Below are positions 1 through 64,000 of a stretch of DNA of 64,000 bases, one piece after another. Position 1 is the first letter of the stretch. Every line of letters starts with the position of its first letter. The DNA comes from Nonomuraea indica. Its GTDB lineage: Bacteria > Actinomycetota > Actinomycetes > Streptosporangiales > Streptosporangiaceae. The position numbers and the translations under genes were made by a program. The stretch is from positions 62,001 to 126,000 of the forward strand of contig NZ_KZ559480.1 in assembly GCF_002850745.1 (NCBI RefSeq). The letters run 5' to 3'. The notes beneath the pieces are model-generated. The model saw nothing but the letters and a program-made list of their open reading frames with translations. It did no database searches and was not told where the DNA came from.

Positions 1-1
1 C

Positions 2-583
2 AACTCCGGCGACCTCGGCAAGTACAACCCCGAGAAGGCCAAGCAGCTCCTCGACGCGGCCGGCTGGAAGCAGGACGGCGAGGTCCGCAAGAAGGACGGC
101 AAGGAGTTCGCGCTGAGCTTCGTCGTCCCGGCTGGCGTCCCCTACGCCAAGACCGAGGGCGAGCTCACCCAGGCGATGCTCAAGGAGGTCGGCATCAAGC
201 TGACCATCCGTCCCGTCCCCGATGACAAGTTCTTCACCGACTTCATCATCAAGGGCGACTTCGACCTGGTGCCGTTCTCCTGGATCGGCACGCCGCTGCC
301 GATCGGCGCGCTGCCGCAGATCTACAAGACCGGCTCCGAGAGCAACTTCCCCAAGGGCAGCGACCCGGCCCTGGACGCGGCGATCGACGAGACGGTGGGC
401 GAGATGGACCCGGCCAAGGCCATCGAGAAGGCCAACGCGGCCGACAAGCTCATCTGGGACATGGTGCACACCATCCCGCTGTACCAGCGCCCCGACATCC
501 AGGCGACGAAGAAGACCCTCGCCAACTTCGGCCCCTGGGGCTACAAGGCTCCCGACTGGACCCAGGTCGGCTTCACCGGCTGA
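2..583 (+). CDS. Peptide-type ABC transporter substrate-binding protein, C-terminal part (family 5)
   Basis: The gene enters from outside the window; 193 codons remain before the TGA. The visible start (NSGDLGKYNPEKAKQLLDAA) is the helix found late in family 5 solute-binding proteins (DppA/OppA), where the lid domain is completed before the final strand-helix segment. Later text (MLKEVGIKLTIRPV, DFDLVPFSWIG, IWDMVHTIPLYQRP) matches the same fold: a second-lobe strand, then the hinge return with its conserved aromatic 'IPLYQ'. The role would be extracytoplasmic capture of oligopeptides or a similar ligand for an ABC importer. No permease follows, so partners must lie upstream. An intrinsic terminator starts 17 bp after the stop. 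Family call is secure; ligand unknown. Confidence 0.9.
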   Translation, partial: NSGDLGKYNPEKAKQLLDAAGWKQDGEVRKKDGKEFALSFVVPAGVPYAKTEGELTQAMLKEVGIKLTIRPVPDDKFFTDFIIKGDFDLVPFSWIGTPLPIGALPQIYKTGSESNFPKGSDPALDAAIDETVGEMDPAKAIEKANAADKLIWDMVHTIPLYQRPDIQATKKTLANFGPWGYKAPDWTQVGFTG

Positions 584-600
584 CCTGTCCTCCAGCGCAC

Positions 601-636
601 GAACCCCCGGCCGGCACTCCGGCCGGGGGTTCTTTT
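601..636 (+). terminator. Intrinsic terminator after the substrate-binding protein
   Basis: A perfect 14-bp stem (GAACCCCCGGCCGG, 601-614, with its complement at 619-632) closes a 4-nt loop (CACT) and is followed by TTTT. It directly follows the binding-protein stop and should end that transcript before the ArsR promoter. Confidence 0.92.
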
Positions 637-650
637 CATGCCACTGGCTT

Positions 651-673
651 TATATAACCAGACTGGTATATTA
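651..673 (+). promoter_or_regulatory. A+T-rich imperfect dyad in the ArsR promoter (probable operator)
   Basis: The segment TATATAACCAGACTGGTATA contains ACCAG/CTGGT arms around one base, and TATAACCAG mirrors CTGGTATA with one extra A. It stands out in G+C-rich surroundings, lies 7 bp before the ArsR start and overlaps the likely -10 region, as expected for autorepression by an ArsR protein. Operator function is inferred. Confidence 0.6.
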
Positions 674-679
674 GGGGGC

Positions 680-1054
680 ATGCGCTTCGACGTGCTCGCG
701 GACCCCGCCCGCCGGCAGATCCTCGACCTGCTGCTCGAACGCCCCCGCCCGGTCGGCGAGCTGACCGAACGACTCGGCCTCACCCAGCCGGGCACCTCCA
801 AGCACCTGCGTGTGCTCCGCGAGGCAGGCCTGGTCACCGTACGCAAGGACGCCCAGCGCCGCTGGTACGAACTGCGCCCCGGGCCGCTCGCCGAGATCGA
901 CGCCTGGATCGCCCCCTACCGGCGGCTGTGGTCCACCGGCCTCGACCGCCTCGAACGCCACCTCGACACCATGCCCGACACCCCGGACACCCCGGTCACC
1001 GCTCCCGCAACCGCCGCGGGCCCGGCTCCGGACAGCTTGGAGGACCTCGCATGA
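680..1054 (+). CDS. ArsR-family winged-helix transcriptional regulator
   Basis: 124 aa from the ATG at 680, preceded by GGGG at 674-677; an in-frame ATG at 638 would lie inside the terminator/promoter and is less likely. Residues 1-80 form the ArsR winged helix: FDVLADPARRQILDLLLERP, then a recognition helix in LTQPGTSKHLRVLREAGLV and the wing KDAQRRWYELRP. No metal-binding cysteine cluster is visible, so it belongs to the non-metal group that usually pairs with SRPBCC (AHSA1-like) proteins. The stop overlaps the start of exactly such a gene (ATGA), so the pair should be co-transcribed, with the regulator controlling its own promoter dyad. The inducer is unknown. Confidence 0.9.
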   Translation: MRFDVLADPARRQILDLLLERPRPVGELTERLGLTQPGTSKHLRVLREAGLVTVRKDAQRRWYELRPGPLAEIDAWIAPYRRLWSTGLDRLERHLDTMPDTPDTPVTAPATAAGPAPDSLEDLA

Positions 1055-1842
1055 ACGAGCGCCTGCTCACCACGCCCGACGGCCGCAGCGTCCTGCACAT
1101 GCAGCGCCGCCTGGCTCACCCGCCCGCCAAGGTCTGGCGCGCGCTCACCGAGCCCGAGCACCTCGCCCAGTGGTTCCCCACCGAGGTGAGCATCGACGGC
1201 GACCAGGTCCGGTTCGGGTTCGGCCCCGGCGGCACCGTGATCGCGCACGACCCGCCCCGCCTGCTCGCCTTCACCTGGGGCGACGACGAGCTGCGCTGGG
1301 AGATCAGCCCCGACACCACGGGCGGCACCCTGCTCGACTTCACCCACACCTTCGCCGACCGCCATGGCGCCGCCAGCTTCGCCTCCGGCTGGCACACCTG
1401 CTTCGTCGCCCTGTCCCGGCTGCTCGACGGCCTGCGCCCGCACGCCCCCGGCGACACCGCCGCCCTGCACGAGCACTACGTCGCCATTCTCGGCCTGTCC
1501 GGCGGCACCGCCCGCGGCGGCACCGTACGCGTCGAACGGCAGCTCACCCGGCCCGCGCCCGTGGTGTGGCAGGCCCTGGACGGCGACCGGGCCACGGTCG
1601 GCGCTCCCCCGCCCGCGCCGTTCACCGCGGCCGGCGTCGAGGCCGGCCCGGTCACCCGTGCGGAGCCGGGCAAACTCCTGGAGTTCGACGCCGGCGCGGG
1701 CACGGTCCGGTGGGAGCTCACCGAGGGCACCGGCCACGGCGCGCGCCTCGTCATCACCCACAGGGACGACCCGGCCACCCTGCCCGCCTGGCGCGCCCAC
1801 GCCGAAGACCTCGCGACCACGGTGGCCGGCCTCACCATCTGA
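1051..1842 (+). CDS. Tandem SRPBCC (AHSA1-like) domain protein
   Basis: 263 aa, translationally coupled to the ArsR gene by ATGA. Two AHSA1/START-like ligand-binding folds follow each other: residues about 10-140 (RRLAHPPAKVWRALTEPEHLAQWFPTEV...) and 155-263 (VERQLTRPAPVVWQALDG...). The first is canonical. The second is shorter, and its entry helix lacks the usual 'LTDPEHLAQWW' text, suggesting a partner or regulatory copy. The proteins are cytoplasmic hydrophobic-pocket folds; no catalytic motif is recognisable, so the ligand and reaction are unknown. The ArsR-SRPBCC pairing recurs at 6082-6859. Confidence 0.87.
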   Translation: MNERLLTTPDGRSVLHMQRRLAHPPAKVWRALTEPEHLAQWFPTEVSIDGDQVRFGFGPGGTVIAHDPPRLLAFTWGDDELRWEISPDTTGGTLLDFTHTFADRHGAASFASGWHTCFVALSRLLDGLRPHAPGDTAALHEHYVAILGLSGGTARGGTVRVERQLTRPAPVVWQALDGDRATVGAPPPAPFTAAGVEAGPVTRAEPGKLLEFDAGAGTVRWELTEGTGHGARLVITHRDDPATLPAWRAHAEDLATTVAGLTI

Positions 1843-1900
1843 CCCCCGCCGCTCGGGCTCGCACGCCGGCCGGGCGGGCCGCACGCAGCAGGACGGCCCG

Positions 1901-2935
1901 TCAGGCGGTGAGCCCGAGCGCCGCCGCGGTGACCGCCCTGGCCCGCCGCGGCTCCAGCAGCAGATCCACGCTGTCGCACACCTGGTCCACACAGCCCACC
2001 AGCGGCAGGCCCTTCACCACCGGGTCCGACACGGCTCCCAGCAGCGCGCCGGCGAACCGGTCACCGCCGATCACCGGGAACGGCCGGTCATGGAAGCCGC
2101 GCACCCGCGCGTCCAGCGGCTCGGCCAGCGCCACCCGGTTCTGCAGCGCCGCCAGCCGCGCGTACGCGGCCGCGAGCGACTCCTGCCGTTCCCGCCACGA
2201 CCGGGCCGCCACCGCCCGCTCCAGCGACTCCCCCAGCTCCGCCGACCCCGGCAGCCGCGCCAGCGCGCTGCCCAGCCACTTGGCGTACGGCGGGTAGCGG
2301 CGGCGCAGCAGCAGCGCCAGCCGCATCACCTCGCGCGTCAGCCGCGCCCCCACCACGGCCGACCCCAGCTCGTCGCCCACCTCGCCGCACCGGCCGGGGA
2401 ACGGCTCCTCCTGCGCGATGCGCCGCCACTGGCAGGCCAGCACGTAGCGCCACACGTCGTCCGGGTACCAGCGCAGCGCCGACCGGGCCGCCTCCAGCGT
2501 GCCCAGCCCGTCGTGGAACACCTCACCCCGCGTCACCTCGGCCAGTCCCTGCCACGGCACCGACAACCAGTCGAGCAGCGACACCCCCCTCGACGGGTCG
2601 AAGCCGAGCCGTTCGCGCAGCCACGCCCCCAGCTCAGCCACCACCACCCCGGACCGCACCACCCCGTGGTAGCCGAACACCGTCGGGAAGCCGCCGAACC
2701 GCTCCGGCAGCCCGACGGCCACCCGCGCCTCCACCGCCGCCACCCGCCCCGGCTCGGCGAACACCAGCACCCGCGGTCCCCAGTCATGGTCGGCCGAGCG
2801 CGCCGTGTCGAACTCCAACACCTCAGACCCCGGGCCGATCAACGCGGCGCTGTGCGCGACACCGGTCAGCAGCGGCGCCACCGCCTCGGCATAGAACGCT
2901 CGGGACAACTCGATACCAGGCACAAAATCGGACAT
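1901..2935 (-). CDS. DUF4037 domain protein (nucleotidyltransferase-like)
   Basis: 344 aa. The N-terminal text (FVPGIELSRAFYAEAVAPLL, SAALIGPGSEVLEFDTARSADHDWGPR) is diagnostic of DUF4037; GSE and DHDWGPR resemble the G-S...D-x-D core of the nucleotidyltransferase fold. The ATG at 2933-2935 was chosen because homologues start just before FxPGxxLS; the frame stays open further upstream, but that stretch is low-complexity and overlaps the next gene. It forms no tight operon. Members are often annotated as hypothetical, so a transferase reaction is only inferred from fold. Confidence 0.85.
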   Translation of the reverse strand: MSDFVPGIELSRAFYAEAVAPLLTGVAHSAALIGPGSEVLEFDTARSADHDWGPRVLVFAEPGRVAAVEARVAVGLPERFGGFPTVFGYHGVVRSGVVVAELGAWLRERLGFDPSRGVSLLDWLSVPWQGLAEVTRGEVFHDGLGTLEAARSALRWYPDDVWRYVLACQWRRIAQEEPFPGRCGEVGDELGSAVVGARLTREVMRLALLLRRRYPPYAKWLGSALARLPGSAELGESLERAVAARSWRERQESLAAAYARLAALQNRVALAEPLDARVRGFHDRPFPVIGGDRFAGALLGAVSDPVVKGLPLVGCVDQVCDSVDLLLEPRRARAVTAAALGLTA

Positions 2936-3071
2936 CACTCTGCCAACTGTGCACCACGCCCCTGTGGTACTCACCTCAATTTCGGCGAGGCCGCCGGCGG
3001 TACGCCCGCGCGCGGACACGCCGACGCGGCACCAGGACGACCGTCCCGCGGTGCCGCCCGGCCCCCGTCGG

Positions 3072-3464
3072 CTACCGGCGGGCGTGCGTCGCCGTCGCGG
3101 CCGTGGCCTGCTGGCCGGACGCCGGGCCGGACGCCGGGCCGGACGCCGGGCCGGACGCCGGGCCGGACGCCGGGCCGGACCTCGACGCGTCGACGGGGTG
3201 GAGAACGGCGAGGATCTCGCCGATCTGGTGGCCGCCCTCGAGGGGGTGGCGCAGCGGCAGGGTCGGGTTGAGCTGGTAGCGGTTGCGGCGGCCTTCCCGG
3301 GTGGCTGTGAGGTATCCGGCGGCGGTGAGATCGGCCAGGATGCGTTGCGCGGCACGCTCGGTGATGCCGACGCGGGCGGCCACGTCACGGATGCGGGCAC
3401 CGGGGTCGCGGGCGATGCACAGCAGCACGTGGGCGTGGTTGGTCAGGAAGGTCCAGTCCGGCAC
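3072..3464 (-). CDS. Small winged-helix transcriptional regulator with a GPAS-repeat tail
   Basis: 130 aa from a GTG at 3462-3464; homologues begin with the same WTFLTNHAHVLLCIARDP text, so longer starts are unlikely. Residues 1-75 form an ArsR/MarR-like winged helix (RIRDVAARVGITERAAQRILADLTAAGYL, wing REGRRNRYQL). The family is common in actinomycetes as a stand-alone DNA-binding protein. The last third is unusual: (GPAS)n encoded by a 12-bp tandem repeat, likely disordered. Target genes are unknown; it runs in the same direction as the DUF4037 gene, 136 bp upstream of that gene's start. Confidence 0.82.
   Translation of the reverse strand: MPDWTFLTNHAHVLLCIARDPGARIRDVAARVGITERAAQRILADLTAAGYLTATREGRRNRYQLNPTLPLRHPLEGGHQIGEILAVLHPVDASRSGPASGPASGPASGPASGPASGQQATAATATHARR
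3113..3180 (-). repeat. 12-bp tandem repeat coding for (GPAS)n
   Basis: About 5.7 copies of GGCCGGACGCCG, in frame within the regulator gene; each unit encodes four residues (G-P-A-S). Units are nearly identical, suggesting recent slippage expansion. Confidence 0.93.
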
Positions 3465-3692
3465 GTCTCCATCGTACAAAAGGCGCTGGATGTGTCCGGA
3501 ACGCAAACTGACGAACCAGCGAGCGTGGATCCTGCCGGGTCAGGGACCTCCTGCGCGCGCTGGAGCGGCCCGTGCTGCGGGCGGAGGCGTGCCCGTCGCC
3601 GGAGGTTCCCCACCGGCCGTTCGGCGCCTCAGGTGAAGCCGAGAGCATCGGCCGCCGTGCGGCGGCGCCGCGACACGGTCTGGCCCCGACGG

Positions 3693-4175
3693 TCAGTTCC
3701 TGGTGGCGGTCAGCCAGTTGCGTACGTCGAGCATGGCGGTGCCGTCGCTGTCGGCGTCGATGTCGGCGGCCAGGTCGGCGATGGAGGTCCGGGCGAGCGC
3801 GTGGGACCAGGCGTCCTGGGCGGCGGCCATGGCTCGGGCGATCGCGCAGGGCCGTGAGCACCGTTCGGCGGGGATGCCGAGGGGGCCGCGCTGCCGGATC
3901 TCGGCGCACCGGTACGCGGGCTCGTCCCCGTCGATGGCCTGCACCACCTCCAGGGCGCTGATCTCCGAGGCGGGCCTGGTGAGGGTGTAGCCGCCGACCT
4001 GGCCCATGGTGGAGCGGACGATGCCGGCCCGCGACAGTGCCTGCAGGTGCTTGGCCGTGTACGCCGGCGGGGTGCCGTGCAGTTCCGCCAGCCGAGCCGC
4101 CGGCACCGGTTCGTGGCTCTGGCTGAGGGTGACGCAGCTGTGCAACGCCCACTCGACCCCGCTCGACATCTTCAT
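3693..4175 (-). CDS. Rrf2-family regulator, RsrR-like (probable [2Fe-2S] redox sensor)
   Basis: 160 aa. Residues 5-70 form the Rrf2 winged helix (PVPAARLAELHGTPPAYTAK, wing GQVGGYTLTRP). Cysteines are at 14, 90, 106 and 110. Residues 8 and 12 are Glu and His (VEWALH). In Streptomyces RsrR the [2Fe-2S] cluster is held across the dimer by two Cys of one subunit and Glu8/His12 of the other, so the ligand set looks conserved here. The gene is divergent from a CynX-type MFS gene, with two palindromes of identical architecture between them, consistent with redox-controlled repression of both genes. Plain Rrf2 assignment is certain; RsrR-type chemistry is inferred. Confidence 0.88.
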   Translation of the reverse strand: MKMSSGVEWALHSCVTLSQSHEPVPAARLAELHGTPPAYTAKHLQALSRAGIVRSTMGQVGGYTLTRPASEISALEVVQAIDGDEPAYRCAEIRQRGPLGIPAERCSRPCAIARAMAAAQDAWSHALARTSIADLAADIDADSDGTAMLDVRNWLTATRN

Positions 4176-4192
4176 GCCCCCACCCTACCCGT

Positions 4193-4213
4193 CTCGGACA
4201 AGTAATGTCCGAG
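4193..4213. promoter_or_regulatory. Rrf2 operator candidate, site 1
   Basis: Perfect 8-bp arms with a 5-nt spacer: CTCGGACA-N5-TGTCCGAG. It lies 17 bp upstream of the rrf2 start codon in the divergent region shared with the MFS gene. Confidence 0.8.
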
Positions 4214-4225
4214 TTGTGATATGAA

Positions 4226-4246
4226 CTCGGATAGAAAATATCCGAG
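4226..4246. promoter_or_regulatory. Rrf2 operator candidate, site 2
   Basis: Perfect 8-bp arms with a 5-nt spacer: CTCGGATA-N5-TATCCGAG. Same layout as site 1, with centres 33 bp apart (about three helical turns). It lies 19 bp before the MFS start codon, so binding would block that promoter. Confidence 0.8.
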
Positions 4247-4265
4247 ACAAGGTGTCGGAGCGCCC

Positions 4266-5474
4266 ATGACGCAGACAGCACTGCCCTGCACCCGCACATC
4301 CCTGGGGGTGGCCGCCCTGGCGTTGTTCGTGGCGGCGGCGAACCTGCGGCCGGCCATCGCGGCCGTCTCGCCGCTCGTCGACCACATCCGCGCAGACCTG
4401 GATCTGTCGGCGACCGGAGTGTCGCTGCTGACCACCATCCCGACGCTGGCCATGGGGGTGTGCGCGCCCCTGGCCGCGTACGCGGGCCGACGGTACGGCC
4501 TGCACTCCGGCGTACTCGCCGGGCTCGTGATCATCGCCGTGGCCACCGCGGCGCGCCTGCTCGGCGAGTCCACCTGGCTGCAGTTGAGCAGCGCGGCCGT
4601 CGTCGGAGCAGGGATCGCCATCGCCCAGACGCTGCTGCCCGCCGTGGTCAAGACCCGTTTCGCCGCCCGCGCCGGGCTGGTCACCGGCGTCTACACCGCC
4701 GGGCTCGGCCTGGGCGGCGCGGTGGCGGCCGGAGTGAGCGCGCCGCTGGCCGACGCCCTCGGCTCCTGGCCGGGAGCGCTGGCGTCCTGGGCGGTGCTCG
4801 CGCTGGCGGGCATCGCGCTGTGGTCGGCCGCCAAGGGCTCGCTGGGCCTGGCCGACGCCATGGCCCCCGCCGGGCCCGCCGCCCAGCGGATACCCTGGCG
4901 CAGCGGCGTGGCCTGGCACATCACCCTGTTGTCGGCCGTCAACTCCGCCCTGTACTACTGCGAGCTGGCCTGGGTGGCGCCGCTGTTGCACGATGACGCC
5001 GGTCGCGACGCGGCGACCGCCGGGCTCATGCTCACCGCGATGATCTCCATTCAGGTCGTGGCGATGCCGGCCGTACCGGCGCTGCTGGGCGAGCGCCGCG
5101 GCACGTGGGCGGGTCTGGCAGTCACGATGACGCTGACCTCTGCCGGCTTCCTGGGGCTGGCGTACGCGCCCGGCACGGCGACATGGGTGTGGATCGCGGC
5201 GCTGGGCGTGGGGCACGGCGGGCTGTTCACGCTCGTGCTCACCCTGCCCGTGCTGGCCGGCCGCGACCCCGGCGAGGCCGGGCGGATCAGCGCGATGGCG
5301 TTCTTCGTCGGGTACGGCTGCGCCGGGCTGGCTCCGCTGCTGGTGGGCGCGCTGCGCGATGCCACCGGCGACTTCACTCTCGCCTTCGGCTCGCTGGGCG
5401 CGATCGGCCTGCTCATGCTCGTGCCCGTCGCCCGCCTGCGCAGCGCCGTCCTCCGTCCGGCCGAGGCAGGCTGA
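4266..5474 (+). CDS. CynX/NimT-family MFS transporter
   Basis: 402 aa with about 12 hydrophobic segments. The N-terminus (AANLRPAIAAVSPLVDHIRADLDLSATGVSLL, split here for length) is the CynX/NimT signature: NLRP in TM1 followed by a long periplasmic helix. The family includes E. coli CynX (cyanate) and NimT (2-nitroimidazole exporter). The ATG at 4266 is preferred over one at 4221, which would lie within the operator region. The stop is 1 nt before the next gene's ATG. Divergence from an RsrR-like regulator suggests export of an electrophilic or redox-active compound; the substrate is not known. Confidence 0.88.
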   Translation: MTQTALPCTRTSLGVAALALFVAAANLRPAIAAVSPLVDHIRADLDLSATGVSLLTTIPTLAMGVCAPLAAYAGRRYGLHSGVLAGLVIIAVATAARLLGESTWLQLSSAAVVGAGIAIAQTLLPAVVKTRFAARAGLVTGVYTAGLGLGGAVAAGVSAPLADALGSWPGALASWAVLALAGIALWSAAKGSLGLADAMAPAGPAAQRIPWRSGVAWHITLLSAVNSALYYCELAWVAPLLHDDAGRDAATAGLMLTAMISIQVVAMPAVPALLGERRGTWAGLAVTMTLTSAGFLGLAYAPGTATWVWIAALGVGHGGLFTLVLTLPVLAGRDPGEAGRISAMAFFVGYGCAGLAPLLVGALRDATGDFTLAFGSLGAIGLLMLVPVARLRSAVLRPAEAG

Positions 5475-5475
5475 C

Positions 5476-6027
5476 ATGCGCCCCCATCACCGAGAAGGCG
5501 CGGGCGGCCGCGTGAACCTCGAACGCCTCACCGGTCAGGAGGTCGTGGCCCGCGCCTCCGAGTTGGTGAAGATCTACCGGGCCGCGTTCGGCGGCCCGCC
5601 GTGGCACGAGGACGATCGTGCCGCCGACGCCTTCGCCGAACGCCTGGCCGCGGACGCGCGACGTCCCGGATTCGCGGCGGTGCTGGCCGCCGACAACGGC
5701 GGACCCGCCGGTTTCGGTACGGCATGGCGCACCCCGAGGCCCTTCCCCACGGGCCGGGCCTACGATCTCGTCCGCGCCGAACTAGGTGACGCGGTGGAAA
5801 CGCGGCTGGGAGGCGCGCTGGAGGTGGACGAGCTGGCGGTGAGCCCGCACGCGCGCGGTCAGGGCCTCGCGGGACGGATCCTCGACCTCCTGTGCGGCCG
5901 CGCCGGCTCCTGCTGGCTGCTGACCGCCCCGCGAGCGACTGACGCGATCAGGCTCTACGAACGGCTCGGCTGGCGGCGCCTGACCGGGGCGAGGGCGGAC
6001 GTCGTGGTGTTCGTGCGTTCGCCGTGA
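5476..6027 (+). CDS. GNAT-family N-acetyltransferase
   Basis: 183 aa from the ATG at 5476; a GTG at 5512 is an alternative. The GNAT core is visible: GALEVDELAVSPHARGQGLAGRIL (strand 4 plus the acetyl-CoA loop with R/QGxGxA-like ARGQGLAG), followed by TAPRATDAIRLYERLGWRRL, the usual C-terminal 'N/DxxAxxLYxxxGF' element. It begins 1 nt after the MFS stop, so it is co-transcribed with the exporter and may acetylate the same toxic compound, but the acceptor cannot be read from sequence. Confidence 0.85.
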   Translation: MRPHHREGAGGRVNLERLTGQEVVARASELVKIYRAAFGGPPWHEDDRAADAFAERLAADARRPGFAAVLAADNGGPAGFGTAWRTPRPFPTGRAYDLVRAELGDAVETRLGGALEVDELAVSPHARGQGLAGRILDLLCGRAGSCWLLTAPRATDAIRLYERLGWRRLTGARADVVVFVRSP

Positions 6028-6081
6028 ACGCTTCGATCAGCCGGTGGCCCGTCACGCCCCCTCCCGGCCGGCACGGATCAC

Positions 6082-6489
6082 TCAGGCGGCGGCGGTGGCT
6101 GCCGCCGTCTCGGCGAGGATGCCGAGGAAGTGCGGCCACCCCTCGGCGTGGGGTGGGACCTGCGACTCCGGCAGGTTCGAGTGGGTCAGGTCGACCCGCG
6201 TGCCGGTGGCCGTCGGCGTCAGGCGGAACGCCACCTCGGTCGACCCGGCGGGAAGGACGTCGTCGGCCTCCAGTCCCCAGGTGACGACGACCGAGCGGGG
6301 CCGGTCCACCTCGACGAACTCGCCGCGGATCGGGTTCCCGTCGATGTCGACGGCGAACACGCCGCCCGGCCGGGGATCGAGCTCGGCGCTGCGGCCCATC
6401 CACGCCAGCATCCCGTCGACCGTGACGAGGTGGTCGAACACGATCTCTGGCGGGGCGTCGATGTCGATGGAGGTGGTGAACTCAGCCAT
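6082..6489 (-). CDS. SRPBCC (AHSA1-like) domain protein
   Basis: 135 aa, one SRPBCC fold: FTTSIDIDAPPEIVFDHLVTVDGMLAWMG, the central sheet (GEFVEVDRPRSVVVTWGL), then a C-terminal helix ending in an Ala-rich tail. Third gene of an operon in which it overlaps the ArsR gene by 8 bp. Ligand unknown. The arrangement matches the ArsR-SRPBCC pair at 680-1842, but the order relative to the metal-binding gene is specific to this locus. Confidence 0.88.
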   Translation of the reverse strand: MAEFTTSIDIDAPPEIVFDHLVTVDGMLAWMGRSAELDPRPGGVFAVDIDGNPIRGEFVEVDRPRSVVVTWGLEADDVLPAGSTEVAFRLTPTATGTRVDLTHSNLPESQVPPHAEGWPHFLGILAETAAATAAA

Positions 6490-6859
6490 GGGTCCTCGCG
6501 GTCTTCTCAGCGGCGGTCTTCTCGGCAGCGGTGTTCTCGGCAGCGGTCTTCTCGGCAGCGGTCTTGAGAGCGGCCAGGTGATCGGGCCAGAAGCCCTCCA
6601 GGAACTGGCGGACGACGGCGAAGCCGTCGGTGCGCACGACGAAGAGGTGGCGGGTGCCCTCCCGCGTCTCGGTGACGAGCCCGGCTCTGCGGAGGACCCG
6701 GAGATGGTGGGAGACGGCCTGCTGGCTCATCGCCATCGCGTCGGCGACCTCGCCCACCGCCCGGGGCTCGTCCCGAACGATGCTCAGGATGGCGCGGCGG
6801 TTGCCGTCGGCCAGCGCCCGGAGGGTACTGTCCAGCACCTCGGCGGTGGCTGCGCTCAC
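6482..6859 (-). CDS. ArsR-family regulator with TAAEK-repeat tail
   Basis: 125 aa from a GTG at 6857-6859, whose bases overlap the TGA of the upstream TIGR03086 gene. Winged helix: LRALADGNRRAILSIVRDEP, recognition helix MSQQAVSHHLRVLRRAGLV, wing EGTRHLFVV. The C-terminus is a run of (T-A-A-E-K/N) units encoded by a 15-bp tandem repeat, likely a charged helix or disordered tail not seen in normal ArsR proteins. It probably controls the palindrome at 7414-7429 upstream of its own operon. Confidence 0.88.
   Translation of the reverse strand: MSAATAEVLDSTLRALADGNRRAILSIVRDEPRAVGEVADAMAMSQQAVSHHLRVLRRAGLVTETREGTRHLFVVRTDGFAVVRQFLEGFWPDHLAALKTAAEKTAAENTAAEKTAAEKTARTHG
6500..6559 (-). repeat. 15-bp tandem repeat coding for TAAEK units
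   Basis: Four copies of GGTCTTCTCGGCAGC with a few substitutions, in frame near the 3' end of the ArsR gene. Unit length is a multiple of three, so copy changes only lengthen the tail. Confidence 0.92.
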
Positions 6860-7404
6860 GGCGTCCTGCCGAGGTAGGCGACGAGCCGCTCGGACGCCGT
6901 GGCGCCGGTGTCGAGCGCCGGGCCGAGCGCGGGGCCGAAGGCGTCGCCGCGCTGCGCCTCCCCGATGGCCGCGTGGGCGAAGGTGAGGACGGCGGACGCG
7001 AGGTCGTCCGGGATGGACGCCGCTTCGCCGCCGGCCTGGCTGATGTCCCAGCCGTGGACGACGGCTTCGAGGAGGTTCGCCGACGCCATGACCGGCCCGG
7101 GCATCGTCCCGAACGGCAGCTCGTAGGTGCGATCCATCGCGCCGGGCTGCCGCCAGGCGAGCCGGGCCCGGGCCGCGAGGTCGGCCATGGCGGCGTCCCA
7201 TGGTCCGGTGACGGTGGCGCCGCCGCCGTCGAGGGCGTCGGCGAAGGTCGCCATGCTCTGGACGGTGTGGTCGAGCAGCGACCGGAGGTCCCAGTCGCCG
7301 CACGGGGTGGCGGCGTCGAGGGCATCGGCCGGGACGGCGGCGATGCGGGCCGTCGTCCACGTCAGGCCCTTGTCGAGCAGGTCGAGGGTATCGGTGCTGT
7401 GCAT
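6856..7404 (-). CDS. TIGR03086-family metal-binding protein (DinB/mycothiol-dependent isomerase-like)
   Basis: 182 aa from the ATG at 7402-7404; an earlier in-frame ATG at 7438-7440 would overlap the operator. The DinB-like four-helix fold is recognisable from PCGDWDLRSLLDHTVQSM (first metal His) and NLLEAVVHGWDIS (second His plus Asp context), typical of the mycothiol-dependent maleylpyruvate isomerase superfamily. Such proteins bind a divalent metal and often use mycothiol; the actual reaction is unknown. First gene of a three-gene operon (this, ArsR, SRPBCC), joined by a GTGA overlap. Confidence 0.86.
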   Translation of the reverse strand: MHSTDTLDLLDKGLTWTTARIAAVPADALDAATPCGDWDLRSLLDHTVQSMATFADALDGGGATVTGPWDAAMADLAARARLAWRQPGAMDRTYELPFGTMPGPVMASANLLEAVVHGWDISQAGGEAASIPDDLASAVLTFAHAAIGEAQRGDAFGPALGPALDTGATASERLVAYLGRTP

Positions 7405-7413
7405 GACTCTTAC

Positions 7414-7429
7414 ACAAACAGTCGTTTGT
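7414..7429. promoter_or_regulatory. Palindrome upstream of the TIGR03086-ArsR-SRPBCC operon
   Basis: ACAAAC-AGTC-GTTTGT, a perfect 6-bp dyad in an A+T-rich pocket, 9 bp before the operon's first ATG. Likely the operator of the ArsR protein encoded second in the operon. Confidence 0.7.
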
Positions 7430-7515
7430 ACAAAAGTCAAATGGTGTTCCAGGCGCTCGAATCGTCACGGGACCCCAGCTTCAGGATGACTGAAGGTTGC
7501 TGCAAGAATGTCGGC

Positions 7516-8112
7516 ATGAAGCTCTCCGACATCCCGATCCCCACGTCCGCAGCCGCCACCGCCGCGTGCGAGGTGAGCGCCGCCTACTGCCCTCCCGCGC
7601 TGTACAACCACGTGATCCGGTCCTACCTGTGGGGTGCGGCGCACGCGATCGCGAACGGCATCACCTTCGACGAGGAACTGCTCTACGTCGCCGCGGTGCT
7701 GCACGACATGGGGCTGATGAAGGAGTTCGACAGCCATACGGTGTCGTTCGAGGAGGTGGGCGGGCACGTGGCGTGGGTCCTCGCGGCGGGGGCGGGCTGG
7801 CCGCCCGAGCGGCGCGAGCGCCTGGCGCAGGTGATCGTGCGCCACACGTGGGGCACCGTGGACGCGGCCGAGGACCCCGAGGTGCACCTGCTGGAGCTGT
7901 CGACCGGCATGGAGATCACGGGGCTCCGGGTCGAGGAGATCCCCGCCGGCCTGCGCGCCGAGGTGCTGACGGCATACCCTCGACTGGACCTCGCCGCCGA
8001 GTTCACCGCCTGCTTCGAGGACCAGGCCAACCGGAAGCCGGACGGCCGCGCCGCCGAGTTCATCCGCGCCGGGCTCGCCGGCCGCGTCTCCGTGAACCCG
8101 CTCGACGCCTGA
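7516..8112 (+). CDS. HD domain protein (metal-dependent phosphohydrolase superfamily)
   Basis: 198 aa. The HD pattern is present: first His in NHVIRSYLWG (about residue 34), HD pair in VAAVLHDMGLMKEF (about 64-72), and later RHTWG. The short HD domain plus NHVIRSYLWG is typical of the cyanamide-hydratase-like (Ddi2-type) HD group rather than ppGpp or deoxy-dNTP hydrolases, but no substrate can be assigned. The ATG at 7516 is chosen by homology start; there is no convincing ribosome site. The gene is monocistronic and followed by a G+C-rich stem. Confidence 0.84.
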   Translation: MKLSDIPIPTSAAATAACEVSAAYCPPALYNHVIRSYLWGAAHAIANGITFDEELLYVAAVLHDMGLMKEFDSHTVSFEEVGGHVAWVLAAGAGWPPERRERLAQVIVRHTWGTVDAAEDPEVHLLELSTGMEITGLRVEEIPAGLRAEVLTAYPRLDLAAEFTACFEDQANRKPDGRAAEFIRAGLAGRVSVNPLDA

Positions 8113-8124
8113 CCCGATGTCCCT

Positions 8125-8165
8125 CCCGGCCCGGGCGTTCCCACCCGCTCAATGCCCGGGCCGGG
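8125..8165 (+). terminator. Strong G+C stem-loop after the HD gene (terminator-like)
   Basis: A 12-bp perfect stem (CCCGGCCCGGGC / GCCCGGGCCGGG) with a 17-nt loop begins 13 bp after the HD stop. There is no T-run, so factor-independent termination is uncertain, though stems of this kind commonly end genes in actinomycetes. Confidence 0.55.
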
Positions 8166-8245
8166 ATAGGGCAGGCGCCGCCGCCACGGCACGCACAGGA
8201 GGACATTTGGCTCAGACGATGACAAGAGGGCTGTAGGTTATCCAG

Positions 8246-9178
8246 GTGATCTCTTACCGCCCCACTGTTCCAGCAGACCTTGACCGCGTGACCGCGTGGA
8301 CCGTGACCGAGCCCGTCGGCTGGATCTCCGCCGACCGTTACCTCGCGGATCTGGCCGAGAACATGTACCGGCCGGAATGGACGTGGATCGCCGAGGTCGG
8401 CGACCGGGTCGTGGGACGGGCGCTGTGGTGGGGGCCGAAGGGCAGCGCGCACCCGGTCGCGCTCGACTGCCTCGACGTGGATCCCGCAGTGGGTGAGCGC
8501 ACCGCCATCGCCACCGAGCTGATCACGGCCGCGCTGGCCGGATTCCCGCAGCCGGTGCAGTACGCGATCAAGGCGGCCGGCGGCTGGCGCGACGATCCGG
8601 CCACGTCGACGGCCGTGGGATGGCGGCGGGCGGCAGCACACGCGGCGGGCCTCACCCGGGAGGTGGAGCGGCTGCAGTTCGAGTGGACACCCGCCGACGG
8701 GGTGCCCACGACGACCGGCGTGCTGCGGTTCGCCGAGGCGTCCGACGAGGAGTTCCTGGCGGTGTTCACGAGAATCGCCGAGGGGAGCCTCGACGCCCAG
8801 ACCTGCGCGAGCCTGGCCGCCAAGGGCGTGGACGCGACCGCGCGCGAAGAGATGGACTTCTATCTCGGGGCGCCGGGCAAGCGGGAGTGGTGGCGGATCG
8901 CCTATACGCACGACGGCGAGGTGGCGGGCATGGCGATTCCCTCGGCGACGCCGTACAACGTGAACGTCGGGTATCTCGGGGTGGTCCCGGAGTTCCGGGG
9001 GCGCGGCTACGTGGACGAGGTGCTCGCCGAGATCACCCGTATGCACGCGGCCAACGGAGAGGTACGCGTCACCGCCACCACCGACGTGGGCAACGCGCCG
9101 ATGGTGGCCGCGTTCGGGCGCGCCGGGTACCGCAACACGGAGATCCGGATCAACCTGTCCAACGACCTCAGGCCCTGA
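8246..9178 (+). CDS. Double-GNAT acetyltransferase
   Basis: 310 aa from a GTG at 8246. The length is two GNAT halves: N-terminal MISYRPTVPADLDRVTAW...WTWIAEVGDRVVGRALWWG, and C-terminal VGYLGVVPEFRGRGYVDEVLAEI carrying the acetyl-CoA loop (RGRGY), followed by TDVGNAPMVAAFGRAGYR. Only the second half has a good cofactor loop, the usual situation in double-GNAT proteins. Substrate unknown. Its whole length is covered on the other strand by an open extension of the terC frame; the protein text here is clearly conserved-type, so this strand is the real gene. Confidence 0.87.
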   Translation: MISYRPTVPADLDRVTAWTVTEPVGWISADRYLADLAENMYRPEWTWIAEVGDRVVGRALWWGPKGSAHPVALDCLDVDPAVGERTAIATELITAALAGFPQPVQYAIKAAGGWRDDPATSTAVGWRRAAAHAAGLTREVERLQFEWTPADGVPTTTGVLRFAEASDEEFLAVFTRIAEGSLDAQTCASLAAKGVDATAREEMDFYLGAPGKREWWRIAYTHDGEVAGMAIPSATPYNVNVGYLGVVPEFRGRGYVDEVLAEITRMHAANGEVRVTATTDVGNAPMVAAFGRAGYRNTEIRINLSNDLRP

Positions 9179-9190
9179 GCGGCCGACGGG

Positions 9191-10147
9191 GTCAGGACCC
9201 GGCCGGCCGGCGTCGGCGCTGGTGTCGGCGTCGGCGTCCCGGGTGGCGAGCAGGCTCCAGATGATGGACGCGGCGATGGTGACCACGATGACGCCCAGGG
9301 TCAGCGGGATGGGCAGCTTGCCGATCGGGGTCTCGGAGGCGATGAGCTTGACGCCGGCGAAGGCCAGCAGCACCGCCAGGCCGTAGTGCAGGTGCACGAA
9401 CCGGCGCAGCAGCCCGGCCAGGCAGAAGTACAGGCTGCGCAGACCGAGGACGGCGAACGCGTTGGCGGTCCAGACGATGAAGGTGCTGGTGGTGATCGCC
9501 AGGATGGCCGCGACCGAGTCGATCGCGAAGATCAGGTCGGTGGCCTCGATCGATAGGAGCACCACGAACAGCAGCGTGGCCACGCGCCTGCCGTCCAGGC
9601 GGACGAAGAACCGGTCGCCGTGGTAGCGCGGGTCGGTCGGGATGATCCTGCGCACCAGGCGCACCACCGGGTTGCGGTCGGGTGAGGCCTGCGCGCCGTG
9701 CCTGAACGCCATCTTGTAGCCGGTGTAGACGAGGAACGCGCCGAACAGGTAGGCGGTCCAGAAGAACCTCTCCAGCAGTTCCGCGCCGACGAGGACGAAC
9801 ACCAGCCGGAAGGCCAGCGCGCCGATGACGCCCCAGAACAGCACCTTGTGCTGGAGGGCGGCGGGCACCGCGAAGGTGGTGAAGAGCAGCGCGAAGACGA
9901 ACACGTTGTCGATCGACAACGCCTTCTCGATGAGGTATCCGGCGAAGTACGTGCCCGCCACCTCACCGCCCTGCCACCACCACAGGATCACGCCGAACAG
10001 GAGGCCGGCGGCGATCCAGACGCCCGACCAGACGGCGGCCTCACGGAAGCCGACGACGTGGTTGTCGCGGTGCGACAGCAGGTCGACGGCCAGCATCACG
10101 GCGACCACCGCCATCACGGCGACCCAGGCCCACCAGGCGACAGACAT
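9191..10147 (-). CDS. TerC/Alx-family membrane protein (metal, probably Mn2+, exporter), conserved part
   Basis: About 318 residues from the ATG at 10145-10147 (ribosome site GGAGG upstream). Family signatures: LIEKALSIDNVFVFALLF and IEATDLIFAIDSVAAILAI, the paired acidic membrane motifs thought to carry the metal, within 7-9 hydrophobic segments; central loop GYKMAFRHG and a cytosolic linker with RFFVRLDGRRVATLL. TerC/Alx proteins export manganese, in some bacteria during secretion-coupled metalation. A probable Mn2+ riboswitch lies directly upstream, fitting this role. No in-frame stop exists at the expected end; the frame stays open to 8060. The coordinates given cover only the conserved part. 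Confidence 0.88.
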
Positions 10148-10199
10148 GGGAAGACCTCCTCGACCCGGCCGCGGCACGCACAGCGTGGCGGCAGCTGAC

Positions 10200-10306
10200 G
10201 GTCGACGGTCTCCCCGGGCCACCAAGGTGATGGCCGCACCACCGGGACCTGGATCTGCCGGGTCCGTAGTGACGGCGGCGCGTTGACGCGTCGGGTACTC
10301 CCCCTC
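10200..10306 (-). ncRNA. Candidate yybP-ykoY (Mn2+) riboswitch in the terC leader
   Basis: Reading towards terC: GGGGGAGTA (complement of 10296-10304), then GTCAAC (complement of 10282-10287), GTCACTACGGACC (complement of 10261-10273), a hairpin GGCCA...TGGCC, and GGGGAGACC (complement of 10207-10215). GGGGAGUA in one loop and GAGACC in the other are the conserved metal-binding elements of the yybP-ykoY class, and TerC/Alx genes are its classical targets. The aptamer lies 53 to 159 nt before the start codon. The outer stem P1 is weak by eye, so the ends are approximate. Confidence 0.65.
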
Positions 10307-10309
10307 GAA

Positions 10310-10334
10310 CTATGTCTCAGTATTCACGACATAG
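10310..10334. promoter_or_regulatory. Inverted repeat CTATGTC-N11-GACATAG
   Basis: Perfect 7-bp arms at 10310-10316 and 10328-10334 in an A+T-rich pocket, just upstream of the riboswitch candidate and just after the next acetyltransferase gene ends. Position fits an operator in the terC promoter. Confidence 0.55.
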
Positions 10335-10344
10335 AAGACGTGCG

Positions 10345-11151
10345 TCAAGAGTCGGGTGTTCCGGCGGTGACGTGGACCGCCAGCACGTGGCGACGCCGGT
10401 AGCCGAGCCGCTCGTACACCCCTATCGCGGCCGGGTTGTCGTCGTCGACCATGAGCGCCGCCCGGCCGTGCTCGGCCACCAGTTCGCGGGACACCCACGC
10501 GCACACCCGTGCGGCCAGACCCCGGCCCCGCAGCGGAGCGGCCGTCGCGACGCCCGCCAGGAACCCGACCGACGGCGCGCTCCACGCGTCGGCCGCCACC
10601 GCGGCGAGCCGGCCGGCCACGCGCAGACCCGCCCACCGACGCACGCCCGGCCCGCCCGGCACCGCGTAGGAGGAGGGCGCGTGCCCGGCCAGCAACGCCC
10701 GGACCTCCTCGGCGTCCTGCGGCCCCAGCCAGCCCACGTCCTCCGGCGGGCCGTCCGCCGGGGAGTTCGCACCACCGGCCGCACCACCGGCCGCGCCACC
10801 GGCCGCCGCGCCGGCCCACGGGCCGGGCAGGCTCATCCAGGAGAAGCCGCCCGACACCTCCAGCCCGTCGATCTTCGCCGTCACCTCGGCCAGCAGGCCC
10901 GCCTCGCCGAACGGCCGGAACGACGGCCCGACCTCGCCGAGCGCGTGGCGTACCAGCTCGACCGCGCAGGACGTGCCGCCCCACACCGCCAGCCGGTCCC
11001 GGCGCGAGATGTCGCGGGCGGCGGTCACCACCGCGTCGCCCAGCGCCCACGCCCGCGCGCCGTCGCGCAGCCCCTGCGCCCCCCACACGGGCAGGTCGTC
11101 GTCCCCGCAGGCGGCCCGCACCTCGTCCAGCGTCCGCAGCTCACGCAGCAC
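10345..11151 (-). CDS. GNAT-family N-acetyltransferase (two-part)
   Basis: 268 aa from a GTG at 11149-11151. The N-terminal half (LRTLDEVRAACGDDDLPVWG...) is a degenerate domain; the C-terminal half is a clear GNAT: AGLRVAGRLAAVAADAW, VGFLAGVATAAPLRGRGLAARVCAWVSREL with acetyl-CoA loop (RGRGLA), and DNPAAIGVYERLGYRRR. The two are linked by a Gly/Ala-rich stretch (AAAGGAAGGAAGGANSPADG), itself a short repeat. It lies 62 bp downstream of purB in the same direction and may share its transcript; there is no visible ribosome site. Acceptor unknown. Confidence 0.83.
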   Translation of the reverse strand: MLRELRTLDEVRAACGDDDLPVWGAQGLRDGARAWALGDAVVTAARDISRRDRLAVWGGTSCAVELVRHALGEVGPSFRPFGEAGLLAEVTAKIDGLEVSGGFSWMSLPGPWAGAAAGGAAGGAAGGANSPADGPPEDVGWLGPQDAEEVRALLAGHAPSSYAVPGGPGVRRWAGLRVAGRLAAVAADAWSAPSVGFLAGVATAAPLRGRGLAARVCAWVSRELVAEHGRAALMVDDDNPAAIGVYERLGYRRRHVLAVHVTAGTPDS

Positions 11152-11213
11152 GCGCGATCACCTGCCCGGCCACCCGCGCCCCCCGGCGGCGGACGCCGGG
11201 CGGACGGGTGCCG

Positions 11214-12644
11214 TCACAGGATGGCGCCCGGCCGGTAGGCGGCCGCCTCCGGATGGGCCGCCACCACCTCGCCGACCTGCAGTGACACCGCACGCACCTG
11301 GTCGGCGGCGGCCCCGGTGAACGACACCCGGTCGGCCAGCAGCGCTTCCAGCTCCGCCCGGTCCAGCGGGAAGCGCTCGTCGGCCGCCAGCCGGTCGAGC
11401 AGCTCGTTCGCCGCGCCCTGCGAGCGCATCGCCAGCGCCGACGCCACCGCGTGCTCCTTGATCAGCTCGTGCGCCTGCTCGCGGCCCACGCCCGCCCGCA
11501 CGGCGGCCATGAGCATCTTCGTGGTCGCCAGGAACGGCAGGTAGCGCCCCAGCTCCGTCTCGATGACCGCCGGGAACGCGCCGAACTCGTCCAGCACCGT
11601 CAGCATCGTCTCCACCAGCCCGTCGAAGGCGAAGAACGCGTCGGGCAGCGCGACCCGGCGCACCACCGAGCAGGACACGTCGCCCTCGTTCCACTGGTCG
11701 CCGGCGAGTTCGCCCACCATCGAGGCGTAGCCGCGCAGCACGACCGTCAGGCCGTTGACCCGTTCGCACGAGCGGGTGTTCATCTTGTGCGGCATCGCCG
11801 ACGAGCCGACCTGGCCCTCCTTGAAGCCCTCGGTCACCAGCTCGTGCCCGGCCATCAGCCGGATCGTCTTGGCCAGCGACGACGGCGCCGCGGCGAGCTG
11901 CACCAGCGCCGATACCACCTCGAAGTCGAGCGAGCGCGGGTAGACCTGGCCCACGCTCGTCAGCCGCCGCTCGAACCCCAGGTGCGCCGCGACGCGGCCC
12001 TCCAGCTCGGCCAGCTTGCCCTGGTCGCCCCCGAGCAGGTCGAGCATGTCCTGGGCGGTGCCGACCGGGCCCTTGATGCCGCGCAGCGGGTAGCGGGCGA
12101 TCAGCTCCTCCAGCCGCCGGTAGGCGACCAGCAGCTCGTCGGCCGCCGTCGCGAACCGCTTGCCCAGCGTGGTGGCCTGGGCGGCCACGTTGTGCGACCG
12201 TCCCGCGACGACGGTGGCCCGGTGCTCCTCGGCCAGCGAGGCCAGCCGGGCCAGCAGCGCCACGACCCGGTCACGCACCAGCAGCAGGCTGTCGCGCACC
12301 TGCAACTGCTCGACGTTCTCGGTCAGGTCGCGCGAGGTCATGCCCTTGTGCACCTGCTCGTGCCCGGCCAGCGCGTTGAACTCCTCGATGCGCGCCTTGA
12401 CGTCGTGGCGGGTGACCCGCTCACGCGCCGCGATCGACTCCAGGTCGACCTGCTCGACCACCTTCTCGTAGTCGGCCGGCGCCTCCTCGGGCACCGCCAC
12501 GCCCAGCTCGGCCTGCGCGCGCAGCACCGCCAGCCACAGACGCCGTTCGGCGATCACCTTGTACTCCGGCGACCACAGGCGGGCCAGCTCGGAGGAGGCA
12601 TAACGGGCGGCCAGAACATCGGGGATACGCGGCTTGGATGTCAC
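11214..12644 (-). CDS. purB: Adenylosuccinate lyase
   Basis: 476 aa from the GTG at 12642-12644 (MTSKPRIPDVLAARYAS, the usual actinobacterial start; a TTG three codons upstream is less likely). The enzyme cleaves SAICAR to AICAR and adenylosuccinate to AMP in purine synthesis, in the cytoplasm. Fumarase/aspartase superfamily hallmarks: GMTSRDLTENVEQLQ, AGRSHNVAAQATTLGKRF (active-site His) and the signature loop VGSSAMPHKMNTRSCERV. The 40-aa C-terminal domain is complete. A copy of the 16-bp repeat lies 61 bp upstream of its start. This is a housekeeping gene among accessory genes. Confidence 0.96.
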   Translation of the reverse strand: MTSKPRIPDVLAARYASSELARLWSPEYKVIAERRLWLAVLRAQAELGVAVPEEAPADYEKVVEQVDLESIAARERVTRHDVKARIEEFNALAGHEQVHKGMTSRDLTENVEQLQVRDSLLLVRDRVVALLARLASLAEEHRATVVAGRSHNVAAQATTLGKRFATAADELLVAYRRLEELIARYPLRGIKGPVGTAQDMLDLLGGDQGKLAELEGRVAAHLGFERRLTSVGQVYPRSLDFEVVSALVQLAAAPSSLAKTIRLMAGHELVTEGFKEGQVGSSAMPHKMNTRSCERVNGLTVVLRGYASMVGELAGDQWNEGDVSCSVVRRVALPDAFFAFDGLVETMLTVLDEFGAFPAVIETELGRYLPFLATTKMLMAAVRAGVGREQAHELIKEHAVASALAMRSQGAANELLDRLAADERFPLDRAELEALLADRVSFTGAAADQVRAVSLQVGEVVAAHPEAAAYRPGAIL

Positions 12645-12704
12645 GTCGCACAAGTCTATGCACCCGCGCTTGTTGATCTTGCATCAGCCTGTACGAGCCG
12701 AGCG

Positions 12705-12720
12705 CCTTTACATTGTAGAT
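12705..12720. repeat. 16-bp repeat, copy 1 (CCTTTACATTGTAGAT)
   Basis: Exact copy of a sequence also found at 34086-34101 and 51580-51595, always on this strand. Here it abuts the 3' end of the TetR gene (stop at 12723) and precedes purB. Contains the dyad TACA-T-TGTA. Copies 1 and 2 agree further, over 21 bp (12702-12722). Confidence 0.9.
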
Positions 12721-12722
12721 CA

Positions 12723-13313
12723 CTAATCGGCCCGGGTGGCGGCGGACAGCAGGGTGAGCGCGGCGTCACGGGCGTGCCCGGCCGCGCCGGCCGGGTCGTG
12801 GTGCGCGGCGACGACGGTGGCGCCCTCGACCAGCACGAGCAGCTGCCGCCCGAGGAGGTGGGGATCGGCGGCTCCGGCGCGTTCGGCGATGCCGGTCAGC
12901 AGGCGCAGGTAGCGGTCGAGATGGCGCGCGGTGATGGCCCGCACCGTCTCGACGTGGTGCTGGGCGGCCGCGTTCAGCATCGCGCAGCCACGGAAGACCG
13001 GGTCGCCGTACCAGCCCTCAAGGGCCTCGAACACCGCGGCGACCTGGCCACGGGGGTCGTCCCCGGCGGTGGCGGCGGCGTCGGCCAGCCAGCGCGTCAC
13101 CCGCTCGCTGCGCGCCTCCAGCATGGCCGCCACGAGCCCGTCCTTGGTGCCGAAGTGGCGGTAGAGGGTCTCCTTGGACACCCCGATGCGGGCGCACAAC
13201 TCGGCCACGCCGACACCGTCGAGCCCGCGCTCGTACAGGATCGGGGTGGCCGCTTCGAGGATGGCGGCGCGCGTGCGCTCGGGGTCGATCGTCGAGCCTT
13301 TGGGAACCGGCAT
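12723..13313 (-). CDS. TetR-family regulator of the divergent MFS gene
   Basis: 196 aa. N-terminal HTH: TRAAILEAATPILYERGLDGVGVAELCARIGVSKETLYRHFGTKDGLV (split in the family's three helices), then an all-helical ligand domain with WYGDPVFRGCAMLNAAAQ, the text of the TetR_C group that often controls small-molecule efflux. Divergent from a YbfB/YjiJ MFS gene with two copies of a TACCGATCxGTTCGAT site between them, so autoregulation plus control of the exporter is likely. Ligand unknown. Confidence 0.9.
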   Translation of the reverse strand: MPVPKGSTIDPERTRAAILEAATPILYERGLDGVGVAELCARIGVSKETLYRHFGTKDGLVAAMLEARSERVTRWLADAAATAGDDPRGQVAAVFEALEGWYGDPVFRGCAMLNAAAQHHVETVRAITARHLDRYLRLLTGIAERAGAADPHLLGRQLLVLVEGATVVAAHHDPAGAAGHARDAALTLLSAATRAD

Positions 13314-13319
13314 ACCAAG

Positions 13320-13341
13320 GATGGTACCGATCAGTTCGATC
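13320..13341. promoter_or_regulatory. TetR operator candidate, site 1
   Basis: Contains TACCGATCAGTTCGAT (13325-13340), matching site 2 at 15 of 16 bases and spaced 38 bp from it. It lies just upstream of the tetR start. Confidence 0.7.
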
Positions 13342-13357
13342 CACTGCTAGCATTCGA

Positions 13358-13379
13358 GATCGTACCGATCGGTTCGATC
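13358..13379. promoter_or_regulatory. TetR operator candidate, site 2
   Basis: A 22-bp near-perfect palindrome, GATCG-T-ACCGATCGGT-T-CGATC, with one mismatched pair. It lies 15 bp before the MFS start codon. The ACCGATCGGT core recurs at 29424-29433. Confidence 0.75.
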
Positions 13380-13394
13380 TCTGGAGTCAACGAC

Positions 13395-14585
13395 GTGCCC
13401 GCCCCTCTGGTCCTCCCCCCGTCGACACGGCAGGCAGCGCGGTTGGCTCTCGGCACCGCCTCGGCCCTCGGGCTGGCCCGCTTCGCCTACGGGCTGCTCC
13501 TGCCGGCGATGCGCGACGACCTGCACTGGTCCCTGGCCGAAGCCGGGGCGATGAACACCGCCAACGGGCTCGGCTACCTGCTCGGCGCGCTGCTGACCGC
13601 CTTCGCCGTCCGCCGGACGGGCACCGCCGCCACCTTCCGGTCGGGCATGATCGTCACCGCCGTGGCGCTGGCCGCCACCGCGGCCACCGACGACTACCTG
13701 GCGCTGCTCGCCGTACGAGCCGCCGCCGGCGCGGGCGGAGCGGCCGTGTTCGTCACCGGAGGCGTGATCGCCTCACGCATCGCCGCCCGCGCCGCCTCCG
13801 GCACGCCCATCACCGTGTACTTCGCCGGCACCGGGCTGGGCATCGTCTTCAGCGGCGCCACCATCCCGCCGCTCGGCGACCACCGCCACCTCGCCTGGGC
13901 CGGGCTGAGCGCCGCCGCCGCCCTGGCGACACTGATCAGCTGGACCGCCGTGCGGGCCGGCGCGGACAGCCCGGCCGCCACCACCGGACGGGCCCACGTG
14001 CGCCCGCTCTGGGGCGTCGCCCTGGCCTACCTGCTGTTCGCCACCGGATACATCACCTACATCACCTTCCTGTCGGCCTACCTCGCCGACCGGCACGCCC
14101 CCACGGGGCAGGTGGTGCTCACCTGGACGGCGCTGGGCCTGGCCGTCGTGGCGGCGCCCGCGCTGTGGAGCCGTCCCACCGCCCGCTGGCCGGGCACCCG
14201 CACCCTGACCACGTTGCTCGGCCTCCTCGCCGGTGGCGCGGCGCTGGCCCTGGCGGCACCCGCGCCGCCGGTCATCCTCGCCTCCGCGATCGTCTACGGG
14301 GCGACGTTCATGGGGGTCCCGGCGGCCGTCACGGCACTCATCAAGGCCGACACCTCGCCCGCCGACTGGACCGCCACGCTGGCGGCGTTCACCACGCTGT
14401 TCGCGGCCGGCCAGACCGCCGGCCCCTGGCTCGCCGGACTCCTCGCCGACCGCACCTCGACCGACGCCACCCTGGCCTGGACCGCGGTCCTGTGCGCCGC
14501 GGCGGCCCTCAGCGCGCTGATCGCCGGCCGTTCGCGCCCCGCTCCCCTCCCGCGGCCCGCTCCCCTCCCCCGGCCGGATGCCTGA
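13395..14585 (+). CDS. YbfB/YjiJ-family MFS transporter
   Basis: 396 aa from a GTG at 13395 with GGAG 8 nt upstream. About 12 hydrophobic helices; the first, LALGTASALGLARFAYGLLLPAM, is the YbfB/YjiJ signature (G-x-x-R-F-x-Y/F-x-x-x-L-P). The family consists of poorly characterised efflux or sugar-like MFS proteins. The tail ends with two units of RPAPLP encoded by an 18-bp direct repeat (14535-14570). Expression is likely controlled by the divergent TetR. Substrate unknown. Confidence 0.86.
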   Translation: MPAPLVLPPSTRQAARLALGTASALGLARFAYGLLLPAMRDDLHWSLAEAGAMNTANGLGYLLGALLTAFAVRRTGTAATFRSGMIVTAVALAATAATDDYLALLAVRAAAGAGGAAVFVTGGVIASRIAARAASGTPITVYFAGTGLGIVFSGATIPPLGDHRHLAWAGLSAAAALATLISWTAVRAGADSPAATTGRAHVRPLWGVALAYLLFATGYITYITFLSAYLADRHAPTGQVVLTWTALGLAVVAAPALWSRPTARWPGTRTLTTLLGLLAGGAALALAAPAPPVILASAIVYGATFMGVPAAVTALIKADTSPADWTATLAAFTTLFAAGQTAGPWLAGLLADRTSTDATLAWTAVLCAAAALSALIAGRSRPAPLPRPAPLPRPDA

Positions 14586-14657
14586 CCAGCGCCCGGCCCC
14601 CAGACCAGCACGTACCCGACCATGACGACAAGCACGACCCCGACAAGGAGCACCACC

Positions 14658-15332
14658 ATGGCGACCTTCATCCTGATCCCCGGCATGTGCCACGGCGGCT
14701 GGTGCTTCGACGACCTCGCCGGACAGCTGCGCGGCCACGGGCACGACGCCCTCCCGCTCACGCTGACCGGGCTCAGCGAGCGCAGCCACCTCCTCCACGG
14801 CGGAGTGAACCTCGACACCCACATCCTGGACGTCACCGCGGTCCTCGCGACCGCCGACATCCACGACGCCGTGCTGGTCGGCCACAGCTACGGCGGCATG
14901 GTGATCACCGGAGTCGCCGACCGCGTGCCCGGCCGCGTGAGCGCCATGGTGTACCTGGACGCCATGGTGCCGGGCGACGGCGACTCCTGCTGGAGCCTCG
15001 TCACCGACCGCGAGCGGCAGTGGTACGCGGACGTGGTGGACACCGGATACGCGACGCGGCCCATGCCGTTCTTCGATCCCCGGGCCACACCGCACCCGGT
15101 CGCCTCCCTGCTCCAGCCGCTCCGGCTCACCGGTGACCACACGGGCGTCCAGCGCCTCGTCTACGTGTACGCGGCGGGCTGGGACGGCGAGTCCCCCTTC
15201 ACCTCCGTCCACGACCGGCTGCGCGAGGACCCCGCCTGGACGACGCACGCGCTCGACAGCGGGCACAACCTCATGCGGGACGCGCCGCAGGACCTGCTGA
15301 GGATCCTGCTCGAGGCCGCCGGCCCCCGCTGA
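14658..15332 (+). CDS. Alpha/beta-fold hydrolase (esterase/hydroxynitrile-lyase-like)
   Basis: 224 aa from the ATG at 14658, with AAGGAG upstream; an ATG at 14622 lacks a ribosome site. Motifs: oxyanion region FILIPGMCHGGWCF, nucleophile elbow GHSYGG (Ser about residue 79), acid and His near the end (DSGHNLM). The text LTGLSERSHLLHGGVNLDTHI is typical of the actinomycete group related to plant methylesterases and hydroxynitrile lyases. It probably hydrolyses a small ester. It follows the MFS gene by 72 bp and may be in its transcript. Confidence 0.85.
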   Translation: MATFILIPGMCHGGWCFDDLAGQLRGHGHDALPLTLTGLSERSHLLHGGVNLDTHILDVTAVLATADIHDAVLVGHSYGGMVITGVADRVPGRVSAMVYLDAMVPGDGDSCWSLVTDRERQWYADVVDTGYATRPMPFFDPRATPHPVASLLQPLRLTGDHTGVQRLVYVYAAGWDGESPFTSVHDRLREDPAWTTHALDSGHNLMRDAPQDLLRILLEAAGPR

Positions 15333-15356
15333 CCCGCCGGGGCGGCCCGGCCGCAC

Positions 15357-15566
15357 GTGTGGCACCCTGCAGGAGCCACGAGGCCGCGTTCGACGGGCAC
15401 CGGCGCGCCGGCGTCACCGGATTCGCCGACCGCTGCCCCGGGGACGCCCGGCGACTGCTCCACCGCCGCCCCGCGGACGCCGCTCTGGGTGCGCGACCTC
15501 GGCTTCGACCGGCTGGACGCCTTCCGCGCCGACCGGGCCCGGCGCGGCTTCGCCCCACCGGCGTGA
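15357..15566 (+). pseudogene. Unidentified coding remnant, probably frameshifted
   Basis: Within the 313-bp gap after the hydrolase, two reading frames each carry coding-like text: AAFDGHRRAGVTGFADRC in the frame of 15359, then TPLWVRDLGFDRLDAFRADR in the frame of 15357, ending at a TGA at 15564. Together they look like the C-terminus of one protein broken by a frameshift. I do not recognise the family. Confidence 0.3.
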
Positions 15567-15645
15567 GTTCCCCGCAGGACGAGCCGTACAGGAGCGAATC
15601 CTGCCCGCGGGGTCCCCGCGACCGCGACAGCGCCGTGAGAGCGCC

Positions 15646-15984
15646 GTGCGAGGCGCTCCCCCGACGATCGGGGCGTGCGTGGACGTGGAGGACGAGATGC
15701 GCGATGACGCGGTCATGGCCGGGTGGGGCGTCGCGGCCTGGGCGTTCGTGTCCGCGCAGCAGCATCGGCTGCTCGGGGCGGCCGGGGAGCGGGGACCGCT
15801 GCCGCTGGCCCTGAACAGCTCCGCCGTCCAGCTCGGGGCGGCGACCGGCGCGCTGGCCGGGGGCCTGGTGGTCGACACCGCCGGAGCCGGCCGGCTGTGG
15901 CCGTTCGCCGTGGCGTGCTGCGGCGCCGGGCTCGCCGGGCACGCGATCCTCGCCCGGCGACCCGGCAGGAGGGCAGAGGCATGA
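15646..15984 (+). pseudogene. Truncated MFS transporter (last two helices only)
   Basis: About 100 residues remain: WGVAAWAFVSAQQHRLLG, PLALNSSAVQLGAATGALAGGLVV and a final helix AVACCGAGLAGHAILARR. This is the end of a DHA1-type MFS protein (NSSAxxxGxxxGxxxGG motif of helix 11), normally about 390 aa; the first ten helices are absent. The stop overlaps the PIG-L start (ATGA), so the deletion probably left the original operon junction intact. The exact left edge is uncertain. Confidence 0.65.
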
Positions 15985-16733
15985 GCACGGCAGTTCGCGA
16001 CGTGGCCGGACTGGGCACCATCCTGGGCGTCTGGGCACACCCGGACGACGAGGCGTACCTGTCCGGCGGAGTGATGGCGCTGGCCCGCGACGGCGGGTCG
16101 CGGGTGGTGTGCGTGACCGCGACGCGTGGCGAGCTGGGCACTCCGAACCCCGAGACGTGGCCGCCGGACAGACTGGCGGCGGCGCGGACGCGCGAACTGG
16201 CACGCTGCCTGGAGATCCTCGGGGTGGACGAGCATCACTGGCTCGGCTACCGCGACGGCCGGTGCGCGGCGGTCCCGGCGTCCGGCGCGGTCACGCGGCT
16301 GTGCGAGATCATGGAACGGGTCCGCCCGGACACGGTGCTCACCTTCGGCCCGGACGGCATCACCGGCCACCCGGACCACCAGGCGGTCTCGGCCTGGACG
16401 ACCGCGGCGTTCGGCCGTGCCGCCCCGTCCGGGGCGCGGCTGCTGCACGCGACGTTCGCCGAACGGCGGGCGGCCCGCTGGGACGCGCTCAACGCGAGCC
16501 TGGGCATCTTCCCGCCGGGCTACCCGGTCACGACCCCAGCTCACCGGCTGGCGGTGGACCTCGTGCTGGACGCGCGGACCGCGGCCCGCAAGGCGCGCGC
16601 GCTGGCGGCGCAGGAGACCCAGACGGGCGCGCTCATCGCCGGCCTGGGCGTGGACCGGTTCACCGAGTGGGTCGCCGACGAGGCCTTCACCGAACCGGCG
16701 CGCGTGCCCGCAGCGGACGGGCGGCCGTCATGA
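15981..16733 (+). CDS. PIG-L/LmbE-family deacetylase
   Basis: 250 aa. The zinc motif AHPDDE is at about residues 19-24, and the second metal segment is GHPDHQAVSAW (about 131-141), both complete. Family members remove N-acetyl groups from GlcNAc-type substrates (MshB in mycothiol synthesis, Mca conjugate amidase, antibiotic tailoring enzymes). Length and the text TRGELGTPNPETWPPDRLAAARTRE do not identify MshB specifically. The start overlaps the stop of the MFS remnant; the stop overlaps the convergent regulator gene by 6 bp. Substrate unknown. Confidence 0.88.
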   Translation: MSTAVRDVAGLGTILGVWAHPDDEAYLSGGVMALARDGGSRVVCVTATRGELGTPNPETWPPDRLAAARTRELARCLEILGVDEHHWLGYRDGRCAAVPASGAVTRLCEIMERVRPDTVLTFGPDGITGHPDHQAVSAWTTAAFGRAAPSGARLLHATFAERRAARWDALNASLGIFPPGYPVTTPAHRLAVDLVLDARTAARKARALAAQETQTGALIAGLGVDRFTEWVADEAFTEPARVPAADGRPS

Positions 16734-19700
16734 ACGGGTGAGGTTCCGCTCGATCGCCCGCCTGGCGACGTCCAGCACGGCGGCCCGGCCCAGGACGGGC
16801 GTCACCGGGGCGGCGCACGACGGCGGGGCGGCGATCATGGTCGGGGCGTCGTGGGTGCCGGCGCAGGCGGTGGCAGCGTCATGGGCGACGGCCCGGGCGT
16901 CGGGGGCGGCGTTCACGGCGGGGGCGTCGGGGGCTTGGCCGGCCGCCGCGTCGATCAGCGCCGCCGGCTCGTCGTCACCGAGCCGGCGCAGCAGGCCGGC
17001 GAGGTTGCGCAAGGTGACCCACAGGTGGGTCCAGTTGCCGTTGCGGGCGAAGTAGTCGATGACGTCCCGGTAGCCGCCGAGGGCCTCCGGCGTCCGCCCG
17101 GCCTCGGCGCGCACGGTGAGCAGGCCGACGGTCGCGACGCCGACGAGGAACGTCGCGCCCGAGGCGCGCGCCAGGTCGATGGCGCGGAGGTAGTGCCGCT
17201 CGGCCGGTTCGCTGCGGCCTGCCGCGTTGTCGATCTCGCCGGCCACGTACGCGCCCCACGACAGCATCGTGGGCGACACCGCGGCGGCGAGCCCCCGGTC
17301 GTTCAGCTCGCGCGCCGCGTCGAGGTCGCCCGCGTACGCCTTCGCCAGGGCGGCGATCCCGAGGTTCTCCCGCTGCGGACCGGCCAGCTCGGCCGCGGCC
17401 AGGGAGTGCTCGACGACGTCGCCGTAGGCGCCGCGGGCCAGGTCGGCCACCGACAGCACCGACAGGCAGTGCCAGGACCCGTCGCCGCCGGACACCTTGG
17501 CCGGCCCATCGCCGCCGGACACCTTGGCCAGGCCGGCGCGGGCGAGCCGGTCGGCCCGCCGGTAGTCGCCGCGGTGGTAGACGGCCTCCGCCGCGGTGCC
17601 GAACACCGCCGGGGCGCGCGGGTGGACGGCGAGAGCCGGATCGCCGGCCAGTTCCTCCGCCCAGTCGCGGATCTCGGCGAGGTCGCGGTAGGCGACCGCC
17701 TCGTACAGGGCGACGACCATCGCCGCGGCGGCGTCAGGGTCGCGCCGGTCACGGGCCAGCCGCCAGGCGGCCCTCAGGTTCGGCAGCTCGCGGCGCAGGA
17801 CGGCATCGGCGTCCGGCTCCCGCCCGGTGGTCATCGTCTCGGCGATCCAGGCGGTGAGCTCGGTGGCCCAGCGCAGCATGCGCTCGGCCGCGGCCTCGTC
17901 CTCGCCCGCCGCGGCCAGCCGGTCCAGCCCGAACGCCCGCAGCGTCTCCAGCATGCGGTAGCGGGTGCCGCCCTCGAACCTGGCCTCGATCATGGAGGTG
18001 TCGACGAGGCGGGCCAGCGCGCTGCCGGGATCGCCGCGCAGACCCAGCCCGGCGGCGAGACGCTCGGCGGTGTCGAGCGCGACGCCGTCGGCGAACACCG
18101 ACAGGTGCCGGAACAGCCGCCGTTCGTCGTCCGTGAGCAGCCGGTAGGACCAGTCGATCGTCGCGCGCAGCGTCCGGTGCCGCGTGTCGGCGCCGGACGT
18201 GCCGCCGCCGAGCAGGTCGAGCGAGCGGTCGAGGCGGTCGCGCAGGTCCGTCAGGGAGAACGTGGACAGCCGGCCGGCGGCCAGTTCGATGGCCAGCGGC
18301 ATGCCGTCGAGCCTGCGCACGATGTCGGCGACCGCGCGCAGGTCGTCCGGAGTGGGTGGCGGGCCGGGGCGCACCCGGTGGGCCCGGTCGAGGAAGAGCG
18401 CCACGGACGGGACCCGCGACGGGTCCTCGGCGGAGTGCGGCAGCGCCAGCGGGGCCAGCCGTGAGACGTGTTCGGCGGCCAGGCCGAGCGGTTCGCGGCT
18501 GGTGGCCAGCAGGCGGAGGCGGGGGCAGCAGGACAGGAGCACGCCGGTCAGGTCGCGGACACCGTCGAGCAGGTGCTCACAGTTGTCGATCACGAGCAGG
18601 CCGGGCTGGTCGCCGAGCAGGGCGACGCAGGCGGACAGGACGTCGCCCTGGACGACTTTCAGGTTCAGGGCCGCGGCCAGCGCGTGGGCGATGGCGGCGG
18701 GGTCGGTGACCGGTGCCAGCATCAGGACCGGGGCGGGGCCGCTCTGCCGCGCCACCTCCAGGGCGACCCGGGTCTTGCCGACGCCGCCGGGACCGGCGAG
18801 GGTGACCAGCCGCTCGGCGGCCAGCACCTGGTGCAGGGCGGCGACCTGCGGCGCGCGGCCGATCAACGGGGTGGCGGGGGCGACGGGCGTCCTGAGCCCG
18901 TCGTACACACCGAGCCCCGGGTGTGCGGCCGGCCCGGCAGGCCCGGGGCGCGGTGTGGGCGACGGGCGCTCGGCGGGCGGTGGTGGACCGGCGGGGCCGG
19001 GGTGGGCGGGGGGTGCCGGAGTGGAGGCGGGGCGGGGTCCGGCGGCGCCTCGGGCGACCGCGCGTTCGAGCTCGTCCAGGGCGGGCGACGGGTCGAGGCC
19101 GGTCTCGTCGGCCAGCCGGCGCCGGTGCGCCCGGGCGACGCGCAGCGCCTCGGGCGCCTGCCCGGTGGCCGCCAGCGCCCGCATGAGCAGGAGCACCGCG
19201 GGCTCCCGCAGCGGGTCGGCGGCGCAGGACGCGGCGGCGCGGTCCAGGACCCGGTCGGCCTGACCCGCGTCGACGGCGGCGGCGATCATCGCGTCGGTCA
19301 CCTCGCGGTGCAGCCGCGCGTACTCCTCGACCGCGGCCGCGATCGGCTCCACCTCGGTGAGGTCGGCGAGCACCGGCCCCCGCCACAACCCGTACGCCTC
19401 CCGCAGCACGGAGAACGCGCGGCCCGGGTCGTGCCGTGCCGCCGTCCGCGCGGCGGCCAGCGACGCGCGGGCGTGTGCCACGTCGAGCCCGTCTCCCCCG
19501 AGGTCGAGCCGGTAGCCGTCGTGCCGGAGCGTCAGCCGTCCGGCCGCCGGGCCGAGATGGCCGCGCAGCCGGGACACGTGGTTGTGCAGGGCCTGCCGTC
19601 CCGACTCGGGCACCTCCGACGGCCACAGCGCGTCCACGAGCCGCTCCACCGTGACGACGCGCCCCTCGGCGAGCGCGAGCAGCGCGAGCACGGCGCGCCG

Positions 19701-19796
19701 CTTCGGGCCCGGGACGTCCACCGGCGCGCCGTCGACGAGCAGCCGCAGCGGTCCGAGCACCTCGACCCGGACCGGCGGCGGGCAGTCGGCCGCCAT
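16728..19796 (-). CDS. SARP/AfsR-type regulator (BTAD plus NB-ARC ATPase)
   Basis: 1,022 aa, a large cytoplasmic activator. Domain order: OmpR-like DNA-binding domain 10-100 (GPKRRAVLALLALAEGRVV, RLVDALWPSEVPESGRQALHN), bacterial transcriptional activation domain 105-250, a Pro-rich linker 255-300, an NB-ARC ATPase with Walker A GPGGVGKT at 335-342 and Walker B LLVIDNCEHLL, then TPR-like helices to the end. SARPs of this size usually activate a nearby biosynthetic or stress operon after sensing nucleotide or ligand. A perfect 24-bp duplication encodes two AKVSGGDG units near residue 762. GGAGAGGAGG precedes the ATG. No target cluster is obvious; the divergent methyltransferase is the nearest candidate. 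Confidence 0.92.
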   Translation of the reverse strand: MAADCPPPVRVEVLGPLRLLVDGAPVDVPGPKRRAVLALLALAEGRVVTVERLVDALWPSEVPESGRQALHNHVSRLRGHLGPAAGRLTLRHDGYRLDLGGDGLDVAHARASLAAARTAARHDPGRAFSVLREAYGLWRGPVLADLTEVEPIAAAVEEYARLHREVTDAMIAAAVDAGQADRVLDRAAASCAADPLREPAVLLLMRALAATGQAPEALRVARAHRRRLADETGLDPSPALDELERAVARGAAGPRPASTPAPPAHPGPAGPPPPAERPSPTPRPGPAGPAAHPGLGVYDGLRTPVAPATPLIGRAPQVAALHQVLAAERLVTLAGPGGVGKTRVALEVARQSGPAPVLMLAPVTDPAAIAHALAAALNLKVVQGDVLSACVALLGDQPGLLVIDNCEHLLDGVRDLTGVLLSCCPRLRLLATSREPLGLAAEHVSRLAPLALPHSAEDPSRVPSVALFLDRAHRVRPGPPPTPDDLRAVADIVRRLDGMPLAIELAAGRLSTFSLTDLRDRLDRSLDLLGGGTSGADTRHRTLRATIDWSYRLLTDDERRLFRHLSVFADGVALDTAERLAAGLGLRGDPGSALARLVDTSMIEARFEGGTRYRMLETLRAFGLDRLAAAGEDEAAAERMLRWATELTAWIAETMTTGREPDADAVLRRELPNLRAAWRLARDRRDPDAAAAMVVALYEAVAYRDLAEIRDWAEELAGDPALAVHPRAPAVFGTAAEAVYHRGDYRRADRLARAGLAKVSGGDGPAKVSGGDGSWHCLSVLSVADLARGAYGDVVEHSLAAAELAGPQRENLGIAALAKAYAGDLDAARELNDRGLAAAVSPTMLSWGAYVAGEIDNAAGRSEPAERHYLRAIDLARASGATFLVGVATVGLLTVRAEAGRTPEALGGYRDVIDYFARNGNWTHLWVTLRNLAGLLRRLGDDEPAALIDAAAGQAPDAPAVNAAPDARAVAHDAATACAGTHDAPTMIAAPPSCAAPVTPVLGRAAVLDVARRAIERNLTRS

Positions 19797-19946
19797 GCCA
19801 CCTCCTCTCCCCCATCATGCCCGTGACCAGGAGAGATGCGTCCTGTTAGGACGACGATAACGCCGTGGGAGAGCCGTGACAGGCGGCGCGTGGAGCCTTT
19901 CGGGTGGGACCGGCACGAGCCGGGCCCGGAGAGAGGGGGGACGACG

Positions 19947-20993
19947 ATGGACCACGACAAGGTGAACCAGTTCATGGAGCGGATGGTGGCGGACCTGGCG
20001 GCGACCGACGCCGCCGGATCCGTCGTGATCGGTCACCGGCTCGGCCTCTACCACGCGCTCGCCGAGGGCCCCGCGACGCCCGCGGAGTTCGCCGAGCGGA
20101 CCGGCTGCCATCCGCGTTATCTCACCGAGTGGCTCCGCGGCCAGGCGGCCGGCGGGTACGCCGACTACGATCCGCTGACCGGCCGGTTCTCGCTGACCGA
20201 GGAGCAGGCGTTCTGCCTGGCCGACCCGGCGGGGCCGAACGTGCCGGCGGCGTTCCTGATCTCGCTGGGCATGCTGCGGGCCGAGCCGCGCATCACCGAG
20301 GCGTTCCGCACCGGCGCCGGGGTCGGCTGGCACGAGCACGACGAGGACGTCTTCGTCGGCTGCGACGCCTTCTTCCGGCCCGGGTACGCCGCCGCGCTGG
20401 TCCCGAACTGGATTCCCGCGCTGGACGGGGTCGAGGCGAAGCTCGGCGCGGGGGCGCGCGTCGCCGACGTCGGCTGCGGTCTCGGCTCGTCGTCGCTGAT
20501 CCTGGCCGAGGCGTACCCGCGCACCGCGGTCGCCGGTTTCGACTACCACGCCGAGTCGGTGGCGCTGGCTCGCGAGAAGGCCGCCGAGAGCGGGCTGGCC
20601 GACCGGGTGACGTTCGAGGTGGCCACCGCGCAGACCTTCACCGGCACGGGCTACGACCTGGTGACGATGTTCGACTGCCTGCACGACATGGGCGACCCGC
20701 TCGGCGCGGCCCGGCGGGTGCGGCGGGCGCTGGCCCCGGACGGGACGTGGCTGCTGGTGGAGCCGTTCGCCGCGGACCGGGTCGAGGAGAACTTCACGCC
20801 TGTGGGGCGGCTGTACTACAGCGCCTCCACGTTCCTGTGCGTCCCCAACGGCCTGTCCCAGGAGGGCGGTCACGCGCTGGGGGCGCAGGCCGGCGAGGCC
20901 GCTGTCCGCGCCGTGACGGCCGAGGCGGGTTTCACCCGGTTCCGGCGGGCCGCGCAGACCCCGTTCAACCTGGTCTACGAGGTACGGCCGTGA
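19947..20993 (+). CDS. Class I SAM-dependent methyltransferase with winged-helix N-terminus
   Basis: 348 aa. Residues 15-90 form a winged-helix dimerisation-type domain (HRLGLYHALAEGPATPAEFAERTGCHPRYLTEWLRG), as in O-methyltransferase-like proteins; the Rossmann part has ARVADVGCGLGSSSLIL (motif I, SAM binding), acidic GFDYHAESV, and VTMFDCLHDMGDP. The group includes UbiE-like and Rv2258c-type enzymes. Start at 19947 chosen for the ribosome site GAGAGGGGGG. Divergent from the SARP gene across 150 bp. Acceptor unknown. Confidence 0.87.
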   Translation: MDHDKVNQFMERMVADLAATDAAGSVVIGHRLGLYHALAEGPATPAEFAERTGCHPRYLTEWLRGQAAGGYADYDPLTGRFSLTEEQAFCLADPAGPNVPAAFLISLGMLRAEPRITEAFRTGAGVGWHEHDEDVFVGCDAFFRPGYAAALVPNWIPALDGVEAKLGAGARVADVGCGLGSSSLILAEAYPRTAVAGFDYHAESVALAREKAAESGLADRVTFEVATAQTFTGTGYDLVTMFDCLHDMGDPLGAARRVRRALAPDGTWLLVEPFAADRVEENFTPVGRLYYSASTFLCVPNGLSQEGGHALGAQAGEAAVRAVTAEAGFTRFRRAAQTPFNLVYEVRP

Positions 20994-21060
20994 ACCGGCG
21001 GTGACACCCCTTGTGAGAAGATCCGTCCCGACATGTACCGGTTTCCACCGTGGAGGGACG

Positions 21061-21633
21061 ATGTTCGCGGTATCCCTGGGTGACGACGGCGCGGAGCTGC
21101 GCCCCCTCGAGCCGTGGCGGGCCGAGGAGTTCCTGGCCCACATGGACCGGGGACGGGAGTTCGTCGGCCGGCACATCGCGCTGGCCGACGTGGTCACGGA
21201 CCTGGCGTCGAGCCGCTCGTTCCTCCAGGCGTACGCCGACAAGGCCGCGGCCGACACCGGGCGCATCCACGGCATCTGGACCGACGGCAAGCTGGTCGGC
21301 GGCGTCCTGTTCCGGACGATGGACGTCGCGCAGGGCGTCGCCGAGGCGGGCTGCTGGCTGGAGCCGTCGGCGGCAGGCCGCGGCCTGGTCACCCGGGCGG
21401 CACGGGTGATCATCGACTGGGCCGTGGAGGAACGCGGCATCCACCGGGTGGAGTGGCGGGTCTCCTCGGCGAACGAGGCCAGCATCGCCGTGGCGCGGCG
21501 GCTCGGGATGACGAGGGACGGCGTGCTTAGGGAGAGTTTCCGCCACCGGGGGGAGCTGCAGGACATCGAGGTCTGGTCGGTGCTCGCGCCGGAGTGGCGG
21601 GCCGCCGGCAAGGCGCGCCGAAGCTCGCCCTGA
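21061..21633 (+). CDS. RimJ/RimL-type GNAT acetyltransferase
   Basis: 190 aa, ATG at 21061 preceded by GGAGGG. RimJ/L features: LRPLEPWRAEEFLAHMDRGREFVGRHI, GVLFRTMDVAQGVAEAGCWLEPSAAGRGLVTRAARVII (strand 4, cofactor loop AAGRGLV) and VSSANEASIAVARRLGM. Such enzymes acetylate N-terminal alanine/serine of ribosomal or other proteins, or small amines. It follows the methyltransferase by 67 bp on the same strand. Confidence 0.87.
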   Translation: MFAVSLGDDGAELRPLEPWRAEEFLAHMDRGREFVGRHIALADVVTDLASSRSFLQAYADKAAADTGRIHGIWTDGKLVGGVLFRTMDVAQGVAEAGCWLEPSAAGRGLVTRAARVIIDWAVEERGIHRVEWRVSSANEASIAVARRLGMTRDGVLRESFRHRGELQDIEVWSVLAPEWRAAGKARRSSP

Positions 21634-21669
21634 AGCGGCCACCGCCGTCCCGGCGCGGGCGGACCGTAC

Positions 21670-22554
21670 TCACACGATCGGCGGACGACCGGCCCGGGTC
21701 AGCCGCAGGACGGTGCGCCACGACATCGGCCGGCGCTGCCCGTGACCGCCCCTGAGCCCTTCCCGCAGGCCGGCGAACCAGACGGCGAGGTGGGCCCGGG
21801 ACCGGATCCGGGTGACGCTGAGCACCGCCCAGGTCGCCAGGTAGACGGGGATCAGGGGCGCGGGCAGGCGGCGGAAGGCGAGCCAGACCCGGTTGCGGGC
21901 GACGAGCCGGTAGTAGCCGGCATGCCGGGCGGGGTCGGTCGCGGGGTGGTGGATGACGATGTCGGGCGCGTACCAGCCGGTGCGCCCCAGGTCCCACAGC
22001 CGCCAGCTCAGGTCGACGCCCTCGTGGAAGAGGAAGAAGTGGCCGGGCCAGCCGCCGGCGCGCTCGTAGTCGGCGCGGCGCACCAGGACCACCCCCTCCG
22101 CCATGACGGTGATGGTGCCCCGCCGGCCGGCGTCGCCCGCGCGCAGGCGCGGCACCCAGCGGCGCAGGGTCACACCGGTGTCCGGGTCGGCGATGCGCGG
22201 CTGGATGTAGGCGGCCTCGGGGTGCCTGCGGGCTTCGGCGACGAGCCGGGCCAGCGTGTCAGGCGTGGGCAGGACGGCGTCGTTGTCGAAGAAGAAGACG
22301 AACTCGCCGCCGCCCGCGCCGCCCAGCGCGTCGGCGCCGACATTGCGGCCCTGCGGGATGCCCTCGTTGACCGGCAGCGTCACGGTACGGACGCCCGCGG
22401 GCACCCGGGCGGGGACGACCCCGTTGCCGACCACGACCACCCGCAGGTCGACGTCCCGCTGGGCGAGGAGGGACTCCATCGCCTGCGAGAACGCCTCGGG
22501 CCGGTCGTTCATGGTGAGGACCACCACGTCGACCGCGGTCTTCGGGCTGGGCAT
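21670..22554 (-). CDS. Family 2 glycosyltransferase
   Basis: 294 aa. GT-A fold of the rhamnosyltransferase-like GT2 group: VDVVVLTMNDRPEAFSQAMESLLAQ, DLRVVVVGNG, GIPQGRNVGADAL, then FVFFFDNDAVLPTPDTL (DxD-type metal motif, here DND) and FLFHEGVDLSWRL (E-D catalytic region). A C-terminal hydrophobic segment (LIPVYLATWAVLSVTRI) suggests membrane association. It would transfer a nucleotide sugar onto a lipid or glycan. It is monocistronic, with no other cell-wall genes beside it. Confidence 0.87.
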   Translation of the reverse strand: MPSPKTAVDVVVLTMNDRPEAFSQAMESLLAQRDVDLRVVVVGNGVVPARVPAGVRTVTLPVNEGIPQGRNVGADALGGAGGGEFVFFFDNDAVLPTPDTLARLVAEARRHPEAAYIQPRIADPDTGVTLRRWVPRLRAGDAGRRGTITVMAEGVVLVRRADYERAGGWPGHFFLFHEGVDLSWRLWDLGRTGWYAPDIVIHHPATDPARHAGYYRLVARNRVWLAFRRLPAPLIPVYLATWAVLSVTRIRSRAHLAVWFAGLREGLRGGHGQRRPMSWRTVLRLTRAGRPPIV

Positions 22555-22803
22555 CGTGTCTCCCGGACGGGTGCGGCTTGAGGTCGGGGCCTGGTCACGT
22601 GCTGTTCCGCTGCTCGTAACCGGCCCAACCTAGCGCCATCCCCGCCGGTCGTGGCCCGGAACGAGCCGCCCGGTGGTCACAGGATCGCCACGAGTACCAT
22701 GGACACCGCCGTCGGCGTCAGCACGGCCACCGAACCGACCGCCCAGTACGGACGTGCGGCCTGGCGCGTCATGCCCCGCTCGGACCTGCCGCGCGAGGGC
22801 TCC

Positions 22804-23883
22804 CTAGCGCGGGACCGCGCGGCGCTCGTTGGCCAGGGCGTTCTCGGCCGCCACCTGTGAGCGTTCCTGCACGCTCACGCACACGTGGTCGCTCGGGCGC
22901 GCCTCGCGCCAGACATAGGGGACCTTGCAGTCGTCCGGCGCGACGAAGACGCAGTTGGGAGGAGTGCAGGTGTACGCCCGCCGGTTCTGCGCCTGGTCGT
23001 TGTCCGCGGCCACCTGCTTGCGCCGGTGCACCTCGACACAGACATGGTCCCCGGCGAACGCCTCCCGCCAGACGAACGGCGGAGCGCAGGTGTCGGGACC
23101 GGAGTGCGTCGGGTACGCGAGGGTGGAGGCACGGTATCCCAGAGCCCAGTCGTGGCAGTTGTCGCTGCCGATGCCGAAAATGGTCTCCGTACACCCCTGC
23201 ACCGAGAAGTCGTAGGCGCGGCCCGGCAGCAGACCGTCGACGCGCTGATAACCCCACGTCCCGTCGTCGTCGTGGTGGACGGTACGCAACTCGCGCGGCC
23301 CCTTCGCCGTTCCGAACGGGCCGGTGAAGTTGACGAAGTACGAATCGTAGTCGTAACCGGCTTCCCATTTGATGCCGATCCACGTCGGACCCGCGTGATG
23401 CTCGACGATCCGGGGCCGGGGCGGACGATTCTGCGGCCTGGGAGTCTCGGGCGGGGCGGTCCGGCCGGCGCCCTCCGAGCAGGCCGGTTCGTTGTCCTCC
23501 TCGGTGATGAAGTAGGCGCAGACACGATAGGTGTACTCGGTGTCCGGCCGCAGTCCGCTGTCGAAGAGGTCACGCCGGTCCGGCTTCACGTTGTCCCAGC
23601 GTTGGTACGGCTCCAGCCGTTCGACCGAATAGTCCCAGACGCAGCCGATCCCGGTGCACACGGGGACGGGATGCTCCCACCGGACGACGACGCTGCCGGG
23701 CAGGCTGCCCGTGCCGGGGACGCTGGGAACGACTCTCGGCGGTTCGTCCGGCGCGGCGGCGAGCGCGGCGGTCCCCAGCGTCGGCAGCATGGCCAGGGAG
23801 AGCAGCACGGCGGCCGCTCGCACGCTCCACGCCGCCACCGCTCGGCTCGCGGTCCTGTTTCCGCCTCTGACCTCGGTCGCCAT
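22804..23883 (-). CDS. Secreted Fn3-like protein with two C-terminal VWREA/DHVCV modules
   Basis: 359 aa from the ATG at 23881-23883 (ribosome site GGAGG); an ATG at 23901 lacks one. Signal peptide to about residue 45 (AAVLLSLAMLPTLGTAALAAA). Two Fn3-like sheets follow (VVRWEHPVPVCTG...TEYTYRVCAYF; IGIKWEAGYDYDSYFVNF...AYDFSVQGC). The C-terminus holds two copies of a roughly 40-aa module: C-x-P-[FY]-VWREA-x4-DHVCV-x-V-x2-R-x-QVAA-[DE]-N-x2-A. Two Cys per module suggest a disulfide. Exported, Cys-rich, function unknown; the module occurs in secreted proteins of various bacteria as I recall it, without assigned function. Confidence 0.8.
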   Translation of the reverse strand: MATEVRGGNRTASRAVAAWSVRAAAVLLSLAMLPTLGTAALAAAPDEPPRVVPSVPGTGSLPGSVVVRWEHPVPVCTGIGCVWDYSVERLEPYQRWDNVKPDRRDLFDSGLRPDTEYTYRVCAYFITEEDNEPACSEGAGRTAPPETPRPQNRPPRPRIVEHHAGPTWIGIKWEAGYDYDSYFVNFTGPFGTAKGPRELRTVHHDDDGTWGYQRVDGLLPGRAYDFSVQGCTETIFGIGSDNCHDWALGYRASTLAYPTHSGPDTCAPPFVWREAFAGDHVCVEVHRRKQVAADNDQAQNRRAYTCTPPNCVFVAPDDCKVPYVWREARPSDHVCVSVQERSQVAAENALANERRAVPR

Positions 23884-24501
23884 GATGCAACCTCCCGTCA
23901 TTCCCCCTGGGCGGCTTCCCGCAGAACGGCGTGACGTGGCACGCCACAGCTCGTGCCGGAGGAAATGGCATGCGGCAAAGCCACGACGATTATCCGTGAT
24001 GACCCGACGGGCAATATGAAATCCCCGGACTATTCGCGGTCGATGACGTGTCCGGCAACCGGCGAAAGCGCCACTCCGACGAAATACCCGAATCGGGGAC
24101 GATGGATCGGCAGCGGCACGCGCATGCGCTCGATAATCAGCCTACGACACTTCTCGGGAAGGAACGCAACGCCACAAGTCTCAAGAATTCTTTTCGTTGT
24201 GGGCGTACCGGCCGAGCCGCCGAAGCGGCGCACGCCCGACCGCGGAAGCGGCGCATGCCCGACCCCGGGAGCGCCCGCGCTGACTCCGCGCCGTCCGCCT
24301 GTCGAGACGCCGGTCAGCTTCGCGATCGCCCTGTCCGTGCTGGTCGGAGACATCCTCGACCGCGCCTGTCGCCAAGAGCCGGACGAAGCTGATCTTGTGG
24401 CTGTAATCTTCCCTGCGTCGTTCGCCGACTCCCGGAAGGGTGCCACGTCACCCCGGCGGGGAGGCGACGTCCCAGAGATCCAACGAAGATGAGGAAAGCT
24501 C
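23884..24501. other. 618-bp non-coding gap of reduced G+C
   Basis: No reading frame here has convincing coding character on either strand. G+C drops visibly (about 57% by eye at 23960-24200, against about 72% around it). A perfect 10-bp palindrome AAGAATTCTT lies at 24183-24192. It probably holds the divergent promoters of the two secreted-protein genes; I recognise no riboswitch or RNA. Confidence 0.6.
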
Positions 24502-25968
24502 GTGATCCGACGCTCCAGGGCACTGTTAGCCGCAGCGGCCACGCTGCTCGCCTGCACCGTCGCGCAGCCCGCCGCCGCCGACGACACCGCGACCCCCGGC
24601 CCTGCCATCGTCCGGCCGGTCTCGGGGCTCAGCCCGCTCTCCCCGGACTGCGGACTTCCCCCGGCCGACGGCTACACCCTGAATCCCAACACCGAAGTCC
24701 TGCCCATGCTGGCGCGGGACCCGAAGCGTCCGCAGCGCCTCGTCACGGTGTTCCAGCAGGACCGCTGGAGCCGGTACGGCAGCAACGGCGCGGTCGCCGC
24801 CGTGTCGGACGACTACGGTCTGACCTGGAAGCCGTCCGAGAACCAGCCCGCCTTCTCCCGGTGCAACGGCGGCACGGCCGAGAACGGCGGAGACTACGAC
24901 GTCACGACGGACCACTGGGTCACGGTCACCCCGTCGGGTACGGCGGTGGCCGCGTCCCTGTCGATGTCCCGCGCCGGCGACGTGACCGCCATCCTGGTGG
25001 CCCGGTCCGCCGACGGCGGCCGGACCTGGGACCGCCCGGTCACCCTGCAGCGCGACGACAACCCGCGGTTCTTCAACGACCGCCCGTCGGTGACCGCGGA
25101 CCCGTACCGCCCGGGCGTGGTCTACGCGGTGTGGGACCGCATCGACGACCAGTCGACGAGCACCACCCCGAACTGGGTGCAGCCGGTCTACCTGGCCAAG
25201 TCGACCGACGACGGGCGCACCTGGACCACCAGCAAGGTGTACGACGTGCCGACCAACAGCGGCGTCATCGGCACCCAGCTCGTGGCGCTCCCTGACGGGA
25301 CGCTGCTGATCGGCATGCACCACGAGACGACCACCGACGGCTCCACCCAGGTCATCCGCTCGACCGACGGCGGCCGGACCTGGTCGGCGCCGACGCTGAA
25401 CGTCCCGGCCCCGCTCGCCGTGGGCCCCCGCATCCCGGACCCGGACAACTCGGGCGACCCGATCCGCAACGCGGCCCTGCCCCTGCTGGCCGCCCAGCCG
25501 GGCACCCAGGTGGTGAACGCCGTCTGGCAGAGCCAGGAGTCCGACGGCACCTTCCACGTGGCCTACTCGCGATCGGCGGACGGCGGGAAGACCTGGTCCA
25601 GCCCGGTTCGCGTGGACCGGACGCCCACCGGCTCCGCCGCCGTGCCGGTCGTCGCCGCGTCCCGGACGGGCACCGTGGCGGTCACCTACTACGACTTCCG
25701 CAACAACACCCCCGACCCCGCCACCCTGCCCACCGACCTGTGGGCCGTCACCTGCGCGAGCAACTGCACGCAGCCCAAGTCCTGGCGCGAGCAGCACATC
25801 GAGGGGCCGTTCGACGCGCGGAAGGTACCGGCCACCAGCGTGGGACGCCTCATCGGCGACTACACCGGCCTCGTCTCGGTCGGCAGCGCCTTTACCGCCG
25901 TGTACGGCGTGTCCACCAGCGACGCCGCCAACCCCGTGGACCTGCACAGCGCGGTCTTCCCCGGCTGA
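24502..25968 (+). CDS. Secreted sialidase-fold (BNR/Asp-box) protein
   Basis: 488 aa, GTG start at 24502 with GAGGAAAG upstream. Signal peptide 1-27 (RALLAAAATLLACTVAQPAAA). A six-bladed propeller is indicated by Asp boxes: SDDYGLTW (102-109), SADGGRTW (169-176), STDDGRTW (234-241), STDGGRTW (287-294) and SADGGKTW (about 352). The full Arg triad of true exo-sialidases cannot be confirmed by eye, so it may be a glycosidase or a non-catalytic propeller. Secreted alone, without a carbohydrate-binding module. Confidence 0.82.
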   Translation: MIRRSRALLAAAATLLACTVAQPAAADDTATPGPAIVRPVSGLSPLSPDCGLPPADGYTLNPNTEVLPMLARDPKRPQRLVTVFQQDRWSRYGSNGAVAAVSDDYGLTWKPSENQPAFSRCNGGTAENGGDYDVTTDHWVTVTPSGTAVAASLSMSRAGDVTAILVARSADGGRTWDRPVTLQRDDNPRFFNDRPSVTADPYRPGVVYAVWDRIDDQSTSTTPNWVQPVYLAKSTDDGRTWTTSKVYDVPTNSGVIGTQLVALPDGTLLIGMHHETTTDGSTQVIRSTDGGRTWSAPTLNVPAPLAVGPRIPDPDNSGDPIRNAALPLLAAQPGTQVVNAVWQSQESDGTFHVAYSRSADGGKTWSSPVRVDRTPTGSAAVPVVAASRTGTVAVTYYDFRNNTPDPATLPTDLWAVTCASNCTQPKSWREQHIEGPFDARKVPATSVGRLIGDYTGLVSVGSAFTAVYGVSTSDAANPVDLHSAVFPG

Positions 25969-26072
25969 GCGGTGGCGCGCCGCCCGCGGCGCGGGCGGCG
26001 CGCTCCGCCGTTGCGAGGTGACGTCACCGACGCGCACCCGGCGCGGCGGATGCCGCGCCGCCGCGGACAGTG

Positions 26073-26163
26073 TCACACGGCCGGCGTCACACGGCCGGCG
26101 TCACACGGCCGGCGTCACACGGCCGGCGTCACACGGCCGGCGTCACACGGCCGGCGTCACACG
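26073..26163 (-). repeat. 14-bp tandem repeat starting at the stop codon of the response-regulator gene
   Basis: Six and a half copies of TCACACGGCCGGCG without variation. The right end covers the TGA of the LuxR-type gene (26157-26159), and every unit repeats that TGA on the minus strand. Because 14 is not a multiple of 3, stops appear in all three frames. Units contain GCCGGC and CGGCCG dyads that could pair. Confidence 0.95.
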
Positions 26164-26822
26164 CCAGGCCGGATCAGGCCGCTCTCGTAGGCCAGGATGA
26201 CCAGCTGGACCCTGTCGCGCACGTCCAGCTTGGCGATGGCCCTGGTGATGTGGGTCTTGGCGGTGAGCGGACTGATGACGAGGCGCTCGGCGATCTCGTC
26301 GTTGGACAGTCCGAGCACCACCAGCTTGACCGTCTCCAGTTCCCGGGAGGTGAGGACGGCCAGCCGCTGCCCGGCGCCCGGCGCGAGGCCCTGCCGGTGG
26401 GCGAACTGCTCGATGACGCGCCGGGTCACGCCCGGCGACAGGAGCGCGTCTCCGCCCGCGACCGCGGCGACCGCCCGGCGCAGGTCGGCGGGTTCCACTT
26501 CCTTGGTGAGGAAGCCGCTGGCTCCGGCGCGCAGGGCGGCGAAGACGTGTTCGTCGGTGTCGAACGTGGTGAGGATGATGACACGGCAGCCCGGAGTGGC
26601 CGGGTCGGTGACGATGCGGCGTGTGGCGATGATCCCGTCGGTGCCCGGCATGCGGATGTCCATGAGGATCACATCGGGGTGGGTGCTCGCGGCCAGCCGT
26701 ACGGCTTCGTCGCCGTCCTGAGCTTCGCCGACGACCGTGATGTCCCGGGAGCGGGCCAGCAGGCTGCGGAAGCCGGCCCGTACGAGTGCCTGGTCGTCGG
26801 CGAGGAGCACCTTGATCGTCAT
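26157..26822 (-). CDS. NarL/FixJ-type response regulator
   Basis: 221 aa. Receiver domain 1-120: LLADDQALVRAGF (acidic pair), phospho-acceptor Asp in DVILMDIRMPGTDG (about residue 54), Thr in IILTTFD and Lys in GFLTKEVEP. The HTH LuxR domain is at 150-215 (LTSRELETVKLVVLGLSNDEIAERL, SPLTAKTHITRAIAKL). ATGA overlap with the upstream kinase gene makes a standard two-component pair. Its stop codon is the first unit of a tandem repeat. Targets unknown. Confidence 0.95.
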   Translation of the reverse strand: MTIKVLLADDQALVRAGFRSLLARSRDITVVGEAQDGDEAVRLAASTHPDVILMDIRMPGTDGIIATRRIVTDPATPGCRVIILTTFDTDEHVFAALRAGASGFLTKEVEPADLRRAVAAVAGGDALLSPGVTRRVIEQFAHRQGLAPGAGQRLAVLTSRELETVKLVVLGLSNDEIAERLVISPLTAKTHITRAIAKLDVRDRVQLVILAYESGLIRPGV

Positions 26823-27967
26823 GCCGTCGAGCCTGCCACAGGGATGTCGGCCCGCACGGCGAAGCCGCCGCCGGGGAGGGGTCCTGCGGTGAGCGCGCCC
26901 CCGAGGGCGCTCACCCGCTCGCGCATACCGGCCAGGCCATGGCCTTCGGCGACGTCGGCGCCGCCGGTGACGCTGCGGCCGTTGTCGACGACCTCAACGG
27001 TGATCGAGCGAGGCTGGTAGCCGATCGTCACCTCGGCCCTGCTCGCCCCCGCGTGCTTGAGCGTGTTGGCGAGGGACTCCTGTACGACGCGGTACACGGC
27101 GATGGCGGGGAGCGCGGGGACGGCCACGCGGTCGCCGTGCTCGGCGAGGGTCACCTCAAGTCCCGAGGTGCGGGCGTCGGCGACGAGCGTGTCCAAGGAG
27201 GACAGATCGGGCTGGGGCGCGGTGCCGCCGGGACTGTCACGCAAGATCGTGATGAGGGAGCGGAGGTCGGTCATCGCCCGGTTCCTGACGTCCTTGGCCA
27301 GGCGTAGCGCGGCGGCGGCCTCGGCCGGATCCTCCTGGACGGTGTCGGCGGCGACGTTGAGCTGCACGCCGACGACGGCCAGCGTGTGCGCGACGATGTC
27401 GTGCACTTCGTGCGAGACGCGCAGCCGTTCCTCGGCGGCACGGGCACGGCTGTCGGACTCGCGCAGCCGCTCGCGCCAGCGTATCGCGGCGGCGTAGGTG
27501 AGGCCCGCGGCGATGAGGATCACCAGGAGCAGTCCTTCGCCCGCGACGTGGAACACGTAGCGGGTCGGGTTCGTGCCCAGGACCCAGCGGAAGTCGACCG
27601 CCGAGTAGATCAGTTGGGCCAGGCCGATGGCGGCCACCCAGCGCACGCGTGGTGTGGTGGCGGCGGTGAAGTAGGCGACCGCGGCCGGCCAGATCCAACC
27701 GGCGGGAGACCAGTGTCCCGTGAGGTGAAAGACGAAGATCCCACCGATCGACAGCAGCAGCACGGTCATCGGCCAGCGGCGTCTGACCAGCAGGAGCACT
27801 CCGAGAAGCAGGCCGAGGGGAATCGTGCCCTGCCAGGGGCTGCGCACCCCGGTGGCCAGGGCCACGGCGACGAAGAAGACCACAGTGAGGGCGGCGAGGG
27901 CGATGTCGGCGATCCGGGCGAGGTGCCGGACATGAGCGGGTTCGCATCGTGGGGACGGCTCGGCCAC
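26819..27967 (-). CDS. DesK/NarX-type sensor histidine kinase
   Basis: 382 aa from a GTG at 27965-27967 (GAAAGGG upstream). Residues 20-165 contain five to six hydrophobic helices with little extracytoplasmic sequence, suggesting an intramembrane sensor. HisKA_3 dimerisation domain: RLRVSHEVHDIVAHTLAVVGVQLNVA (phospho-accepting His in EVHD), then a HATPase_c domain with ESLANTLKHAGASRAEV (N box) and GHGLAGMRERV (G box). Pairs with the response regulator overlapping its 3' end. Stimulus unknown, likely envelope related. Confidence 0.93.
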   Translation of the reverse strand: MAEPSPRCEPAHVRHLARIADIALAALTVVFFVAVALATGVRSPWQGTIPLGLLLGVLLLVRRRWPMTVLLLSIGGIFVFHLTGHWSPAGWIWPAAVAYFTAATTPRVRWVAAIGLAQLIYSAVDFRWVLGTNPTRYVFHVAGEGLLLVILIAAGLTYAAAIRWRERLRESDSRARAAEERLRVSHEVHDIVAHTLAVVGVQLNVAADTVQEDPAEAAAALRLAKDVRNRAMTDLRSLITILRDSPGGTAPQPDLSSLDTLVADARTSGLEVTLAEHGDRVAVPALPAIAVYRVVQESLANTLKHAGASRAEVTIGYQPRSITVEVVDNGRSVTGGADVAEGHGLAGMRERVSALGGALTAGPLPGGGFAVRADIPVAGSTA

Positions 27968-28153
27968 GCGGAGGCCCTTTCTCGAGGGGTGACGGGTGTG
28001 ACGCCGCGCCGGGGCCTACCGGGGACCGCGTCGCCCAGGTGGTCACATGGGCGACGCCGTCGGCATGGTCGGCTTCCGTGGCCGCGTGGACGGCGGACTC
28101 AAGGACTGCGGAAGCTCTGGAGCCGTTACCGGCCCGGGGTGGGAAGGTTCGGA

Positions 28154-28576
28154 TCAGACGTGGGTGACCAGCAGGGTCACGCCTGCCTCGCCGCCACAGT
28201 CGACGAACACGGGCCCGACGCCGTTACCGATCTTGGGGTCGAGGGTCGCCCTGGCCACGAATCCCTTCGGGTCGTCCTTGATGATGCGGATGTTCCGCAT
28301 CACCGGGTGCTCCCTGTCGAGTCCGCCGATCACGGCCTTGAGCCCTTCGCCGCCGCCGCAGCGACCGGTGATCGTCACCTCCTGCCCTCGCTCGGTGGTG
28401 GGATTGGGGCTGACCTGAACCACCGCCCTGGCGCCCTTCGGCGGCTTCGGCGCGGCCATCGCAGCGGTGGCCGCGCCGGCCGCGCCGGCCTGGGCACCGG
28501 CCGGCGCGCCGGCCACTCCCAGCAGACCGGCCGTCAAGCTCAACCCGGCGACCGCAGTCATCGCTCTCCTGCTCAT
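28154..28576 (-). CDS. Small secreted protein of unknown function
   Basis: 140 aa from the ATG at 28574-28576 (GGAGAG upstream); an ATG at 28597 has no ribosome site. Signal peptide about 1-30 (AMTAVAGLSLTAGLLGVAG...AGA), then an Ala-rich linker and a beta-rich body (ARAVVQVSPNPTTERGQEVTITGRCGG..., FVDCGGEAGVTLLVTHV) with two cysteines that could form one disulfide. The text resembles Ig-like/neocarzinostatin-like small domains of actinomycete exoproteins. I cannot assign a family. Confidence 0.7.
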   Translation of the reverse strand: MSRRAMTAVAGLSLTAGLLGVAGAPAGAQAGAAGAATAAMAAPKPPKGARAVVQVSPNPTTERGQEVTITGRCGGGEGLKAVIGGLDREHPVMRNIRIIKDDPKGFVARATLDPKIGNGVGPVFVDCGGEAGVTLLVTHV

Positions 28577-28735
28577 GGCGATCTCTCCATCTCTCATCCG
28601 GCTGTCTCGACGAGAAACGCTAGGCCGGACCGCAGCGGGAGCGCGTCATCGGTTGGTCGTCACCTGGCCTTGCACCGTTCGCCGTACGCGTTACACCGAA
28701 CGGCGTAGCAAGCGCCGTCCCTCGACCCGTCTTCC

Positions 28736-29326
28736 TCACCCGCCGCCGCGCCGCTGCATGCGGCGTTCCCAGCTGTTCGGGTGGCGGATGACCACGCCCC
28801 CGGTCCCGCCATCGCCGGCAAGGCGGATCCGCGGCGTCCCGGGAAGCCGCTCCGACGTGGTCTTGTCCCTGAAGCCGCCGAGGCCGGGCTCCATGTCGGC
28901 GGTCTCCGCCACCCACCCGTCGGGGATGATGATCGTGACACCGCCCGTCTGTCCGTGCACCTCCATCACGATCTCGGGCAGCCGGCACTGGGTCTGGGTG
29001 AAGTCGAGCTTGACGCTGCCCATGCCGCCGTACACGGTGATCCGGGCAGGCACCCGCCAGCGCCCGGTCCGCGCTGCGCCGCTCATGCCTCCCTTGACGA
29101 CCAGCGGCTCCAGGGGAGCCTCCGAGGGCAGATCGGCGGTGAGGGGTGCCAGGTCGGCGTAGGTCCTGGCGTTCAGCGCCAGATCCAGCCGCGCTTCCAG
29201 CTCGGCGAAGTCGAGTCGTCCTTCAGCCGCCGCCGTGTTGAGCCGCTCCACCACCGCTTCGCGCTCGTCGTGCGAGACACGGATCCGATCAGGGCGGAAG
29301 GGGGTCGGTTGCTGGTTCTCGCCCAT
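28736..29326 (-). CDS. DUF1707 protein with LiaF-like C-terminal domain
   Basis: 196 aa. DUF1707 (SHOCT-like) at 12-65: IRVSHDEREAVVERLNTAAAEGRLDFAELEARLDLALNARTYADLAPL (quoted in parts, family hallmark R-x-S-D-x-E-R). Residues 90-196 form a beta-helix-like region (VYGGMGSVKLDFTQTQC, GGVTIIIPDGWVAE, GGVVIRHP), as in cell-wall-stress LiaF-type proteins. No membrane helix, so probably cytosolic or membrane-peripheral. The promoter region holds a 14-bp perfect palindrome at 29422-29435. Confidence 0.87.
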   Translation of the reverse strand: MGENQQPTPFRPDRIRVSHDEREAVVERLNTAAAEGRLDFAELEARLDLALNARTYADLAPLTADLPSEAPLEPLVVKGGMSGAARTGRWRVPARITVYGGMGSVKLDFTQTQCRLPEIVMEVHGQTGGVTIIIPDGWVAETADMEPGLGGFRDKTTSERLPGTPRIRLAGDGGTGGVVIRHPNSWERRMQRRGGG

Positions 29327-29421
29327 GGGTTCGCTTTCGACTTGAGATGACGGCCTTCCCGGGAGCCCGGGAGATCGCCACCATCATCCCGGTAAACACC
29401 TCCATGAGGGGTCCTCCGCGA

Positions 29422-29435
29422 TCACCGATCGGTGA
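29422..29435. promoter_or_regulatory. 14-bp perfect palindrome TCACCGATCGGTGA
   Basis: It lies about 95 bp upstream of the DUF1707 start in a 349-bp gap (29327-29675) without genes. The inner ACCGATCGGT equals the core of the TetR operator candidate at 13358-13379, so the same regulator may act here. Apart from this dyad I see nothing in the gap. Confidence 0.55.
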
Positions 29436-29675
29436 CATTGCCGTCGCCGTGACACACCGTCCGCCTCGCCGTGCTGTCGCGGGTGTCGCCGGTCGAGACG
29501 CCGACCACGCGCCATGGGGTTGGCCGACCGGGTCGGATGGCTGGTCCTCCTGATGGCCCTCGCCGGCTTGGCGGTGCCGGGGTCGGTGCCCGGACTCTCG
29601 CGACCGGCAGGGGCCCGAACGTGATGTCCGCCCCTGCCCAGCGCACTGCGATCTCTCCGCAGTGAGGCGTCGAGG

Positions 29676-30083
29676 TCAGCCGCAGTGCTCCCAGGGGCTC
29701 TCCCACCACTGGTCGCCGTAGGAGCCGCCCCACTTGATGCACTTGCCCGGCGCATAGGCCTTGACCGGGCCGGCGTAGTAGCGGTAGTGATTCGCGTCCA
29801 CGTCGCCCGGCGAGCCGTACGCCTGCACCATCGCACGCACCCAGGCAGTGTTGCCCCTCGCTCCGGTCTTCCAGGTCACCACGCAGTTGCTGCTGCCGTT
29901 GTAGAGCAGGTAGGTGGTGGCGCTGGAGCCGAAGGCGTGGCTGTCGATCACATGGTAGCTGCCGCCGCCACAGGCCTCGATGGGCGAGGACGCCGCCATG
30001 GCAGGACCGCTCAACGTCACGGACGCCGCCAGCGTGGCGGCCATCCCGAGAGCGAGGGTTGCACTTCGCTTGATCTTACCCAC
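29676..30083 (-). CDS. Spore-associated protein A-like secreted protein
   Basis: 135 aa from a GTG at 30081-30083, chosen because AGGAGG lies 9 nt upstream and the resulting text (VGKIKRSATLALGMAATLAA) is a perfect signal peptide start; ATG codons further upstream have no such site. Cleavage after PAMA. The mature part (ACGGGSYHVIDSHAF, YYAGPVKAYAPGKCIKWGGS, final HCG) matches SapA, a small Cys-containing protein found on Streptomyces aerial hyphae and spores. Four Cys suggest two disulfides. Role unknown. Confidence 0.82.
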   Translation of the reverse strand: MGKIKRSATLALGMAATLAASVTLSGPAMAASSPIEACGGGSYHVIDSHAFGSSATTYLLYNGSSNCVVTWKTGARGNTAWVRAMVQAYGSPGDVDANHYRYYAGPVKAYAPGKCIKWGGSYGDQWWESPWEHCG

Positions 30084-30112
30084 CCGGGGGTGCCTCCTCA
30101 TTGTCCGCACTG

Positions 30113-30124
30113 TGGTGATCACCA
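30113..30124. promoter_or_regulatory. 12-bp palindrome TGGTGATCACCA upstream of the SapA-like gene
   Basis: Perfect dyad located 30 bp before the GTG start, overlapping the probable promoter. Could be a repressor or developmental regulator site. Confidence 0.45.
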
Positions 30125-30230
30125 TAGCCGCACCGCTGTACGGCTCCGAGCGATCGGCACGTGAGCACCGGCCGATCCGGCGTGCGCCAGGCCCCGGCCG
30201 CCGCGTTCCCGCGACGAGGGTGGAACGGGA

Positions 30231-30257
30231 GAAGCCCCGGCGGGCGGCCGGGGCTTC
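30231..30257 (-). terminator. Terminator of the RND pump gene
   Basis: Perfect 10-bp stem GAAGCCCCGG / CCGGGGCTTC with a 7-nt loop, 12 bp after the RND stop codon. The downstream run on the minus strand is only weakly T-rich. It could also stop transcription from the other side. Confidence 0.75.
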
Positions 30258-30269
30258 TGCGGGGAGGTG

Positions 30270-33200
30270 TCAGGCCGGTTGGCCGGCGAGCTTGTCCTTC
30301 CCGGCGGCGTCGGCGTCCTGGCGAGGCGGTACGCCGGCCTCGGGGCGGCGGCGGAGCCGCTCCTTGGTCCGCTCCACCATCACGTAGAGCGTCGGAACCA
30401 GGACCAGGGTCAGCAGGGTCGAGCTGATCAGGCCGCCGATGACGACGATGGCCAGCGGCTGCGAGATGAACCCGCCGGAGCCCGTCACGCCCAGCGCCAT
30501 CGGCGTCAGCGCGCAGATCGTGGCGATGGCGGTCATCAGGATGGGCCGCAGCCTGCGCCGGCCGCCCTCGATCACCGCTTCCACGATGCCCATGCCCTGG
30601 TCGCGGTACTGGTTGATGAGGTCGATCAGCACGATGGCGTTGGTGACCACGATGCCGATGAGCATCAGCATGCCGATCAGCGCAGGCACGCCCATCGCAG
30701 TGTCCGTGGCCAGCAGCAGCCCCACCGCGCCCGTCGCCGCGAACGGGACCGACACCAGCAGGATGAGCGGCTGCACGAAGCTGCGGAACGTCGCCACCAT
30801 GATCATGAAGACGATGGCGATGGCCGCGAGCATGGCCAGCCCGAGGTCGGCGAACGCCTCTTCCTGGTCGGCGGACGCGCCGCCGATCTTGTACGAGGCC
30901 CCGGCCGGCAGCTCCAGGCCCTTCAGCCGCTGCGTCAGCGTCTGCGTGATGCTGCCGAGATCGCTGGCGGTGACCTTCGCCGTCACCGTGGCCGAGCGGG
31001 CGCCGTCGACGCGCGTCACCTGCGTCGGGCCGGCCACCTCCTCGACCTCGGCCACCGACGACAGCTTGATCAGGCCGGTCGCGGTCTGCAGCGGCAGGTC
31101 CTCGATCTCCTCGACGTCCTTCGGCGCGTCACCGACGCGCATGACCAGGTCGCTGGCGCGCCCGTCCAGGGTGAGCTGGCCGAGCGGCGCGCCGCGGAAG
31201 GCCTGCGCCACCGACTGGCCGACCTGCGCCTCGGTGAGGCCCTTGGCCGCCGCCTTCTCACGGTCGACGCGCACCTCGATGCGGGGTGCGCTCGTCTCGA
31301 GGTTGGAGGCCACGTCGCGCAGCCCGGTCACCTGGCTCATCGTGGTCTTGACCGCGTCGGCGGACGTCTGCAGCGACGCCGCGTCGGGTGCCTGCACGAT
31401 GATCTGGACGGTGTCGGAGGAGAACCCGCCCCCGCCGCCGGCTCCCACGCGCACCTCGCCGACGCCGGACAGGCCGTCCAGCTTCTCGCGCAGCGCCTGC
31501 TCGATCCGCGGCGTGTCGGCGCCCTCCTTGATCGTCACGGAGTACGAGGCCCGGTCGGCGCCGCCGCCACCGCCGAAGCCGCCCGCCAGCGCGTTGCCGC
31601 CGCCGACGGTCACCTGGTACGACTCGACGTCGTCCATGCCGGCCAGCACGTCCTCGACCTTCTTGGCCGCGGCGTCGGTGGTGGCCAGGTCGCTGCCGGC
31701 GGGCATGCGCTGGTTGACGGAGATGGTGTCCTGCCCCGAGGAGTCGAGGAAGTTGGTCTCCAGGCGCCCGGCCAGGCCCATCGTCCCGGCGAACACCACC
31801 AGGCCGATGACCAGCGTGACGACCTTGAAACGGGTGGCGAAGCGCAGCACCGGCAGGTAGGCGCGCTGCAGCGGGCTGCGCAGTTCCTTGGCCTCGGCCT
31901 GCTCGCGCTGGGCGCGCGCCTGCTCCGGCGTCAGGTCGGGCGCTCGCAGGAACCAGTACGCCAGCACCGGCACCACGGTCAGCGAGACGACCAGCGACGC
32001 CATCAGCGCCACCGCCACCGTGACGGCGAACGGCCCGAACAGCTCGCCCACCATGCCGCCGACCACGGCGATCGGCGCGAACACCGCCACCGTCGTCAGC
32101 GTCGAGGCCGTCACGGCGCCCGACACCTCCCGCACGGCCGACAGGATCGCCGTCAGCTTCGCCTCGCCGTAGCCGAGGTGGCGTTTGATGTTCTCCAGCA
32201 CCACGATCGAGTCGTCGACCACCCGGCCGACGGCGATCGTCATGGCGCCGAGGGTCAGCATGTTCAACGAGTAGTCGCCGGCCCACAGCGCGATCAGCGC
32301 GATCACCACGGACAGCGGGATGGACACCGCGGTCACGACGGTGGAGCGCACCGACAGCAGGAACACCAGGATGACCAGCACCGCGAACGCCAGCCCGAGC
32401 AGGCCCTCGGTGGTGAGGTTCTCGATGGACTCCTCCACGTAGGGGGCCTGGTCGAAGACGACCTCGACCGCGGTGTCGGAGGAGTCGCCGAGCGCCTTGG
32501 TCAGGTCGGGCAGCTCCTTGCGCACGGCGTGCGAGATGGTGACGGCGTTGCCGTCGGGCTCCATCGTGACCGACACGCCGAGGCTGGTCTTGCCGTCGGT
32601 ACGGGTGATGGACGTGGCCTCGGCCAGCCCGCGCTCGACCTTGGCGACGTCACCGAGCTGGACGGGCTTCGGCGCGGCGGCCGGCGCCTGACCTGTCGTC
32701 GGCCGGCCGCCCTGCGGCTGACCCTGCGCCTGCGGCCGGCCCTGCGCCTGTGGCTGGGGCTGCGCCTGCGGCTGGGCCTGGGGCGCGGCGGGGGTCAGGT
32801 AGAGGGCCTTGAGCTTGGCGACCGTGTCGACGCGCGCCCCCACCTGGACGGTCAGCGACTTGCCGTCGTCGGTCAGCGCGCCCGCCGGCACGGGGGTGCC
32901 GTTGGCCCGCAGCACGTCGGGGATCTGCGTGGGCGACACGCCCGCCTTGACCATCTTCCCGAGGTCGGGAGTGATCGTCACGACCTCGTCGCGGGTGCCC
33001 GTGACCGTCACCTCGCGCACGCCCTCGATGCCCTGCAACTCCGGCAGCATGATCTGGCGCAGCTTGTCGGCCATCGCCCGCGGGTCGCCGCCGTCGCCGA
33101 CGGCCAGCACCATCACCGGGATGTCGTCGGTGTTGCCGGCCGTGACCTGCGGCTCGACGCCGTCGGGCAGCTGGACCCGGGTGACCGCCTGCTGCATCTC

Positions 33201-33521
33201 GTTCAGGGACGACTCGATGTCCGTGCCGAACGCGAAGGCGACCTGGATCTGTGCCAGGCCCTCCTTCGACGTGGACGTCATCTCCTCCATGCCGGCGAGC
33301 CCCTGGAACGCGTCCTCCAGCGGCTCGGTGACCTGGTCCTCCACGATCTCCGGCGAGGCGCCCGGGTAGGAGGCGATGACGAAGGCGCCGGGGAAGGCCA
33401 GCGAGGGCAGCAACTGCTGCTTCAACTGCGGGATCGTGAACGCGCCGAACGCGCTGAGCACGAGCGCCACGAGGATGACGAGGCTGCGGTTGGCAAGGCT
33501 CAACCGGGCTAATGCGGTCAT
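30270..33521 (-). CDS. RND efflux pump, HAE1 (AcrB/SwrC-like) family
   Basis: 1,083 aa, 12 predicted helices with two large extracytoplasmic loops. N-terminus LSLANRSLVILVALVLSAFG; TM4 has the proton-relay pair in VGRVVDDSIVVLENI; TM10 reads GIVVTNAIVLIDLIN, with Thr where AcrB has Lys, as in Gram-positive SwrC-type pumps. A low-complexity Pro/Gln insert (APQAQPQAQPQPQAQ, then GRPQAQGQPQGG) interrupts the first large loop near residue 245. It exports hydrophobic compounds using the proton gradient. No membrane-fusion protein or outer-membrane partner is nearby. A divergent MarR gene probably represses it. Confidence 0.93.
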   Translation of the reverse strand: MTALARLSLANRSLVILVALVLSAFGAFTIPQLKQQLLPSLAFPGAFVIASYPGASPEIVEDQVTEPLEDAFQGLAGMEEMTSTSKEGLAQIQVAFAFGTDIESSLNEMQQAVTRVQLPDGVEPQVTAGNTDDIPVMVLAVGDGGDPRAMADKLRQIMLPELQGIEGVREVTVTGTRDEVVTITPDLGKMVKAGVSPTQIPDVLRANGTPVPAGALTDDGKSLTVQVGARVDTVAKLKALYLTPAAPQAQPQAQPQPQAQGRPQAQGQPQGGRPTTGQAPAAAPKPVQLGDVAKVERGLAEATSITRTDGKTSLGVSVTMEPDGNAVTISHAVRKELPDLTKALGDSSDTAVEVVFDQAPYVEESIENLTTEGLLGLAFAVLVILVFLLSVRSTVVTAVSIPLSVVIALIALWAGDYSLNMLTLGAMTIAVGRVVDDSIVVLENIKRHLGYGEAKLTAILSAVREVSGAVTASTLTTVAVFAPIAVVGGMVGELFGPFAVTVAVALMASLVVSLTVVPVLAYWFLRAPDLTPEQARAQREQAEAKELRSPLQRAYLPVLRFATRFKVVTLVIGLVVFAGTMGLAGRLETNFLDSSGQDTISVNQRMPAGSDLATTDAAAKKVEDVLAGMDDVESYQVTVGGGNALAGGFGGGGGADRASYSVTIKEGADTPRIEQALREKLDGLSGVGEVRVGAGGGGGFSSDTVQIIVQAPDAASLQTSADAVKTTMSQVTGLRDVASNLETSAPRIEVRVDREKAAAKGLTEAQVGQSVAQAFRGAPLGQLTLDGRASDLVMRVGDAPKDVEEIEDLPLQTATGLIKLSSVAEVEEVAGPTQVTRVDGARSATVTAKVTASDLGSITQTLTQRLKGLELPAGASYKIGGASADQEEAFADLGLAMLAAIAIVFMIMVATFRSFVQPLILLVSVPFAATGAVGLLLATDTAMGVPALIGMLMLIGIVVTNAIVLIDLINQYRDQGMGIVEAVIEGGRRRLRPILMTAIATICALTPMALGVTGSGGFISQPLAIVVIGGLISSTLLTLVLVPTLYVMVERTKERLRRRPEAGVPPRQDADAAGKDKLAGQPA

Positions 33522-33548
33522 GAGGTCCCCTCCGAGAATTCGCCTCAG

Positions 33549-33579
33549 CCTAACACTTCGTCTTTAACGAATATTTAGG
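33549..33579. promoter_or_regulatory. Nested dyad between the RND and MarR genes (MarR operator candidate)
   Basis: Fully symmetric 31-bp layout: CCTAA-N3-TTCGT-N5-ACGAA-N3-TTAGG, centred at 33564, with two perfect 5-bp arms on each side. A further CCTGA...TCAGG dyad follows at 33593-33610. The centre lies 43 bp from the RND start and 62 bp from the MarR start. Confidence 0.75.
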
Positions 33580-33625
33580 GCAAACCAACCTTCCTGATAA
33601 GATTCTCAGGCAACGAGGGGTGAGA

Positions 33626-34072
33626 GTGATCGACGAGCGTGAAGATCTGATCCGGCGAGTCACCGAGGCCCAGCGCGGGCTGGGGCGGGCCTTCGCCCAC
33701 CTGCAGTCCCCGCTGTTCACCTCCAACCTGACCATGAGGCAGCTCAAGGTGGTCCTCCTGCTGTCGGTCAGGGGGTCCCTCTCCGGTCAGGACCTGGCCC
33801 ACGACCTCGGCGTGGGCCTGGGCACGGTCACCGGCATCGTCGACCGCCTCGTCTCGCACGGCCTGGTCAGCAGGCACGAGGACCCCAACGACCGCCGCGT
33901 CCGCCGGGTGGAGCTGACCGCCGCCGGCACCCGGCTCATCGAGGAGATCAACGACGCGGGGCTGCAGCACATCCGGCGGATCATGGAGCACCTCGACCTC
34001 GACACGCTGCGCGCCCTCGACTTCGTGACCCGCCGCCTGCAGGAGGTCGCCGAGGAACTGCACCGGTCGTGA
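33626..34072 (+). CDS. MarR-family repressor (probable regulator of the RND pump)
   Basis: 148 aa from the GTG at 33626, which has GAGGGG 5 nt upstream; a GTG at 33620 overlaps that site. Winged helix: LTMRQLKVVLLLSVRGSLSGQDLAHDLGV, recognition helix GLGTVTGIVDRLVSHGLV, wing HEDPNDRRVRRVELT. Flanking helices allow dimerisation. Divergent from an RND efflux gene with a nested dyad between, the standard layout for drug-responsive MarR control. Ligand unknown. Its 3' end meets the 16-bp repeat copy 2. Confidence 0.9.
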   Translation: MIDEREDLIRRVTEAQRGLGRAFAHLQSPLFTSNLTMRQLKVVLLLSVRGSLSGQDLAHDLGVGLGTVTGIVDRLVSHGLVSRHEDPNDRRVRRVELTAAGTRLIEEINDAGLQHIRRIMEHLDLDTLRALDFVTRRLQEVAEELHRS

Positions 34073-34085
34073 ACCCGTCCCGGCG

Positions 34086-34101
34086 CCTTTACATTGTAGA
34101 T
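34086..34101. repeat. 16-bp repeat, copy 2 (CCTTTACATTGTAGAT)
   Basis: Identical to copies at 12705 and 51580. Here it sits between the convergent MarR and TetR genes and its last base is part of the TetR stop codon. It agrees with copy 1 over 21 bp (34083-34103). Confidence 0.9.
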
Positions 34102-34721
34102 CAGGTGTGGGCCGGTGCGGCGGGCCAGTGCTCCAGCGCCACGTGCAGCGCGTCGACCGCCCGCTCCCACGACGCGCCGACGTCGCGGGGGTGGCCGAAC
34201 CCGCCGATGGCCTCCAGGCTGGCGTAGCCGTGGAAGGTGCTGCGCAGCAGCCGCACGGCGTCGGTCAGATCCGGCTCCTCCAGCCGGTAGGCCGCCAGCA
34301 TCGCGTACGTCAGCTCGATCATCTCCCGGCCCCTGCGCAGGTCGTCGGCCGGAGCAGGGTCACGGGGATCGGCGCACAGGACGGCCAGCACCTCCGGGTC
34401 GAGCCGGATCTGGGTGGCGGCGTAGCGGCCGGGGTGCGCGCGGGCGAAGTCGCGGTAGGCATGGGCGAAGGCGGCCAGCGCCTCCTTGCCCGCCCGGCCG
34501 GCGAGCGCCGGGCCGGTGCGGTCGGCGAACTCGCGCGCCGCCAGCAGCGCGACCCGGGTGCGTAGCTCGTTCAGGTTCCGGACGTGGGAGTACAGGCTCG
34601 CGTCCTTGACCCCGAACCTGCGTGCCAGCGCCGAGACCGTCACCTTCTCGAAGCCGACCTCGTCGGCCAGATCGGCCGCCGCCCGCGTCAGCCGGCCCGC
34701 CGTCAGCCCCGCCCGCGCCAT
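34101..34721 (-). CDS. TetR-family regulator with WHG-type C-terminal domain
   Basis: 206 aa. HTH at 8-55 (AAADLADEVGFEKVTVSALARRFGV, KDASLYSHVRNLNELRTRVA), recognisable by LYSHVRN. The ligand domain (FAHAYRDFARAHPGRYAATQ, LLRSTFHGYASLEAIGGFG) is the TetR_C 'WHG' type, as the F/WHG text shows. Convergent with MarR, 86 bp from helR in the same direction. A 16-bp repeat containing TACA-T-TGTA abuts its stop codon and could be a binding site, but no target is evident. Confidence 0.88.
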   Translation of the reverse strand: MARAGLTAGRLTRAAADLADEVGFEKVTVSALARRFGVKDASLYSHVRNLNELRTRVALLAAREFADRTGPALAGRAGKEALAAFAHAYRDFARAHPGRYAATQIRLDPEVLAVLCADPRDPAPADDLRRGREMIELTYAMLAAYRLEEPDLTDAVRLLRSTFHGYASLEAIGGFGHPRDVGASWERAVDALHVALEHWPAAPAHT

Positions 34722-34807
34722 CCCGCCCCCTCCGCCCTGAACACCCCGGTGACACCGCCGTCCCGGAAACGCCCTACGGAACGCCGAGCCCCCGGGAGAC
34801 AGGCATG

Positions 34808-37087
34808 CTACTCCCTGACCAGCCCCGACAGGACCGGAGGCAGGTCGCCGTCGTGCAGCACGGTCAGCCGCCTGGTCGCCCGCGTGATCGCCACGTACAG
34901 GTCCTGCCCGCCCATCGGGGAGCGGGCCAGGATGCCCGCGGGGTCCGCCACCACGACCGCGTCGAACTCCAGCCCCTTGGCCTGCGTCACCGTCAGCGCC
35001 ACCACCGGGGCCTCCAGGTCGTCACCCGGGAAGAGCGCGGCGACCCGCGGGTGCCACGCCTCGGAGGCGATCACACCCACCCTGCCGTCGCCCACCGCGT
35101 CCAGTTCGGCCGCCACCAGCTCGCGCAGCCGTTCCACGCCGCCGCGCACGGCCCGCGGCGGCGTACCGCCCTCACGCACCGACTCCGGCGGCTCCTGGTC
35201 CGGGGCGACGGAGCGCAGCACGTCGGCGGCCACCCGCATGATCTCCACGGGCGTGCGGTAGTTGACCAGCAGCCGCTCCTCCCGCCAGCGGCCCGCCAGG
35301 TGCGGGTCCAGCACCTGCGCCCACGACCGGGCGCCGGCGGCCGAACCGGTCTGCGCGATGTCGCCCACCACCGTCAGCGACCTGCCCGGGACCCGGCGCA
35401 TCACGGTCCGCCAGGCCATCGCCGACAGCTCCTGCGCCTCGTCCACGATGACGTGCCCGTACGCCCAGGTGCGGTCGGCCGCCGCCCGCTCCGCCGTGCT
35501 CAGCCCGTCGCCGGTGCCGGCATGCCGCTCGGCCAGCATCTCGGCCCGCTGGAAGATGCCCTCCTCCAGCAGGCCGGTGGTCACCAGCACCTCCCGCGCG
35601 TAGCGCTCCAGCTCCTCCTCGCTTGCCTCGGCCTCCCGGGCCGCGGCGCGCCGGACCGAGTCGTCCTCGCCGAGCAGCTCGGCCGCCTCGTCCAGCAGCG
35701 GGACGTCGCCCACCGTCCACGGCTCGCCCGCCGGGCGTACCAGCGCGGCCCAGTCGAGCCCGGCGGGGACGACCGCGCGCAGCGTCGCGGGGGACGACAG
35801 CAACTCGCCCACGAGCCGCTGCGGCGTCAGCTCCGGCCACAGCGCGTCGATCGCCCGCCGGACCGGCTCCAGCGACCACAGCCGCCTGCTCGCCAGCCGG
35901 AGGTCCACCTCGTCGAGGTCGTGCTCCAGGTCGAGGGACCCGGCCAGCTCCGGGTCCTCGAGCGCCAGCTCGGCCAGGTGCAGCGACTCCTCGACGGCGC
36001 GTGCCTCGGCCCGCGCCAGCTCCTTCAGCAGCTCGGTGACGAACAGCTTGCGCGCCATGTTGTGCGGCAGCCGGACGGCCCGCGCCCGCTCGCGCAACCG
36101 CGCGCACACCGCGTGCGGCACCCTCATCGTCACCCCCTCGGCCGTCACCAGCAGGTCGCCGTCGGGCAGCCGCTGCCGGTCGCGCACCGCGGCGGCGACG
36201 ACGCCGGCCATCCGGGCGTCGCCCTTCACCCGCGCGGTGCGCGGCTCGTCCACCGCCGTCGCTCGCACGCCCGGGAACAGCTCGCCGAGCGTCGCCATCA
36301 CCACCTGCGTCTCCCCCAGCGCCGGCAGCACGTGACCGATGTAGCGCAGGAACATCGCGTTCGGCCCGATCACCAGGACGCCACGCCGTTCCAGCGTGTC
36401 ACGGTGGGTGTAGAGGAGGTAGGCGGCGCGGTGCAGCGCGGCGACCGTCTTGCCGGTGCCCGGCCCGCCCTGCACGACCAGCGCTCCCTGCAGCCCGGAG
36501 CGGATCACCCTGTCCTGCTCGGTCTGGATGGTGGCGACCACGTCGCCCATCCGGCCGGTACGGCCGCGCCGCAGCGCCGCCAGCAGCGCCGCCTCCCCCA
36601 CCAGGGCGCGGCGGTCGCTCTCGCTCATCCGCTCCAGGTCGAACACCTCATCGTCCAGCCCCACCACCCTGCGCTGTCTCAGGTGCAGGTGGCGGCGGCG
36701 CACCAGTCCCCCGGGGTCGCCGGCGGTGGCCACGTAGAACGGGCGCGCCGCCGGAGCCCGCCAGTCGACGAGCACGGACTCGTTCCCGTCGTCACGCAGG
36801 CCGATCCGGCCGACGTAGGTGGTGCGTCCGCCGGCGTCGTCGATGCGGCCGAAGCACAGGCCGCGCTCGACGGCGTGCAGCTGGGCCAGCCGGCGCGCCT
36901 GCTCGGCCGCGGTCACCTCACGCTCGACCCGGGCCTGCCGGGTGCCCGGCTCGCCGCCGCTCCCGTGTGCGGCGCGCAGCGCGGCCTCGGCTCGCGCGCG
37001 GGCGAGATCGAGCCTGGCGTACAGTGCCGACACCGTACGCTGCTCGCTGTCAAGGGCTTCGGCGCGTACGTCTTGACGATTTGCCAT
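34808..37087 (-). CDS. helR: HelD/HelR-type RNA polymerase recycling ATPase
   Basis: 759 aa. Superfamily 1 helicase-like ATPase lacking the UvrD accessory architecture: an N-terminal coiled coil (residues 10-75, ALYARLDLARARAEAALRAA) that in HelD inserts into RNA polymerase, VLVDWRAPAARPFYVA, Q motif IQTEQDRVIR, Walker A GGPGTGKT (207-214), Walker B VIVDEAQELS, motif IV-VI LTVTQAKGLEFDAVVV and YVAITRATRR. HelD frees stalled polymerase; HelR of Streptomyces also displaces rifamycins. I see no rifamycin-associated element upstream, so the resistance role is unproven. ATG at 37085-37087, AGGAG upstream. Confidence 0.86.
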   Translation of the reverse strand: MANRQDVRAEALDSEQRTVSALYARLDLARARAEAALRAAHGSGGEPGTRQARVEREVTAAEQARRLAQLHAVERGLCFGRIDDAGGRTTYVGRIGLRDDGNESVLVDWRAPAARPFYVATAGDPGGLVRRRHLHLRQRRVVGLDDEVFDLERMSESDRRALVGEAALLAALRRGRTGRMGDVVATIQTEQDRVIRSGLQGALVVQGGPGTGKTVAALHRAAYLLYTHRDTLERRGVLVIGPNAMFLRYIGHVLPALGETQVVMATLGELFPGVRATAVDEPRTARVKGDARMAGVVAAAVRDRQRLPDGDLLVTAEGVTMRVPHAVCARLRERARAVRLPHNMARKLFVTELLKELARAEARAVEESLHLAELALEDPELAGSLDLEHDLDEVDLRLASRRLWSLEPVRRAIDALWPELTPQRLVGELLSSPATLRAVVPAGLDWAALVRPAGEPWTVGDVPLLDEAAELLGEDDSVRRAAAREAEASEEELERYAREVLVTTGLLEEGIFQRAEMLAERHAGTGDGLSTAERAAADRTWAYGHVIVDEAQELSAMAWRTVMRRVPGRSLTVVGDIAQTGSAAGARSWAQVLDPHLAGRWREERLLVNYRTPVEIMRVAADVLRSVAPDQEPPESVREGGTPPRAVRGGVERLRELVAAELDAVGDGRVGVIASEAWHPRVAALFPGDDLEAPVVALTVTQAKGLEFDAVVVADPAGILARSPMGGQDLYVAITRATRRLTVLHDGDLPPVLSGLVRE

Positions 37088-37427
37088 CAGCTGCTATACT
37101 CCTATCGGGAGAGTTGTGAAGCTGAGTAACATGTCGAGCTGATCACTCTATCCCGTGGGCGCGTTCCGAGCAAGACTCCGCGCCCATGTCTCGCCGCGAG
37201 TCGTCCCCCACTCACCATCACCCCGGCGGATGAACGGCGCCGTCACCCTCGGCACGCCCCAGCCTTGCGCGGGCGCGGAGCCCGCGGCGGCCTTGACGGT
37301 CACATCCGCCTCCGGGCAGACTGCGGAATGCGCTTTCCCGCTCCGTTCCCCCTGACAGGAGCACGTGACGCGCGTGCGCCGGGGCAGCGGCGGCACCCTT
37401 CAGGCGGCGCCTGACGAGCAGTGAAGG
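37088..37427. other. 340-bp divergent gap between helR and the sugar operon
   Basis: No gene is visible. It contains an 8-bp perfect stem TGGGCGCG/CGCGCCCA (37156-37163 and 37179-37186, 15-nt loop) and A+T-rich promoter-like sequence beside helR (TATACTCCTATCGGGAG). The stem lies about 70 nt upstream of helR and could belong to its leader. Confidence 0.5.
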
Positions 37428-37433
37428 ATGGAG

Positions 37434-38528
37434 ATGTCCCCACCGAGCTACCGGGCCGCGATCGTCGGCACCGGTGCGATCGCCACCGCCCACGCCCAGG
37501 CCGTGGCCGCCTCCGGCGGACGGGCCCGGCTCGTCGCCGCGGTCGACGTGGACTCCGGCCGGGCCGCGGCGTTCGCCGAGACGTGGCAGGTGCCGCGGGT
37601 GCACACCGAGCTGGCCGGCCTGCTGCGGGAGGGCGAGGTGGACCTGGTCCACCTGTGCACCCCGCCGCAGCTGCACGCCCCACTGGCGACGGCCTGCCTG
37701 GAGGCGGGCGTGACGGCGCTGGTGGAGAAGCCGCCCACGCTGACGCTGGCCGAGTTCGACGCCCTGATCGAGGCGGAGCGCCGCTCGACGGCGCATGTCG
37801 CGACGGTCCTGCAGCACCGCTTCGGCGCGGGCGCGCTGCGGCTGCGCCGCCTGGCGGCGGCCGGCCGGCTGGGCCGCCCGCTGCTGGCGACGTGCGCGAC
37901 GCAGTGGTACCGCGACGAGGCGTACTACGCCGTGCCGTGGCGCGGCACGTGGGAGAGCGAGGGCGGCGGCCCGACGATGGGCCACGGCATCCACCAGTTC
38001 GACCTGCTGCTCTCCGTGCTCGGCCCGTGGAGCGACGTCACCGCGGTCGCGGCCCGCCGAGCCCGGTCCGTCGACACCGAGGACGTGTCGATGGCGCTGG
38101 TGACGTTCGAGAGCGGCGCGGTCGCGATGGTCGTCAACTCGGTGGTGTCGCCCCGGCAGACCTCGCAGCTGCGCTTCGACTACGAGCGAGCCACGATCGA
38201 GGTGGAGCACCTGTACGGGTACACCGACGACGACTGGACGGTGACACCCGCCCCGGGCCAGGACGCGGTCGCCGGGCTGTGGACGCAGGACTACAGCGAC
38301 GTGCCGAGCGGCCACGACGGCTGGTTCACGGCGGTGCTCGACGCCCTCGACGCCGGCCAGGCGCCCCCGGTCACCGCCGGGGACGCCCGCCGGACGATGG
38401 AGTTCATCGCCGCCCTCTACGCCTCGGCCTTCACCGGCGAGCGGGTACGGGCCGGCGAGGTGCCGGCCGAGTTCGCCCACCGGATGGACGGCTCCGGCAC
38501 CCCATGGGAGAAGGTGAGGAACACGTGA
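37434..38528 (+). CDS. Gfo/Idh/MocA-family oxidoreductase
   Basis: 364 aa from the ATG at 37434, 6 nt after GAAGG (an ATG at 37428 is also possible). Rossmann NAD(P) motif: AAIVGTGAIATAHAQAV (GxGxxA), VDLVHLCTPPQLHAPLATACLEAG, then the family motif VEKPPTLTLAEFD (EKP lysine). Catalytic region GHGIHQFDLLLSVLG (His in the active site). Oxidises or reduces a sugar-like polyol. First gene of an operon with a PmoA-like and a cupin protein, coupled by GTGA. Sugar substrate unknown. Confidence 0.92.
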   Translation: MSPPSYRAAIVGTGAIATAHAQAVAASGGRARLVAAVDVDSGRAAAFAETWQVPRVHTELAGLLREGEVDLVHLCTPPQLHAPLATACLEAGVTALVEKPPTLTLAEFDALIEAERRSTAHVATVLQHRFGAGALRLRRLAAAGRLGRPLLATCATQWYRDEAYYAVPWRGTWESEGGGPTMGHGIHQFDLLLSVLGPWSDVTAVAARRARSVDTEDVSMALVTFESGAVAMVVNSVVSPRQTSQLRFDYERATIEVEHLYGYTDDDWTVTPAPGQDAVAGLWTQDYSDVPSGHDGWFTAVLDALDAGQAPPVTAGDARRTMEFIAALYASAFTGERVRAGEVPAEFAHRMDGSGTPWEKVRNT

Positions 38529-39445
38529 CCTTCCAGGTCAACCACGAGCTGAACCGGTCGCTCGCGGTCGGCTCCGGAGGCGTCGAGCTGTTCGTCTACA
38601 CCTACCGGCCGGACACTCCGGTCCTGGAGTCCCCCAAGCCGTACCTGCACCCGGTCCGCACCCGCGGAGGGGCGCTGGTGTCGCTGTTCAGGCCGCACGA
38701 CCACGTCTGGCACAAGGGGATCGCCTGGTCGCTGCCGCACGTCGGCGAGCACAACTTCTGGGGCGGACCGACGTACGTGCCGGGCAGCGCCTACGTGCAG
38801 CTCGACAACAACGGCAGCGCCGTGCACCGCGAGATGACCAGACTGGAGGCGTCCGGCGACCGGGTGGAGATCGGGCACACGCTCGACTGGTCGTCCCAGG
38901 CGGGCGCGCCGGTCATCGAGGAGCGGCGGTCGCTGACGGCCGTCACGCTGGACGAGGCCACCTGGGCGTTGCTCTTCGGCACGACGATGACGAACGTCTC
39001 GGGCGCCACGCTCGCCTTCGGCTCGCCGACGACGAAGGGCCGCGAGAACGCCGGGTACGGCGGCCTGTTCTGGCGCGGACCGCGGTCGTTCACCGGCGGC
39101 GTCGTCCAGTCGCCGGCCGGCGCGGGCGGTGACGAGCTGCGCGGCACGCGCGCGGAGTGGTTCGGCTTCCGCGGCCGGCACGACGAGACGGGCGGCTGGT
39201 CCACGATCGTCATGGTGGACGACGCGGCCAACCCGCGGCATCCACCGCAGTGGTTCGCCCGCAGCGAGGACTTCGCGTGCCTGTGCCCGGCGCCGTTCTT
39301 CAGCGAGGAGGTCGAGCTGCCGCACGGCGAGACGCTGCGCTTCCGGTACGCGGTCGTGGTGGCCGACGGCGACCGGGGCGAGGACGGCACGGCGCTGCTG
39401 GCCGGGCAGGGCCGTGCCGCGCTCGCCCGGGAGGCTTCGGCATGA
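38525..39445 (+). CDS. PmoA-like (DUF6807) protein
   Basis: 306 aa, GTG start overlapping the previous stop. Text: PYLHPVRTRGGALVSLFRPHDHVWHKGIAWSLPHVG and NFWGGPTYVPGS, characteristic of DUF6807/PmoA proteins. Despite the inherited name these are not methane monooxygenase subunits; they are usually found beside Gfo/Idh/MocA dehydrogenases, as here, in sugar catabolism clusters. Conserved His and Asp (PHDHVWHKG) suggest metal binding. Function uncertain. Confidence 0.85.
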   Translation: MTFQVNHELNRSLAVGSGGVELFVYTYRPDTPVLESPKPYLHPVRTRGGALVSLFRPHDHVWHKGIAWSLPHVGEHNFWGGPTYVPGSAYVQLDNNGSAVHREMTRLEASGDRVEIGHTLDWSSQAGAPVIEERRSLTAVTLDEATWALLFGTTMTNVSGATLAFGSPTTKGRENAGYGGLFWRGPRSFTGGVVQSPAGAGGDELRGTRAEWFGFRGRHDETGGWSTIVMVDDAANPRHPPQWFARSEDFACLCPAPFFSEEVELPHGETLRFRYAVVVADGDRGEDGTALLAGQGRAALAREASA

Positions 39446-40161
39446 CGTTCCCCGGCGGCACGTCGGTCAGCCGGCTGTCGGTCTACTCCGGTCACCCCTG
39501 CCCCGACGGACTGGAGGGCGGCACGCCGCATCTGCACACGGCCTCCACCGAGGCGTACGTGGTGGTCGGCGGGCGCGGCGTTCTGCAGACCCTCGACCTG
39601 GCCGGCCCGCGCGAGACCGCGCTGGCCCGGGGCTCGACCGTGTGGTTCACCCCCGGCACGATCCACCGGGCCGTCAACCACGGCGACCTGGAGGTGGTCG
39701 TCGTCATGCAGAACGCCGGGCTGCCGGAGGCGGGTGACGCCGTCATGACGTTCCCGCCGGAGATCGTCGCCGACCCCGGCCGCTACCGCGAGGCCGCCAC
39801 CCTGCCGGCGGGGGACCCCGAGGTGGTGGAGGCGGCCGTCCGGCGGCGCCGCGACCTGGCCGTCGAGGGCTTCCTGCGGCTGTCCCGCAGCGCCGCCGAG
39901 GGGGACCTCGGGCCGCTGCGGGCCTTCTACGACAGCGCCGTGGCGCTGGTCCGCCCGAACGTCGCCCGCTGGCGCGACATCTGGGAGGCCACCGTCGCCC
40001 GGCAGACCCGGGACACCGGCGAGCTGCTCGACGCGCTGGAGCGCGGCGACGGCGCGCACCTGCGGCGGGCCTCGCTCATGGAGAGCCCGCCGCGGAGCCG
40101 GTGGGGCATGTGCGGCCACCTGCTGGCCCACGACGTGGCCGACCCGATCGTCCACCCCTGA
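39442..40161 (+). CDS. Cupin-domain protein
   Basis: 239 aa. The N-terminal cupin has metal-type text: TPHLHTASTEAYVVVGGRGVL (H-x-H...E) and VWFTPGTIHRAVN (G-x-I-H). The C-terminal 110 residues are helical without recognisable family. Overlaps the PmoA-like gene by ATGA, completing a three-gene unit. Cupins at such positions often act as sugar isomerases or epimerases, but the reaction cannot be read here. Confidence 0.84.
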   Translation: MTFPGGTSVSRLSVYSGHPCPDGLEGGTPHLHTASTEAYVVVGGRGVLQTLDLAGPRETALARGSTVWFTPGTIHRAVNHGDLEVVVVMQNAGLPEAGDAVMTFPPEIVADPGRYREAATLPAGDPEVVEAAVRRRRDLAVEGFLRLSRSAAEGDLGPLRAFYDSAVALVRPNVARWRDIWEATVARQTRDTGELLDALERGDGAHLRRASLMESPPRSRWGMCGHLLAHDVADPIVHP

Positions 40162-40251
40162 CATCCAGGACGCCGGCGTGCCGGCGCCGGGCACGAAGCG
40201 GCCTCCTCGGCCCCCGGCCCGGCTCTCCCTCGACCTCGCGCGCCGCCGGAG

Positions 40252-40285
40252 TTTGCCGCAGTGGCAAGAAAGCTTTGCCGCGGTG
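40252..40285 (+). promoter_or_regulatory. Direct repeats TTTGCCGC[A/G]GTG upstream of a methyltransferase
   Basis: TTTGCCGCAGTG at 40252 and TTTGCCGCGGTG at 40274, 22 bp (two helical turns) apart. The first also forms TTGCC-N5-GGCAA. Located about 125 bp upstream of the start codon; tandem phased sites suggest cooperative regulator binding. Confidence 0.6.
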
Positions 40286-40409
40286 TCGCGGGTGGGCATA
40301 GTGCTGTCGCGAACGAGGCGATCGACACGACGTCGCCGCGGCCCGCGTGCCGCCTTCCCCGGCTTGCCCGCCCGGCGCGACCGCGACGTCGGGCGAGAGG
40401 AGAACGGAC

Positions 40410-41072
40410 ATGACCGACACTTTCCCGGCCGGTGCCGCCCAGGAGTACTGGGAGGCCTTCTACCAGGCCGAGGAGCGGCGATGGAAGGGCACGCCCAACC
40501 CGTTGCTCGTGCGCGAGATCGGGTCGCTCGCACGGGGCACCGCCCTGGATCTCGGCTGCGCGGAGGGCGCCGACGCCGTCTGGCTCGCCCGCCGGGGGTG
40601 GCGGGTCACCGCGGCCGACGTGTCCCCCACGGCCCTGAGGCGCGCGGCGGCCCACGCGGTCGCGGCAGGCGTGGCGGACCGCGTCGAGTGGGTGTGCCAT
40701 GATCTGTCGCAGTCGTTCCCCGCGGGGTCCTTCGACCTGGTGTCGGCCCAGTTCCTGCACTCCCCCGTCGCCGCGCGGGGTGAGCGGGAGGCCATCCTGG
40801 GCCGGGCGGCCGCGGCGGTGGCGCCGGGCGGAACCCTGCTGATCGCCGGGCATGCCGGGTGGCCGTCCTGGGTGGACGAACCGCCCTTTCCGTATCACTT
40901 CCCCACCACCTCCGAGGTGCTCGACAGCCTGCGCCTGGAGCCCGGCCGGTGGCAGGTCGAGGTGGCGGAGGTCGTCGAGCGCGAGCTGGCCTCCCCCGAC
41001 GGACGGCCGGGGCGGCGCGAGGACAACGTCCTGCGCCTGCGCCGCGTGGGTCAGCCGCCGTACGGGTCGTGA
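40410..41072 (+). CDS. Class I SAM-dependent methyltransferase
   Basis: 220 aa from the ATG at 40410 (GAGAGGAGA upstream). Rossmann motifs: ALDLGCAEGADAVWLARRGW (motif I), VTAADVSPTALRRA (acidic loop) and FDLVSAQFLHS (motif IV region). Overall text (YWEAFYQAEERRWKGTPNPLLVREI) resembles the TehB/thiopurine-like group that methylates small toxic molecules. It lies alone between operons, with phased direct repeats in its promoter. Its stop lies inside the first unit of a tandem repeat. Confidence 0.87.
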   Translation: MTDTFPAGAAQEYWEAFYQAEERRWKGTPNPLLVREIGSLARGTALDLGCAEGADAVWLARRGWRVTAADVSPTALRRAAAHAVAAGVADRVEWVCHDLSQSFPAGSFDLVSAQFLHSPVAARGEREAILGRAAAAVAPGGTLLIAGHAGWPSWVDEPPFPYHFPTTSEVLDSLRLEPGRWQVEVAEVVERELASPDGRPGRREDNVLRLRRVGQPPYGS

Positions 41073-41232
41073 CCGGCGTCGCGGGGTCAGCGGGCACGGC
41101 CGTACGGGTTGTGACCAGCGTGGGCGTGGTCGGCGGGCAGGGCCGTACGAGTCGTGACCGGCGTCGCGGGGTCGGCGGTTACGGCCGTAGGTGTGGTGAC
41201 CGGCATGGCGGGTCGGCGGTCACGGCCGGTCG
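41069..41232 (+). repeat. 42-bp degenerate tandem repeat anchored on the methyltransferase stop codon
   Basis: Four units starting at about 41069, 41111, 41154 and 41196. Each begins GTGACC (the first TGA is the native stop at 41070-41072) and contains GGCCGTA or GGCCGGT near its end. Units differ by a few bases, so the array is older than the one at 26073. Confidence 0.85.
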
Positions 41233-41405
41233 AGGGTGAAGCGACGGGCGGAGAAGGCGACCGGGCCGCTGAAGAGCTCGCGGTCGTCGAAGTCGACGAG
41301 CCGGCCGACGCCCGGCGCGGTCGCGACGGCCAGCGTGATGCCGCAGGCTGCGGTGACAGCGCCGGCGTCGCGCAGCAGCTTCCGGCGTTCCGCCGAGTGG
41401 AGCAT
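41220..41405 (-). CDS. Hypothetical 61-aa protein
   Basis: ATG at 41403-41405 with GGGAG 5 nt upstream. The N-terminal half is LHSAERRKLLRDAGAVTAACGITLAVATAPGVG, the C-terminal half acidic then aromatic (LVDFDDRELFSGPVAFSARRF). I recognise no family. The good ribosome site and normal codon bias support a real gene; its stop overlaps the last unit of the tandem repeat. Could be a truncated larger gene. Confidence 0.5.
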   Translation of the reverse strand: MLHSAERRKLLRDAGAVTAACGITLAVATAPGVGRLVDFDDRELFSGPVAFSARRFTLDRP

Positions 41406-41494
41406 TCGGGCTCCCTGTCCTTCGCGGACGACTATCTCGCGGAGGAGCACAGGACGGGGCGCAGCCGGGCTTGAGCCGCGCCGGTGGCGGCCCG

Positions 41495-42118
41495 TCAGCC
41501 GTAGGCGCGCAGGAACGCCGCCACCGCCGCCTCGGCGAGCCGGTCGAGCTCGGCCTCGGCGTAGGAGCCGCCGCCGCAGAACATGAGCCGGTTGACCGGG
41601 ATCCACAGCAGCATGCCCATGAAGTGCTCCGCGGCCAGCCGGGGGTCGTCCAGCCGGAGCAGCCCGCGCCCGGCCAGGCGCGCGAAGCAGGAGGCCAGGG
41701 TGTCGAGCACGCTCTGGAAGCCCTCCTCGTACCAGGTGCGTCCCACGTCGGGGAAGCGGTCGGCCTCCGCGATGATCAACCGGCGGAGCCGGAGCACGTC
41801 GGGCCGCAGCAGGGCGCCGAGGAAGGTGCGGGCCAGCCTGCCGAGGTCCTTCGCCGGGTCGTCGGCGGCGTCGAGCGTGGCGGCGATCGCCCGGGTGAGG
41901 TCGTCGAACTCGCCGGCGGTGGCGGTGATGACGTCGGTGAAAAGCTGCTCCTTGTCGGTGAAGTGCTTGTAGACGGTCTGCTTCGACACCGCCGCGAGCG
42001 CCGCCACCTCGTCCATGCTGGCGCCGACGTAGCCGTTGCGCAGAAAGACCGCCCTGGCCGCGTCGAGGATCTGCCTGCGCTTGCGTGCCGTCCGGCCCTC
42101 TTCCACGTCCGCCGTCAT
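41495..42118 (-). CDS. TetR-family regulator (AefR-like C-terminal domain)
   Basis: 207 aa. HTH at 12-58 (RRQILDAARAVFLRNGYVGASMDEVAALAAV, SKQTVYKHFTDKEQLFTDVI). The ligand domain begins LDAADDPAKDLGRLARTFLGALLRPDVLRLRRLIIAEADRFPD, the TetR_C_7/AefR type. Divergent from a serine hydrolase gene with two direct copies of GTACxxxxCAGTTCCG between the start codons, so it probably regulates both. Confidence 0.9.
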   Translation of the reverse strand: MTADVEEGRTARKRRQILDAARAVFLRNGYVGASMDEVAALAAVSKQTVYKHFTDKEQLFTDVITATAGEFDDLTRAIAATLDAADDPAKDLGRLARTFLGALLRPDVLRLRRLIIAEADRFPDVGRTWYEEGFQSVLDTLASCFARLAGRGLLRLDDPRLAAEHFMGMLLWIPVNRLMFCGGGSYAEAELDRLAEAAVAAFLRAYG

Positions 42119-42145
42119 GTGCTTCCTTTCGTCGATGCGGAAACA

Positions 42146-42193
42146 GTACTAGACAGTTCCGTACCGGCGCCAGTACTGTACCGTCCAGTTCCG
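42146..42193. promoter_or_regulatory. Paired operator candidates between TetR and the serine hydrolase
   Basis: GTACTAGACAGTTCCG (42146-42161) and GTACCGTCCAGTTCCG (42178-42193), direct repeats 32 bp apart (three turns), matching at 13 of 16 positions. AGTACT dyads overlap them. Both promoters are covered. Confidence 0.7.
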
Positions 42194-42214
42194 ATCGAGA
42201 GAGGCAGATCCATC

Positions 42215-43333
42215 ATGAGCGATCTTCAGAAGCAGGTGCAGGCGGCCGCCGACGAGCTGGTCGAGTCGGGCCAGGAGCGCGGCCTGCAGGTGGCCGTCTA
42301 CCGCGGCGGCGAGCAGGTGGTGGACGTGGTGGCGGGCGTGGCCGACCCCGAGACCGGGCGGCCGGTCACGTCCGACACCCCGTTCTACAACTTCTCCATC
42401 GGCAAGGGCGCGACCGCGACCGTCGCCCACGTGCTCGCCGAGCGCGGCCTGTTCGGTTATGACACCCCCGTGGCGGAGCTGTGGCCGGAGTTCGCCGCGC
42501 ACGGCAAGGGCGGCGTGACCGTGCGCCACGTGCTCTCGCATACGGCCGGGGTGCCCGGGATCCCGCTGCACACGACGCCCGAGGACGTCTGCGACTGGGG
42601 GACCATGGTCGCCGCCCTGGAGGACGCCGAGCTGTGGTGGGAACCGGGCACCAAGATGGGCTACCACGCCTACACCTTCGGGTTCCTCGTCGGCGAGATC
42701 GTACGGCGGGCCACCGGCAAGCCCATCTCGCAGGTGCTGCGCGAGGAGGTCAGCGGGCCGCTCGGCGTGGCCGACGAGCTCTACTTCGGCATGCCCGCCG
42801 CCGAGCACCACCGCCTGGCGCGGCTGGAGGACGCCCCCATGGAGATGTCGGCGGACATGCCGTCGTTCGAGGACATGCCGGCGGACCTGCCGATGTTCAA
42901 GGCGGGACCGATGACCCTGATGCCCACCGCCGAGCTGGGCAGCCGGCCCGACTACCTGTCCGCCGACATCCCCGCCGGCGGCAAGACCTCGGCCCGGGCC
43001 ATCGCCCGCATGTACGCGGCGCTGCTCGGCGAGGTGGACGGCACGCGGCTGATCTCGCCCGGACGCCTGCGCGAGGTGACGTCCGTGGCGTCCGGCGGCG
43101 TGGACGAGGTGTTCGGCATGCCGGCGACGTGGGGGCTCGGCTACGGCATCGGCCGGCCGGACTCCTCGGCCGAGCAGACGCCGACGGTGTTCGGCATGGC
43201 CGGGGCCGGGGGCAGCGCCGCCTACGCGGACACCGCCACCGGCGTCACCGTCGCCATCACCAAGAACCGGCTGACCAACGACTTCGGCGTGGTGACCCTG
43301 ATCGGCGACATCGTCGCCAGGGCCTCTCACTGA
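42215..43333 (+). CDS. Beta-lactamase-family serine hydrolase (EstB/class C-like)
   Basis: 372 aa, no signal peptide. Nucleophile motif S-x-x-K in YNFSIGKGATAT (about residue 67), second motif Y-x-x in KMGYHAYTFGFLVGEI, and a late GAGGSAAY in place of the classical KTG. Text HVLSHTAGVPGIPLHTTPEDVCDWGTMVAALED is typical of actinomycete cytosolic esterases (EstB) rather than beta-lactamases. Likely hydrolyses esters or amides; the divergent TetR may sense its substrate. Ribosome site GAGAGAGGCAG precedes the ATG. Confidence 0.88.
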   Translation: MSDLQKQVQAAADELVESGQERGLQVAVYRGGEQVVDVVAGVADPETGRPVTSDTPFYNFSIGKGATATVAHVLAERGLFGYDTPVAELWPEFAAHGKGGVTVRHVLSHTAGVPGIPLHTTPEDVCDWGTMVAALEDAELWWEPGTKMGYHAYTFGFLVGEIVRRATGKPISQVLREEVSGPLGVADELYFGMPAAEHHRLARLEDAPMEMSADMPSFEDMPADLPMFKAGPMTLMPTAELGSRPDYLSADIPAGGKTSARAIARMYAALLGEVDGTRLISPGRLREVTSVASGGVDEVFGMPATWGLGYGIGRPDSSAEQTPTVFGMAGAGGSAAYADTATGVTVAITKNRLTNDFGVVTLIGDIVARASH

Positions 43334-43369
43334 ACCCCTGTGGGAGACGCAGAACCAGGCGTGTGATAC

Positions 43370-43388
43370 TTAGGGTTGCCTAACCTAA
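43370..43388 (+). promoter_or_regulatory. IdeR/DmdR-type iron box
   Basis: TTAGGGTTGCCTAACCTAA agrees at 16 of 19 positions with the actinobacterial iron-box consensus, including both outer TTAGG/CCTAA arms. It lies 17 bp upstream of the siderophore-binding lipoprotein start, so Fe2+-loaded repressor should block it. Confidence 0.85.
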
Positions 43389-43405
43389 TCGATCAAGGAA
43401 CACCC

Positions 43406-44332
43406 ATGCGCCTACGCCTGGCCGTCGCCGCCATGCTCCCCCTTCTCGCCCTCACCGCCTGCGGCTCGTCCGGCCCCGCTCAGGAGGCGGGTCCGACGAG
43501 GACCGTCAAGCACGCCATGGGTGAGACGAAGGTGCCGATGACCCCCAAGCGGGTCGTGGTACTCGACACGGACAAGCTCGACACGATGGTCTCGCTCGGC
43601 CTGGCGCCGGTCGGCGCGGCGCAGGCGCAGGACAGCCAGAAGTGGCCCGCGTACCTGGGCTCGGCCCTGTCCGCCACCAAGACGGTCGGCACCCTGCAGG
43701 CGCCGAACATCGAGGCCATCATGGCGCTCAAGCCCGACCTCATCCTGGGCTCCAAGTTCCGGCAGGCCGCCTTCTACGACAAGCTCAGCAAGATCGCCCC
43801 CACGGTGTTCACGGAGCGGGTCGGCGTCACGTGGAAGGAGAACTTCCTGCTCGACGCCGAGGCACTGGGCAAGAAGGACAAGGCCGCGCAACTGCTGTCC
43901 GCGTACGAGAGCCGGGCCAAGGAGGTCGGCGGCAGGTTCTCGAAGGTGCAGGTCGGCATCGTGCGCTTCATGCCGACCGAGATCCGCATGTACGGCCCCG
44001 AGTCCTTCAGCGGCATCGTGGTGGGCGACGCCGGCATCGCCCGGCCGGAGCCGCAGCGGCTCTCCGGCCAGCAGGACAAGCGCTTCGGCAAGCTGAGCCA
44101 GGAGAACATCGCCCAGGCCGACGCCGACGTGATCTTCTACAGCGCGTACGGCGAGGCGGCCGCCGAGGCGCAGGCCAAGGTGACCGCCGGGCCGCTGTGG
44201 AAGAAACTGAAGGCGGTCACGTCGGGCAACGCCCACAACGTGGACGACGAGATCTGGATGCTCGGCATCGGCGTCACGGCGGCCGGCAAGATCCTGGACG
44301 ACCTGGCCGAACACCTGGCCCCGCTGGCCTGA
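43406..44332 (+). CDS. Iron-siderophore ABC transporter substrate-binding lipoprotein
   Basis: 308 aa from the ATG at 43406. Lipoprotein signal with lipobox LTAC (Cys at residue 19). Class III/TroA fold text: PKRVVVLDTDKLDTMVSLGLAPVG, VGTLQAPNIEAIMALKPDLILGSKFR, YDKLSKIAPTVFTE and the long linking helix. This is the FecB/FepB-like group for ferric-siderophore binding at the cell surface. No permease or ATPase gene follows, so it must share components elsewhere. An iron box overlaps the promoter. A 19-bp tandem repeat starts at its stop. Confidence 0.93.
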   Translation: MRLRLAVAAMLPLLALTACGSSGPAQEAGPTRTVKHAMGETKVPMTPKRVVVLDTDKLDTMVSLGLAPVGAAQAQDSQKWPAYLGSALSATKTVGTLQAPNIEAIMALKPDLILGSKFRQAAFYDKLSKIAPTVFTERVGVTWKENFLLDAEALGKKDKAAQLLSAYESRAKEVGGRFSKVQVGIVRFMPTEIRMYGPESFSGIVVGDAGIARPEPQRLSGQQDKRFGKLSQENIAQADADVIFYSAYGEAAAEAQAKVTAGPLWKKLKAVTSGNAHNVDDEIWMLGIGVTAAGKILDDLAEHLAPLA

Positions 44333-44404
44333 CCGCGACCCGCCGACCTGACCGCGACCCGCCGACCTGACCGCGACTCCCTGGCCTGACCGCGACCCGG
44401 TGGC
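44329..44404 (+). repeat. 19-bp tandem repeat anchored on the lipoprotein stop codon
   Basis: Four units of CTGACCGCGACCCGCCGAC (44329, 44348, 44367, 44386); the first two are identical and the others differ at three or four bases. The TGA in unit 1 is the native stop; each further unit repeats it in a new frame. Confidence 0.93.
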
Positions 44405-44502
44405 GGGCGTGGGAGACGGCGGAGGTCCGGCGGCGGGCGAGGCGGTTCATTCTGCTCGGGTTCGGGCCGGAGACGCCCCGGCTCCATCGGTCGCGCGAGG
44501 GG

Positions 44503-45981
44503 TCAGAACGAGACGACGGCGGTTGCGAAGGCGTCGATGACGACCGGCTCCCCCGGCCGCACCGGTGTGCGCACCGGTGCGGCCGCGCCGCTGCCGACAC
44601 CCGTCTGTTCCACCTGGCCGGGACGGCCGTCCTGGGCGGTGATCGCGACGCCGACGGGCTCGTCCGTCTTGTTGACGAGCAGGAGCTTGCGATCGCCGCC
44701 CACCGTGACGAAGCCCTGAGCGTGGATCCGGTTGTCGGGGTAGCCGAACACCGAGCTGCTCGTGGTGACGAGAGAGTCGCCGGCGGCGAAGTGCCGCAGC
44801 AGCAACTGGAGCGCGCGGTAGCGGGCGTTGGGCGCGCCGGTGTCCCAGTCGATGAGCGTCGCGCCGGGGATCATGCCCGGATAGTCCATGAACTCGGCGA
44901 TGCCGACGAGGTCCACGCCGAGTTCGACGAGCCGGGCCCACAGGTAGGACTGCAGCGCCGCGCTGAGCGACCAGTACTCCTCCGGGATCGTGGGGGCCGG
45001 GTTCATGAGGTCAGGGGGGTAGGTGCCCACTTCGTTGATGAAGGTCCGGGTCGCGGGTGCGAGCCGGCGGCGGATGGCGTCGATGTGGCGGACCTGGTCG
45101 AGGAACGCCTCGGCCTGGGCGAAGAAGAGTCCTCGCCAGTGTTCATAGGGGGCGTTGCCGTGCTCCGAGACCGGGTTCACGATCTCCGGGAAGGCGTAGA
45201 AGTGATAGGAGATCGCGTCCGGCGCCACGCCGTCGGCGTGGTTCGCCGGGTCGAGGAAGTGCCAGAAGTACTCCGGTTCGCGGGCGACGGGGCTCAGCGA
45301 CAGCCCGATGAACTTCATCTCGGGATCGAGGGGGCGTAGCCGCTCCACGACGGCGCCGTACAGCCGCGTGTACGACTCGGGCGGGATGCGGTGGCCCATG
45401 TCGGGCTCGCACAGCACTTCCCAGTACGCGAAGCGGTAGTGGTGGCCCGACTCGTGCCGGCGGCCGAGCTCGTCGGTGAAACCGCCCGCGATGTACCAGC
45501 TCGCGATCCGGTAGAAGTAGTCGACGACCTCGTTCAGCGTGGGATCGCGCAGCTCGGTGCCCTGCTCGTATTCCCAGTGGATCTCGCCAGGGTCCTCCGC
45601 GACCGGCACCGGCTCGGGGGTGACGAACATCCACGAGGGGATCGTGGCGAAGTCGGCCACGACCGGCCTGCCCTGCGCCGCGTTCATGAAGTCTTCCACG
45701 AAGGGATCGAGAAGGGCGAAATCCCACGACGTCTCACTGGTGGTGGGCGGGGTCAGGGCGGGCACCGCCAGGCGGGGATGGGAGTACCAGGGCAGGAACC
45801 GCGCAAGGTCGGCGTTGAGGTCGCGCAGCGCGCCGAACGCCTTGTCGTGGATCGGCGAATCACGACGCAGCGGCGGGGCGGTCCACACGTGCGTGGTCAA
45901 CGTCGTGCGCGACACGCCTGTCCTGGCGTTCCAGTCGAGGAGCACCTCGGTGGGCGGCGGCTGCGGCGGTTCGACCGTCAT
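44503..45981 (-). CDS. Clan GH-A glycoside hydrolase (GH39-like)
   Basis: 492 aa from the ATG at 45979-45981 (GGAGAGA upstream), cytoplasmic by lack of a signal peptide. Barrel text: acid/base in YWEVLCEPDMGHR (the E before P-D, as in the W-N-E-P motif of the clan), nucleophile candidate FINEVGTYPPD. C-terminal beta-sandwich from about residue 410 (HAQGFVTVGGDRKLLLVNKTDEPVGV). GH39 enzymes act on xylosides or iduronides, but the specificity cannot be fixed from sequence. The promoter carries two overlapping perfect 20-bp palindromes. Confidence 0.78.
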   Translation of the reverse strand: MTVEPPQPPPTEVLLDWNARTGVSRTTLTTHVWTAPPLRRDSPIHDKAFGALRDLNADLARFLPWYSHPRLAVPALTPPTTSETSWDFALLDPFVEDFMNAAQGRPVVADFATIPSWMFVTPEPVPVAEDPGEIHWEYEQGTELRDPTLNEVVDYFYRIASWYIAGGFTDELGRRHESGHHYRFAYWEVLCEPDMGHRIPPESYTRLYGAVVERLRPLDPEMKFIGLSLSPVAREPEYFWHFLDPANHADGVAPDAISYHFYAFPEIVNPVSEHGNAPYEHWRGLFFAQAEAFLDQVRHIDAIRRRLAPATRTFINEVGTYPPDLMNPAPTIPEEYWSLSAALQSYLWARLVELGVDLVGIAEFMDYPGMIPGATLIDWDTGAPNARYRALQLLLRHFAAGDSLVTTSSSVFGYPDNRIHAQGFVTVGGDRKLLLVNKTDEPVGVAITAQDGRPGQVEQTGVGSGAAAPVRTPVRPGEPVVIDAFATAVVSF

Positions 45982-46036
45982 GGCTTCTCTCCTGTCGCTA
46001 CGGGACCCAGTTCCAGAGCGTGGGACCGGGATCATA

Positions 46037-46070
46037 TAGCTACACTAGTGTAGCTACAGTACTGTAGCTA
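46037..46070. promoter_or_regulatory. Two overlapping perfect 20-bp palindromes
   Basis: TAGCTACACTAGTGTAGCTA (46037-46056) and TAGCTACAGTACTGTAGCTA (46051-46070) share TAGCTA; centres are 14 bp apart. They lie 56 bp upstream of the glycosidase start and 148 bp upstream of the DoxX-like gene. The form fits a TetR-type operator pair, but no regulator gene is adjacent. Confidence 0.85.
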
Positions 46071-46217
46071 TAGATCGACGCGGCTCCTCGCATGTGACGC
46101 ACGTCACGCTCGCCGCCGGTCACATCGCCCTGGGGCGCCGGGTCAAGGCAGTGACGGACTCACCGATCACGCAGCCGCGGCCCCGGCCCGGCGTCACCGA
46201 AGCAAGGAGCACCCCAG

Positions 46218-46559
46218 ATGGTTCACGTCGTCGTCACCGTTCTCGCCGCCGCGTGGGTGGCTTTCTCCGCCTACGCCGTCCTCAGCCGCGCGGCGTGGGT
46301 CGTCGGGCCGCTCGCCTCGTACGGTGTCCCGCGCTCATGGTGGCCCTGGCTCGGTGCCGCCAAGGCCGCGGGCGCAGCGGGCCTGCTGGTCGGCCTGTTC
46401 GTGCCGCCGATCGGCACGCTGGCCGGAGTGGGCCTGGTCCTGTACTTCGCCGGGGCCGTCGTCACCGTGCTCCGCGCACGCTCCTACGCGACCGTCGCCT
46501 ACCCGCTGCTGTACCTCGGGCCGGTTGTCGCCGCCCTCGTCCTGGGCTCCGCCGCCTGA
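46218..46559 (+). CDS. DoxX-family small membrane protein
   Basis: 113 aa, ATG at 46218 with AAGGAGC upstream. Four hydrophobic helices with DoxX-like text (VVGPLASYGVPRSWWPWLGAAKAAGAAGLLVGL, GVGLVLYFAGAVVTVLRAR). Members of this group sit in the membrane and are linked to thiol/oxidative functions in some bacteria; no catalytic residue is visible here. Faces the glycosidase across the double palindrome and may share that regulator. Confidence 0.84.
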   Translation: MVHVVVTVLAAAWVAFSAYAVLSRAAWVVGPLASYGVPRSWWPWLGAAKAAGAAGLLVGLFVPPIGTLAGVGLVLYFAGAVVTVLRARSYATVAYPLLYLGPVVAALVLGSAA

Positions 46560-46626
46560 CCGCACGGGCCCGGCCCCGGCCCCCACGTCCCCGCCGCCAT
46601 CGACCGGTTCCCCCAGGGGAGCCGGT

Positions 46627-46923
46627 CTAAGGGAGTGAGAGGCGGCGGATGCGGTCGTCGGCGCCGAGGATGCGGAGGGCCCGGACGAGGGGTTCGGAGT
46701 GGATCTCCCTCTCGTCGCGGTCGTACATCAGCGTGAGCGCGTCGCGGAGCCTGGCGGCCTCCGTCACCAGCGCCTGGGCGGCGTTGACGCCGGTGTAGGT
46801 GTGCTCGGCCGAGGCAGGGTTGATCCGGCCCAGGAGTTCGAGGATGCGCAGGTAGTGATCGAGGAAGTCCTGCTCGGCGCGGGTCAGGGCGGGAAGCGGT
46901 CGCTCGGGCTCCATCGGGTCCAT
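46627..46923 (-). CDS. Hypothetical 98-aa helical protein
   Basis: ATG at 46921-46923 (a second ATG three codons on is also possible). Highly charged, probably all-helical: LTRAEQDFLDHYLRILELLGRINPASAEHTY, then AAQALVTEAARLRDALTLMYDRDEREIHSEPL. No recognised domain. It overlaps neither neighbour and is convergent with the DoxX-like gene. Confidence 0.7.
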   Translation of the reverse strand: MDPMEPERPLPALTRAEQDFLDHYLRILELLGRINPASAEHTYTGVNAAQALVTEAARLRDALTLMYDRDEREIHSEPLVRALRILGADDRIRRLSLP

Positions 46924-47033
46924 CCCTGGGAACGGGGTTCTGGACGTTCAGGCTACTGATCACCGACAGGAAGGCCAAACTCGTCCGCACCGCGCCCGGA
47001 CGACCGGGACGACTTCTGGCTCATAAGGTTTGA

Positions 47034-47043
47034 CTTATATAAG
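47034..47043. promoter_or_regulatory. Palindrome CTTATATAAG before the VOC gene
   Basis: Perfect 10-bp A+T dyad, 53 bp upstream of the PhnB-like start; a related CTCATAAG lies 14 bp earlier. Position fits a -10 region or a repressor site. Confidence 0.4.
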
Positions 47044-47095
47044 CGTGGACTGAAACACTCTCCTGGACACCGGCATCACAGACGGGAGTGTCGAC

Positions 47096-47491
47096 ATGAC
47101 ACAGAAGATCATGACGTTTCTCATGTTCCAGGGGCAGGCCGAGGAGGCGATGACGTTCTACACGTCGCTGTTCGACGACGCCGAGATCGTCTCCGTCACC
47201 CGCTACGGCCCCGGCCAGCCGGGCGCCGAGGGGACGGTGCAGCACGCCGTCTTCACCCTGGCGGGGCAGCCGTACATGGCCATCGACAGCAACGTGCGGC
47301 ACGACTTCACCTTCACCCCGGCGATCTCGCTGTACGTGACCTGCGCGTCGGAGGCGGAGATCGAGCGGCTGTACGCGGCGCTGTCGGAGAAGGGCGCGAC
47401 CATGATGCCGCTCGACTCCTACGGCTTCAGCTCCCGCTTCGCCTGGGTCAGCGACCGGTTCGGAGTCTCCTGGCAGCTCAACCTCCCCTGA
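47096..47491 (+). CDS. PhnB-like VOC superfamily protein
   Basis: 131 aa. The text KIMTFLMFQGQAEEAMTFYTSLFDDAEIVSVTRYG, VFTLAGQPYMAIDSN and SSRFAWVSDRFGVSWQLNLP is the PhnB/3-demethylubiquinone-methyltransferase-like subgroup of the vicinal oxygen chelate fold. The name is inherited; the function of such stand-alone proteins is unknown. Metal ligands of the glyoxalase type are not all present. Monocistronic. Confidence 0.88.
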   Translation: MTQKIMTFLMFQGQAEEAMTFYTSLFDDAEIVSVTRYGPGQPGAEGTVQHAVFTLAGQPYMAIDSNVRHDFTFTPAISLYVTCASEAEIERLYAALSEKGATMMPLDSYGFSSRFAWVSDRFGVSWQLNLP

Positions 47492-47605
47492 CCCAGGGGC
47501 CCCTCTCGCTCGCGGGGCGGGACGCCGGGCGCGGCCGGGCCGCTCGTGCCCGGCCGCCGTGGCGGCGCGCCGATCCTCGGCCGGGCCGCCACGGGAACGA
47601 CTGCG

Positions 47606-47864
47606 CTACAGTCGTAGGGTCCTGTTGTCTCCGATAGAGGTGGACATTGCGCATCTGAGGTCCGCGACCACCACGCGGCACGGCGACCGCCCGTGCTCCG
47701 TCACGTCGAGCAGGCTTCTCGCCGCCCGTGACCCCGCGTGGAAAGCGACCTCGGTGCATGAGCCCTCCGCGCCCTGCGGAGGGCCGCGTCCGTTCCCGGT
47801 CCGCCGCCGCCTGGTGCTCGCATCCGAAGCCCCGCTCCTTCGACATGCGACTGCGAGAACCATC
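47606..47864 (+). promoter_or_regulatory. Long leader of the ABC-F gene (candidate attenuator); rest of the 373-bp gap
   Basis: About 260 nt separate a promoter-like TACAGT region from the ABC-F start. A perfect 9-bp stem GCCCTCCGC/GCGGAGGGC (47762-47784, 5-nt loop) follows short potential upstream starts (GTG 47640; ATG 47759, which opens a frame overlapping the ABC-F start). Resistance-type ABC-F genes are often controlled by drug-stalled leader peptides. The same frame as ABC-F is also open through here, so an N-terminal extension cannot be excluded. The part before 47606 holds nothing visible. Confidence 0.45.
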
Positions 47865-49601
<1,737 letters not shown>

Positions 49602-49688
49602 CGAAGCGGCTGCGTCCTTCCGCCGGGACGCACGGCGGGTGGTCCGAAGGTCAGGAGAAATCCTCACCCGTGGGAATGGACGACAATC

Positions 49689-49720
49689 TCTAACGGTTAG
49701 ATAGTTTGCTAGCCGTTAGA
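49689..49720. promoter_or_regulatory. Two CTAAC-type dyads upstream of the MFS gene
   Basis: TCTAACGGTTAGA (49689-49701, perfect around a central G) and CTAGCCGTTAGA (49709-49720), centres about 19 bp apart; the outer TCTAACGG...CCGTTAGA also pair as 8-bp arms. Likely operator pair of a local regulator. Confidence 0.65.
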
Positions 49721-49765
49721 AATCAGTCGAGAGGCCTGCGGGCCGACCACGTCCGGGGAGTGACC

Positions 49766-50935
49766 ATGACCACCCGCGCAGCCGCCACCGAGCCGACGAC
49801 GGATCCGAGGAGCGCTGCCGGGGAGCGGGTGGCGTGGGCGGGACTGGCGGCGATGACGGTCTCGTTCGGGCTGAACTTCTCCGCCGGCGTCTTCTTCGCC
49901 CCGGCCGCCGCCGCGTACGGGGTGGACGCCACCGCTCTCGCCGTGGCGGCAGCGCTCAGCACCGCGCTGACCGGCGTGTTACAGCCGGTCATCGGCATCC
50001 TGCTGGACCGCGTCGGCGCCAAAGTCGTGCTCGTGACCGGGCTGCTCCTCATGGCGGCCAGCTACCTGGCACTCGCGGTGGTGCAGCAGACCTGGCACTT
50101 CGTCGCCGCCTATCTGGTGCTCGGTGGGCTCGGTTTCGCCTCCTCGTCGAGCCTCGCGGTCACCACCCTCCTCGGACGCGTCTACGGCCAGAGCGCCGGT
50201 CCCGCTCTGGCCCGCGCCGCTGTCGGCATCAACCTGGGACAACTGCTGGTGCCGTGGGCCGCGACCAGCCTGTTCGAACCCGTGGGCGTCCGCGCCACCT
50301 ACGCCCTGCTCGGCGGCGCCGCGCTCGCCGCCACCGCCGTGCTGGCGCTCGTCCTGCCCAGGGACCGCTTCTGGGCCTCGGTCGCCGGCCGGGAGAGCCT
50401 GCGAGGACGCATGCGCATGCTCGTCTCCTTCGGTCTGCACGCGGCCACCCTGTACGTGATGGTCCTGCTGCTCCCCAAGCACGCCGCCGAGCTGGGCTGG
50501 ACCGTCGCCGACGCGGGCAGGCTGGTCGCGGTCGCCGCGGTCGCCGCCGGGATCACCTCGGCGGCGACGGCCCGGCTCCTGCGCCGGCACCGGCCCGAGA
50601 CGCTGCTGCGTACCCTGCACCTGGTGCGGGCGCTGTCGCTGGCGCTGGCCGCCGTCGCGGACCGGCCCGCCGCGCTGGTCACGGTCGCGGTGCTGTTCGG
50701 CATCGCGTCCTTCCCCGTGATCCCGCTGACCATGGCCGTGCTCTCCCACGGCCTGGACCGCTCGAGGATGGGCCGCACCTTGGCCCCGGCCTGGGTGATC
50801 CACCAGCTGTCGGCGGCCGCGGGGCTGGCGGTCGCCGCCGTCCTGCACGCCGTCTTCGGCGGCTACCACCCCTACTTCGCCCTCGGCCTGCTGCTCAGCC
50901 TCGCCGCCGCACTCCTCGTGTCCACCAACGCGTGA
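49766..50935 (+). CDS. MFS transporter (OFA/monocarboxylate-like)
   Basis: 389 aa from the ATG at 49766 (GGGGAGTG upstream). Twelve hydrophobic helices; GLNFSAGVFFAPAAAAYGVDATALAVAAALSTALTGVLQPVIGILLDRVGAK (split family text: GVF..., P...G.L.DR.G) is the layout of monocarboxylate/oxalate-formate-type MFS proteins. Substrate unknown. A HxlR regulator gene follows 130 bp downstream on the same strand and could act on the dyads at 49689-49720. Confidence 0.87.
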   Translation: MTTRAAATEPTTDPRSAAGERVAWAGLAAMTVSFGLNFSAGVFFAPAAAAYGVDATALAVAAALSTALTGVLQPVIGILLDRVGAKVVLVTGLLLMAASYLALAVVQQTWHFVAAYLVLGGLGFASSSSLAVTTLLGRVYGQSAGPALARAAVGINLGQLLVPWAATSLFEPVGVRATYALLGGAALAATAVLALVLPRDRFWASVAGRESLRGRMRMLVSFGLHAATLYVMVLLLPKHAAELGWTVADAGRLVAVAAVAAGITSAATARLLRRHRPETLLRTLHLVRALSLALAAVADRPAALVTVAVLFGIASFPVIPLTMAVLSHGLDRSRMGRTLAPAWVIHQLSAAAGLAVAAVLHAVFGGYHPYFALGLLLSLAAALLVSTNA

Positions 50936-51065
50936 TCGTGGCCGGACCGCCGAGGCTGCCCGCCATCACACCGTACGAGCCGGGTGGCGCCGAACTGGCG
51001 GAGTACACCGGGCGATACGACCCAGGACCGGCCGTCGCCGGTGGGTCACGAGGGGTGGAGAGACT

Positions 51066-51524
51066 ATGCTGCGCAGCATGCCGAAGGACGCACAACCGCG
51101 CGAGTGCTCCATCGCCGACACCCTGGACCTCGTCGGCGAACGGTGGAGCCTCCTCGCCATTCGTGAGCTCAGCTACGGCGTCCGGCGCTTCGACCAGATC
51201 GTCCGCAACACCGGCGCTCCCCGCGACATCCTGACCGCCAGGCTCCGCAAGCTGGAGGCCGCGAGGATCGTTCGCCGTGAACGCTACAGCGATCAGCCTG
51301 TCCGGCATGAGTACCACCTCACGCCCGCCGGCGTGGAGCTGTGCGACGTTCTGATCGTCCTGATGAGGTGGGGCGATCGTCACCTGCATCCCGACGATCC
51401 TCCCGTCCGCTGGCGGCATTCCTGCGGTCAGACCCTCGACCCCCTGCTGATCTGCAGCCACTGCGGCGGCGAGGCACGGGTGGGCGCCCACACCCCCACC
51501 GGCCGGGGCGCCCTGACCTTCTGA
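51066..51524 (+). CDS. HxlR-family regulator with C-terminal zinc-ribbon-like motif
   Basis: 152 aa from the ATG at 51066 (ATG at 51078 also possible). HxlR winged helix: CSIADTLDLVGERWSLLAIRELSYGVRRFDQIVRNTG, recognition helix APRDILTARLRKLEAARIV, wing SDQPVRHEYHLT. The conserved N-terminal Cys is present. The end carries HSCGQTLDPLLICSHCGGE, three Cys and one His in a zinc-ribbon arrangement, common in a HxlR subgroup. Ligand unknown; downstream of the MFS gene. Confidence 0.9.
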   Translation: MLRSMPKDAQPRECSIADTLDLVGERWSLLAIRELSYGVRRFDQIVRNTGAPRDILTARLRKLEAARIVRRERYSDQPVRHEYHLTPAGVELCDVLIVLMRWGDRHLHPDDPPVRWRHSCGQTLDPLLICSHCGGEARVGAHTPTGRGALTF

Positions 51525-51579
51525 CGCCCTCGCCCGAAAGGGGTGGGCCTTCGCCCTGCCGGGAGCGGCCTGGAGCGGC

Positions 51580-51595
51580 CCTTTACATTGTAGAT
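51580..51595. repeat. 16-bp repeat, copy 3 (CCTTTACATTGTAGAT)
   Basis: Exact copy of the sequences at 12705 and 34086, in the 124-bp gap between the convergent HxlR and thiolase genes. Confidence 0.9.
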
Positions 51596-51648
51596 TCATA
51601 GATGGCTCTCGAGCGCTTTCGCCTCGTCGCCGGACGACCGGGCCGTGA

Positions 51649-52812
51649 TCAGAGCCTCTCGACGACGGTCGCGTTGGCCATGCCGCCGGCCTCGCACATG
51701 GTCTGCAGGCCGTAGCGGCCGTCGCGATCCTCCAGGGCATGCAGCAGGGTGGTCATGATGCGGGCACCACTGGCACCGAGCGGATGACCGAGGGCGATCG
51801 CGCCGCCGCGCACGTTCACCCGGGACAGATCGGCGCCGGTCTCCCGGGCCCAGGCCAGGACGACGGAGGCGAACGCCTCGTTCACCTCGAACAGGTCGAT
51901 GTCGGAGAGCGTGAGGCCGCCACGGGCCAGGACCTTGCGGGTGGCGGGGATGATCGCAGTGAGCATGAGCAGAGGATCGTCGCCCACGACGGCGAAGGAG
52001 TGGAACCGGGCGCGGGGCCGCAGCCCGAGTCGCTCGGCCGTGTCGGCGCCCATGACCAGCACCGCGGCGGCGCCGTCGTTGACGGGGGAGGCGTTGCCCG
52101 CGGTGACCTTCCAGCCGATCTCCGGGAACCGGCCGGCGACCGCCGGGTCGTAGTAGGCGGGCCTGAGGCCGGCGAGGATCTCCGGTGAGGTGTCCGGGCG
52201 CACGGTCTCGTCGCGGGCGCCGGCCCAGGCGACCTCCCGATCGAACTCGCCGTTCTTCCACGCCTCGGCGGCGCGGCGGTGCGACTCGTACGCGTAGGCG
52301 TCCAGTTCCTCTCGGGACAGGTCCCAGCGGGCGGCGATCAGTTCGGCGCTGAACCCCTGCGGGACGAGGCCGTCCGGGTAGCGTCGGGCCAGCATCGAGC
52401 CGAAGGGGTCGCTCCCGGGAAGCACGGCCGAGCCCATCGGGACGCGCGACATCGACTCGACACCGCAGGCGACCACGATGTCGTACGCTCCGCTTCGCAC
52501 GCCCTGCGCGGCGATGTGCAGGGCCTGCTGGGACGAGCCGCACTGCCGGTCCACGGTCATGCCGGGCACGCTCTCGGGGAATCCGGCGGCCAGCACGGCC
52601 GTGCGGGTGAGGTTGACCGCCTGCTCGCCGGCCTGCGTCACGACGCCGCCGATGACGTCGTCCACCAGCGCCGGGTCGATGCCCGCCCGCTCGATCAGCG
52701 CCTGGAGCGTGCGGGCGAGGAGATCGGCGGGATGCTCGCCGTGCAGTGCCCCGCTCGGCTTGCCCCTGCCCATCGGGGTGCGAACCGCCTCCACGATCAC
52801 CGCGTCCCGCAT
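51649..52812 (-). CDS. Acetyl-CoA acetyltransferase (thiolase)
   Basis: 387 aa from the ATG at 52810-52812 (GGAGGAA upstream). All catalytic blocks are present: nucleophile Cys in VDRQCGSSQQALHIAA (about residue 87), NEAFASVVLAW, the His of GGAIALGHPLGASGAR and the Cys of TMCEAGGMANATVVERL. It condenses or cleaves acyl-CoAs in fatty acid breakdown. No other beta-oxidation gene adjoins it. The text is closest to the degradative FadA/acetyl-CoA C-acyltransferase group. Confidence 0.94.
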   Translation of the reverse strand: MRDAVIVEAVRTPMGRGKPSGALHGEHPADLLARTLQALIERAGIDPALVDDVIGGVVTQAGEQAVNLTRTAVLAAGFPESVPGMTVDRQCGSSQQALHIAAQGVRSGAYDIVVACGVESMSRVPMGSAVLPGSDPFGSMLARRYPDGLVPQGFSAELIAARWDLSREELDAYAYESHRRAAEAWKNGEFDREVAWAGARDETVRPDTSPEILAGLRPAYYDPAVAGRFPEIGWKVTAGNASPVNDGAAAVLVMGADTAERLGLRPRARFHSFAVVGDDPLLMLTAIIPATRKVLARGGLTLSDIDLFEVNEAFASVVLAWARETGADLSRVNVRGGAIALGHPLGASGARIMTTLLHALEDRDGRYGLQTMCEAGGMANATVVERL

Positions 52813-53011
52813 GATTCCTCCATCGGTTTGATTTTCCAACTAAGCAGGTCTCGGACGATACAGCAGTCGATTGCGACGGACAATCACCCGACAGGCGAAC
52901 CGAGCGGGCGCGGACCCGCTCGGCATGGTGCCGACCGTCTCCGGCGGGCGACCGGGCCCTGTCCCCCGGCCGCCCGCCGGAGCGATCCCCGCGACGCTCC
53001 CGCCCGCCGTC

Positions 53012-53704
53012 TCAGGTGAGCGCGAGGTCCAGCGCGGCCTCGACGTGGATACGGGTGGAGTCGAACACCGGCACCGGGCTGTCCGCGGGGCCCACCAGCA
53101 GCGTGATCTCGGTGCAGCCGAGCACGATCCCCTCCGCCCCGCGGTCTGCCAGGCCGGCCATGATCCGCCGGTAGGCGTCGCGGGAGGAGCTCTCGATCCG
53201 GTCGCGGGTGAGCTCCTGGTAGATCACGTCGTGGACCAGCGTGCGGTCCGGCTCCTGCGGCACCAGCACCTCCACGTCGTACCGGCGCATCCGCTCGCGG
53301 TAGAAGTCCATCTCCATCGTGAAGCGGGTGCCCAGCAGCCCGATCCTGGTGAGCCCGGCGGCGGTGATCCGCCGGGCGGTCGCGTCGACGATGTGCACGA
53401 ACGGCACCGTCAGCGCCGCCTCCACGGCGTCCGCGACCTGGTGCATCGTGTTCGTGCACAGCAGTACCAGGTCCGCGCCCGCCCGCTCCACCGTCGTGGC
53501 CGCCTCGGCGAGCAGCCGTCCCCCGCCCTCCCAGTCGCCCGCCCGCTGTATCGCCTCGATCTCGGCGAAGTCGACGGTGAGCAGCACGCTCCGGGCGCCG
53601 TGGTGGCCGCCCAGTCTGCGGCGGGCCTCCTCGTTCAGCATCCGGTAGTACGCGGCGGAGGATTCCCAGCTCATGCCGCCGATCAGGCCGATGGTTCGCG
53701 TCAT
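53012..53704 (-). CDS. Aspartate/glutamate racemase-family protein (YgeA-like)
   Basis: 230 aa from the ATG at 53702-53704. IGLIGGMSWESSAAYYRMLNE opens the family; the two catalytic cysteines are in LLCTNTMHQVADAV (about residue 82) and IVLGCTEITLLVG (about 193). PLP-independent amino-acid racemases of this type act on Asp, Glu or broader substrates (E. coli YgeA). Divergent from a LysR gene by 76 bp, suggesting control by it. It may supply D-amino acids or isomerise a catabolic substrate. Confidence 0.92.
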   Translation of the reverse strand: MTRTIGLIGGMSWESSAAYYRMLNEEARRRLGGHHGARSVLLTVDFAEIEAIQRAGDWEGGGRLLAEAATTVERAGADLVLLCTNTMHQVADAVEAALTVPFVHIVDATARRITAAGLTRIGLLGTRFTMEMDFYRERMRRYDVEVLVPQEPDRTLVHDVIYQELTRDRIESSSRDAYRRIMAGLADRGAEGIVLGCTEITLLVGPADSPVPVFDSTRIHVEAALDLALT

Positions 53705-53750
53705 GGAGCCAGCCTGCCGTGCGCGCCTGCTCATAGGTAGCCCTGAAGGT

Positions 53751-53767
53751 CTTGGCGCTGACCCAAG
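53751..53767. promoter_or_regulatory. LysR-type dyad CTTGG-N7-CCAAG
   Basis: Perfect 5-bp arms between the racemase and lysR start codons, 14 bp before the lysR ATG, the normal place for an autorepressor site. Confidence 0.55.
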
Positions 53768-53780
53768 CGATACTTATGGC

Positions 53781-54743
53781 ATGAGCTCCGGTCTGGACGC
53801 ACAACGGCTGCTGATCTTCCGGGAGATCGCGCGGGCCGGCTCCCTGGCGAGCGCGGCCCGGTCGCTCGGATGGACCCAGCCCGCGGTCAGCCAGCACCTG
53901 CGCCACCTCGAACGCCAGGCGGGCACTCCTCTCGTGCTGCGCCGCCCGCGCGGCGTCCAGCTCACCGAGGCGGGGCAGACGCTGCTGCGTCATGCCGAGG
54001 CCATCGCCACCCGGCTGCGCCTGGCCGCGGACGAGCTCGACGCGCTGGTACGGCTCAGCGCCGGGACGGTGCGGCTGGCCGCCTTCCCCTCGGCGGGCGC
54101 CACCGTCGTCCCCGCCGCGATGGGCCTGCTCGCCGACCGCCATCCCGGCCTCGACGTCCGGCTCCGCGAGGCCGAGCCTCCGCAGGCGCTCGCCCTGCTG
54201 GCGGCGGGCGAGGTGGACCTCGCGGTCACCTTCTCCCACCCCGCCCCGCGCCCGGACGCGGCTTCCGGGTCCGGCGCGGCCCTCACCCCGGAGCCGGAGA
54301 CGGTCGGAGCCTCGGACCTGGTGCGGATGGTGGTCGGTGAGGATCCGCTGATGCTCGTCCTGCCCCGCTCGCACCCGTGCGCGGAGCCGGCGGACGTGCC
54401 GCTCCCGCTGGGTGAGCTGGCCGGCGAGAAGTGGGTGGGCGGGTGCGAGCGGTGCACGGCCAACCTGCTCGCCGTGTGCGCGGGCGCCGGGTTCGTACCG
54501 GACATCCGGCACGGCTCCGACGACTACGTGCTCACCCAGGCCCTGATCGCCCGCGGCCTGGCCGTGGGGCTGCTTCCCCGGCTGGCCCTCGACGCGGCCC
54601 TCGACCCGGGCGTCGCCGTCCGCCCGACCGCCGGGCTCCGGCCGCGTGTCCTGTACGTGTCGCACCACCGCGACGCCGACCGTGTTCCCGCCGTCCGCGG
54701 GGCCGTACGAGCCCTGCTGGACGCCATGGCCGCCCCCGTGTGA
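53781..54743 (+). CDS. LysR-family transcriptional regulator
   Basis: 320 aa from the ATG at 53781. HTH: LLIFREIARAGSLASAARSLGWTQPAVSQHLRHLERQAGTPLVLRRPRGVQLTEAG (quoted in family order), then a LysR substrate domain from residue 92 (GTVRLAAFPSAGATVVPAAMGLL). The text VGGCERCTANLLAVCAGAGF places it with the actinomycete group having a Cys-rich effector pocket entrance. Divergent from the racemase. Inducer unknown. Confidence 0.92.
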   Translation: MSSGLDAQRLLIFREIARAGSLASAARSLGWTQPAVSQHLRHLERQAGTPLVLRRPRGVQLTEAGQTLLRHAEAIATRLRLAADELDALVRLSAGTVRLAAFPSAGATVVPAAMGLLADRHPGLDVRLREAEPPQALALLAAGEVDLAVTFSHPAPRPDAASGSGAALTPEPETVGASDLVRMVVGEDPLMLVLPRSHPCAEPADVPLPLGELAGEKWVGGCERCTANLLAVCAGAGFVPDIRHGSDDYVLTQALIARGLAVGLLPRLALDAALDPGVAVRPTAGLRPRVLYVSHHRDADRVPAVRGAVRALLDAMAAPV

Positions 54744-54830
54744 GCCGCGCCCGCCCACTCCCCCGGGACGCCGGATGACCCGGGTGCCCGCCAGGACGCG
54801 GGACCGGCCGACGCGGCCGAGCGCCGCCCG

Positions 54831-55985
54831 CTATTCGGCCTCGACGTCATGGCGGGACCGGATAGCCGGTGGGCCGTCCGGCCAGACGCCCTCGGTCATG
54901 GCTGTTTCGACGACCGGGGCGTACGCCGCGACGTCGAGGCCCTGGGCGTGCTGCCAGGCCGGGTCGAAACAGGAGCTGGTGTACCGTTCGCCCTTGTCAC
55001 ACCAGAGGGTGACCACGCTGCCGGTCTCTCCAGCCGCCCGCATCTCGCAGACGGTGCGCAGCGCGCCGTAGAGGTTCGTACCGGTGGACGGGCCGGCGAA
55101 GAAGCCGGTGAGCCGGTGGAACACCTCGGCCGCGGCGATCGAGGCGGCGTCCGGCACCTGGATCATCCGGTCGATCACGCCGGGCACGAAACTCGGCTCG
55201 ACGCCGGGCCGACCGATCCCCTCGATGCGCGACCCCCGTCCGGTCCGGTACCCGGGGTCCTGCATGTCCCACGAGGGGAAGTAGGCGCTGTTCTCCGGGT
55301 CGACGACGCAGAGCAGGGTGGAGTGGCGGCGGTGGCGGAGGTACCGGCCGATGGTGGCGCTCGTGCCGCCGGTGCCGGCCCCGACGACGATCCAGCGGGG
55401 TTCCGGGTACGGCTCGTGGCGTAGTTGGCCGAACGTCGACTCGGCGATGTTGTTGTTGCCTCGCCAGTCGGTGGCGCGTTCCGCGTAGGTGAACTGGTCC
55501 ATGTAGTGGCCGCCCAGCCGCTCGGCCAGGCGGCGTGACTCGCCGTCCGCCATGGTGGGGTCGTCGACCAGGTGGCAGGTGCCGCCGTGCCGTTGGATGA
55601 GGGCGATCTTCTCGGCGCTGGTGTTGCGTGGGATGACCGCGATGAAGGGCAGGCCGAGCAGCCGGGCGAAGTAGGCCTCGCTGATCGCGGTCGAGCCGCT
55701 GGAGGATTCGATGACCGGGGTGCCCTCGTTGAGCCAGCCGTTGCAGACGGCGTACAGGAACAGGGAACGGGCCAGCCTGTGCTTGAGGCTGCCGGTCGGG
55801 TGGCTGGACTCGTCCTTCAGGTACAGCAGGACGTCCCAGCCCGGCGGCAGCGGGACCCGGTGCAGGTGGGTGTCGGCGGTGCGGCCGCTCTCGGCTTCGA
55901 GCGTGGCCACGGCCCAGTTCGTCCACCGGCGGGCGGCGGGGCTGTGGCGTCGGGTGTCCTGCAGGACGTCGACGGTCGTGGTCAC
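54831..55985 (-). CDS. PLP-dependent cysteine synthase-family protein (Cds1/desulfhydrase-like)
   Basis: 384 aa from a GTG at 55983-55985 that overlaps the OsmC stop (GTGA). Fold type II: PLP lysine in [17 protein letters not shown] (about residue 60), substrate loop [18 protein letters not shown], and phosphate loop [19 protein letters not shown]. The close relatives are Mycobacterium Cds1-type cysteine desulfhydrases (H2S, ammonia and pyruvate from cysteine). Last gene of a five-gene operon with hydantoinase-like functions, pointing to a sulfur-bearing intermediate. Exact activity inferred. Confidence 0.84.
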
Positions 55986-56398
55986 GGCTGCCCGCCGGTC
56001 GGAGCGGCACCGGTCTCGGCTCGTACGACGAGTTCGGGGTGATGTTCCATGGTGTTGTGCACCTTGCACCGGTCGCCGGCCCGGACCAGCGACTGGACCT
56101 GCGCCTCGGTCAGGTGTCCTGGCAGCTCATAGGTGATGTCGATGCGGCTCATGCGCATCGGACGGGCGGCGCTTTCCGCCGTCACCCGCACGCCGGCGCC
56201 GCTGACGTCGATCTGGTTGGTCTGCGCGTAGCTCATCAACGTGGCCAGCATGCAGGCGCCGAGCCCGGCCAGGAAGAGCTCCGTGGCCAGCCAGGAGCCG
56301 TCCTCGGGGTTCCAGGCGGTTGTCAGGTCGGTGCGGCCATTGGTGATGTTCAGTGAGAGCCCGTCGGCGTGGCGGACGTGGACAAGGTAGTCGGACAT
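55982..56398 (-). CDS. OsmC-family protein
   Basis: 138 aa. OsmC/Ohr fold: [24 protein letters not shown] with the catalytic-type Cys (about residue 49), and a second Cys in [15 protein letters not shown] (about 111). Ohr-like enzymes reduce organic hydroperoxides with two Cys; here the spacing and HADGL start are closer to the YhfA/OsmC-like branch. Begins 8 nt after the DUF917 stop, ends in GTGA overlap with the desulfhydrase-like gene. It may act on reactive sulfur or thiol products of the operon. Confidence 0.88.
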
Positions 56399-56406
56399 GA
56401 TGACAG

Positions 56407-57486
56407 TCACCTTTCGGACGGGACGACGGGGACGTAGGGGTGGTCGTAGCCGAAGTAGGCGGGGCCGACGAGGGCCAGGCCCTCGGCGGTGCGCCAGCGC
56501 GGGTGGCAGGGCAGGGCGAGCACGACGACGCGGAAGCCGTAGCGCATGGCCTCGGTGGTGACCGGCTCGCCGGTGTCGGCGTCCAGGACGCAGATGAGAT
56601 CGGGCACGGAGGCCACGACCTCGCCGTCCCTGTCGGCCACGAGGTGCTCGTTCTGGAAGGACAGGACCATCCGGGATCCGCTGTCGGCGCCGATGCCGTC
56701 GAGGCGGGCGGAGCCGCGGGCGAATCCGCCGCTCGTCTGCCGGACCACGTCGGCGACCTTGCCGGTGAACAGCACACTGCCGCCCAGCTCGGCGGCCAGT
56801 GTCCGGGCGACGTCGCGGTGCTCGTCGCGGCACCTCGTGATGGTGGCGCCGATCCAGAGCGCCTGGCTGAGGGTGTCCGGGACGAGCGCGCGTCGTGCCT
56901 GGGGGCCCGTCATGGGATACAGCGCAATGGAAGCCGAACACCCCATGTCGACGGTGGCGGAGCGGGCCAGGCGCTCGGCCCACGGGTTGTCGATGGTCTC
57001 CAGGGCGACCGTGTTGCCCTTCTCGTCCACCATCGCCATGGGAGTGGCGGCGATGCCGTCGAGGGTGGCGAGCACCATCTGCAGCTCGGGGAAGGCGCGG
57101 CCCATGCCGTCGCCGTCGATGAGCGGCAGTCCCGACGTCGCCGCGGCGATGATGGGGGTCATGGAGTTGAGGCCGCCCGCCTCCAGGCACGCGACGTGGG
57201 TGACCTTGCGCCCCGCCACCGCCTCGACCGCGTACAGGGCGCGGGCGAGCTCATCGCCGGAAGGGGGCTTCTCGACGATGACCGTGGGCGCCCCCATGAT
57301 GGCGACCGGGACGACGAATGCATCGTCGGGCACGTCCTCCAGCGCCACCGTGGTCACGGGGCCGTAGCGGTCGATCATGTTCTCGGCCAGCAGCCTGCCG
57401 ACGTGCGGGTCCCCGCCTCCGCCGGCGCCGAGGATGGCCGCTCCGCGGGCGATGTCCCGCACGTCCCTGCTCTCGATCATGTTCAC
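56407..57486 (-). CDS. DUF917 (S-methyl-thiohydantoin desulfurase-type) protein, copy 1
   Basis: 359 aa from a GTG at 57484-57486, overlapping the hydantoinase stop. DUF917 hallmarks: ARGAAILGAGGGGDPHVGRLL, VACLEAGGLNSMTPIIAA, LPLIDGDGMGRAFPELQM. The family is now named S-methyl-thiohydantoin desulfurase, N- and C-terminal domains (as I recall the Pfam names), removing methanethiol from a thiohydantoin ring. The C-terminal domain has ICVLDADTGEPVTTEAMRYG. A paralogue lies at 60529. The substrate of this copy is inferred. Confidence 0.88.
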   Translation of the reverse strand: MNMIESRDVRDIARGAAILGAGGGGDPHVGRLLAENMIDRYGPVTTVALEDVPDDAFVVPVAIMGAPTVIVEKPPSGDELARALYAVEAVAGRKVTHVACLEAGGLNSMTPIIAAATSGLPLIDGDGMGRAFPELQMVLATLDGIAATPMAMVDEKGNTVALETIDNPWAERLARSATVDMGCSASIALYPMTGPQARRALVPDTLSQALWIGATITRCRDEHRDVARTLAAELGGSVLFTGKVADVVRQTSGGFARGSARLDGIGADSGSRMVLSFQNEHLVADRDGEVVASVPDLICVLDADTGEPVTTEAMRYGFRVVVLALPCHPRWRTAEGLALVGPAYFGYDHPYVPVVPSER

Positions 57487-59036
57487 CGGGATCCTCCGAA
57501 AATCAGGTCACCGACGGCCTTGACGCGCACGCGGACCGCGTTGCCCGGCAGGTAGGCCATGGGGAGCTCGTCGATCTCGACGATGCGGACGCTGTCGGGC
57601 GTGGCGCCTGCCAGCAGGGCCTTCTGGCGCGCTTCGGCGCTCGCCTCGGCCAGGATGTCCTCGCGGTCGAGGTCCTGGCCGGAGTACACCTTGTCCACCT
57701 CGCCGCCGACCTGGGCGATGGCCGCGCCGATGGCGTTGGCGACGGCGAAGTGCTCCGGGCGGACCACGGCGTCGAATCCCGGCATCTCGTCGGGCAGCAG
57801 CACGCTGCCGCCGCCGACGAGCACCATGGGGACAGGCTCGGCGGAGGTACGCATCGAGTCGGCGAGCGCGGCGACCCGCTCGGCGACCACCTGCTGGCAC
57901 CGCCTGACCTCCGTCCGGTTCAGGTGAGCCACCCGAGAGGGGTCTCCCAGCCGCACCCGCCCGCCCGCGACGGCGATGTCGGTGGCGGTCAGGGTGGAGC
58001 CGCCGAACACCATGGCCTCCTGGTGGATGCGGAACCCGACGCTCTCCGGGCCGATGACGGGCGTGTCGCCGAGGGTGACGCGGCTGCCCCCGCCGATACC
58101 GACGGACACCACGTCCGGCATGCGGAAGTTGGTGCGCACCCCGCCGATGTCGACTTCGGTCGTGGCGGGCCGTGGGAAGCCGCCGACCACGGCGCCCACG
58201 TCGGTGGTCGTGCCGCCGACGTCGACCACGATGCAGTCGGACAATCCGGACAGCACCGCGGCGCCGCGCATGGAGTTGGTGGGGCCCGCGGCGAACGTCG
58301 CGACGGGATAGCGGCGCACGTAGTCGACGTCCATGAGCGTCCCGTCGTTCTGCGACAGGTAGAGCGGCGCGTCGATGCCGGCCTTGTCCAGCGCCTTGAG
58401 GAAGGCGTTGGTGATCTGCTCGGCCACGGGGAGCAGGGAGGCGTTGATGACGGTGGCGTTCTCACGTTCGAGCAGCCCCACCCGGCCTATCTCGTGGGAG
58501 AGCGACACGCGCAGTCCGGGCAGTTCGGCGCGAAGGATCTCCGCCGCGCGGAGCTCCATCTCGGCGTTGACCGGGGAGAAGATCGAGGTGATGGCGGCGG
58601 AGCTGACGCCCTTGGCGGCCAGGTCGCCGGCCACGCGCCTGAGTTCGTCCTCGTTCAGCGGCGAGATCTCCCTGCCGTCGAACTCGTGGCCGCCGCTGCA
58701 GAGGTAGACGTGGTCGCCGAGGGCCAGGCGGAGCCGTCGCGGCCAGGCCGTCAGCGGCGGGACGCCGGCCGCGGCCGGCAGTCCCAGGCGGATGACGGCG
58801 GTGGAGGCCAGCCCGCGGGCTTGGACGACGGCGTTGGTGAAGTGGGTGGTGCCGATCGCGACGGCGTCGATGTCCTGCGGGTCGAACGGCCGACCGGCGG
58901 CGAGGTCGTCCAGCGCCCCGATGATGCCCGAGGTCACGTCGTGCGTGGTCGGGTTCTTGACGGCTTCCAGGACGTGTGTGTGGTCCATGAGGACCGCATC
59001 GGTGTTGGTCCCTCCGACGTCGATGCCGATGTGCAT
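57483..59036 (-). CDS. Hydantoinase/oxoprolinase-family protein (HyuA-like)
   Basis: 517 aa. ASKHA-type ATP site: IGIDVGGTNTDAVLMD (phosphate 1) and IVVDVGGTTTDVGAVVGG (phosphate 2), plus GIGGGSRVTLGD and PMVLVGGGSVLLPDE. HyuA-like enzymes open hydantoin or 5-oxoproline-like rings with ATP. The usual HyuB partner is missing; the neighbouring DUF917 protein takes its place. Second gene of the operon, 10 nt after the permease gene. Together these suggest ring opening of a hydantoin formed by desulfurisation. Confidence 0.92.
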   Translation of the reverse strand: MHIGIDVGGTNTDAVLMDHTHVLEAVKNPTTHDVTSGIIGALDDLAAGRPFDPQDIDAVAIGTTHFTNAVVQARGLASTAVIRLGLPAAAGVPPLTAWPRRLRLALGDHVYLCSGGHEFDGREISPLNEDELRRVAGDLAAKGVSSAAITSIFSPVNAEMELRAAEILRAELPGLRVSLSHEIGRVGLLERENATVINASLLPVAEQITNAFLKALDKAGIDAPLYLSQNDGTLMDVDYVRRYPVATFAAGPTNSMRGAAVLSGLSDCIVVDVGGTTTDVGAVVGGFPRPATTEVDIGGVRTNFRMPDVVSVGIGGGSRVTLGDTPVIGPESVGFRIHQEAMVFGGSTLTATDIAVAGGRVRLGDPSRVAHLNRTEVRRCQQVVAERVAALADSMRTSAEPVPMVLVGGGSVLLPDEMPGFDAVVRPEHFAVANAIGAAIAQVGGEVDKVYSGQDLDREDILAEASAEARQKALLAGATPDSVRIVEIDELPMAYLPGNAVRVRVKAVGDLIFGGSR

Positions 59037-59046
59037 GGCTGATACC

Positions 59047-60381
59047 TCAATCCTGGTGGGCGGGGGCGGTGACAGCGGTCTTCGAGCGGGCGGCGATGAT
59101 CTTGCCGAGTGCCGCGTACACCACGAATCCGGTCACCAGCGAGTTGACGGCTGGGATGCCGGCCTCGATGGTGTAGCCGACCAGCGCGGCGAGCGCCCAG
59201 GCCAGCAGGCTGATGGGCACCCAGTCGGGTGCGGAGTCGGGCAGCGCGCCGCGGGCGGCCGATTCGGCCAGCGGCTTGCGCCAGGTGCGGACGACGAAGT
59301 ACTCGGCGATCATGATCCCGGCCACGGGCGGGGTGAGGATGCCGATGAAGGTCAGGAGCGGTACGAAGTGTGTCAGGATGCCGGCGGCCGACAGGACGGA
59401 GCCGACGGCGCCGATGGCCAGAGTCACGCCGGCTCGGCTGAGTCTCTTGCCGAAGAGCACGTCGACGGCGTTGACCAGACCGAGGGACGACGAGTAGAGG
59501 TTCCAGTCGTTGATCTTCAGGATCGACGCGACCAGGACGACGGTTCCGACGATCCCACTGGACGTCGTGATGATCATGACGATGTCGCTGCTGCGGGCGG
59601 CGTGCGCGAGCAGGACGCCGATCAGGCCGACCACGTACTCGCCGAGGGTGACGCCGACGACGGTCTGCTTGACCACGTCGGCGACCGATCGGTTGTAACG
59701 GGTCATGTCCGGCGTCATCACGGCCCCGACGATGAAACCGCCGGCCACGATGGTCGCGCCCTGCGCCAGGGTCAGCGGCTGGCCCGGCGGTGGCGCGGAG
59801 ATCAGGGCCCCGAGGTCGTGCTCCATGAGCTGCGATCCGATGGAGAACGCGGCCACCGCGAGGAAGGCGGGGACGGTCAGGTAAGCCGTCCAGGCCATCG
59901 AGCCGAACCCGTAGACCACGATGGCCGTGACGGCGGCACCGCCGAGCAGCGCCCACGCCCATACGGGCAGGGTCCCGACAAGCGAGTGGAGTCCGGACGC
60001 GAAGACGGCGTTCTGCACGCCGAACCAGCCGACGAGGCTGAGCGTGATGAGCAGGCCGATGACGGCCGAGCCCTTGCGGCCGAAGCCGCACCAGCGGGCC
60101 AGGACGGACGTCGAAAGCCCTTCACGCATTCCGGCGATCCCGACGAAGACCGTCACGATCTCCAGCAGGACGGATCCGACCGTGATGGCCAGGACGGCGT
60201 CCCAGAAGGTCATGCCCAGTCCGAGCGTGGCGCCCAGCAGGAACTGGGCGAGGGCTGACAGCTGGCCGAACCGCTGCGTGGCGACGGAGAACCACGAGTA
60301 GCGACGGTCGGCGGGCACGCGTTCCAGGGCGTAGTCGTCGTGTTCGCCGGCGCTCGCGGCGGGTACGGCTTGGCGGGTCAT
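59047..60381 (-). CDS. NCS1-type purine/cytosine/hydantoin permease
   Basis: 444 aa, 12 hydrophobic helices. NCS1 text: FSVATQRFGQLSALAQFLLGATLGLGMTFWDAVLAITVGSVLLEI, GSAVIGLLITLSLVGWFGVQNAVFA and AVMTPDMTRYNRSVADVV, matching CodB/PucI/Mhp1-like carriers of nucleobases and hydantoins. It imports the pathway substrate using an ion gradient. First gene of the five-gene operon; its promoter faces the divergent DUF917-PucR pair and contains a 14-bp dyad. Confidence 0.92.
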   Translation of the reverse strand: MTRQAVPAASAGEHDDYALERVPADRRYSWFSVATQRFGQLSALAQFLLGATLGLGMTFWDAVLAITVGSVLLEIVTVFVGIAGMREGLSTSVLARWCGFGRKGSAVIGLLITLSLVGWFGVQNAVFASGLHSLVGTLPVWAWALLGGAAVTAIVVYGFGSMAWTAYLTVPAFLAVAAFSIGSQLMEHDLGALISAPPPGQPLTLAQGATIVAGGFIVGAVMTPDMTRYNRSVADVVKQTVVGVTLGEYVVGLIGVLLAHAARSSDIVMIITTSSGIVGTVVLVASILKINDWNLYSSSLGLVNAVDVLFGKRLSRAGVTLAIGAVGSVLSAAGILTHFVPLLTFIGILTPPVAGIMIAEYFVVRTWRKPLAESAARGALPDSAPDWVPISLLAWALAALVGYTIEAGIPAVNSLVTGFVVYAALGKIIAARSKTAVTAPAHQD

Positions 60382-60402
60382 GAGACCTCCCGCGTGAGGG
60401 GT

Positions 60403-60416
60403 GTGACGGGCGTCAC
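60403..60416. promoter_or_regulatory. Dyad GTGACG-GG-CGTCAC in the divergent promoter of the hydantoin cluster
   Basis: Perfect 6-bp arms, 22 bp before the permease start. Likely target of the PucR protein encoded at 61581; a similar GTGACGGGTGTGAC occurs near 27989 but is not symmetric. Confidence 0.6.
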
Positions 60417-60528
60417 CGCCCGGTGGTGTTCGCCCCACAGTAAGAACGCAGGTCAGGCGGCGACAATGGGCAAAGTGCCAGGCCGCGGGGCATGGCCGGT
60501 GCAAGGTGCTGTGCCTATGCTGAGGCCT

Positions 60529-61584
60529 ATGTACCTCAACGCGGCCGATGTCGAGGTTCTGGCGCTGGGCTGCACGTTCCTCGGCGCGGGTGGCGGAGGG
60601 TCCGTGGCGGCGGCCGCTCCGCTCCTGCGGCACACCCTGGAGGTCAACGGGACGCTGCCGGTCGTCTCCGCGTCCGCGCTGGACCCCGACGCGCGCGTCG
60701 CCTGCGTCGGCGCCGTCGGTTCCTCCACCGTCATGCTGGAGCGGCTGCCGAGCGGGGTGGAACTGGCGGCGGCTGTCCGGGCACTGGAGAGGCACACGGG
60801 AACGCGGTTCCAGGCCCTGCAGCCGCTGGAGATCGGCGGCGTCAACGGGCTGCTCGGCCTCGTCGCGGCGAGCCGGCTCGGGCTGCCGGCGATCGACGGC
60901 GACGCCATGGGCCGCGCCTACCCCCGGCTGGACCACACCGTGCTGATGGGTGTCGTCCCGGCCTCCCCGCTGGCGCTGGCCGACGCGGGCGGGGACGTCA
61001 TGCTGGTGGACAGCGCCGGAGACCGCTCCGTCGAGCGGCTCGTCCGGGCGGTGCTGCCCGCCATGGGCGCCTGGGCCGCGGTCTGCCTGCACGCCGGGAC
61101 GGCCGGGCAGTACGCGCGCCACGCCGTGCCCGCCTCCGTCAGCCGCGCCCTCACCCTGGGAAGGGCGTGGACCGGTCGACGGCGCGAGGACGGGGCCGAC
61201 TTCCTGGCCGCCGCACAGGCGCGCCTGGTCTTCACCGGCACCGTGCTGGAGATCAGGAGGACCCGGTCCGCGACCGAGATCAGCGGCGTCATCTCCCTCG
61301 GTCACGCCTGTGAGGAGGACCGTTCCATGCGGATCGACTTCGCCAACGAGTACGTCGCCGCCTTCGACGACGGCGTTCCGGTGTCCACCGCCCCCGACAT
61401 CACCTGCGTGCTCGACGCCCGCACCTGGGAGCCCGTCTCGGTGGAGCGGCTCGCCGTGCAGCAGCGTGTCCGAGTGATCCGCCTGCCCGCGCCCGAGACG
61501 CTGCGGCGGCCCCATCCGGGCCGGCTCGACCTGGGCCTGCGCGGGTACGGCATGGCCGAGGTCGGGACGGAGGCCCGGCCATGA
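60529..61584 (+). CDS. DUF917 (S-methyl-thiohydantoin desulfurase-type) protein, copy 2
   Basis: 351 aa from the ATG at 60529 (ATG at 60517 possible). Same blocks as copy 1: FLGAGGGGSVAAAAPLL, LEIGGVNGLLGLVAAS, LPAIDGDAMGRAYPRLDH and ITCVLDARTWEPVSVERL. The proteins diverge strongly elsewhere (roughly a third identical by eye), so the two probably have different substrates or form a heteromer. It is coupled to pucR by ATGA and divergent from the permease operon. Confidence 0.88.
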   Translation: MYLNAADVEVLALGCTFLGAGGGGSVAAAAPLLRHTLEVNGTLPVVSASALDPDARVACVGAVGSSTVMLERLPSGVELAAAVRALERHTGTRFQALQPLEIGGVNGLLGLVAASRLGLPAIDGDAMGRAYPRLDHTVLMGVVPASPLALADAGGDVMLVDSAGDRSVERLVRAVLPAMGAWAAVCLHAGTAGQYARHAVPASVSRALTLGRAWTGRRREDGADFLAAAQARLVFTGTVLEIRRTRSATEISGVISLGHACEEDRSMRIDFANEYVAAFDDGVPVSTAPDITCVLDARTWEPVSVERLAVQQRVRVIRLPAPETLRRPHPGRLDLGLRGYGMAEVGTEARP

Positions 61585-63167
61585 GGGACGAGGCCGTACG
61601 GTTCCGGGATCTGCAGGCGCTCCCCACGCTCAACAGCGCGCGACTCGTCGGCGGCGGCGCCGGCCTGGACACCGTCGTCCGCGAGGTCGAGATCGTCGAG
61701 CCGGAGGCCGTCATGACCGCGGAACTGCCGCCCGCGGCGCTGATCGTCCTGCCGTTCGGGGACACCGACGGTCCCATCCACCAGGAGCACCTGCTCGATC
61801 TCATGCTCCGCCGCGCGCACCTCGCCAAGGTCTGTGCGATCATCGTCACCGGACATCACAGCGAGATCGCCACCGCCACCCGCCGGCTGGCCGACAAGTT
61901 CGCCATTCCCACCCTGGTGGCGCCCGACCGGCTGCCGGCGCTGCCCCTCGCGGTGCACCTGCGAACCGTCGTGCACGAGCCCCGGGTCGAGCGGAGCCGC
62001 ATCCTGCACGCGCTGACATCCCGGCTGCGCACGCACGGCGAGAAACTCGACCAGATCGTGACCTGCCTGGCGACGACCCTCGACGCGGCAGCGACGGCGT
62101 GCACGGCCCAGGGAGCCGTCCTCAGCGGGGGCGAACCCGCCACCCCCGTACCGGACATCGTCTCCAGCCGTACGCTGTGCTCGTTCAAGACCGGCGACAC
62201 GAGCATCGCGGTCCTCCCGGTCTCCGGGCTCGCGGGCTCGGCGGCCCTGTGGGTCGCCGTCGAGCGCGCCGGCGCCGGCGCCCTCTGGCGAGGAACCGCG
62301 GAGCTGTGCCTGTCGGTGGCGCACGGACCGCTGCTCGCCTGGCTGGCGCGCGAGCAACTCACGGCCGAGCGCGACGCCCGGCTGCGGGGCACCCTGCTGG
62401 CAGAGATCCTCGAACACGGGGGCGCGGTCACCAGCGCCGTCGCCGAACAGGCGGCCATGGCCGGCTGGGAGCTCGCCGGCTGGCATGTCGGACTGCACTT
62501 CCGCCTGAGCCACAGCGCGGGCCTGTCCACCTTCACGGTCGACACCCTGGCCCGCGAGCTGGCCGCCGCGCAGCTCTTCCCCGGTCCGCTCGTCGAACGC
62601 GCCGACGGCTGGTCCACCTGGATCACCAGCCCGCAGGCGGTGCCCGCCGACCACGCCCACAAGGTGGCCGGAAAGCTGACCCGGGCGTTGAAAGCCTTCC
62701 GCGACCGCAGGAGCGGCGTGACGGTGGCCGCAGGAGTGGGATCGCCGCAGCGGGACGCCAGCGGGATCGCCACGACCCTGGCCGAAGCTCGCCAGGCCGC
62801 CGTCATCGCCGCCTCGTCCGGGGACGGCATGGCGGTGCGGGTGGTGCAGGACCTGGGCGCGTCACGGCTGCTGCTCGGCTGGTACTCCTCCAGCGCCTTC
62901 CGCGACTACGCCGGCCAGATCCTGCGCCCGCTGCTGGATACCAGGGACAAGGACCTGATCGCGACGCTGGAGGCGTACCTGGACCGCTCCTGCTCGGCGA
63001 TGCAGACCGGCCGGGTCCTGGGCATCCACCGGAACACCGTCTCCCAGCGGATGGCCAGAGCGGAGAAGCTCCTCGGCCTGTCGCTGAGCCAGGCCGACAC
63101 CCGGCTCGCCGTACAGCTCGCGCTACGTGCGCTGCGAACCAGCGATCTGCCGACCCGCACCCGCTGA
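61581..63167 (+). CDS. PucR-family transcriptional regulator
   Basis: 528 aa. N-terminal PucR sensor domain (residues 8-125: LPTLNSARLVGGGAGLDTVVREVEIVEPEAVM), a CdaR/GGDEF-like middle domain (about 290-410) and the C-terminal PucR HTH (470-520: TLEAYLDRSCSAMQTGRVLGIHRNTVSQRMARAEKLLG). PucR proteins activate purine or hydantoin degradation on sensing pathway metabolites. Starts inside the DUF917 stop (ATGA). It should control both this pair and the divergent permease operon. Confidence 0.93.
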   Translation: MRDEAVRFRDLQALPTLNSARLVGGGAGLDTVVREVEIVEPEAVMTAELPPAALIVLPFGDTDGPIHQEHLLDLMLRRAHLAKVCAIIVTGHHSEIATATRRLADKFAIPTLVAPDRLPALPLAVHLRTVVHEPRVERSRILHALTSRLRTHGEKLDQIVTCLATTLDAAATACTAQGAVLSGGEPATPVPDIVSSRTLCSFKTGDTSIAVLPVSGLAGSAALWVAVERAGAGALWRGTAELCLSVAHGPLLAWLAREQLTAERDARLRGTLLAEILEHGGAVTSAVAEQAAMAGWELAGWHVGLHFRLSHSAGLSTFTVDTLARELAAAQLFPGPLVERADGWSTWITSPQAVPADHAHKVAGKLTRALKAFRDRRSGVTVAAGVGSPQRDASGIATTLAEARQAAVIAASSGDGMAVRVVQDLGASRLLLGWYSSSAFRDYAGQILRPLLDTRDKDLIATLEAYLDRSCSAMQTGRVLGIHRNTVSQRMARAEKLLGLSLSQADTRLAVQLALRALRTSDLPTRTR

Positions 63168-63289
63168 CACCGGCACCGGCACCGGCGCCGGGAACACACC
63201 AGCAGAGGCATCGGCCACCCTGGCGGCGAGAGCCCGGCCCTGCCGCCGTGAGGCGGGCCGCGGGGGGCCGTATCGCAAGGTGCAGCGGC

Positions 63290-63480
63290 TGCGTCGGCGA
63301 GTTCGGCGTGGCCGACGTGCGCGCCGACGTCGTCGCCGTGGGCCACCTCTCGCACCGCCTCCAGCAGCCCGGGGAAGCGCACGACCAGATCATCGCGGCG
63401 CGACTCGACGAAGCAGCGGGTGCCTTCCTGGCAGGTCCGGGTCAGCCCGGCATCGTGCAGCACGCTGCTCGGGGGCGGTC
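63290..63480 (-). pseudogene. ArsR-family remnant in the 353-bp gap
   Basis: The minus-strand text SSVLHDAGLTRTCQEGTRCFVESRRDDLVVRFPGLLEAV (given in part) matches the wing and C-terminal helix of an ArsR regulator (normally ...VLRDAGLVxxRREGxRxxYxLRxDDLxxRFPGLL). The first half of the HTH is absent and a TGA precedes it. I see nothing else between 63168 and 63520. Confidence 0.5.
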
Positions 63481-63520
63481 GGTCATGTCCTCACGGTAGG
63501 CGATCGGCACCGGCCGGGTG

Positions 63521-64000
63521 TCAGGCGACCTTGGGTGTGGCCCGGACGCCGAGGTGGATGTACGGCGTGCCGTCGGGGAGCCGGTAGAAGACGACCGGCA
63601 GCCAGTCGGGCCGGCCGTCGGGGCGGCCGACGAAGGTGGCGTCGTCGACCGCGACGAGGTCGACGTCCAGCCGCGGCTGCCGGTCGGCCAGCGCGCCGGT
63701 GGGCTCGACGTGCAGCGTGAGCCGGCCGTCGCGGGCCGTCAGCTGCAGGCGCGCGCCCGTCCGCTCGTAGACGCCGGCGTGCCGTTCGACGTCCGTCTCG
63801 TACGGCTCGGCCGGCGGGCCCAGCTTCGGCGGCACGGCCAGGCCGAGCAGCTCGCCGAACAGCTCGGTGGCGAGGGCGTGCTGGAAGGCGGCGGTGTGGC
63901 CGCCGTTGGCCAGGACGCACACGGCCGTCGCGGTGTCGGGGATCGCCCACAGCATGGCCGCCTGGCCGATGGTGTTGCCGCCGTGGGAGATGACGCGGTG
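63521..64000 (-). CDS. Beta-lactamase-family serine hydrolase, C-terminal part
   Basis: 160 codons before the TGA; the rest lies beyond the window. HRVISHGGNTIGQAAMLWAIPDTATAVCVLANGG contains the His-Gly-Gly third motif and following strand of DD-peptidase/esterase-type serine hydrolases. A C-terminal lipocalin-like barrel follows (YERTGARLQLTARDGRLTLHVEPTG...), common in actinomycete members. Substrate unknown. Confidence 0.88.
   Translation of the reverse strand, partial: HRVISHGGNTIGQAAMLWAIPDTATAVCVLANGGHTAAFQHALATELFGELLGLAVPPKLGPPAEPYETDVERHAGVYERTGARLQLTARDGRLTLHVEPTGALADRQPRLDVDLVAVDDATFVGRPDGRPDWLPVVFYRLPDGTPYIHLGVRATPKVA

Follow-up and report, generated by a model that had tools for sequence, protein, structure and literature searches.

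A predicted RsrR-type Rrf2 repressor paired with a divergent MFS transporter in Nonomuraea indica

An Rrf2 regulator gene in the soil actinomycete Nonomuraea indica lies back to back with a transporter gene, which raises two questions: what does this regulator control, and to which signal would it respond? A preliminary description of the locus had proposed an RsrR-like sensor that acts through two operators and joins an exporter and an acetyltransferase in redox-triggered detoxification. We analyzed the locus within a stretch of 64,000 nucleotides (contig NZ_KZ559480.1, positions 62,001 to 126,000 of the forward strand), referred to here as the window. The features discussed below are collected in Table 1.

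Table 1. Features of the regulator-transporter locus (window positions)
Feature	Position	Strand	Basis
RsrR-type Rrf2 repressor (predicted), 160 aa	3693..4175	-	Pfam Rrf2 E 2.7e-29; PDB 6HSD match
Candidate -10 (TAGGGT) of rsrR, 6 nt before start codon	4182..4187	-	TANNNT conserved in relatives
Operator 1, CTCGGACAAGTAATGTCCGAG = CTCGGACA-AGTAA-TGTCCGAG	4193..4213	.	Exact match; published RsrR EMSA motif; kept in relatives
TGATA, candidate extended -10 of transporter promoter	4217..4221	+	Conserved between operators; role inferred
Operator 2, CTCGGATAGAAAATATCCGAG = CTCGGATA-GAAAA-TATCCGAG	4226..4246	.	Exact match; kept in relatives
MFS transporter, CynX/NimT-like, 402 aa; predicted target	4266..5474	+	Pfam MFS_1 5e-24; TIGR00896 245 bits
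GNAT acetyltransferase (start 5476 or 5512), probably cotranscribed; accessory	5476..6027	+	Pfam Acetyltransf_1 7.9e-10

Identity of the regulator and its cluster ligands

Among proteins of solved structure, the Rrf2 product matched Streptomyces venezuelae RsrR (PDB 6HSD) over residues 1 to 156 with an E value of 9e-58. The next solved family, NsrR, gave an E value of 7e-8, leaving RsrR as the only close solved relative. The preliminary description had proposed aligning the protein with RsrR; this alignment is gapless, with 94 of 156 residues identical (60%), and the residues E8, W9, H12, C90, C106, and C110 are all present in the window's protein and common to both. Together with the matching operator described below, these features bear out the RsrR-like assignment, and, judged from its sequence, the gene product is a member of the RsrR subfamily of Rrf2 regulators, a kind already known.

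Two cysteines from one RsrR subunit hold the cluster together with a glutamate and a histidine from the other (PMC11138216). Across the lineage of the window's protein, E8, H12, C90, and C110 are invariant, as is the switch residue W9. The ligand set put forward earlier (Glu8, His12, and Cys90, Cys106, and Cys110) can be kept for Glu8, His12, Cys90, and Cys110. Position 106, however, is Tyr or Phe in 23 members of the wider family that retain E8, W9, H12, C90, and C110, so Cys106 provides no evidence for ligation; we discarded it as such, RsrR itself having only two cysteine ligands. In the 2019 account by Volbeda, these two are reportedly numbered 90 and 110.

Conservation of the pair and its place in the tree

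Searches of genome collections yielded 24 distinct intact loci in which the Rrf2 protein was at least 67% identical to that of the window. All 24 carry the same divergent MFS transporter (67 to 88% identity); Nonomuraea, Actinocorallia, Actinomadura, Nocardia, and Rhodococcus are among the genera represented. The sensor-transporter pairing suggested earlier is therefore strengthened. From the side of the transporter, homologs with at least 67% identity occur in 5 of 395 genomes of the class, each time adjacent to this Rrf2 gene, and the next relatives in these 395 genomes are only 38 to 41% identical; within Nonomuraea, the pair is present in 12 of 55 genomes. Two loci from the genus of the window (L065 and L069) are identical to those of N. 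dietziae and N. zeae, which places the window in Nonomuraea. Distances among the Rrf2 proteins track those among the transporters (r = 0.83; 0 of 2,000 permutations), a correlation that partly reflects shared ancestry. Since the flanking genes vary between genera, the gene pair appears to move as a unit with the control region that it shares. In a search of a plasmid collection, the transporter was matched only by two archaeal relatives of ∼40% identity and by a Nonomuraea chromosome listed among the plasmids; the latter is an 11.85-Mb replicon of Nonomuraea gerenzanensis (NZ_LT559118.1; L113), a chromosome judging by its size. In Kibdelosporangium banguiense (L009, 4776-5438), the C terminus of the transporter (from residue 315) abuts Rrf2 residue 11 and the operators are absent; this locus is a decayed remnant from which the shared control region has been deleted.

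Relatives that are 53 to 63% identical and have all six residues, S. venezuelae RsrR included, almost always lie beside a gene for an NmrA-like SDR protein (Pfam NAD_binding_10, NmrA), which is divergent in most of these loci and otherwise oriented in two. This NmrA-linked lineage, with S. venezuelae RsrR inside it, is supported in the tree at 98/94, and the MFS-linked proteins adjoin it as a separate group. The gene neighborhood agrees: with a divergent NmrA-like gene as the mark of the lineage, the window's Rrf2 gene falls outside it, its partner being the MFS transporter. The MFS-linked proteins may share one origin. Two Nocardia proteins nest beside the window's Rrf2 protein (99/89), which suggests transfer between families.

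The MFS-linked group is apparently a conserved, undescribed sister branch to RsrR whose dedicated target is new, and the literature covered, which was partial, contained no MFS-linked RsrR. Judging by a full-site search that is blind to half sites, this branch looks as if it has one dedicated target. On the NmrA-linked side, Trp9 is replaced by Ala or Thr, with every cluster ligand retained, in several RsrR proteins from one actinomycete genus (L047, L049, L051, L054, L055, and L056), which offer natural tests of the Trp9 mechanism.

Operators and the control region

The two perfect palindromes described earlier between the genes are both exact copies of CTCGGAYA-N5-TRTCCGAG. The 33 bp said to separate them is correct as a start-to-start distance, whereas the gap is 12 bp. 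The oligonucleotide JM0141, used in EMSAs with RsrR, contains CTCGGATACCCGATGTCCGAG and CTCGGATAGTCTGTGTCCGAG (PMC5015018). Outside the N5 spacer, operators 1 and 2 equal the JM0141 sites at all fixed positions, the JM0141 pair being 27 bp apart start to start; by this match, the operator motif is one already known from RsrR. Exact copies in the 8.29-Mb genome are limited to operators 1 and 2, and the reversed control pattern has none. A full-site search of the genome gave the two exact sites plus a 19-mer differing at one position, half sites lying beyond what sequence can judge, and a scan of the window alone with up to three mismatches returned an unremarkable three matches against 0.89 expected.

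Two operators matching at least 13/16 positions are found in all 24 related loci and in 0 of 4,800 shuffled intergenic regions. As all loci with operators were also found by the protein search, the sample was not selected by motif. Operator-like matches without an Rrf2 neighbor (L003, L030, L033, and L034) each overlap open frames and offer no evidence of a regulatory site; they were set aside. The operators are 32 to 33 bp apart in 17 of the 24 loci and 27, 34, or 42 bp apart in the rest; pairs in the NmrA lineage are mostly 27 bp apart. As 33 bp is about three helical turns and 27 bp about two and a half, the dimers would be expected on the same face of the DNA here and on opposite faces in the NmrA lineage.

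Candidate promoters were called by eye and by conservation. A TANNNT hexamer lies 6 to 7 nt ahead of the rsrR start codon in 24 of 24 related loci, predicting a leaderless rsrR message, and TG[AG]TA is found between the operators in 23 of 24. Scanning the intergenic region for sigma-70 promoters gave no match, and a terminator-like match there proved to be two operator halves pairing. The most probable start of the transporter is ATG 4266, where relatives retain GGAG...ATG, which leaves operator 2 outside the coding sequence; a longer frame from 4221, which would have placed operator 2 inside it, was rejected on the same comparison. Occupancy of both operators would cover the rsrR and transporter promoters.

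The 23 distant relatives with Tyr or Phe at position 106 have no CTCGGAYA sites. In 17 of them, a GGAYA-N6-RTCC core is located just before their own start codon (∼0.03 expected in all), and the base before GGA is mostly T (Tyr group) or G (Phe group) rather than C. At position 41, in the recognition helix, the three groups have Ala, Asn, or Lys, and this residue covaries with the flank base, a correlation that extends over few lineages. Rrf2 paralogs L060-L063, L075-L089, L091, and L092, which have Tyr or Phe at position 106 alongside E8, W9, H12, C90, and C110, carry one palindrome each, with the same geometry (e.g., ATCCTGGATANTACACATCCAGGAT), right before the start codon. We tentatively propose, at rather less than even odds, that RsrR-type repressors use at least three operator codes (C-GGAYA, T-GGATA, and G-GGATA half sites) set by residue 41 (Ala, Asn, and Lys) and include a horizontally spread single-target branch in which efflux is on when the cluster is reduced, opposite to SoxR.

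A proposed two-gene switch and its known counterparts

Our preferred reading, to which we give a probability of about 0.8, is an RsrR-type two-gene redox switch in which the oxidized Rrf2 dimer represses its own gene and that of the MFS transporter until the cluster is reduced or lost and both are released. Identity, ligands, operators, pairing, and promoter layout are read from sequence; the cluster, the redox direction, and repression are carried over by homology. RsrR binds DNA tightly only in its oxidized form and is released upon reduction (PMC5015018, PMC12594620), when Trp9 is shifted (PMC11138216, PMC12594620); deletion of RsrR raises expression of the divergent gene by 5.4 log2 (PMC5015018, PMC12594620). 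The predicted dimer would hold one [2Fe-2S] cluster per subunit, with C90 and C110 as ligands from one protein chain and E8 and H12 as ligands from its partner. When oxidized, the dimer would sit on both operators. It would thereby mask the leaderless rsrR promoter as well as the transporter promoter, which lies between the sites, and repress both genes. Reduction or loss of the cluster would protonate His12, move Trp9, and release the DNA, turning the transporter on. Because RsrR binds when oxidized and lets go when reduced, we predict that the switch is triggered when the cluster is reduced or lost rather than when it is oxidized. A redox trigger, as proposed earlier, thus survives by analogy with RsrR, in the direction of reduction, while oxidation as the trigger does not; the "exporter" and "detoxification" labels for the transporter are ones that we infer.

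The transporter scores 245 bits against TIGR00896 (CynX/NimT), below the curated cutoff of 406, so it is filed only as MFS_1, CynX/NimT-like. Of the CynX-type exporter described earlier, the CynX/NimT likeness and the pairing in 24/24 loci remain, without the CynX assignment itself. The transporter could instead import cyanate or another small molecule as part of a nutritional unit: its family is named after CynX, an annotated cyanate transporter, and its identity to CynX (29%) is about that to the 2-nitroimidazole exporter NimT (31%). We consider import doubtful, as no cyanase or catabolic gene recurs nearby and the variable flanks better fit a self-contained efflux unit.

A further possibility is that the cluster senses NO, iron or Fe-S supply, or a direct ligand rather than redox state, with the transporter following that signal. 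The relatives NsrR, RirA, and IscR use related clusters to respond to NO, iron, and Fe-S status, and little is known of what RsrR itself senses in vivo (PMC12594620). The Glu and His ligands and Trp9, however, are those of RsrR and not of NsrR or IscR, and the E values likewise favor RsrR over NsrR, which makes such sensing unlikely.

The acetyltransferase, included in the system by the preliminary description, starts 2 nt past the transporter stop. A close homolog is found in only three distinct loci and a distant GNAT in four more, all in Nonomuraea: the gene right after the transporter encodes a homolog of 60 to 80% identity in N. dietziae and in a second Nonomuraea, and the GNATs of four others share 33 to 39%. 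Within flanks of 5 kb or 1.5 kb, GNAT was undetected in Actinocorallia, Nocardia, Rhodococcus, Actinomadura, and the other Nonomuraea loci, and we rejected it as a core component. A three-gene detoxification operon of sensor, exporter, and acetyltransferase, which the 2-nt junction and the Nonomuraea homologs would suit, is accordingly improbable given this patchy distribution. Farther downstream, an AHSA1 protein (6082-6489, minus strand) and a protein with a mycothiol maleylpyruvate isomerase-like domain (6856-7440) show no sign of belonging to the unit. On the other side of the locus, a perfect 12-bp tandem repeat of 5.7 copies (GGCCGGACGCCG; 3113-3180) sits in the C-terminal part of a MarR-like HTH frame (3072-3506, minus strand).

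The proposed two-gene redox switch, conserved in several genera and with an apparently new target, would be a simple one-target system for learning what RsrR-type sensors respond to. With a single apparent target, the transporter would be a clean reporter for the RsrR-type signal, and the inducer or cargo of the pump would point to that signal. The difference in operator spacing and the covariation of residue 41 with the flank base allow a direct test of the DNA code that these regulators use.

The closest known system is RsrR (Sven6563) itself, which binds hundreds of sites in S. venezuelae, many of them half sites, and whose deletion gives no phenotype (PMC5015018, PMC12594620). The two share the gapless identity and E8/W9/H12/C90/C110, two CTCGGAYA-N5-TRTCCGAG operators between divergent genes (there, the nmrA-rsrR region), and a predicted leaderless-type promoter beside the start codon that is conserved in both lineages. 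They differ in the divergent gene (an NmrA-like regulator there, an MFS transporter here), in operator distance (27 and 33 bp, respectively), in tree lineage, and in regulon, which is large there, mostly through half sites, and known here from the full-site search only. E. coli NimR-NimT also has a repressor gene divergent from a CynX/NimT-type transporter, but NimR is no Fe-S Rrf2 protein and the transporters are only distantly similar. SoxR is a [2Fe-2S] activator of the MerR fold that is switched on by oxidation and places a resistance transporter under redox control. A [2Fe-2S] regulator, predicted in our case, and redox control of a transporter are thus common to both, whereas the regulator here is an Rrf2 repressor whose release is expected upon reduction.

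Follow-up and report, generated by a model that had tools for sequence, protein, structure and literature searches.

A tandem palindrome array upstream of a glycosidase gene in Nonomuraea indica and its probable control by a distantly encoded TetR-family regulator

Which regulator reads a conspicuous pair of palindromes that has no regulator gene at its side? The question is raised by the window analysed here, a stretch of 64,000 nucleotides from Nonomuraea indica (contig NZ_KZ559480.1), in which two perfect 20-bp palindromes share the six bases TAGCTA (46051-46056), their centres lying 14 bp apart (Table 1). The pair had been described in an earlier note on this DNA, which placed it between a glycosidase gene and a DoxX-like gene with no adjoining regulator; the palindromes, their position and the lack of a regulator beside either gene were all confirmed. 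No further perfect 20-bp palindromes occur in the window. The note's judgement that the find is very improbable by chance stands for the overlapping pair and has to be relaxed to mildly rare for one palindrome alone, which is unremarkable because about 0.28-0.4 would be expected per window of such composition. The palindromes lie in an AT-rich island of 41% G+C, as against 73% for the window, and the motif scores 14/14 core bases twice, the best of 60 simulated windows reaching 12/14; two overlapping palindromes with identical arms in such an island are far outside chance. A weak copy at 45981-46000 (11/14, in the start codon region, 56 bp away) was rejected as being at chance level in the simulations, and the 34-bp array as a whole gave no match in 394 other genomes of the class.

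Table 1. Features of the glycosidase promoter region, in window coordinates
Feature	Position	Strand	Remarks
Glycosidase gene (predicted target)	44503..45981	-	clan GH-A-like glycoside hydrolase, 492 aa; ATG at 45981
Glycosidase ribosome-binding site, AGGAGAG	45987..45993	-	read from sequence
Candidate -10 region of glycosidase promoter, TATATGAT	46031..46038	-	begins at last TA of outermost TAGCTA box
Operator 1 (candidate), perfect 20-bp palindrome, TAGCTACACTAGTGTAGCTA	46037..46056	.	motif also in TetR/DUF418 promoter on contig C4
Operator 2 (candidate), perfect 20-bp palindrome, TAGCTACAGTACTGTAGCTA	46051..46070	.	overlaps operator 1 by TAGCTA

The predicted target is the glycosidase gene, whose product matched no Pfam or NCBIfam family. 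Its AlphaFold model (mean pLDDT 83) aligned with GH51, GH30 and GH39 enzymes at VIA-align Z values of about 25-28 over about 350-415 residues, and on this modelled fold the protein would be a (beta/alpha)8 barrel of clan GH-A, resembling those three families. E192 (in WEVLCEP) and E317 (in FINEVG), invariant in 17 homologues, are candidates for the two catalytic glutamates of such enzymes. The gene is patchily distributed across actinobacteria, with 17 loci in 84,980 species genomes in a search limited to close relatives. A short tandem repeat with units resembling CTGACCGCGACCCGCCGAC lies at 44332-44400, between the ends of a substrate-binding-protein-like gene and the glycosidase gene, on the side that corresponds to the position of the TetR gene in N. 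thailandensis.

The promoter of the glycosidase gene was placed by comparison. Of 16 aligned glycosidase-family promoters, 13 have a TANNNT hexamer that fits a -10 box and starts with the closing TA of their last TAGCTA, a comparison made after the sites had been seen and hence descriptive, not pre-planned. The window has one of the three promoters that are not exactly TANNNT; its sequence is TATATG or, starting two bases further along, TATGAT, the latter being likely the hexamer of its -10 region. A generic sigma-70 scan found no promoter, and the start of a longer glycosidase reading frame, at 46035, falls within the candidate -10 region. With the promoter so positioned from its conserved geometry, the palindromes would form a dyad-symmetric site in or beside a promoter, the arrangement of a TetR operator.

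On its other side, the DoxX_2 gene (46218-46559, + strand) starts about 150 bp from the array; it was rejected as a target on account of this distance and of no DoxX gene being seen at that place in N. thailandensis. It is probably a bystander, outside the system and unaffected by the array. A near-palindrome, GTGACGCACGTCAC inside TGTGACGCACGTCACG (46094-46107), lies upstream of DoxX_2 and comes within one mismatch of the CRP-type pattern TGTGA-N6-TCACA. The window's own TetR gene (41495-42118, AefR-like) was judged an unlikely source of the binding protein, being of a different C-terminal class and 4 kb away.

The search for further copies of the motif that the earlier note had advised, together with a search for a TetR-type gene whose own promoter contains the site, was extended to the whole genome (8.29 Mb in 58 contigs, 99.99% complete). 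It returned one other strong copy, C4:339835 (TAGATACACGACTGTAGCTA), and a weaker one 31 bp beyond it; both lie on contig C4, where a DUF418 gene and a TetR gene (at about C4:339895-340509) share a divergent promoter. DUF418 proteins are members of the transmembrane acyltransferase superfamily (PMC12423673). Copies on contigs C2 and C10 with three mismatches were dismissed as chance level, a reversed control pattern giving more matches. The C4 regulator matched TetR_C_11 above the cut-off (E = 1.3e-12) and TetR_N at 22.4 bits, just under the cut-off of 24, and by these profiles it is predicted to carry the TetR_N and TetR_C domains of the family. Its nearest solved relative in the PDB is 2zb9 (phmmer E = 1.8e-11), which we take to be SCO0332; the two share the TetR fold as judged by sequence, the relationship being remote. 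The C4 TetR is also the only close homologue in the genome of the TetRs that are linked to glycosidase genes elsewhere. The view of the earlier note that a cognate TetR-type regulator is encoded elsewhere is thus supported by the C4 TetR and the shared sites, to which it is presumed to bind.

The array might, alternatively, be the operator of a different regulator encoded elsewhere in the genome, the C4 match reflecting a shared ancestral motif only. TetR proteins are numerous in this genome (69 first-look candidates), and related TetRs can have half-sites in common. Against this, the next closest TetR in the genome is just 33% identical to the glycosidase-linked TetR of N. thailandensis, four paralogues of similar distance in congeners lack the site in their promoters, and no other regulator gene with a strong site was seen in the genome. 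On balance, a different regulator is unlikely.

The pairing of motif and C4-type TetR recurs across the genus. TetRs with 69% identity or more to the glycosidase-linked one of N. thailandensis were present in 26 of 54 Nonomuraea genomes, and among 36 congeners the motif was found in 17 of the 18 genomes with the TetR versus 3 of the 18 without it (Fisher P = 4e-6). All 25 DUF418-linked orthologues of the C4 TetR carry the motif in the shared promoter, with one to three sites each and typically two, their centres 31-34 bp apart (25 copies). An autoregulation-type site is thereby indicated, by promoter sequence, for the C4 TetR and for every DUF418-linked orthologue checked. One of the three exceptions with the motif and no TetR adjoins a GntR-type gene. 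The match in genome G008 (TAGATACAAGCTTGTATCTA, beside a GntR-type gene) was set aside as another family or chance, as were those in G001 (similar to TAGATACAAGCTTGTATCTA) and G005, genomes without a C4-type TetR. At a congener locus (L053, around 2448), the perfect palindrome TAGATACAAGCTTGTATCTA adjoins a GntR-type regulator gene and is possibly that gene's own operator.

Conservation upstream of homologous glycosidase genes was the point on which the earlier note had staked its proposal, and such conservation was found: N. thailandensis has the site, and in five other genera a variant array precedes the homologous unit. N. thailandensis is the only Nonomuraea species outside the window genome with the glycosidase (86% identity), and the gene is likewise preceded by two overlapping sites, 14 bp apart. 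Directly downstream of it lies a TetR gene whose product is 75% identical to the C4 TetR, and on the far side of the operator lies a broken DUF418 piece. Congener G063 has a DUF418-linked TetR whose leader is matched (88%) by that of the N. thailandensis TetR, and the TetR tree joins the two proteins as sisters (99/99), so that the N. thailandensis glycosidase appears to have been inserted into a DUF418/TetR locus, on the stretch that separates the operator from the TetR gene.

A TetR-glycosidase operon, with the glycosidase in second place, was found in Nocardia, Micromonospora, Saccharomonospora and Mycolicibacterium houstonense. The TetRs of these operons, in 13 loci, are 44-52% identical to the C4 TetR, and the promoters heading the TetR-glycosidase unit in other genera contain two or three TAGCTA-type sites in exact 14-bp steps. 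Actinopolymorpha has a similar array upstream of the glycosidase unit and yielded no intact TetR match. The homologues in Microbacterium and Cellulosimicrobium have no TAGCTA array; upstream of these genes (L047/L048) lies another AT-rich palindrome, TATACATACGTATA / GTTATACATATGTCTAAC, and beyond it an apparent divergent TetR-type gene.

These comparisons bear on whether the array could be a decaying relic, left functionless once a linked TetR had been lost. No TetR or DUF418 remnant was found beside the window glycosidase, while N. thailandensis keeps both a DUF418 remnant and its linked TetR, which speaks for a relic. Decay, however, sits poorly with two perfect sites that retain all 14 conserved core bases and are better than most relatives' sites, and a compatible TetR is still encoded in the genome; we consider a relic somewhat less probable still than a different regulator. 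That the palindromes form an RNA hairpin, a terminator or attenuator, or a recombination site is very improbable: perfect palindromes can form hairpins, but a search for a terminator-like site found none, the array lies over the inferred core promoter and upstream of the inferred start, its homologues stand at promoters of TetR-linked genes, and a variable centre flanked by conserved bases is the pattern of protein contacts.

The array is thus best read as a promoter-occluding tandem operator that, with high probability, is bound in trans by the C4 TetR, the glycosidase being repressed until a ligand appears. Dimers of the C4 TetR would bind both palindromes and cover the glycosidase promoter. 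The arrangement is naturally read as repression by occlusion, in which the dimer at operator 1 would contact the -10 box and both dimers together would cover the -35 region. The 14-bp spacing amounts to about 1.3 helical turns, so that neighbouring dimers would sit at different DNA angles. TetR-family regulators usually respond to a small ligand; here a carbohydrate-derived one is plausible, given the GH-A-like target and the link to the DUF418 acyltransferase superfamily. Its binding would release the C4 TetR, and the glycosidase, the DUF418 protein and the TetR itself would be switched on together. The linked regulator of the window glycosidase would have been lost or never present, the distant TetR acting instead. 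From sequence comparison, we infer the binding in trans, the repression, the cooperation between dimers and the indifference of DoxX.

Several observations temper this reading of the C4 TetR as the repressor. The TetR and glycosidase genes are unlinked in the window genome and their pairing rests on the shared sites; the sites in the C4 promoter are 31 bp apart and not 14; and conservation at the glycosidase within the genus amounts to a single independent comparison, with one other Nonomuraea species. A second TetR could also be missing from the draft assembly.

Operators that accommodate two dimers are well documented in the TetR family, those of QacR, CgmR, Ms6564 and CprB being listed at 22-32 bp (PMC4150764). 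The window's site of 34 bp, in the same ~30-bp class, is predicted to hold two dimers likewise, and its overlapping array is compatible with the two-dimer class. Unlike in the QacR/CprB type, each dimer site in the window makes up a complete 20-bp palindrome, and the palindromic TAGCTA box is shared between neighbouring sites in 14-bp steps, with up to three sites in a row across the arrays compared. Closest in organisation are the Nocardia-type TetR-glycosidase operons (L036-L046, L049, L050), which have a homologous glycosidase (69-72% identity), a related TetR, and the same 14-bp TAGCTA array and -10 position; they differ from the window in that the regulator is linked and upstream and that the half-sites are mostly TAGCTACG rather than TAGCTACA.

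The difference between half-sites is concentrated at position 8, where A occurs in 89% of 96 Nonomuraea half-sites and in all four of the window, whereas G occurs in 64% of 72 half-sites from the operons of other genera, a comparison again made after inspection of the sites and so descriptive rather than pre-planned. The recognition helix of the TetR differs in parallel, reading T(P/A)RTTLYRRW in most Nonomuraea members and VAKTS(I/L)YRHW in most of those from other genera, and in the tree the C4 TetR groups with the DUF418-linked proteins of Nonomuraea, outside the Nocardia-type clade. Related TetRs may have gained control of one glycosidase family through TAGCTA arrays along three routes: in a Nocardia-type operon, by insertion at a DUF418/TetR locus (N. 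thailandensis), and in trans, with the glycosidase gene unlinked (the window genome). That this reflects repeated re-pairing with the local version of the TetR, base 8 and the recognition helix changing together, is a tentative suggestion to which we give almost as much credence as doubt.

In the literature searched, which covered few subscription journals, no description was found of the motif, of DUF418 paired with TetR or of operators joining a TetR to a glycoside hydrolase. Systems of this kind are well known; the regulon, the 14-bp box-sharing array and the linkage that varies by lineage appear undescribed. By comparative genomics, an orphan operator is tied to a specific repressor candidate, and what emerges is an apparently undescribed TetR regulon that would unite a Pfam-less glycosidase with a DUF418 transmembrane acyltransferase-like protein. 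The conserved 14-bp overlap may offer a clean system for how adjacent TetR dimers share a box. The loci together would constitute a natural series in which a small regulon has been rewired between actinobacterial lineages, the unlinked wiring of the window genome being its interesting part.
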